Both the position numbers and the translations under genes were made by a program. The notes below the pieces were generated by a model that worked only from the letters and a program-made list of their open reading frames with translations, had not been told where the DNA came from and made no database searches. Below are positions 1 through 25,781 of a stretch of 25,781 nucleotides of DNA, one piece after another; within the stretch, counting starts at the first letter, position 1; the number at the start of each line of letters is the position of its first letter. The stretch lies in IMG/VR virus record IMGVR_UViG_3300027573_000298, positions 1 to 25,781 of that record; one strand, given 5' to 3'. The DNA is from a virus.

Positions 1-1
1 C

Positions 2-298
2 GATGATTCAAGTGTAGTAACAAGACAGCTCTTGACCGGCGGAAAGAAAATAGCGGCGCGTATCCCGGGTTATTTTGACGAGATTTACCATTTCGAACAA
101 CGCTCGGTGGGTAACAAACCGCAATTCGTTGCACGCACGGTCAATTCTGGAGAAGATTTCGCACGAACCACTCTCAAGCTGCCTAAAGAGATTGATTTCA
201 CGAATCGAAACTTCTTCGAGATTATCGAACCATCTATTCAGGAGGTGATGAACCTAGGCAAATTAAACGTCGTACCTATCAACCAAGCACCAAAGTAA
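2..298 (+). CDS. Sak4-like recombination ATPase, C-terminal fragment (5' end outside window)
   Basis: The frame is open to the left edge of the window, so this is the last ~98 residues of a longer gene; the TTG at 32 is not needed as a start. The segment GKKIAARIPGYFDEIYHF and the following short beta-rich tail resemble the C-terminus of phage P-loop proteins of the Sak4/AAA_24 group, RecA-like ATPases used in single-strand annealing and recombination. The Walker A and B motifs would lie upstream and cannot be checked. The next gene looks DUF669-like, and this pair commonly occurs together in phages, which supports the call. A shorter unrelated protein is possible if the upstream part differs. 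Confidence 0.6.
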   Translation, partial: DDSSVVTRQLLTGGKKIAARIPGYFDEIYHFEQRSVGNKPQFVARTVNSGEDFARTTLKLPKEIDFTNRNFFEIIEPSIQEVMNLGKLNVVPINQAPK

Positions 299-365
299 AA
301 CGTATGGGCTCATGGGCTAGAGATGCTAGGCTACTGAGAACTCCACACGAAACCGCAAGAGAACG

Positions 366-373
366 AAAGAAGG
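366..373 (+). promoter_or_regulatory. Ribosome binding site for the DUF669-like gene
   Basis: AAAGAAGG ends eight bases before the ATG at 382. The upstream in-frame ATG at 304 has no comparable site, so this decides the start of the gene. Confidence 0.6.
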
Positions 374-381
374 CAAGAGAA

Positions 382-780
382 ATGGCATTCACGTATTCGA
401 AGGAAGACATTTCGCGCACTCGCCTCGTTGATTCACCGACGTGGCTTCCAGTTCGTATCACGAACTATCAGGAAAAGATTGCGAAGTCCGACAAGCGTGC
501 GGGAGCAATCAATCACGTCATTACCGTCAAGGTTGAGGAAGCCGGTAATGAATACGAAGGACTCGTCCACGACCAGACGTTTCCGGAGGAGTATCCATCG
601 CTCGCGTTTGATTTCCTGAATGCAATGGGAGTCAATCTCGACAAGGACGGTGGTATCGTTCGGTTCGAAGAGTTCAAGGGCAAGGATGTTTTCGTTTGCC
701 TCGGCCCCGGAACGTACAACAACAAGCCAAACAATCAGGTGCTCGGTTGGCGCCCGATTGATTGGTCGCCGAACTCGTAG
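382..780 (+). CDS. DUF669-like protein, candidate ssDNA-binding protein
   Basis: A 132-residue protein. I chose the ATG at 382 over the in-frame ATG at 304 because a strong Shine-Dalgarno sequence sits just upstream of it and the extra 26 residues would be an unstructured, basic leader. The sequence alternates short beta strands and charged loops (for example VRITNYQEKIAKSDKRAG, then a DVFVCLGPGTYNNKPNNQV segment). This is compatible with the OB-like DUF669 proteins that usually sit directly after Sak4-type ATPases and are thought to bind single-stranded DNA as recombination partners. The assignment rests more on gene order than on a diagnostic motif. It is the last gene before a ~200-base non-coding stretch. 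Confidence 0.5.
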   Translation: MAFTYSKEDISRTRLVDSPTWLPVRITNYQEKIAKSDKRAGAINHVITVKVEEAGNEYEGLVHDQTFPEEYPSLAFDFLNAMGVNLDKDGGIVRFEEFKGKDVFVCLGPGTYNNKPNNQVLGWRPIDWSPNS

Positions 781-794
781 TTTGAAACTCCGGG

Positions 795-830
795 CTAATA
801 CTATTTTCATGGTTGAGTAGTATTAGTTCT
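795..830 (+). terminator. Hairpin, possible weak terminator after the DUF669-like gene
   Basis: A perfect 9-bp stem (CTAATACTA at 795-803 with TAGTATTAG at 818-826) and a 14-base loop lie 15 bases after the stop codon and are followed by TTCTTTC. The stem is AT-rich and the U-tract is short, so termination may be partial. Confidence 0.4.
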
Positions 831-842
831 TTCGACCGTGTG

Positions 843-867
843 GCCCCGAGCGGTGGAGATTCGGGGC
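843..867 (+). other. GC-rich hairpin in the intergenic stretch
   Basis: GCCCCGA (843-849) pairs perfectly with TCGGGGC (861-867) around an 11-base loop. No U-tract follows, so it is probably not a terminator. It forms one of three hairpins in the 781-979 non-coding region, which otherwise shows no gene. An RNA-stability or regulatory structure is possible. Confidence 0.35.
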
Positions 868-905
868 ACTTGTTAGCAATTGCTCGCAGGCGCAGGTAAA
901 ACTTT

Positions 906-970
906 GGTTAGACTAGGGTGTTGCGTTATGACTCCCATTCATAGCGCAACATATCGGCCCTAGTCTAGCC
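906..970 (+). repeat. Long nested inverted repeat just upstream of the tRNA
   Basis: The outer arms 906-918 and 958-970 give 13 pairs (one G-U). The inner arms 919-931 and 939-951 give 13 more (one G-U) around the 7-base loop CTCCCAT, with a 6-base bulge on the 3' side. The structure ends nine bases before the tRNA. It could be a processing signal, a terminator for either strand (T-rich bases flank both sides), a small structured RNA, or a DNA cruciform such as an origin or protein-binding site. The sequence alone does not decide. Confidence 0.6.
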
Positions 971-979
971 ATTCTTTAT

Positions 980-1056
980 GCCCTCGTAGCCCAATCGGCA
1001 GAGGCACTGGACTTAAAATCCATTAAGTGTCGGTTCGAATCCGACCGAGGGCACCA
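980..1056 (+). tRNA. tRNA-Leu(UAA)
   Basis: The acceptor stem GCCCTCG (980-986) pairs with CGAGGGC (1046-1052). It is followed by A73 and an encoded CCA (1053-1056). The T-arm is GTCGG-TTCGAAT-CCGAC. The anticodon loop CTTAAAA (1012-1018) carries anticodon TAA, reading the Leu codon UUA. The D-loop AATCGG and A73 resemble bacterial leucine tRNAs, but the variable region is only about five bases (TAAGT), whereas bacterial tRNA-Leu normally has a long variable arm. The first anticodon-stem pair (C-T) is mismatched. UUA codons do occur in the window's genes, so it may supplement host decoding. It lies inside the early gene cluster. Confidence 0.9.
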
Positions 1057-1064
1057 CCATCGCT

Positions 1065-1328
1065 ATGAAAACATGGAACCTACGCAACGGTTCAACCATC
1101 AATTTCGTTGGAGATGAAATGGATAATGATTACATGGGCATCGAACGTGGTGCGTATGCATCACAGGGAGCCTTAGTTCATAAGGAACAACCCATTCGCG
1201 TTCAGCTTGCGAATCAGCTTGCAATGTACGATAAGGAAACCGACCGTATCGCCAAGATGATTAAGCTGCTCGACGAGAATCCTGCCATCGAACAGTTCAT
1301 CAATCTCCAGCGTGGTTATACTGACTGA
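1065..1328 (+). CDS. Hypothetical protein, 87 aa
   Basis: I do not recognise this protein. It starts nine bases after the tRNA with no clear ribosome site. An in-frame ATG at 1119 is preceded by GGAG five bases upstream and would give a 69-residue product, so the start is uncertain. The second half is mainly helical and charged, ending in QFINLQRGYTD. It has no cysteines, membrane segment or known motif. It lies seven bases upstream of the next small gene, and both are probably co-transcribed with the acidic-protein gene. Confidence 0.6.
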   Translation: MKTWNLRNGSTINFVGDEMDNDYMGIERGAYASQGALVHKEQPIRVQLANQLAMYDKETDRIAKMIKLLDENPAIEQFINLQRGYTD

Positions 1329-1335
1329 GTAGAGT

Positions 1336-1530
1336 ATGAACGAACTCGGATTAAAGATTGCAATCGCGCAGCACATTAGTAAGCTGCGCGAACTCGCAAA
1401 GGATGCGGAAGATTTTACAATCCGATTGCAAGCTGCCGCATCCGAACTAGAACACCGTTACAGATTACTAAGGGAGCAGACGAATGACGACACACGTATT
1501 GACGGACGAACAAAAGAAAGCAGTCGCTGA
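1336..1530 (+). CDS. Hypothetical small helical protein, 64 aa
   Basis: I do not recognise this protein. The central region (residues 12-48, around HISKLRELAKDAEDF and ASELEHRYRLLREQ) looks like a continuous amphipathic helix or short coiled coil. The ribosome site is weak (GAG a few bases before the ATG). The last 47 bases overlap the start of the acidic-protein gene in another frame, and that gene's strong ribosome site lies inside this one, suggesting coupled translation. No function can be assigned. Confidence 0.55.
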   Translation: MNELGLKIAIAQHISKLRELAKDAEDFTIRLQAAASELEHRYRLLREQTNDDTRIDGRTKESSR

Positions 1531-1846
1531 GCTGTTAGGATTGGAACTCGAAGCCGTTCCTTCTTCAATCGAATTGGAAGATGAAGAATCAAACGAGGAC
1601 GAAGATGAGGAAGTAGACGAGGACGAGGAAGAAGATGAAGATGAATCCGATGACGAAGTCGAGGATTCAGATGAAGATGACGAAGAGGACGATTCGGAAG
1701 ATGAAGAAGAGGATTCAGATGATGAAGATTCGGATGCAGAGGAATCAAGCCTAGCAGTTCGTGTTCAGGAAGCAACAGACGAATGGTACGCAAAGCATCG
1801 TGAAACCATTTCGCTTGCAGACTTCCTCAAGACGAAGGGTTTCTAA
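1484..1846 (+). CDS. Extremely acidic Asp/Glu-rich protein, 120 aa
   Basis: AAGGGAG at 1469-1475 is a strong ribosome site eight bases before the ATG. Residues 1-28 form a short helical head (DEQKKAVAELLGLELEAV). Residues ~30-88 are an almost unbroken tract of Asp and Glu with scattered Ser. Residues 89-120 return to ordinary sequence ending in SLADFLKTKGF. The two ordinary ends argue that this is a real protein rather than a random purine tract. Highly acidic phage proteins can act as DNA mimics or bind basic host proteins, but that is only a possibility here. The DNA is a purine-rich GAA/GAT/GAC-type repeat on the + strand. An intrinsic terminator follows directly. Confidence 0.75.
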   Translation: MTTHVLTDEQKKAVAELLGLELEAVPSSIELEDEESNEDEDEEVDEDEEEDEDESDDEVEDSDEDDEEDDSEDEEEDSDDEDSDAEESSLAVRVQEATDEWYAKHRETISLADFLKTKGF

Positions 1847-1855
1847 GTTACAACA

Positions 1856-1886
1856 GGATGCTCGACTCAATATCGAGCATCCTTTT
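1856..1886 (+). terminator. Intrinsic terminator after the acidic-protein gene
   Basis: A perfect 10-bp stem, GGATGCTCGA (1856-1865) with TCGAGCATCC (1873-1882), closes a 7-base loop and is followed by TTTT. It begins ten bases after the acidic gene's stop. Downstream genes either use read-through or a separate promoter. Confidence 0.8.
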
Positions 1887-1905
1887 CGTGCATAAGGTAT
1901 TCACT

Positions 1906-2337
1906 ATGAACCTACCAGAAAAGTTAAGAGCGGAACTACAGAAGGAGTTCCTATTCGACAACGAACTCCTAGCACCGGCATGTTTATTCCATCAGCTCGA
2001 CGAAGGGAGGATACTAATCGTACTAGCTCCACCCATTAAGCAAGGGATTCCTGAACTGCTCATTACCAAATCAATGCGCGCACGAGCCGATTTGATTGTG
2101 CTCATCCTTCCATCGGACACCTCAACTGAATGGTTCAACAAAGCATTCGCATCTACTGGTAATGGAAAGGTAACACTTCGACCAATTCAAGGTCGCGTCA
2201 AGTTTGTGAATGAGGATGGTGCTGTTAAAAGAGTTCCAGCGTGCATGATTATCTTTAAGAATGCAGCTGAGCTTGCCCGTATTGAAGACCAAGAACGCGC
2301 ACAAGTCTACGCGAATGAAAATATTGGTCGCATGTAA
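1906..2337 (+). CDS. Degenerate phage Dam-type adenine methyltransferase-like protein
   Basis: A 143-residue protein. The ATG at 1906 has TAAGG eight bases upstream; an in-frame ATG at 1858 lies inside the terminator stem and is rejected. The segment ADLIVLILPSDTSTEWF (61-77), then IQGRVKF (94-100) and PACMIIF (111-117), follow the conserved order of the phage N6-adenine methyltransferase family (PF05869, roughly LLPADTSTxWF, then xGRxxF, then a final hydrophobic strand). The catalytic N/D-PP-Y/F motif is replaced by APPIK (41-45), and the N-terminal cofactor region is reduced. By family knowledge, such a protein should not methylate DNA; it may bind DNA or another protein, or be a relic kept for other reasons. 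It lies directly upstream of the polymerase gene. Confidence 0.6.
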   Translation: MNLPEKLRAELQKEFLFDNELLAPACLFHQLDEGRILIVLAPPIKQGIPELLITKSMRARADLIVLILPSDTSTEWFNKAFASTGNGKVTLRPIQGRVKFVNEDGAVKRVPACMIIFKNAAELARIEDQERAQVYANENIGRM

Positions 2338-2354
2338 ATGTTATGAAGGTGCTC

Positions 2355-4760
2355 ATGGAAACACGTCAAGTAGAACTAAGAATCGACGTTCCAGGAGAAG
2401 GGAATGCTTCAGCCGATATCGTTATCGTTGGTGAGGCACCGGGTGCTGAGGAACAACGAACAGGCAAACCATTCGTTGGGCCTTCAGGTTATCTATTGAA
2501 CCAACTATTGCAACAAGCGGGTATAACCCGAGCTGAATGTTGGGTAACGAATGTTGTAAAGACAGAACCACCGAAGGTAATTAAAGCTGGCAAGACGGTC
2601 TACGATATTCATGCAACGAAAGGATATGATGGATATAAAGAATATCTCTTCGAAGAAATCAAGACAATCAATCCTAAAATCATCCTCGCCCTTGGGAATG
2701 TGGCCTTACAAGCTCTCACTGGAAATAGTGGAATCACTCAATGGCGTGGAAGTATTCTGCACTCTGAACGACTTAAAAGGCGAGTCATCCCAACCTACCA
2801 CCCCGCGTACATTCTCCGTTCTGATTCCGCTATCGACCGCTCCGTTGCAGAATTCGACATCCGAAGATTGGTACAAGAAATAGATGGCAAGCCAACCCCA
2901 CAAAGAAATCTTGTTGTCATACGGGATAGCGCACAACTCTATCGATATATTGACCGATGGAAGGTCAAGCCCCTCGCCGCAAGCGATATCGAGACTTATA
3001 AGTCAATTCCGAACTGCATTGGATTCGCAACTTCTTCACATGAAGCTATCTCAATTCCTCTCTTCAACGAACTTTGGGGCGTCAAGTTTGGAAATTACTC
3101 TCAACGTGAGCTTGCAGAATTTTGGAAATGTGCCGACATACTATTGCGAAGTAAGCGTATCATCGGTCAAAACTGGAAGTTTGACGAAGGAAAGCTGAGT
3201 CAACTTGGATTCAAGATACCAAACTTCCATGCCGATACGATGCTCATGGCGCATACGCGCTATCCTGAATTACCTAAGGGCTTAGCTTTCCTTGCATCGA
3301 TTCACACCAGAGAACCTTATTACAAATTGGAAGGGAAGGAGTTTAATCCTAAGAAGGATTCGGCAGACAGGTTGTATCTGTACAATGGCAAGGACTGTGC
3401 AGTAGACTATGAGATTTTCGAGACATTGGACAAAGAACTCGAAGACTTTGGTGTTAGAGAGTTCTATTATAACTTTGTCCATCACCTTCACGCGCTCTAC
3501 CTTGGCATCGAACGGCAAGGCATTCTATGTGACACTGAGGTGCGAGCGGCGTTAGAAGAAAAGTATAAGGTTCTCATGATGGAGAACCAATTTGAACTGG
3601 AGAATCTCATTGGACATCAAATCAATGTTAGCTCACCCAAACAAATTGGACAGCTCATCTACAACGAACTTAAACTCCCTGTCCGAGATGGAACTGGAGA
3701 AGAAGTTCTTGTTGCACTACAAGCAAATCATGGAGAAAGGAAACCTCAATGCATTCCTATCATTGACAGGATTCTTAGAGGACGTACTATTAGAAAAACC
3801 CTCGGGACTTACATCGAGGCTTGCCCGGACTATGATGGACGGTACCGAACAAGTTATCAGATTGTGGGTACTGAGACCGGAAGAACTTCAACACAAACTC
3901 TTAAACCTCCATCTCGCCCTGAGCCAATTGGACTTGCATTTCAAACCATAACAAAGCATTCCGAGATGGGCGCGGATGTTCTCAAGATGTTCGTAGTTGA
4001 CAAGGGTTATGTATATCTTGAAGCCGACTTATCTCAAGCCGAAGCGCGCGTTGTCGATTTGTTATGCGAAGATTACGAAGGACTTGAAGAGTATGGTAAG
4101 ATTGATAAGCACGCTAAGACAGCGCGAATCATTTTATCATTAGGTGCAGACTATGTAGTTCGTAAAGGAAGTCCTGAAAGATTCCTAGGAAAAACTTCAA
4201 GACATGCAGGGAGCTATGATATGGGTAAAGGACGTGCGATGCTCACGTTCAATACCGATGCGAAGAAATATGGTATCGACCTTCATGTTAGCGAGTGGAA
4301 AGCCGGCCAAATCCTGGAGAAATTCCACAAAGCGTACCCTAAAATTAGAAGCGTCTTCCATGTAGCAGTTCAAGATGCGTTAGCTGCAAATGAAAGAACA
4401 CTAACAACACCGTTCGGCCGCAAAAGAACGTTCGGCGGCAGATGGGGCGACCAACTTTTTAAAGAAGCATACGCTTTCATTCCACAATCTACGGTCGGTG
4501 ATTGTGTCAAGCGTGCGATGTTATACATCAAGCACGAGATACCCGATTGCCGTATCGTGATGGAAAAGCATGATGCTATCGGTGCGCTCATCCCTGTAAA
4601 CGAGGTAAGAGAACACGCTATCGTTTTCAAGAAAGGACTTGAGATGCCCATCGACTTCGCTTGTTGCTCGATTCCTCGGGGTGTTTTAATTATCCCTGCC
4701 GAGTTTGAAATCGGTGAGAAGAACCTACATGATTTGAGAGACTATAAGCTGGAATCATGA
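2355..4760 (+). CDS. Uracil-DNA glycosylase / DNA polymerase I (family A) fusion
   Basis: An 801-residue replicative polymerase. The ATG at 2355 has AAGG five bases upstream; the ATG at 2343 has no site. Residues ~20-175 match family 4 uracil-DNA glycosylase: GEAPGAEE (26-33), GKPFVGPSG (37-45) and YHPAYILR (148-155). None of the usual four iron-sulphur cysteines is present, and the CRPP position reads TEPP. Residues ~185-370 are a 3'-5' exonuclease with all acidic residues intact (D211-I-E213, NWKFD with D277, YNGKD with D347). The rest is a family A polymerase: TETGRTST (506-513), motif A DLSQAEAR with D558, O-helix R609-K613-H617-Y621, and motif C with H739-D740. The His replaces the Phe762 position of E. 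coli Pol I. There is no 5'-nuclease domain. The stop codon overlaps the next start (ATGA). Confidence 0.93.
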   Translation: METRQVELRIDVPGEGNASADIVIVGEAPGAEEQRTGKPFVGPSGYLLNQLLQQAGITRAECWVTNVVKTEPPKVIKAGKTVYDIHATKGYDGYKEYLFEEIKTINPKIILALGNVALQALTGNSGITQWRGSILHSERLKRRVIPTYHPAYILRSDSAIDRSVAEFDIRRLVQEIDGKPTPQRNLVVIRDSAQLYRYIDRWKVKPLAASDIETYKSIPNCIGFATSSHEAISIPLFNELWGVKFGNYSQRELAEFWKCADILLRSKRIIGQNWKFDEGKLSQLGFKIPNFHADTMLMAHTRYPELPKGLAFLASIHTREPYYKLEGKEFNPKKDSADRLYLYNGKDCAVDYEIFETLDKELEDFGVREFYYNFVHHLHALYLGIERQGILCDTEVRAALEEKYKVLMMENQFELENLIGHQINVSSPKQIGQLIYNELKLPVRDGTGEEVLVALQANHGERKPQCIPIIDRILRGRTIRKTLGTYIEACPDYDGRYRTSYQIVGTETGRTSTQTLKPPSRPEPIGLAFQTITKHSEMGADVLKMFVVDKGYVYLEADLSQAEARVVDLLCEDYEGLEEYGKIDKHAKTARIILSLGADYVVRKGSPERFLGKTSRHAGSYDMGKGRAMLTFNTDAKKYGIDLHVSEWKAGQILEKFHKAYPKIRSVFHVAVQDALAANERTLTTPFGRKRTFGGRWGDQLFKEAYAFIPQSTVGDCVKRAMLYIKHEIPDCRIVMEKHDAIGALIPVNEVREHAIVFKKGLEMPIDFACCSIPRGVLIIPAEFEIGEKNLHDLRDYKLES

Positions 4761-5965
4761 GTTGGCTGAATATGCTCATGTCGCAAACACAAGACTTAGA
4801 ATCGCCGCGCCGTTATTTTTACTTCGCGGGGCTCGGAGTGTTGTCTGCTATAGTAAAACGAAACGTGTTCCTTGACAGAGGGGGAGCATATAAGTTATAT
4901 CCAAACGTGTACATCATGCTCATCGGGCCATCTGGTATCAAGAAAGGTTTGCCAATCAAGGTCGCTGAGAAGTTAGTTACGGACCTCAACGTTACAAAGG
5001 TTATCGCTGGGAGAAGTAGCATCCAAGCAATCATTGAGAACCTCGGGCATCAAACAATGAATAAAGATGGAACAGTTAGCAAAGACGCCACAGCGTTCAT
5101 TGTTAGCGGAGAGTTTAGTCAATCAATCTTAGAAGACCAACAAGCATTGACAATTCTCACGGACTTATATGACTCACAATACAAAGATACTCATACAAAT
5201 TTGCTTAAGTCCGGAAAATCTATCCTTCGCAATGTGTACCTCAGTATGCTTGGCGCTAGCAACGAGACCCATCTTCATGCTGTCATTGGCCAGCGTGATA
5301 TTATGGGTGGTTTTATTGCTCGTACGCTTATGGTGTCTGAGAACAAACGAAATAGAAAGAATTCTCTGGTACGGCGGACGGCGAATACAATTGATTACGA
5401 GGGACTATCTGAATACCTCAAGACAATTTCGTGCTTGAAAGGTGAGTTTCAGTATACACCGGAGGGAGCAGACTTCTATGAAGAATGGTATCAGGAATAC
5501 GAACCGAACGAGGACGATACAACAGGCACCGCGATGCGGTTTCCAGATACCGTTCTCAAGGTGGCGATGTTGATATCGATGGCAAGGGGTACAGACCTAC
5601 TCCTAACCACTGAGGACATTCAAGAATCGATATCAGTATGTGCGTCATGCATGACAAATGCACAAGTCGTCACGAACAATTCTCCAGGCGCGACCACGAC
5701 ACCGATTGCTAAACAAACGGCGATTGTGTTTGAGGCTTTGTTAAAGGCTGAATCGTTTTCGATGCCACGCATCTTGATGTTAAGACGACTATGGCGACAC
5801 TTAGATGCATTTGAGTTGACGCGAATAATGGATACTCTGAAAGAGGCGAACGTGGTACGTGAGGAACAAGAGAATAGAGAGACGTACTACACGCTTCAAG
5901 ACCACGTGATTGCAGAGTATCGTAAGAATACAATGGCTGAAACGCGCGTACTCAAGTACAACTAA
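4757..5965 (+). CDS. DUF3987-like replicative helicase/primase-associated ATPase
   Basis: A 402-residue P-loop protein whose ATG overlaps the polymerase stop (ATGA), so the two are translationally coupled. The N-terminus has SPRRYFYFAGLGVLSAIVKR, then a Walker A-like loop GPSGIKKG (57-64), a Walker B-like strand AFIVSGEF (113-120), a polar strand LSMLGASN (162-169), and GGFIART (184-190) with a candidate arginine finger. This order resembles DUF3987 (YfjI-like) proteins, which often replace DnaB-type helicases beside phage polymerases. The final Ser/Thr of the Walker A motif is Gly here, which is unusual. The C-terminus is winged-helix-like and ends near a terminator. The role in unwinding or primase loading is inferred from context. 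Confidence 0.65.
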   Translation: MSWLNMLMSQTQDLESPRRYFYFAGLGVLSAIVKRNVFLDRGGAYKLYPNVYIMLIGPSGIKKGLPIKVAEKLVTDLNVTKVIAGRSSIQAIIENLGHQTMNKDGTVSKDATAFIVSGEFSQSILEDQQALTILTDLYDSQYKDTHTNLLKSGKSILRNVYLSMLGASNETHLHAVIGQRDIMGGFIARTLMVSENKRNRKNSLVRRTANTIDYEGLSEYLKTISCLKGEFQYTPEGADFYEEWYQEYEPNEDDTTGTAMRFPDTVLKVAMLISMARGTDLLLTTEDIQESISVCASCMTNAQVVTNNSPGATTTPIAKQTAIVFEALLKAESFSMPRILMLRRLWRHLDAFELTRIMDTLKEANVVREEQENRETYYTLQDHVIAEYRKNTMAETRVLKYN

Positions 5966-5980
5966 ATGAACTGCAAAAGA

Positions 5981-6019
5981 AAAGGGGCCAAGCTATCAAG
6001 CTCAGCCCCTTTAGTTTTA
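5981..6019. terminator. Bidirectional terminator between convergent operons
   Basis: AAAGGGGC (5981-5988) pairs with GCCCCTTT (6005-6012). A second AGCT/AGCT stem (5991-5994 with 5999-6002) lies inside, around a 4-base loop. On the + strand TTAGTTTTAT follows; on the - strand the stem is followed by TCTTTTGC. The only gene-free bases between the two operons, 5966-6020, are taken up by it. Confidence 0.9.
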
Positions 6020-6020
6020 T

Positions 6021-9000
6021 CTACTTCTCACCCGGTATAGCAACGGAACTACGCCCTCCCTTTTTCTTCCGTTTCTGCTGTGCCGTAGTCTCCACTTCCC
6101 TTGCAATACCACGGCCCACGTACGGAACCCGTTGTAATCCCCATCGCCCTACGTCTCGATAGTTACCTCGTAATGTGTTGATGGCGAGTCCACCGATACC
6201 AGCGGCTTCATCAACCGCATAGTTTGTGCCCCGCATCATATTGAATGCAGCTTCGATGGGGTCAGGGTCGTCCCAGTTCTCAGCGATTGAAGTCATGTAA
6301 TCGGTTGGAATACCGAGAGCAAATGCTTGCTCAAGGTTGCCAAGCCCATGTACAATCCCTTCATTCTTTGCGAGCTGAGGGTCTACCTTACCTAACCACT
6401 TCCTTGTAAACGCGAACCTATCGCTAGGGTCAACCGTCTCACTCTGCCCAATGTTGTTCTTATATTCCGTGAAGAAATCTTTATCTTCATCGGTCATACC
6501 CAACATCTGCTGCGCTGAGTTAGTGCCAACCTGCGCACCCGTCTTGACTACTTCTTTCGTATCGCCAATCAATTCACCCAGAGACATACCAATCGCTGCC
6601 AATTTGACAGCTCTAGTAGGATTCTCTTTAATCGCGTCCTTCATCGTCTTCGTAGTCTGGAACGCGGTACGCATGAACGTTTGAGGAATTCTCAGTATGT
6701 CGTTACGTACCCATCCGTGCGGCAAGTTTACGTTTGCCATCGAGCCCTGAGTTAAATCGGCCATGCGAATCATCGCACGTTCGAGTTGGTCTTGACTCAG
6801 TTCAGTTTGCCGAACGAGCTGCTCGGGCGACGTAAAGGTTAAATCTTCAAGTTCTCGTCTCGCCTTCTTGTTTGCAGGATTCCGTTTCAGTTCATCAAAC
6901 AAAATCCGAGCGTATGAATTACCTGTCGCACCGGCGACTCTATTCAAGTAGTTTTGTGTACCCTCAATTCCAAACACCTTGTACAGGAAGTTCTTATCGC
7001 CTAACGTCTCAGCGAATCCACCGCTGAACTGGCGGAACGTCCCTACGTTATTCATGAACTTAGCATCGGGGTCCGTGTTACCCTTGAATGCTTTCAATAA
7101 CGCAGGCCCTGCATCTCTTAGTCTTCCCTTGACTGCGATGGGTAAGACACCGCTGATGTTTGAAATTCCCGCTAGCGAAAGCTGCGATGCTGTAGCCCAT
7201 ATCCTCGCGGCTCCAACTAGCGATTTCTGACGACTCGATACACCTTCAGCTTCGCCTCTGATAGAACGTTGCGCAAGGTTTCTAGCACGTTCGGGGTCTT
7301 CAGCTTTTGCAACGAGCTTGGAAATAGCAGACGTTTCATCCTGCAAGTCTAGCTTTCCATACGCATTCGCTTCCTCAACACGACGAGCTGAATTGCGAAG
7401 ATGGTCAACGAATACGTCCATGTCCTTACGATAACCTGGAACATTCAAGTCGTTGCGCCTGAACTCCTCACCAATCTTTCGTTCGCGACTCGCAGCAATA
7501 TCTTTGATGCGCTTGTTGATTACATCGTCAGGTAAACCTTGCTTCTTCATTGCATCAATCAAGGTCTGGTCTGGCACGCCTTCATATCGATGCGTCCAAT
7601 AGTTTGCGCGCTTCTTCTCAATCAAGCCCGCATTGACCATCTCATCGCCAATCATATCATTGATGGCGCGCATCTTATCGCCAATTTCTCTTACTTCCTC
7701 AGTAGGGTTCGCGTTGTTCCCTTCTAAGTAATCAACAATCTGCTCAAACGTTTTAGGGTCTTTCTTCAGTCGTTCTAAATCTTCAACGACAGGATTGATA
7801 TAGCGATTGAATCGACGCGCCGCATCCGTATTGGTACGTTCAATGAGCTGGCCAATCTCTCTACCCACCGGACCCATGCGTTTGAATTCCTCACGCATCG
7901 CCATCGAGATATCATTCTTAAACTTAGCGATGGCTCCGATTGGCTTTGGTCCTAAGCCCGCTTCATCCCTTAAACGCGCAACAATCCTATTGCGCATTTC
8001 AACGGGAGTATTCGGGTCTTGAACCATCTTCTTGAGCTTACGCATTACATCGGGACCAAGCTGTCGATTCGCCCTATCGATAGCCATTCCCGGGTCGATG
8101 CCATCATTCTTCGTCACGTTCTTAAGAATGTCTTCCATCCATGCGCGATGCGCTTCTTCTTGCTGAATGGAATTCTGATATCGCTCAGGATTCTTAGGTA
8201 CGAAGTCACCACCCGATTCACCCGGAGGCAATACATCTCGTCCACCTGGCGGTACAGTTCCTCCAGCTCCACCCGTACCAGCCGTAGGTTCGACAGGACG
8301 CCCACTTGGAATAGTTTCACCCGTCGATGCGATACCCGGAGGTAATGCACTTGGGTCTACACCTTGCGTTACAGACCTTAACGGCGTACCCGTTGCAGTA
8401 GTTGTTTCAGGAACTAAACCAGCAGGTAACGAATCGTCAGCTGCGCCAGTAATTGATGCAGGCAATGCTTCTTCAACTTGTGCAGCACCGCGCTCACCAA
8501 ACGAAGTTATTCTATTGCCCTTACCAGCTTCGTTCGCAGGGTCAAGAATAATCAAGACTTGATGCGGTGCCTTACCCGTTCGCTTACCACCCGTATGCGT
8601 CATTGCATCGTATCCTAAATCGGATAGCGCATAACGCATATCATGGAACGTCTCAGTCAATTCAGACTTCGAGATGTTCAAGCCTTCGCCCTGCTCAAAT
8701 ACTTCATTCGCAATCGCACGCCAATACGCTTCGGTTGTCGTGCCTTCTGGCAATGCTTTAACTGAGTCCATTTCAAAGCCAATGGATTCTAAGCCTTCTA
8801 CCTGCTTGTCTAATGCTGAGCGCACCTCTGGCGTGATTGGCTTTTCTAAATCGAGAACCTTCTCAACGTTTACCTTAGCTTCATATACCGTTGGTGTCTT
8901 AGTTCGCTTACCTCTCGCCGCAGCATACCCTTCCGATATCTTATCTGCATCGGTAAGATATACACCTGAACCAAACAACCCATCGATTTCAGTACGATAA

Positions 9001-10577
9001 GGGTCAAGCGTTTCAGGCGTTAAGCCCTTTGTGCCTGTCCCATGATACCACGTCTTTTCGTTAATCTTAACGGGGTCGTCACCAACGTGCTCAATAATCT
9101 TGGGAGCAGCTAATGCTTCAGCAGCAACATTCTTACCCGCTTGAACGTTCTCACTCGTCGCTTGAAGTTGTGCGTTAGTAACAGGTGATTCATTCCAAGG
9201 TGCATTAGTTGCGAAATTCTGTAATTTAGCCTGTTCGCTTGGTGTAAGCGGAGGTGGCTGCTGACTATCCGGTAATGCTTCCCATGCATTCGGATTCATC
9301 TCACCTTCTTTAATCGGGCCTAAATCATCCATAGCTACCGCTGGAGCAGTAGGCACGTCGGTTCTAATAGGAACTGGAGCATCATCTGTAATCTGCGAAC
9401 CAATTCCCCTATCGACTGGCCGCGCGCTCATCTGCGTAGGAACGCTAGAGAAGCCCTTACGAATTTCACGCGCAGCGGTGCCTACATCGGGGTCAATGAT
9501 TCCTAGACTCTGAGCAAGACTTAAGTCACGTTCATTTAATTCTAATGCAAACAAACTTGCTTTCGATTTAGTTGTACGCTGTTCAGGAGTAAGGTCTTTT
9601 AACCCTTCAGCAACCCTATCAACAGCGCCCTGTAGCCTAGTTAATGATTCTTGGTCTGCACGTACAGGCCCACCACGTCGAGCCTGTGCCATTAACTCAA
9701 CGTCGCCACCAGACTTAACGGCAAACTTCTCACTTGACTCTAATGCAGGCGTCCAGAATGGATTGTTAGGGTCCGTACCTTTCGGTGCTTTAACTTCTCG
9801 TGAACTAGGCTGAACACCTGTTTCATCGACAGCTTTTGTAGGCGGCGGCATGTCAACCGGCCGGCTTGATAATGGAAGCTTTGCATCAGGGTCGAAGCCC
9901 TTTGCTTTCATCTCAACATCGGCCAGCTCTTGAACCTTACGCTCTGCATCTTTCTTGTACAAGCCCTCAAAGTAATCATAAGGCTTGCCCGATGCACCAT
10001 ACAAACTTGCACCAGCGCCTAACGCATCGAACGCAGCTTTCCCATATCGACCTTGTTTCAGGTCTTCTAAAGTTTCAGCACTCATGCGCGCGCCCTGCGT
10101 AAAGTCTAAACCACGCGCAATATTCTTCACACCCTCAGCCACCTTTGGTGCATACTTTGCAACCTTAGGTCCATACTTAGCTAACAGTTCTGGACCCTGA
10201 TATGCAAACTTTGCAAGCGGAACGGTGCCCAAAGATGCCGCAGTCGTCGCTGCACGGAAAGGTGAACCACCTGCGATATCAGCTATACCATACAATCCAC
10301 GAGTCAACGCAGCTGTAGGATAACCTAATCCAGGTCCTCCACCCCATCCAACTTCTTCCATCTTGGCTAAGTCTGTGTCCTTATACTTTGGGAGCCAAGA
10401 GTAATCGAGCGTCTCATCAAACCATTTCGTCCCGCGCTGAATTAAACCTTCAGTCGCTTTCTTTCCTTTGCGCCCACCCGCGCTTAAATCGTTATAAATA
10501 TCCGATGCCTGCTGGCCATAGCTATCCCCTTCGAGATTGCTAAAACCAAACAAATCCCACATGGAATCTCTAGGCAT
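6021..10577 (-). CDS. Giant polyvalent internal virion protein with ADP-ribosyltransferase-like domain
   Basis: A 1518-residue protein and the last gene of the late operon. The ATG follows the previous stop by two bases, with GAGG upstream. A glycine- and alanine-rich partly hydrophobic region (residues ~85-155) is followed by a long proline-rich, low-complexity stretch. Residues ~505-690 hold a probable ADP-ribosyltransferase fold: WYHGTGTKG with H512, GSGVYLTD with Y540, and a later IILDPAN strand. This resembles the ART domains of phage polyvalent proteins. After another Pro/Gly linker, residues ~820-1110 are charged helices. Residues ~1190-1360 resemble a large polyvalent protein-associated C-terminal domain (LPD38-like), with NSYARILFDELKRN and hydrophobic helices. 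The tail is basic (QKRKKKGGR). Such proteins are usually packaged and injected with the DNA; the ART target is unknown. Confidence 0.75.
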   Translation of the reverse strand: MPRDSMWDLFGFSNLEGDSYGQQASDIYNDLSAGGRKGKKATEGLIQRGTKWFDETLDYSWLPKYKDTDLAKMEEVGWGGGPGLGYPTAALTRGLYGIADIAGGSPFRAATTAASLGTVPLAKFAYQGPELLAKYGPKVAKYAPKVAEGVKNIARGLDFTQGARMSAETLEDLKQGRYGKAAFDALGAGASLYGASGKPYDYFEGLYKKDAERKVQELADVEMKAKGFDPDAKLPLSSRPVDMPPPTKAVDETGVQPSSREVKAPKGTDPNNPFWTPALESSEKFAVKSGGDVELMAQARRGGPVRADQESLTRLQGAVDRVAEGLKDLTPEQRTTKSKASLFALELNERDLSLAQSLGIIDPDVGTAAREIRKGFSSVPTQMSARPVDRGIGSQITDDAPVPIRTDVPTAPAVAMDDLGPIKEGEMNPNAWEALPDSQQPPPLTPSEQAKLQNFATNAPWNESPVTNAQLQATSENVQAGKNVAAEALAAPKIIEHVGDDPVKINEKTWYHGTGTKGLTPETLDPYRTEIDGLFGSGVYLTDADKISEGYAAARGKRTKTPTVYEAKVNVEKVLDLEKPITPEVRSALDKQVEGLESIGFEMDSVKALPEGTTTEAYWRAIANEVFEQGEGLNISKSELTETFHDMRYALSDLGYDAMTHTGGKRTGKAPHQVLIILDPANEAGKGNRITSFGERGAAQVEEALPASITGAADDSLPAGLVPETTTATGTPLRSVTQGVDPSALPPGIASTGETIPSGRPVEPTAGTGGAGGTVPPGGRDVLPPGESGGDFVPKNPERYQNSIQQEEAHRAWMEDILKNVTKNDGIDPGMAIDRANRQLGPDVMRKLKKMVQDPNTPVEMRNRIVARLRDEAGLGPKPIGAIAKFKNDISMAMREEFKRMGPVGREIGQLIERTNTDAARRFNRYINPVVEDLERLKKDPKTFEQIVDYLEGNNANPTEEVREIGDKMRAINDMIGDEMVNAGLIEKKRANYWTHRYEGVPDQTLIDAMKKQGLPDDVINKRIKDIAASRERKIGEEFRRNDLNVPGYRKDMDVFVDHLRNSARRVEEANAYGKLDLQDETSAISKLVAKAEDPERARNLAQRSIRGEAEGVSSRQKSLVGAARIWATASQLSLAGISNISGVLPIAVKGRLRDAGPALLKAFKGNTDPDAKFMNNVGTFRQFSGGFAETLGDKNFLYKVFGIEGTQNYLNRVAGATGNSYARILFDELKRNPANKKARRELEDLTFTSPEQLVRQTELSQDQLERAMIRMADLTQGSMANVNLPHGWVRNDILRIPQTFMRTAFQTTKTMKDAIKENPTRAVKLAAIGMSLGELIGDTKEVVKTGAQVGTNSAQQMLGMTDEDKDFFTEYKNNIGQSETVDPSDRFAFTRKWLGKVDPQLAKNEGIVHGLGNLEQAFALGIPTDYMTSIAENWDDPDPIEAAFNMMRGTNYAVDEAAGIGGLAINTLRGNYRDVGRWGLQRVPYVGRGIAREVETTAQQKRKKKGGRSSVAIPGEK

Positions 10578-10579
10578 GG

Positions 10580-11722
10580 TTATTCATCCTCAGGAAGCAT
10601 CATCGCTCGGGAGCGCGTTCTGAAATCTTTCAAGCGAGATATCAAACCTTCATACGGCATACCGAGTCGAGCGGCTTTAGCTTTTAAGAAATCCTCCTGC
10701 TGTGTAGGAGTCATGTTCTTATATCTATCAGCCACTAACATTCGCGTACCCGATACAGAATACATCTTCGGGTCGTTGAATTCAGGGAATGCTAAGAACA
10801 ACTTCTGTGGCGTACTCGTATCGCCCGGCAGGTTGGGATTGATTGCTGCATCCGTACCCTTATAACTTGCCGAACCCTTTGCCGTCTCCGCAGCGAGTCT
10901 TGCATTCGCTCGTGACGTTTCAGCAGAGAGTTTTGCCCCACCCGATGGAGTATCAAACTGATGAATATCTCGCTCAACATCTTCCCTACGATTATCACGC
11001 TTCTCATCAACCGTGAAATCGCCATTTGGAATAACGGTCGGCAATACTTCAACCTGTCCGCCGCGAATACGACGAGCGACTTGTTTGCCATCAGGACCAT
11101 CTTCAAACGTCCAGCCACGGTCCTTAGCTGCATCGATATCGAGCTGAATCTTCTGTCGTGCAAGCTGTAAAGTTTCGTCAGCACGACGGTCATCAACTGA
11201 ACGAGAATACGCAGCCTCAGCATTGCGATGACGAGCATCAGCAATCTTGACATCGGCTTCGTAACGAGAACCTTTCTTCTGCCACTCGTTCTGAGCCTGC
11301 TGATACGGACGCTCGTTAAGATATTCACCGAGCTTTAACCCTCGGCCAACATCCCTCGATGTATACCCTTCAACACCAGCGGCTATTGAGTTGAACAATT
11401 TATTCCACTTACCGGGCTTGTAATCTTCCTGCTTGGGCTCAGACTTCATGTATTCAGCATACCGCTGCATCGGTGCGTAATCATATTCCGGTGCCTGCCG
11501 ACGGCGCATCGCAACATCTTGCGGCAATGCACTCTGAATCGATGCACCTAATCCAGTAGTCGCACCTGTACCAAAGTCACCGAATCGATTAGACCAATCA
11601 GCTTGGCCAGTCTGACCAAATTGGCCAGCGGGTTGAGCTTGCTGAGGATTCAGAAAATTCCACTGAGACGCTTTGCCACGTCCCCATACATCACCGCCGT
11701 AATCATAATCATCCCAGGCCAT
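10580..11722 (-). CDS. Hypothetical virion-associated protein, 380 aa (ejection-module)
   Basis: I do not recognise this protein. The N-terminus (residues 1-60) is rich in Gly, Gln, Trp and Tyr. The middle (~120-260) is a charged helical region with RYEADVKIADARHRNAEAAY and QKIQLDIDAAKD, likely a coiled coil. The C-terminus is a compact helical end (LKAKAARLGMPYEGLISRL). Its ribosome site GGGAG lies inside the upstream nucleotidyltransferase gene, whose end it overlaps by 14 bases, so the two are coupled. Size, composition and position between two large virion proteins suggest an internal core or ejection protein, comparable in place but not demonstrably homologous to T7 internal proteins. 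Confidence 0.6.
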   Translation of the reverse strand: MAWDDYDYGGDVWGRGKASQWNFLNPQQAQPAGQFGQTGQADWSNRFGDFGTGATTGLGASIQSALPQDVAMRRRQAPEYDYAPMQRYAEYMKSEPKQEDYKPGKWNKLFNSIAAGVEGYTSRDVGRGLKLGEYLNERPYQQAQNEWQKKGSRYEADVKIADARHRNAEAAYSRSVDDRRADETLQLARQKIQLDIDAAKDRGWTFEDGPDGKQVARRIRGGQVEVLPTVIPNGDFTVDEKRDNRREDVERDIHQFDTPSGGAKLSAETSRANARLAAETAKGSASYKGTDAAINPNLPGDTSTPQKLFLAFPEFNDPKMYSVSGTRMLVADRYKNMTPTQQEDFLKAKAARLGMPYEGLISRLKDFRTRSRAMMLPEDE

Positions 11723-12032
11723 TGATAATCTCCCGTACCTTCTTATGCCTTTCGGCTTTCGTAAGGCTAGCTACATTGGGTAATTTAGCAACTTCGTTCC
11801 GGGCATGAATTCTATTAGCTAAGTCCTCAACCAATAGAATATCGTACACGCGCCCTTGATGATATCCCCAGTAATGTGTACCACCCGTATCAGGCGATGG
11901 TACCAATCTAAGTCCCATTGATTCGCAAAGCTCTCGATTCGCGATACATTCCTCACCGAGATAATCCCAATCGGAATCACTACGATGCGTACCGTAGAAC
12001 CGAGAGCCTACGAGATCGAACATAGTTACCAT
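11709..12032 (-). CDS. Minimal nucleotidyltransferase of the DNA polymerase beta superfamily
   Basis: A 107-residue protein. GSRFYGTHRSDSDWDYL (9-25) is the superfamily signature: a GS motif followed by a D-x-D pair (D21, D23). RVYDILLVE carries the third catalytic Asp (D64), so the active site looks complete. The family transfers nucleotides to proteins, RNA or small molecules; the substrate here is unknown. No binding domain is fused to it. The start overlaps the preceding gene's end; an internal ATG at 12023, two bases after that stop, is an alternative and neither has a strong ribosome site. The end overlaps the next gene by 14 bases. It is notable that an intact enzyme of this kind sits inside the ejection-protein operon. 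Confidence 0.75.
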   Translation of the reverse strand: MVTMFDLVGSRFYGTHRSDSDWDYLGEECIANRELCESMGLRLVPSPDTGGTHYWGYHQGRVYDILLVEDLANRIHARNEVAKLPNVASLTKAERHKKVREIINGLG

Positions 12033-14053
12033 TCATACGACGGAGGATTACCATAGCCCGGGTTGTTAAGACCCCAATTGCCACCGCCGCCACCTGGGTC
12101 ATTCGGAACGCCAATGTACGGATTATCACCCATGCCACCGGGAGGATTACCATAACCAGGATTATACGCTCCACCTAAACCGCCGGAAGAGCCATAATCA
12201 TTGATGCCACCACCGGAACCATAACCCGGATTTGCTCCTGCTAAATCCTGTCTAGTTGGTGTACCACCGCCACCAAACATATTACCTAATCCGCTCGCGA
12301 GTCCACTTGCTGTGCCTAACCAATTATTACCACCCGCAGCGTTATTAGCAACATCAGTCTGCAATAGACCTCGATTATTTGCAGCCCACGAATTACCAAG
12401 GTCCATACCGAATCGGTCTCTATCAAGATTCTCATCCATACCGAGTAACATACGCTGCTGATTGGTTGCGTACTGCTGACCCTGCTGCTGCTGTTCACCA
12501 ATCCAACGCTCATTACCCGCTACGAATTGTGCATAGAAACGAGAGTTTGCTTCATCTGCTGCACGTGACGCAGTAGCATTACTCTGCGCTCGTGCAGCTT
12601 CTAATGCTTTCTGAGCCGCAATCTCAGTTAAACCTTTTGCACCAGCGAGCTGACCTTCCTGTCTAAGCTGCTGCGCTTTAGCTTCAGCCGCACTCGCTGC
12701 ACTCTGCGCTGCAATTCGATTCTTTCCGATTGCGTCCGCAAGGTTTGTTTCTAATGTTCCAGCGCCCTGCTTCGAACGAATAAACGCATCGTTAATCGAA
12801 TTCTGCATGTCAGTATTGAGCTGACCTGCAAGCTGCGTAGCGTTTATCTTGTTACCAGCAATATCCTTTTCAAGATTCGCCTGACGCTCTGCAACGTTAG
12901 ACAATCCCTGAATTCTATTCGCACCAACACCTAACTCAAGAACATTGCCAGCCTGCGTACCAGCGGCACGATTCAAACCATACTGTGCTTGAATATCCTT
13001 TTCAGTACTAGCTAAACCTTCGATGCCCCATTTTCTACCAGTACGAACCTGCGAGCCTAAATCAACTTCAGCATCTCGACGTGCAGTAGCTAAATCCTGC
13101 ATGCCACGACGATTCGCTTGACCAGCCGCGGCTAAGAATCCACCACCGCCCCCACCGCCCTGAATGTTTCGAAGCCTATTCGCTTCATCCATCTGCGTTT
13201 TATACGCAGCAGGAATACCGCTAGTAGAACGGTCACGGAAATCTGCACGTTCGGCATCAGACCATCCGCCCGTTTTAGCAAACTCATCAAATCCTGTCCC
13301 ACGCCATCGCTGTAAATCTTCAGCAGAGATTCCACCACCCATCATGAAATCTTGCGTACCGCGAAGCTGCTTTAATCTATCAGCATCGACGCCGCCGGTC
13401 TGACTCCAGGTTCTTAAATTGTCAATGTCTGCATTGATTCGCGCAAGTCTATCTGGGTCATATCCACCCGTCCGACCCATCTCAGTAAGCTGGTCAATTT
13501 GGCCTTGAATCGCAGCCTGCGCCTTTGGGTCAAATTGAAAATCTTTGAGCTTCTGAATTGTTTCGTTGACGGAATCCTTCATTGCCGGGTCAATCGCACC
13601 CGTCTGAGCCATCTTCTCAAGGTCAGTAATCTGGGTGCGCATCTTATCCATCTCGATGCCGCCCGTTTTCCTAAACTCTTCATACGTTTCAGATGGCTTT
13701 GCGTATGGGTCTACAGGTGCAGCGGCTGGAGTTTGCGTACCACCGCCACCTGAATCAGAACCTCCGCCACCGCCAGAACCTGAAGAACCCGCATTCGGGT
13801 CATTCGCACTTCCGCCCTGTACGGCTCCATACAATCCGCGAATGTTTCCAACAACAGTTGGGTCCAATCCGCCAGATGTGCCGGACATTCCCTCTAACGT
13901 ACCCGTTAATGCGGCCCTATCGCGCTTGGATTGTTCATCCCTTTCTCTACGCTTTGCATCCATCTCAGACGTTAACGCACCAAACTGCGTATTAACACGC
14001 GTCTGCTCCGTGTTAACTTCTGACTTTGTTTCTTTCTTATCCGCTTTAGCCAT
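12026..14053 (-). CDS. Large repeat-containing virion protein (internal/ejection candidate)
   Basis: A 675-residue protein. The ATG at 14053 has GAGG eight bases upstream; a TTG at 14059 would be too close to that site. The N-terminus is charged (KKETKSEVN), then there is a Gly/Ser-rich linker (~90-106). Residues ~130-270 hold about seven ~22-residue repeats with the pattern TGGxDxDRL (TGGYDPDRL and TGGVDADRL are the clearest). A poly-Gly run follows, then a long Ala/Gln-rich helical region (~330-540). The C-terminus has three PGYG repeats (NPGYGSGG, NPGYGNPPGG, NPGYGNPPSYEW). There are no membrane segments or enzyme motifs. Composition and position fit an internal core or ejection protein, by comparison of place with the T7 gp14/gp15 region. 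Confidence 0.65.
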   Translation of the reverse strand: MAKADKKETKSEVNTEQTRVNTQFGALTSEMDAKRRERDEQSKRDRAALTGTLEGMSGTSGGLDPTVVGNIRGLYGAVQGGSANDPNAGSSGSGGGGGSDSGGGGTQTPAAAPVDPYAKPSETYEEFRKTGGIEMDKMRTQITDLEKMAQTGAIDPAMKDSVNETIQKLKDFQFDPKAQAAIQGQIDQLTEMGRTGGYDPDRLARINADIDNLRTWSQTGGVDADRLKQLRGTQDFMMGGGISAEDLQRWRGTGFDEFAKTGGWSDAERADFRDRSTSGIPAAYKTQMDEANRLRNIQGGGGGGGFLAAAGQANRRGMQDLATARRDAEVDLGSQVRTGRKWGIEGLASTEKDIQAQYGLNRAAGTQAGNVLELGVGANRIQGLSNVAERQANLEKDIAGNKINATQLAGQLNTDMQNSINDAFIRSKQGAGTLETNLADAIGKNRIAAQSAASAAEAKAQQLRQEGQLAGAKGLTEIAAQKALEAARAQSNATASRAADEANSRFYAQFVAGNERWIGEQQQQGQQYATNQQRMLLGMDENLDRDRFGMDLGNSWAANNRGLLQTDVANNAAGGNNWLGTASGLASGLGNMFGGGGTPTRQDLAGANPGYGSGGGINDYGSSGGLGGAYNPGYGNPPGGMGDNPYIGVPNDPGGGGGNWGLNNPGYGNPPSYEW

Positions 14054-14055
14054 AG

Positions 14056-14460
14056 TCAAATCCTCAGGACTAAGGAAGTACCTCTGGGCAATTCGTGCCC
14101 ATAACGCTTTTGCAGGTATCTAAGGAATTCAGGTTCCTTTACCCACGCGTGAATCTCTGATAATCCCAAGCCCTTTGAATCGAGTATGGCTTGACGCATC
14201 ATTAAGTCGGTGGCCATTATCCTATCGAGCCGCGATATCGTTGGGTCCAATAACATGATAGACTCAACAATAGGATGTAGATGACCAGCGCCCAACATAA
14301 CGCCATTACGGCGAACCACAATAGTACCGAAATCCAACCTTGGTTCCTGCCATTCGAAGTCTCTCTTTTCGTAAATCCCCTTCATCTCAGGAATGTCGCT
14401 CGGTTGAATCCTGGCGGTACTGAGTTCTGTATCGGGAAGTTCCTTCCCATTTATTCGCAT
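14056..14460 (-). CDS. GNAT-like protein of the internal-virion cluster
   Basis: A 134-residue protein. The ATG at 14460 is preceded by a GTG codon at 14463 that could also start it. The order of elements resembles an acetyltransferase fold: a strand DFGTIVVRRNGVMLGAGHLHP (split by a turn), a helix DRIMATDLMMRQAILDSKG, a strand EIHAWV, and a helix EFLRYLQKRYGHELPRG similar to the fold's final helix and aromatic end. The usual coenzyme A-binding Q/R-x-x-G-x-G/A loop is not obvious, so enzymatic activity is doubtful. A GNAT-like protein is also found at the start of the internal-protein gene group in T7-type phages (gp13), which makes a morphogenesis role possible. Its stop overlaps the upstream region of the repeat-protein gene. 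Confidence 0.5.
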   Translation of the reverse strand: MRINGKELPDTELSTARIQPSDIPEMKGIYEKRDFEWQEPRLDFGTIVVRRNGVMLGAGHLHPIVESIMLLDPTISRLDRIMATDLMMRQAILDSKGLGLSEIHAWVKEPEFLRYLQKRYGHELPRGTSLVLRI

Positions 14461-14467
14461 CACGAAC

Positions 14468-14548
14468 TCAAATCAGATGGAAAGCTCTCAGAATGACGAG
14501 CAATACAATGACGAGAATCAGAAGCACGAGGGCTCTTTCAACAGTCAT
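14468..14548 (-). CDS. 26-residue single-pass membrane microprotein
   Basis: A very short frame, MTVERALVLLILVIVLLVIL followed by RAFHLI and a TGA stop. It is preceded by a perfect AAGGAG ribosome site at 14555-14560, six bases before the ATG. The reading is a charged N-terminus (E, R), about 16 hydrophobic residues and a short basic tail, the layout of a single transmembrane helix. It fills the gap between two genes with no spare DNA: its ribosome site overlaps the upstream stop, and its stop lies seven bases before the next start. Short hydrophobic peptides like this can be holin-like, membrane regulators or part of the ejection machinery. No homology is recognised. Confidence 0.6.
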   Translation of the reverse strand: MTVERALVLLILVIVLLVILRAFHLI

Positions 14549-14554
14549 TTCCAT

Positions 14555-14560
14555 CTCCTT
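14555..14560 (-). promoter_or_regulatory. Perfect Shine-Dalgarno for the membrane microprotein
   Basis: On the - strand the site reads AAGGAG. It overlaps the preceding TAA stop and is six bases from the ATG at 14548. Another in-frame ATG touches it directly and would be too close. Confidence 0.65.
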
Positions 14561-14909
14561 AGCTCGGTGTATCGATACCAGCTAACGAATTCCACAACGT
14601 CACAATCTGCGACTGCAAATCAATGTCCGCTGCGGTACATATTGAGGTTTTCGTTGCTTCATCGTAGGTTGTGCTCGCCACGATGTTCACTCCCATAACT
14701 ACCTGCGGTCCCGCTTGAGCCGCAGCAAATGAAGGGCTTTGAACAACCCTCTGAGCATACTCTGCACGCTTAGAATGATATGCTATCGTACCTGCTTCGC
14801 TAAGGATAGTCCCAGCTACGAAACATAACATAGCCTGCACGCGCTCCATGAATCCACCCGGACCGGTATCACGCGTTAAAGCCATTTGCTGTACTGATGT
14901 TTCTGCCAT
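14559..14909 (-). CDS. Hypothetical small virion-cluster protein, 116 aa
   Basis: I do not recognise this protein. Residues 20-50 (FMERVQAMLCFVAGTILSEAGTIAYHSK) are largely hydrophobic and helical but interrupted by charged residues, so this is not a clear membrane segment. Residues 60-116 hold a beta-rich part (PQVVMGVNIVASTTY) and end in LWNSLAGIDTPS. It sits directly after the tail-fibre gene and before the membrane microprotein gene. The position suggests a small structural or assembly protein, which is inference only. Confidence 0.6.
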   Translation of the reverse strand: MAETSVQQMALTRDTGPGGFMERVQAMLCFVAGTILSEAGTIAYHSKRAEYAQRVVQSPSFAAAQAGPQVVMGVNIVASTTYDEATKTSICTAADIDLQSQIVTLWNSLAGIDTPS

Positions 14910-14923
14910 TTTAATTTTCCAAT

Positions 14924-16786
14924 CTAAGGCTCTAACGCCTTGACCTTAGCGTGCAGTACCCGAACTGCCTGCCACAACATCGGAATCATTCGGTCCGAGT
15001 ACATACCGAGTGACTCAGGATTTTCATCATTCACAACTTTCGTGCCTAATCTGCCATCAAGTTTTTCCATCACATCTTGTGCAGAGAACATAGGAAATTT
15101 ACGACCCGCTTCGTCGAGGTTAAGCGATGCAATGATAGGTTCAATAGAGTCAACAATATCTAGCGCATCTGGAATAGGACCATCAACCGATTTCGCACGA
15201 ATATCTGATTGGTTAATTGTTCCGTAATATGCATAAACTGAAAGCCATCTAGCTGTTGGATGTCCAGAATTAACGACTGCATCAACTTCAGGAGAAACAT
15301 ACGCTGCGTCAATAATCAATGCAAGTGTGCCGCCAACTATAAAATCAACGCGCGGCCTATCAGACCATGCACGCATCACTGAACGGCCAGCGCTATCATT
15401 AAATCTAGCACCATATTCTACAGTTGGATTTCCTGGATTATAATACGCACCAGAATCAGCCCTATTTGAAAATCTAAACGATGGCGTAATGGCACTCCCA
15501 TTAGGCGCTGAAACTCCAGCAACGGGAAATAGTGTACCACCTGAATCTAATGCGCATAGATTAACAGTACCGGCAAGATTGTAAAAATTATAGTAATCAC
15601 CACAAAATAAAACGCCTGCACCGTTCTTAATTATTCTTAGCCCGGTGCCCGGAATTCCACCAACTGAAAGCTGAGGAGCCATTACAACACAGTCAGCTGA
15701 GGTGACATACATGAAATGTGAGGCGCCACCTACGGCAGAGAAATAGATACTAGAACCATAAAGTTGTGAGTGTGCACCAAAATATGCATTCAGTATGCCT
15801 GTTGAGCCATACACATTTCCAGTAAGAGTTTGAAGATGATTGCCCGCGAGCTTACCAGTAGCATCTATACTAGCATATAAAGTATTAGCGGCAGACCGAA
15901 ATTGATGGGCATTGGCGTCGTGAAACATAGTACCGTCAGCAACGAATAAGGCACCATTATGAACACCAGCGGCCTGCATGAAAAGGCCCTTGCCCGAAGC
16001 CGATGTTCCATTAAAAAGAATGTAGGAAGTCGTAGACGCACCACTGCCTACAGTTACTTGAGAATTAAACCTCCACTGCCCGGTTGTATCAACACCACCA
16101 ACATTTATACCACTACGGCCAGCACTGAGTAATGGTGTGCTAGTACCCCATGCATCATCATAGAATCGAATCGAAAACGATTCAGCTGTCGCAAAAATGA
16201 TGGTATTTCTTGAACCAGATACACCATCTGAATCATTGAACCAAACGGCTGGTGAATTGCTTGATACAAGTATAGAATTAACATTTGGTTGTGCAGCGAA
16301 TGTCCACACAGCACTTATAATTTCGTTTGCGTTAATGTGTGCGATGTTTGCGATGTTATCAATCGAGGTTTCGATAAGTTTACCAGTAGAATTTGTGATT
16401 GGTATAATACCGGAGCCAGCAGAGATAATACCAGCAAAGTATACATTACCTGCTGAGCGTAAATCAGAAAGCCCTGTAATCGTTCCGCCAGTAATGGTAA
16501 CAGCGTTTGAATTCTGCAACGCCATCGAACCAAGGCCGAAGTTCGACAGGAATCCATTGATATCGGTCGCGCCCGTACCACCGCCTTGAATCGACACGAC
16601 CATCGTTATCCATGCGGTGCCATTCCACGCTTCAAACTTATTGAGTGAAGTATTCCAACGCTTCGCTCCAACTGGCGGGTTAATGGGCGATTCCGCCATC
16701 GTATATGAATCAACGTCACGCAACTTGAGCTGGTCAAGTACGTCAATCTTCAGGTCCGATAACTGCGGAATCGCCCAATTCGCCAT
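14924..16786 (-). CDS. Tail fibre/spike with C-terminal S74 self-cleaving chaperone
   Basis: A 620-residue protein. The N-terminus (MANWAIPQLSDLKIDV, then a GAKRWNTSLNKFEAWNGTAW element typical of fibre heads) is followed by a long glycine- and serine-rich beta-repetitive shaft with many short strands. Residues ~509-620 match the peptidase S74 intramolecular chaperone. QSDIRAKS carries the Ser527/Lys532 dyad, and the late helical part has LGMYSDRMIPMLWQAVRVLHAKV. This domain helps the trimer fold and then cleaves itself off just before Ser527. The mature fibre likely binds the host surface and may be the receptor-binding protein, or a second one beside the hydrolase gene upstream. GAGG lies upstream of the ATG. 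Confidence 0.88.
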   Translation of the reverse strand: MANWAIPQLSDLKIDVLDQLKLRDVDSYTMAESPINPPVGAKRWNTSLNKFEAWNGTAWITMVVSIQGGGTGATDINGFLSNFGLGSMALQNSNAVTITGGTITGLSDLRSAGNVYFAGIISAGSGIIPITNSTGKLIETSIDNIANIAHINANEIISAVWTFAAQPNVNSILVSSNSPAVWFNDSDGVSGSRNTIIFATAESFSIRFYDDAWGTSTPLLSAGRSGINVGGVDTTGQWRFNSQVTVGSGASTTSYILFNGTSASGKGLFMQAAGVHNGALFVADGTMFHDANAHQFRSAANTLYASIDATGKLAGNHLQTLTGNVYGSTGILNAYFGAHSQLYGSSIYFSAVGGASHFMYVTSADCVVMAPQLSVGGIPGTGLRIIKNGAGVLFCGDYYNFYNLAGTVNLCALDSGGTLFPVAGVSAPNGSAITPSFRFSNRADSGAYYNPGNPTVEYGARFNDSAGRSVMRAWSDRPRVDFIVGGTLALIIDAAYVSPEVDAVVNSGHPTARWLSVYAYYGTINQSDIRAKSVDGPIPDALDIVDSIEPIIASLNLDEAGRKFPMFSAQDVMEKLDGRLGTKVVNDENPESLGMYSDRMIPMLWQAVRVLHAKVKALEP

Positions 16787-16792
16787 TAGAAG

Positions 16793-18484
16793 TTACCTCA
16801 ATCGTCCGATTACAAACTGTGCAGTATAACCCGGCTGTCCGCCCTGTGAACGCACGAAATTCAAATGTGCTTCTTGCGACAAATCATACTGCTGTTCTTC
16901 ACTGACATTACCGGCAAAGTCAATGAAGGACATGAAACAAGCTCTTTTACACCGAGCCCGTAAGTTACCTTCGTCACCGTAGAACACACCAAAGAATCGA
17001 CCGTCTCCGTTAATTCGATGGTCAAATCGTAAGGTATCTTCCGCAGTCGGTTCAAAGATTCTATCTGGTTGAGTAGTCCCAAAGTGAATCGCCGTGGGCC
17101 ACGCCATGATATCCTGTGGCATCCACTGCGCAACTTTGGGAACCTCATAGAATCCGGGCCAACGGGTAATATCCCCATCCGATTTCACACCGTCGCCGCA
17201 GAAGTAATTGAATGCCTGATTACTGTTCAAAGACTGAACAGCACCGGCAATCATGTGATTACAATCGACGTCGCGGCCCTCGTAGCAATGGTTTGGCTTT
17301 ACTGAAACTTGGTAGCCCGGTCCAGTCCACTCATCTTGGATTCCAAACTTCTTGGGTGGATGACCTTCCCATTGCACACTAAAGATGTGGCGAATCCGGT
17401 CGTGGTCCTCACCACCACGATACCCATGAATAGCAAAGAAGTCTCCGCCACACCATTCAGCAATATCGTTTTCATGTTCACTAGGCGGTGCGGTTGTGGT
17501 GCAAATAATGGTCGAGCAACATTCCTTGAATCTCTGTAAAGCATGCTCAATCTCTTGCTTGTTATCCGCACCCGTCTGCCACGCTTCGTTTCCACCGAAT
17601 ACGTACGCCGCAGTGCAATGTTCCCGCTGCGCTAAGTGACGCCCTAATTCCTCAAAGAATGAACCGTGGTCCTCATTCGGCCAAAGCTCATAATCACCGA
17701 GGTTATAACCACCCTTCATTCCGTAGGTGTCTAATACATCCCCAAGCTTACCCAATTGACCCCAGAAATCTTCGGTGTATCCGGGTCCGCATTCTCTACC
17801 GGACCAATAATCACCAAGTGTTCCCAGGTTCATCCAGAAATGAATGTACGAATAACCCGCATCCCGTGCCTGCTGAATAATACGTTCAGAGTGCGATGGG
17901 TCACGGACGAATTTGGAAAACAAATCACCAACGTGAAGCCCAATCGGAAGGATACGTGCGCCAGAGTCATCAGTAAAGCCATTTGAATCGATTCGTAACT
18001 GGCCTTGAATAACTGACTTACCCGGAACAACACCACTCTTAAAGGGTGGGTCACACGTAAACGTTTCGTATCCGCCCGGTGTCTCAGAAGGCTTATCCTC
18101 AAACATTGGCTGGTCTAGAACGACACGACCATCGTTCCATACCTTAATGAAATAGCCCGGTCGGCACAAGGATTCAAATGAGATTTTCTTCCCATTTTCT
18201 TGGACAACGAGCTTGAACTTTTCCCACGGGCCTAAGTCCTCACGGTTGAATGCTACGTATCCAGCCTTACCTTCATCTTCACAACATGCGAAGAATCCAT
18301 GAGTAGACTTGATTCCATAGAATTCTGGTTCGTCAGACTTTTCAATCGTAAATGTTTCCCATGCACCGGCACTATCCCTATTCGCCGTCATTAAACCAGC
18401 GGGCCGCCCATCAATAGTTCCTTGTTTGGCCCCGCCGTCCTCGGCACATACGAATTTGCCGTGGTCACTTTTCAGTGTGTACAT
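16793..18484 (-). CDS. Fascin-like trefoil plus glycoside hydrolase, virion depolymerase candidate
   Basis: A 563-residue protein. AAGGAG lies seven bases before the ATG. Residues 1-145 contain repeated fascin/beta-trefoil units (YTLKSDHGKFVCAEDGG, YGIKSTHGFFACCEDEG, then PGYFIKVWNDGRVVLDQ), each followed by W/Y-E-x-F, as in carbohydrate- or actin-binding trefoils. Residues ~160-460 look like a clan GH-A TIM barrel: a strand YSYIHFWMNLG, then AYVFGGNEAW with acid/base E300, and FGIQDEW with nucleophile candidate E385, about 85 residues apart. Cys-rich loops are frequent. The C-terminus is a beta-sandwich-like end. This suggests binding and cleavage of a surface polysaccharide such as a capsule during adsorption. 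The substrate is unknown. Its start overlaps the upstream coiled-coil gene by 20 bases. Confidence 0.75.
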   Translation of the reverse strand: MYTLKSDHGKFVCAEDGGAKQGTIDGRPAGLMTANRDSAGAWETFTIEKSDEPEFYGIKSTHGFFACCEDEGKAGYVAFNREDLGPWEKFKLVVQENGKKISFESLCRPGYFIKVWNDGRVVLDQPMFEDKPSETPGGYETFTCDPPFKSGVVPGKSVIQGQLRIDSNGFTDDSGARILPIGLHVGDLFSKFVRDPSHSERIIQQARDAGYSYIHFWMNLGTLGDYWSGRECGPGYTEDFWGQLGKLGDVLDTYGMKGGYNLGDYELWPNEDHGSFFEELGRHLAQREHCTAAYVFGGNEAWQTGADNKQEIEHALQRFKECCSTIICTTTAPPSEHENDIAEWCGGDFFAIHGYRGGEDHDRIRHIFSVQWEGHPPKKFGIQDEWTGPGYQVSVKPNHCYEGRDVDCNHMIAGAVQSLNSNQAFNYFCGDGVKSDGDITRWPGFYEVPKVAQWMPQDIMAWPTAIHFGTTQPDRIFEPTAEDTLRFDHRINGDGRFFGVFYGDEGNLRARCKRACFMSFIDFAGNVSEEQQYDLSQEAHLNFVRSQGGQPGYTAQFVIGRLR

Positions 18485-18635
18485 TCTCCAACTCCTTCTT
18501 GAGTTGAGCTACTTCCGCGGTTAACTCCGCGATACGCTTTTCCTTGATGATTGAATCAATCACCATGGAACCGACAACACCTTTGATATCATCAATGGTG
18601 AGTTGAGTCTGAACCGGCTCGTTCATTGCATTCAT
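18465..18635 (-). CDS. Small coiled-coil protein, 56 aa
   Basis: The ATG at 18635 shares its first base with the upstream stop (TGATG) and has AGAGG about ten bases upstream. A further upstream ATG at 18659 has no good site and would overlap the previous gene by 25 bases. Residues ~30-52 (KEKRIAELTAEVAQLKKELE) show a clear heptad pattern, so a short parallel coiled coil, perhaps a trimerisation element for the adjacent tail proteins, is likely. There is no membrane segment. The end overlaps the trefoil-hydrolase gene by 20 bases. Specific function is unknown. Confidence 0.6.
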   Translation of the reverse strand: MNAMNEPVQTQLTIDDIKGVVGSMVIDSIIKEKRIAELTAEVAQLKKELENVHTEK

Positions 18636-18934
18636 CAGAGTTTGCCTCTGGCCTTCCATGAAACGGTTCCACTCGCACGTGCGCCCGAGGTACTGAACAG
18701 AAGAATCCTGAAGCTCACGGGATTCGGAATGTCTACGAAGTCGTAGATTGCATTCTGCTCAACTGTACCCTGCGACGTTACGGTAATGGAATCCACGTCC
18801 TTAAACGGTTTGTTGAAGAAGACTTCAGTTCCACCTACGTCTGCTGCGTTAACGTTAACCTTTCCACCGTCTACGGTATGTTTGATGTCTAACCTTAATT
18901 GCAGGTTATACATCTGGTAGAGTGCTTCAGCCAT
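18635..18934 (-). CDS. Small beta-sandwich, H-type-lectin-like tail protein, 99 aa
   Basis: The ATG at 18934 overlaps the upstream stop (TAATG); a TTG at 18946 would extend it by four residues. The second half, FNKPFKDVDSITVTSQG, then YDFVDIPNPVSFRILLFS and ending in GTVSWKARGKL, is a run of beta strands with a final W-x-A-x-G, as seen in H-type lectin and tail receptor-binding domains. This points to a virion surface or attachment role. The resemblance is based on pattern only. It belongs to a chain of four short, stop-start-coupled genes (18465-19601). Confidence 0.5.
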   Translation of the reverse strand: MAEALYQMYNLQLRLDIKHTVDGGKVNVNAADVGGTEVFFNKPFKDVDSITVTSQGTVEQNAIYDFVDIPNPVSFRILLFSTSGARASGTVSWKARGKL

Positions 18935-19308
18935 TAGATAATCCAATCATACTCAAACTGGAGGGAAAGTCCTCGTGCAGACGATACTCTCGATAGGACG
19001 ATTTCAAGCATCCCGTCTACAGGAAGAACATTCCCTCCAGATGCTAATGCTCGGAATGGCGTGGTTCCCGGAATCAAATTGGTTAATCCAGGAATTGGTG
19101 AGCCATTGATTCTAAGACTCATTGTGACTGAGCCAAAGTCAAGCGAATGCACAATGCCACTGAACGAACGAGCAACTTTTGCTTTGCTAACGATACGCAT
19201 GATGCCCGTTGATGGCGTGCGTTCCCAAACTAACATCTCCGGTGTGAGCAACTTGGCGATAGTTTGCAAGTCCAACGAGCCACCGGGGGAAATAACAATG
19301 ACGCCCAT
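18934..19308 (-). CDS. Hypothetical small beta-rich virion protein, 124 aa
   Basis: I do not recognise this protein. The ATG overlaps the upstream stop (TAATG). It is mostly short hydrophobic strands, with an SLRINGSPIPGLTNLIPGTTPF segment and a GMLEIVLSRVSSARGLSLQF segment resembling alternating strands of a virion decoration or tail protein. No catalytic motif, Cys pair or membrane segment is visible. Placement among attachment genes suggests a structural component. Confidence 0.6.
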   Translation of the reverse strand: MGVIVISPGGSLDLQTIAKLLTPEMLVWERTPSTGIMRIVSKAKVARSFSGIVHSLDFGSVTMSLRINGSPIPGLTNLIPGTTPFRALASGGNVLPVDGMLEIVLSRVSSARGLSLQFEYDWII

Positions 19309-19601
19309 TACGCGTTGTTATAGTATGAGATGTTCAACACGGCAGGCGTCGCACCGGATTGAATGTGACGCAGCTTTGCGATATCATTCGCATCTACCTT
19401 GAACACCGCGCCAAGTGCAAACAAATGTCCAAGCTTCGTACCATCGTTTGGATTCGTGCCGTGCAACGTAACGCGAACGGGTGCGACTTCAACAGTTACT
19501 AAAGCTTCTACAACATTCTTACCACCATAGATGCCCGAGTCTAAAGTTCCCGCTGTCGCACTAACTGTAATTGTTTGATGCCCAAAGCACTTTAATGCCA
19601 T
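19308..19601 (-). CDS. Hypothetical small beta-rich virion protein, 97 aa
   Basis: I do not recognise this protein. TAGGAG lies six bases before the ATG. Alternating strands (HQTITVSATAGTLDSGIYGG, then VEVAPVRVTLHGTNP) with many Gly and Thr suggest a compact beta fold, such as a minor virion or cement protein. It ends with an NISYYNNA tail. Its stop overlaps the next start. Confidence 0.6.
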   Translation of the reverse strand: MALKCFGHQTITVSATAGTLDSGIYGGKNVVEALVTVEVAPVRVTLHGTNPNDGTKLGHLFALGAVFKVDANDIAKLRHIQSGATPAVLNISYYNNA

Positions 19602-19609
19602 GTTATCTC

Positions 19610-20728
19610 CTAGTTCAAAGCGAGGAACTCAAACCGAACCTTCACGTATCGAAACTGTGGCAGGAAAAGCGATTTCGTTTCGACAGGTGCGGTGTATGCA
19701 ATTCCGTCTAACGAAGTTGAGAGAAAACACTTCACCTGCGTAAATGGAACAATCTCGTGATACGCCCACGATACGTTGCAGATGATGCCTTCTAGTATCG
19801 TACCGAAATCTGCCACGCGTTCATAGCTTCCTACTCCCGGTGAGGTAGGCTGCAACCAATACGGCAAGCCATCGTTAATCTCATCCTGCATCGTGGCGTA
19901 ACCGTTATCAGCATACTGTTGCCACGTCTCGTTCAGATTTAACGAGGCAAAAATTGAAGGTAACGTCGCATCGCGGTATACGTTAACTTTCGTACCCGTG
20001 AAGTCGTCGGTATAGATATCGTATAGTACGTAGTCTGCCGGCTGAGAGACTAATAAATCTAAGGTCGCGTCGTTTGAAACGTTACCAAAGATGTCAACCG
20101 CTCGGACTGAATACGTATACGTTCCACCCGTATCTTCAAATAGCGTGATGAACGTGCCCTGCTGCTCACCAACCTGCGTACCGTTCTTCGATACGATATA
20201 GTATTCAATTTGAAATGCTGAAGTAGGATTCGTCCACTGCAACATCACGAAATTGTCAACAACGTATCCATCGAGGTCAACTTCGCCTAACGGCGGTATC
20301 GTAACTAACAGCGGTGTTGCTGACTCAGAGGGCGTACCATCTAATCCGAAGGCGCGAATCCAATACATATGGTCGCCAACGGCTTGACCTTCTAAGATTG
20401 CTGACAACGTTGTCGTAACAATCTGTCGTGAGCCCGTTTCCCAATCGACACCTTTACGAATCTCAAAACTAAACGCATCAGCTGAAGGACGTTCCCACTC
20501 GAATCTAATGCCTAATGGCACTAAACGATACGTGAAGATTTCAACGTTGGGAACTGTTATTTCCTCAACGATGTCTTCAATTTCAGGTCGTTCCTCAGGT
20601 TCGAATAGCTCTAATGAGACAACCTGAAACCGCTTAACGAATTCTCTTAAGAGGTCCTTGAGAACAGGGTCTTCGAGTTGAACGGACTGAATAAGCTCAA
20701 AGAGTTGACTCTCATTAAGTTGTGTCAC
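19610..20728 (-). CDS. Tail protein with fibronectin type III-like domains
   Basis: A 372-residue protein starting at GTG 20728 with GGAG eight bases upstream. Residues 1-55 are a helical, acidic head. Residues ~60-145 and ~150-235 are two fibronectin-III-like sandwiches, with GIRFEWERP then HMYWIRAFGLDG in the first, and VMLQWTNPTS then YTYSVRAVDIFGNVS in the second. Residues ~240-372 form a C-terminal beta domain with several Trp/Tyr and a final QFRYVKVRFEF strand. Such domains are common on phage tail surfaces and in host-specificity proteins; a cell-binding or spacer role is likely. It overlaps the nozzle/hub gene by 14 bases. Confidence 0.7.
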   Translation of the reverse strand: MTQLNESQLFELIQSVQLEDPVLKDLLREFVKRFQVVSLELFEPEERPEIEDIVEEITVPNVEIFTYRLVPLGIRFEWERPSADAFSFEIRKGVDWETGSRQIVTTTLSAILEGQAVGDHMYWIRAFGLDGTPSESATPLLVTIPPLGEVDLDGYVVDNFVMLQWTNPTSAFQIEYYIVSKNGTQVGEQQGTFITLFEDTGGTYTYSVRAVDIFGNVSNDATLDLLVSQPADYVLYDIYTDDFTGTKVNVYRDATLPSIFASLNLNETWQQYADNGYATMQDEINDGLPYWLQPTSPGVGSYERVADFGTILEGIICNVSWAYHEIVPFTQVKCFLSTSLDGIAYTAPVETKSLFLPQFRYVKVRFEFLALN

Positions 20729-22574
20729 TGGGACGCTCCAGCCACATCTCGGATGCGAATAGAGTTAACTCCAACAAGTTGAGCCAATCACCCGCATTCT
20801 CAAGTTCTAGTCTAACAACGCATTTCTCGTTACGCAGATTGCAAAGACGATTGTGGTACTTTCCGGGTGTCTCTGATAACGTAAGACTCCGAAGCATTGT
20901 TGGGGTCGCTTCGTCAATACCTTTGAGGGATAGAAGTAAATCCCCTTGTCCAATCGCACGCACCCTAACAGCAGTAAAATGAGTAACAGAGCCGTAATTA
21001 GCAACGCTCTGAGCGGCGTATTCGGCAATGGTATTGATGGCATTGTCGCCGTCATTCATATCATCGTACTTGTAAGCTAAGTCTAACTTCCAGATGATAC
21101 TATTTCCTGCGACGAGTACATTAACACCTTGTTCCGAGTCAACATCGATGCCAATTGCTGTAACGGGCCAAGGGAAGGACCAATGCGACCAACGAATGTT
21201 TGCGTAGCCTAAACCGTTTTTGTAGTCTGCAACTAAGATATGACCATCAGCAAGCAATGCGTAAATTCTAGAACCAACAACATCGTTAATCAACTGAATT
21301 TCATCGAATGAACCTTGGTCCTGCGCCTGCCACATCCTATCGATTTTCCAAGAGAATTCAGGCTGGGAATAAATGCCATTGAACGTGAACATTCCCGTGC
21401 GCGCCGCGATAACGTATGCATCCGTGTTCGGACCAGCAGTATCAAGTACAGTCGCCGCGCTAAAGCATTCGGTGCCGATGCCTTCGTCAATCGAAATGAC
21501 ACGCCAGAAGATAGCCATGTCAGGATTGACTAAATCTCGCGAGGTTGAAAAGGTGCGCTGAGACTTGAGGATATATAAAGAGTCTCTAAACTGCACACAA
21601 TTCTTTACCCCACCCGCTTCATTCGGCGCTACGGTAACGTATCCACCGACCGCATCGAATCCTTCAGGGTCGCCCTGCTTTGAAATTCTGACGACACTTG
21701 GCTCCTTAAATTCGCCCCATACAATCAGAGAATCCTGATAAACACCGATGCCCACGCCTGCGGGGATAACATTAAGTTGGTCGAACAGGTAGTCTGCTTC
21801 GAGCACCAAATCAGCATCGTAAAAATCCACTGTAACAGTAGTAGCAGTGTTATTCGTGATGCGACCTGAAGGAACAAAGTAGAAGATATAGCCATCTTGA
21901 CCTAAGTTATAATCTGCGATACGCCGAGTAGCCAATATCCTACGCGCAACAGTACCAGTAGGACCAATAGGAATGCCAGAAATATCAACAGCATGCGAGC
22001 CATCTGCAAGCACGCTACCATAAATAGCTGGTCCCGGCTTCGTAATGTATCCAGATTCCGTCTCAAACGAGACAGCAAATAAGTGCGTGCCTTGTTCAAC
22101 ATGGCCAGATAACGCTGAATTGACGCACGTTATTGAACCAGCAGGCGCACTACCTCCTGCTTGCCTACAAATTGTTCCATCGTATACGTAAACCGATTCG
22201 TTCTCGATGCCTTTGTTTCTATCGTGCGGTGTGATGTAGATTCGATTGTAGTATTGTGCGGCGCTAAAATCAACCATCGATGCGATATTGAGAATCGGTA
22301 CGGCTAAATCGGTTGAATCATACAGTTGCCCCGAATCATTCAATATAAGTAAACGGGCCACTTCATCTAATCTCTTGTACGAGCAGAATCTCCGCACTCC
22401 ACCGATAACCTGATGCAGTTTGATGCTGCCCGAACGGGTACGATAACCACGCTCCGTGTACGCAATATTCTCCGCAACTGACAAATGGTCAACAGGAACG
22501 GAATCCTTTAGCTCAGACCTATCGAACAGGCCCTGAGTTTCGGCAATAACGATTGGAGCGTGGTCTCGATTCAT
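20715..22574 (-). CDS. Tail nozzle/hub beta-propeller-like protein
   Basis: A 619-residue protein. The sequence is rich in beta strands organised in repeated blade-like elements (VARRILATRRI, GYIFYFVPSGR, AGVGIGVYQDSLIVWGE, NCVQFRDSLYILKSQR, AYVIAARTGMFTF). This resembles the tail tubular protein B / packaged-DNA stabilisation proteins (T7 gp12 or P22 gp10 type) that close the tail and hold the genome inside the head. It directly follows the adaptor-like gene and one small gene, which fits podovirus neck order. No catalytic motif is evident. Exact family assignment is by pattern and position. Confidence 0.65.
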   Translation of the reverse strand: MNRDHAPIVIAETQGLFDRSELKDSVPVDHLSVAENIAYTERGYRTRSGSIKLHQVIGGVRRFCSYKRLDEVARLLILNDSGQLYDSTDLAVPILNIASMVDFSAAQYYNRIYITPHDRNKGIENESVYVYDGTICRQAGGSAPAGSITCVNSALSGHVEQGTHLFAVSFETESGYITKPGPAIYGSVLADGSHAVDISGIPIGPTGTVARRILATRRIADYNLGQDGYIFYFVPSGRITNNTATTVTVDFYDADLVLEADYLFDQLNVIPAGVGIGVYQDSLIVWGEFKEPSVVRISKQGDPEGFDAVGGYVTVAPNEAGGVKNCVQFRDSLYILKSQRTFSTSRDLVNPDMAIFWRVISIDEGIGTECFSAATVLDTAGPNTDAYVIAARTGMFTFNGIYSQPEFSWKIDRMWQAQDQGSFDEIQLINDVVGSRIYALLADGHILVADYKNGLGYANIRWSHWSFPWPVTAIGIDVDSEQGVNVLVAGNSIIWKLDLAYKYDDMNDGDNAINTIAEYAAQSVANYGSVTHFTAVRVRAIGQGDLLLSLKGIDEATPTMLRSLTLSETPGKYHNRLCNLRNEKCVVRLELENAGDWLNLLELTLFASEMWLERPSDTT

Positions 22575-22580
22575 CTAAGC

Positions 22581-22892
22581 TTACCTAGAGATGACGGTGA
22601 ATCCAATGCTCGATGCAGCTGGGCTATTACCCGCCGCTAATTCTGTTGGTGTACCTGTAACGTTACTCCAGATACGAACCTTCTTAGAAACATCATCGTA
22701 TCCTGCCGTCAAGCCTGAGGTTGACCCAAACACAATCGAATCAATCGTATTATGTCCTGCGAGCACAGCTAACAATCCGGCGCTTGATTCACCACCAGCA
22801 GTATACGCACCGCTGTAATTCATACGCCCGGTGGTGAACAAACCTACGCCGGGCACCTTCTTCTGATTCAATACGGTAACAGTGATGACCAT
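22581..22892 (-). CDS. Hypothetical small virion protein, 103 aa
   Basis: I do not recognise this protein. GGAG lies six bases before the ATG at 22892, and the first 25 bases overlap the adaptor gene. The sequence is Gly/Ser/Ala-rich with several short strands (VVITVT-like start, YSGAYTAGGESSAG, SIVFGSTSGL, KKVRIWSNV). A minor head or tail protein between adaptor and nozzle is plausible. No enzyme motif. Confidence 0.65.
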   Translation of the reverse strand: MVITVTVLNQKKVPGVGLFTTGRMNYSGAYTAGGESSAGLLAVLAGHNTIDSIVFGSTSGLTAGYDDVSKKVRIWSNVTGTPTELAAGNSPAASSIGFTVISR

Positions 22893-23554
22893 CCTACCCT
22901 CCCCTTCGTTTGATAACCTCTGCGTCTTACAGAGGTGTCCTGCTGTAGCTTGACACGAATCGCTAAGAAACGATTCATCTCAAACTCCGCTTTCGTTTCC
23001 AATCTATCAGAACGGGCTCGATTCTGTCCAATATCGTCCGCTGCCTCCGCTGCTGTCTTGAGTGCGAGATATCGTTTAGCGCCTGTGATAGGTAAGTCTG
23101 TACTCGCTGAGGTAATTTGTGGCAAGCCTTTGAGATAGCGAAGTAAAATCTCGCGGTCTTGATTCGCACCGACGAATTTGATGCCTTCTCCATCCCACTC
23201 CCACACTCCTAACGTCGGTAGCATGGTGTTGTCAATGATTCCATGCACTTCACCCATATCGCTCCACTGCATAGAACCGGGAGTACGTTCATATACAGCT
23301 TTGGGCTCAAGAAAATTAAGTGGTAACGTAGGGTTTGGGGGGACAGCGGCAGTAGATAGAAAAATAACACCAGCAGGCAATAGGATTGCGCTTGACGTTT
23401 CCGTCATAATCGGCAATCCATTCGCCTGCATGGTGCTTTGTAATTCTTCCCATGCTGATGTCAGAAAGGGAAGGAGCACATCGTTGGTGAATAAATCTCC
23501 ACCTGCATCGTTCAGGTGAACACGCGCTCTATCCATCACTTCTGATGCTAACAT
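22868..23554 (-). CDS. Head-tail adaptor-like protein
   Basis: A 228-residue protein. AAGGGA precedes the ATG by seven bases and overlaps the upstream stop region. The start, VMDRARVHLNDAGGDLFTND then LPFLTSAWEELQS and TMQANGLPI, follows the typical pattern of phage connector and tail-tube A adaptor proteins (LND, an acidic turn, then a helix with A-x-x-E). A middle strand-rich domain with DREILLRYLKGLPQI and a C-terminal helix (FEMNRFLAIRVKLQQD) fit the same fold. It would sit on the portal ring and receive the nozzle. The evidence is pattern and gene order. Confidence 0.65.
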   Translation of the reverse strand: MLASEVMDRARVHLNDAGGDLFTNDVLLPFLTSAWEELQSTMQANGLPIMTETSSAILLPAGVIFLSTAAVPPNPTLPLNFLEPKAVYERTPGSMQWSDMGEVHGIIDNTMLPTLGVWEWDGEGIKFVGANQDREILLRYLKGLPQITSASTDLPITGAKRYLALKTAAEAADDIGQNRARSDRLETKAEFEMNRFLAIRVKLQQDTSVRRRGYQTKGRVGWSSLLPY

Positions 23555-23565
23555 GAGTTTATCCC

Positions 23566-24183
23566 TTACTTGGCGAATGCCAACTTCTCGTAACGTTCCT
23601 TATCGAGAATACACTGGCACGTCGGACAAACAACCGGGGTAGGACGCATCAGAACACTTGAACACGCTGGGCATCTATCGTTTCCCATATCAACGGTAGC
23701 GTGTACCCATTCACGTTCAAGGTTTAAATGTCGTGCGGCTAGGCGTTGGACGTCCGCAATAACATTATGCTGATGGAACATCTGCCAATCGGAATCTGCC
23801 CGACGTACCAATCTCTGAAACCAACGAATCTGATTCTGAATGTTCTGAGCGAGCAGAGCGCCATGCGTCTTCTTGATATCATCGCGGCTCTGCTTGTTGT
23901 ATACCCAGAACAATCCAGGAAATGAGTTCGTTGGTGCGTCAATCTCAATTTGTGCAATGATGAAGTCGTTGACAATTGCGTCAGCGAAAACAGATACGGG
24001 CTCAGGAATAAGTCTTGAGCCGCGCTCATTGTCTAGGTATAGCGCGTACGAGTTATCCTTGATGTGCAAGGTAACAAAATCATTCAACGGTGCTGCTGGA
24101 ATCGTTACGTGTGGTTCCGTCAGACCCGGCTTGAATTCCCGAATTTCCCTCGGGACTAGGGACACTAATGTCGCGTCTGCCAT
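23566..24183 (-). CDS. Zinc-ribbon virion-cluster protein
   Basis: A 205-residue protein. The ATG at 24183 has AAGGA nine bases upstream; an upstream start at 24255 would add an implausible basic leader. The N-terminal part is beta-rich (LNDFVTLHIKDNSYALYLDNE then a PFLD-type acidic strand). The middle is helical. The C-terminus has CPAC (171-174) and CPTC (186-189) knuckles, a classical zinc ribbon. The first 104 bases overlap the preceding gene in another frame. The function is unknown; the position beside adaptor genes suggests a head-completion or scaffold-related role. Confidence 0.6.
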   Translation of the reverse strand: MADATLVSLVPREIREFKPGLTEPHVTIPAAPLNDFVTLHIKDNSYALYLDNERGSRLIPEPVSVFADAIVNDFIIAQIEIDAPTNSFPGLFWVYNKQSRDDIKKTHGALLAQNIQNQIRWFQRLVRRADSDWQMFHQHNVIADVQRLAARHLNLEREWVHATVDMGNDRCPACSSVLMRPTPVVCPTCQCILDKERYEKLAFAK

Positions 24184-24661
24184 TGGTATTTTCCTTGGAA
24201 TTAACGACGGCTTCTCCGATGTGGAGTTGCGTCGACATGACTGAGCATTCGTCATTCAAGAATTGGGTGAGATAATCAACTTGACGCTCGTAATGGTCTA
24301 ATTCTTCCTTCACGAGGTCGCGTTTCTTCTTCTCACCAAACAGTTGAATATGTACGAATGAGAGAACGGCATCTTCTGTTACTATCATTGGCCTGTTGTC
24401 AGGCTTTTTGAACACGAAGATGGGTTCGTACGAGAGTTTGACTCCCGGTAACAACTCAGCGTTGGGACCGCTGACTGGCATCAATCTCTCAATCACCCAA
24501 AAGGTGCCATTGAGATAATTGTAACGTGGTACTAAAACCACCTCGCCACTATCAAGGCGGCGATACTCAAGTTCATTTGTTCGTGCGAGTCGAAAGGTTT
24601 GCTTCCCGTCTAACTCACCAAACAATAACTTGAGCTTCTTGTTGATGTACACATCGTTCAT
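24080..24661 (-). CDS. Hypothetical virion-cluster protein, 193 aa
   Basis: I do not recognise this protein. Its ATG shares one base with the upstream stop (TGATG). Residues 1-100 are beta-rich with LKLLFGELDGKQTFRLART and NGTFWVIERLMPVSG. Residues ~110-140 form a charged helix (GEKKKRDLVKEELDHYERQ). The last ~45 residues are Ser/Gly/Asn-rich and probably disordered; they are encoded in the region shared with the zinc-ribbon gene. No motif is seen. A structural or assembly role is inferred from position only. Confidence 0.6.
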   Translation of the reverse strand: MNDVYINKKLKLLFGELDGKQTFRLARTNELEYRRLDSGEVVLVPRYNYLNGTFWVIERLMPVSGPNAELLPGVKLSYEPIFVFKKPDNRPMIVTEDAVLSFVHIQLFGEKKKRDLVKEELDHYERQVDYLTQFLNDECSVMSTQLHIGEAVVNSKENTNGRRDISVPSPEGNSGIQAGSDGTTRNDSSSTVE

Positions 24662-25347
24662 CAGTCCATCCAGTAAGGCTTGGGTCGTTTACCAGCCCTA
24701 TAATCCGCCTCGGCTTGCGCGTGATATTCTGCATTTTCAGCATTAGCTTTATCTAGAAATCTTAAATATGTATCGTTCTCTTGCGTTTTAAATGCTGTAG
24801 CCTCACCGGGTCGTTCTCTATAAGGAGTGAAGATGCCACCCATGTGGCGTTGTGCATTAGGTAAGGTATTTGGATATTGTTGATTCTGCGTAGCGTGTGC
24901 GGTTTCATGCGCTAACGTACCCGCAATCATAGATGGTTCCAATTTACTATCATCAACAAAGGTAGTACCACCTACTTGCATTCCACGAGTGACACCGGGT
25001 AGACGCTGCGAGCGTACATTGCTTACGAAGTTATTTGCAAAAGGATATCGTTGAGTGAACTCATTCCACGCAGGCTGTAGTTCTTTATCGACTGTTGGAT
25101 TGCTTGTGCGCGGTGGTGTATACGTTCCCGTTGGTGGTACTTGATTCGTACCAAGATAAATGCTAGCCATATTCCGAGGATAAGGTTCGTTCGGTCCCGG
25201 CATTGGCGCGGTTACATTTACTTCTTCCTGCGATGTTAACGCTCTTGGCTGCTCGGGCAAACCAAACAAGCTACGCATATTCCACGGCGTAGCGTATGAG
25301 TTCTCGCCAACCTGATATAAATAATCGTAATCGTTATCGCTAGGCAT
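24661..25347 (-). CDS. HExxH metallopeptidase-like protein beside the capsid gene
   Basis: A 228-residue protein. The N-terminal ~90 residues are Pro- and Tyr-rich and probably flexible. LAHETAHATQN (145-155) contains the zinc-binding HExxH motif (H147, E148, H151). The later ERPGEATAF has E182, a likely third ligand, as in gluzincin-like peptidases. The catalytic set therefore looks complete. The C-terminus is charged helix. The gene follows the capsid gene after a hairpin terminator, so possible roles include head maturation or a packaged host-targeting protease. The ribosome site is weak. A structural protein with a coincidental HExxH is less likely because the third ligand is also present. 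Confidence 0.65.
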   Translation of the reverse strand: MPSDNDYDYLYQVGENSYATPWNMRSLFGLPEQPRALTSQEEVNVTAPMPGPNEPYPRNMASIYLGTNQVPPTGTYTPPRTSNPTVDKELQPAWNEFTQRYPFANNFVSNVRSQRLPGVTRGMQVGGTTFVDDSKLEPSMIAGTLAHETAHATQNQQYPNTLPNAQRHMGGIFTPYRERPGEATAFKTQENDTYLRFLDKANAENAEYHAQAEADYRAGKRPKPYWMD

Positions 25348-25359
25348 GGCGGTAATCTT

Positions 25360-25395
25360 TATGAAAATGAGGGAGGAGTTGTTAGCCCCTCCCCC
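25360..25395 (-). terminator. Terminator after the capsid protein gene
   Basis: On the - strand GGGGGAGG (25395-25388) pairs with CCTCCCTC (25376-25369) over 8 bp with one G-U, and ATTTTCAT follows. It lies between the capsid stop and the next gene. Partial termination here would boost capsid transcripts relative to downstream genes. Confidence 0.6.
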
Positions 25396-25403
25396 ATAAC
25401 TAA

Positions 25404-25781
25404 CTAAGCGTAGCCAGCAGGAATCGCGAGGTTATCGATGTACGCGTTCTCCTGTGGGTTGCTTGTGAACAGGTTCCACGAAGCTACAAGATACAGCAAA
25501 GTGGAAGCTGCCACACCGCCATCTAAACCACGAACCTCGAAAATCTTTCGACCGTCGGAGGTGTAGAAACCAGGCTTCTTGAGTTCTGCACGTCCCCAAG
25601 AATCCATGTTCAGGAAATCAATTCGGCGCTTATCCCACTTGAACGACTGCTGGATAGGCACACCAGCCATCGTCATGTTTCCACCGAAGTACAAATCCAT
25701 TCCCTGAGAACCGCCTGAATCCTTATCAATCGTGGTAACGAGCATACCGAGCGATTCATAAGCCGCAGCCTGAGCCGGATG
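25404..25781 (-). CDS. Probable major capsid protein, C-terminal fragment (5' end outside window)
   Basis: The frame stays open to the right edge (HPAQAAAYESLG before the internal Met), so this is the last ~125 residues of a longer protein. The sequence is typical of a phage capsid end: a beta-rich domain with GNMTMAGVPIQQSFKWDKRR, a Trp-rich turn, GFYTSDGRKIFEVRGLDGG, and a final hydrophobic strand and helix STLLYLVASWNLFTSNP with a short AIPAGYA tail. A terminator follows at once, as is common after capsid genes. The identity is not proven without the upstream part, but the position at the head end of the late cluster supports it. Confidence 0.6.
   Translation of the reverse strand, partial: HPAQAAAYESLGMLVTTIDKDSGGSQGMDLYFGGNMTMAGVPIQQSFKWDKRRIDFLNMDSWGRAELKKPGFYTSDGRKIFEVRGLDGGVAASTLLYLVASWNLFTSNPQENAYIDNLAIPAGYA

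Follow-up and report, generated by a model that had tools for sequence, protein, structure and literature searches.

A phage family A DNA polymerase with an N-terminal uracil-DNA glycosylase domain that lacks the Fe-S cysteines and keeps the uracil pocket

Fusion of a uracil-DNA glycosylase (UDG) to a DNA polymerase is already known and is widespread: it was described in SPO1 and Shbh1 (PMC5135824) and is present in the polymerase of phage phiLo (PDB 9qhs), and UdgX molecules in the PDB are named “phage SPO1 DNA polymerase-related protein”. A role of the SPO1/Shbh1 domain in processivity has been suggested, as cited in PMC5135824, and vaccinia D4, a UDG fold that likewise serves a viral replicase, is a polymerase processivity factor (PMC10253040). 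In family 4 UDGs and UdgX, the residues corresponding to UdgX E52, N91 and H178 contact uracil or activate the nucleophile (PMC10359453). According to PMC5295032, the activity of Cys-to-Ser family 4 enzymes fell by only about 40%; the cluster is thus dispensable for the chemistry in these mutants, and its loss need not mean a dead enzyme.

The DNA analyzed here (hereafter, the window) is a stretch of 25,781 nucleotides, positions 1 to 25,781 of IMG/VR record IMGVR_UViG_3300027573_000298. It is part of a 44.4-kb contig (G001), to which it is mostly 100% identical (99.98% over a 4.4-kb piece), and the ends of this contig overlap, thereby indicating a probably circular genome. The window encodes a polymerase in which a UDG fold precedes a 3′-5′ exonuclease and a family A polymerase (PolA) in a single chain (Table 1), the domain order also seen in SPO1-type and phiLo polymerases. 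The start codon is probably the ATG at 2355, the fifth codon of the open reading frame, because the related loci L004 and L005 begin there. The Pfam UDG model (PF03167) matched residues 17–163 with 101.9 bits (E 4e-29; cut-off, 24.3), which excludes a chance match, PF00476 (DNA_pol_A) matched residues 403–766 with 104 bits, and phrog_17, annotated “DNA polymerase”, covered residues 18–802, with the UDG part lying within it. All three exonuclease motifs (DIET, NxKFD and YxxKD) were found and are conserved, and D215, E217, N277, D281, Y347 and D351 were invariant or almost so in 19 sequences. In the full-length predicted model (pLDDT 89.5), residues 184–803 matched Klenow-type polymerases, such as 1kln (Z 31.9). 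The N-terminal part of Pol I is a 5′-nuclease. Since the remainder of the protein corresponds to the Klenow type, the UDG domain would occupy the place of the 5′-nuclease in host Pol I. The original prediction of a UDG fused in front of a polymerase therefore stands, with an exo+ family A enzyme as the partner, but the arrangement is not unusual, as the fusion has long been known and a search of other phages gave 59 phage-collection records matching the UDG part. The window fusion is thus a cluster-free form of a known phage polymerase architecture, commoner and less exotic than had been thought.

Table 1. Coordinates of the polymerase, its domains and motifs, and other genes mentioned in the text (positions in the window unless a locus is given)
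Feature	Position	Strand	Basis
UDG - 3′-5′ exonuclease - family A DNA polymerase, 805 aa	2343..4760	+	ORF, PF03167, PF00476, phrog_17
UDG-fold domain, residues 11-184, without Fe-S cysteines	2373..2894	+	AlphaFold2 model, structure match
Motif A GEAPG, residues 30-34	2430..2444	+	E31 invariant 65/65
GKPFVG, residues 41-46	2463..2480	+	F44, uracil-stacking Phe, invariant 65/65
C66, only Cys of the domain, not at a ligand column	2538..2540	+	conserved 63/65
T69 and N70, within TNVVK (69-73)	2547..2552	+	invariant 65/65
TEPP (74-77) and predicted beta-hairpin (strands 78-81, 84-87), replacing Fe-S cluster loop	2562..2618	+	
Motif B YHPAYILR, residues 152-159, H153 catalytic	2796..2819	+	H153 and P154 invariant 65/65
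3′-5′ exonuclease domain (DIET, NWKFDE, YNGKDC)	2901..3452	+	conserved motifs, Klenow-like fold from residue 187
Family A polymerase domain: motif A D562, motif B K617/Y625, motif C H743 D744	3510..4751	+	
DUF3987 primase/helicase-like replication gene, immediately downstream of polymerase	4757..5965	+	PF13148, phrog_14296
Small gene upstream of polymerase	1858-2337		
Acidic 120-residue protein	1484-1846		
SNF2-type helicase, early region of G001	L113:4025-5593		
Clostridial UDG pair	L170:1022-1597 + 2585-3196		
Clostridial UDG pair	L177:3908-4513 + 4459-5130		
Clostridial UDG pair	L180:7911-8483 + 8452-9042		
Clostridial UDG pair	L193:7872-8519 + 8488-9096		

The UDG domain was modeled by AlphaFold2 with a pLDDT of 90.1. 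Its best structural match was the family 4 UDG of Thermus, 1ui1/1ui0 (Z 24.1; rmsd 2.0 Å over 164 residues; 40% identity), and 1ui0 was also the closest solved relative by phmmer (E 1.7e-27). Family 4 enzymes as a whole (TthUDGa 1ui0/1ui1, TM0511 1vk2 and S. tokodaii 4zbx) gave Z 23–24 and UdgX structures Z 22–23.6. Values were lower for 2d3y, listed as a Thermus UDG, which we take to be the second, family 5 enzyme of that organism (Z 17; family 4 value, 24), and for TDG/MUG (Z about 14). The family 4 motifs that the original prediction had read at the polymerase N-terminus were all located: motif A follows the family 4 pattern GE(A/G)PG, motif B carries HPA (HPAYILR, 153–159), and the Phe of PFVG and the TN pair are likewise common to the two. 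E31 corresponds to E41 of Thermus UDG and E52 of UdgX, N70, with a role in uracil recognition, to N80 and N91, respectively, and H153 to H178 of UdgX; with F44, they form a catalytic quartet (EFNH) that is complete in the window protein. The signatures of family 5 (UdgB) are GLAPA, HPSPLN and a 4Fe-4S cluster, in place of which the window domain has GEAPG, HPAYIL and no ligands. The NCBIfam model TIGR00758 scored 124.0 bits, just below its cut-off of 125.3.

The domain differs from family 4 UDGs, apart from the polymerase fusion, in the region of the cluster. As originally predicted, the four cysteines for 4Fe-4S are absent and the CRPP position reads TEPP: when aligned with four-Cys enzymes, the ligand columns carry V, E, T and Y, and the sole cysteine in residues 1–186, C66 (AECWVTN), lies outside them. 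The N-terminal CxxC segment is missing as well; the upstream open frame, 8 codons to the stop, contains no Cys, and thus no such segment can be part of the polymerase protein. Shifted or upstream cysteines were accordingly rejected, and the structure prediction and alignment, which could have overturned the prediction, gave no other fold. The cluster loop is lengthened, with a hairpin predicted at residues 78–87 from the AlphaFold2 secondary structure. From the Asn (N70) to the next conserved Pro (P111), the median spacing was 33 in four-Cys cellular enzymes, 54 in the Cys-less phage fusions and 42 in Clostridial Cys-less paralogs. Because the defining Fe-S cluster is absent, we do not class the domain within family 4; judging by its pocket, it would work like a member of that family. 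The N-terminal domain probably descended from a family 4 UDG that lost its cluster by dropping the CxxC segment and swapping the cluster loop for a longer hairpin or loop.

Cysteine-free domains were also found in cells: among 86 cellular UDG domains scored, 68 had four Cys, 14 had none but kept EFNH, and four had some; nearly all of the 14 were Clostridial stand-alone proteins. The Clostridial paralogs (L151, L170, L180 and L193) share with the window domain the absence of ligands, the quartet and the lengthened loop, but they are stand-alone genes, often next to a four-Cys copy, whereas the window domain is part of a fusion. Such neighboring pairs of family-4-type genes, in which a four-Cys copy lies beside a Cys-less paralog that retains the catalytic residues, were observed at several Clostridial loci (Table 1), including L176 and L185; the open frames overlap in three loci.

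A scan of IMG/VR with the UDG alignment returned 236 relatives, and the best 80 of the 236 were analyzed. Among these, all relatives that reached far enough were UDG–exonuclease–PolA fusions, except for one frameshifted gene and a few short open frames, and in none were the four ligands complete. In 65 sequences, comprising the window and relatives at about 36–82% identity to it, 17 columns were invariant, and E31, F44, N70, R135, G136, S137 and H153 did not vary. Since the TN motif forms part of one search pattern, this sample carries some bias, and sampling was therefore repeated with the polymerase part alone. The UDG domain was present in 75 of 80 loci so obtained; in the other five the frames begin at or near the contig end, and the domain thus occurs in all loci that cover the N-terminus. 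Each of the 60 distinct domains in this polymerase-only sample had at most one of the four ligands, and none could bind a cluster. The quartet was kept in 49; when placed on the polymerase tree, the 11 deficient domains require some seven independent losses, in which the domain itself was retained. One of the 11 is a frameshifted contig (L009/L039/L202; IMGVR_UViG_3300044699_000060), in which the frameshift lies within the UDG part and probably reflects an assembly error or a pseudogene. A rough dN/dS for the UDG part was about 0.05–0.16, of which only the order of size counts because dS is near saturation. The UDG part is under purifying selection. Degenerate sites in 11 of 60 domains, the frameshifted contig included, might suggest a functionless relic drifting to loss, but purifying selection contradicts this explanation, and the low dN/dS, the invariant columns and the presence of the domain wherever the N-terminus is covered make it scarcely credible. 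The large tree suggested two independent cysteine losses, but a single Cys-less clade withstood an AU test (p 0.82), and the cysteines may have been lost once or several times.

What is new here is a large lineage of environmental phages whose copies all lack the cluster and mostly retain the catalytic residues: no earlier description was found in a literature search for Cys-less family 4 UDGs, a weak negative, as subscription journals were poorly covered. We tentatively propose, at less than even expectation, that an active Fe-S-free UDG in the replicase of this lineage constitutes, with the Clostridial paralogs, an undescribed branch of family 4. The lineage amounts to a natural experiment on the purpose of the Fe-S cluster, in which the ligands were lost and the active site was kept in dozens of divergent phages.

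Other fusions combine cluster and active site differently. Four Cys and EFNH are both retained in phiLo, ctfzr933, ctLwi270, vir526 and StAshley; the phiLo polymerase (MH673673, L011), the UDG part of which superposes on that of the window with Z 16.3, has the ligands as CNSC...C...C. The fusions of Serbin, PMBT14 and P744 retain four Cys with the site DGPH, and that of LysYB1 (L023) retains them with DMGH; in the SPO1-like SBSphiC (L024), the site is DMAG with 1–2 Cys left, most of both having been lost. The degenerate residues of SBSphiC and LysYB1 differ from the intact quartet of the window. UDG–PolA fusions of Serratia, Pseudomonas and Yersinia phages (L019, L020 and L021), with a dead-looking DGPH and four Cys, show the reverse of the window case; they adjoin dCMP/cytidine deaminase and thymidylate-synthase-like genes.

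Retention of the domain where the pocket is destroyed suggests that it serves primarily in holding DNA or the polymerase, and the repeated loss of the quartet indicates that catalysis is not needed by every member. The domain might even be purely structural, a UDG fold that merely grips DNA or packs against the exonuclease for processivity, with pocket residues that serve DNA or backbone binding and not base excision. Its presence in 75 of 75 loci covering the N-terminus, despite about seven losses of catalytic residues, is consistent with this, as are the degenerate sites of the SPO1-type (DMAG, DMGH) and Serratia/Pseudomonas/Yersinia (DGPH) fusions, the suggestion published for SPO1/Shbh1 and the vaccinia precedent. 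D4 itself is a family 1 UDG and a separate subunit that acts via A20 with a family B polymerase, unlike the window fusion. A pure grip, however, would not be expected to keep exactly the uracil-contacting residues, which are invariant in the 65 Cys-less sequences and intact in 49 of the 60 polymerase-only domains, and we regard this explanation as possible but doubtful.

We consider it on balance somewhat probable that the protein is a replicative exo+ PolA bearing a family-4-derived, cluster-free domain that holds and scans DNA, has a working uracil pocket and probably excises uracil. By analogy with vaccinia D4 and SPO1/Shbh1, the domain would be mainly a DNA-binding or scanning module that keeps the replicase on DNA, and it may scan the template for uracil. 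Since the complete pocket is retained in the window phage and most relatives, these would most likely still recognize uracil and probably excise it beside the point of synthesis, thus coupling excision to replication. Consistent with a dispensable cluster, Fe-S-free, EFNH-intact UDGs also occur as single genes in Clostridia; against excision, uracil cut from the template strand at the fork would give rise to a synthesis-blocking abasic site.

Recognition could also take other forms. Tight binding without cutting had been put forward originally, and a UdgX-like suicide binder would fix the polymerase to uracil through a covalent bond. UdgX structures are a close match (Z 22–23.6), the loop after TEPP contains IH (residues 89–90), and E52, N91 and H178 of the M. 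smegmatis enzyme have equivalents here; however, the window domain has GEAPG and not GEQPG, lacks the KRRIH R-loop and the Fe-S cluster, and scored 118 bits with the NCBIfam UdgX model (cut-off, 190). Moreover, near relatives carry K (L005), T (L006) or G (L007) instead of the loop His (DIH, residue 90), so that no conserved covalent His is present, and binding in the UdgX sense is very improbable. A sensor that stalls the polymerase at uracil but leaves the base uncut, comparable to the archaeal family B read-ahead pocket, would suit an intact pocket placed before a polymerase, but E31 and H153, chemistry residues in family 4 and UdgX, are also invariant, suggesting catalysis rather than binding alone; we therefore consider a sensor unlikely. 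Why some phage replicases bear a UDG domain is an old question, which is now testable because site-intact and site-dead versions coexist in one polymerase lineage. A cluster-free, uracil-reading polymerase domain could also serve amplification.

A replicative role is suggested by the replication gene cluster, in which the DUF3987 gene adjoins the polymerase; a Sak4-like annealing protein, an SNF2-type helicase and a PD-(D/E)XK nuclease are encoded elsewhere among the early genes. The proposed link to DNA containing dU was not borne out: dUTPase was missing from all 9 records searched, among them the probably circular 44-kb phage genome, and no thymidylate synthase (TS) was detected in the Cys-less lineage (30 IMG/VR records). 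With neither enzyme detected, dU or modified-base DNA in the window phage was rejected. TS homologs occurred only in 7 phages, all from other fusion groups. Among four-Cys and SPO1-type fusions, 5 of the 7 phages carrying a TS homolog had a degenerate UDG site, as did 3 of the 6 lacking one; these numbers are small and confounded by descent, and no link between TS genes and dead UDG sites is therefore claimed.

Two small genes lie upstream of the polymerase. The nearer resembled phage Dam methyltransferase weakly and in part (23.5 bits, below cut-off) and has no DPPY-type motif; it may be what is left of a methyltransferase or a fold put to another use. The other, situated in the early region, encodes a very acidic protein with 57 D/E and 7 K/R, possibly a DNA mimic or a low-complexity protein.
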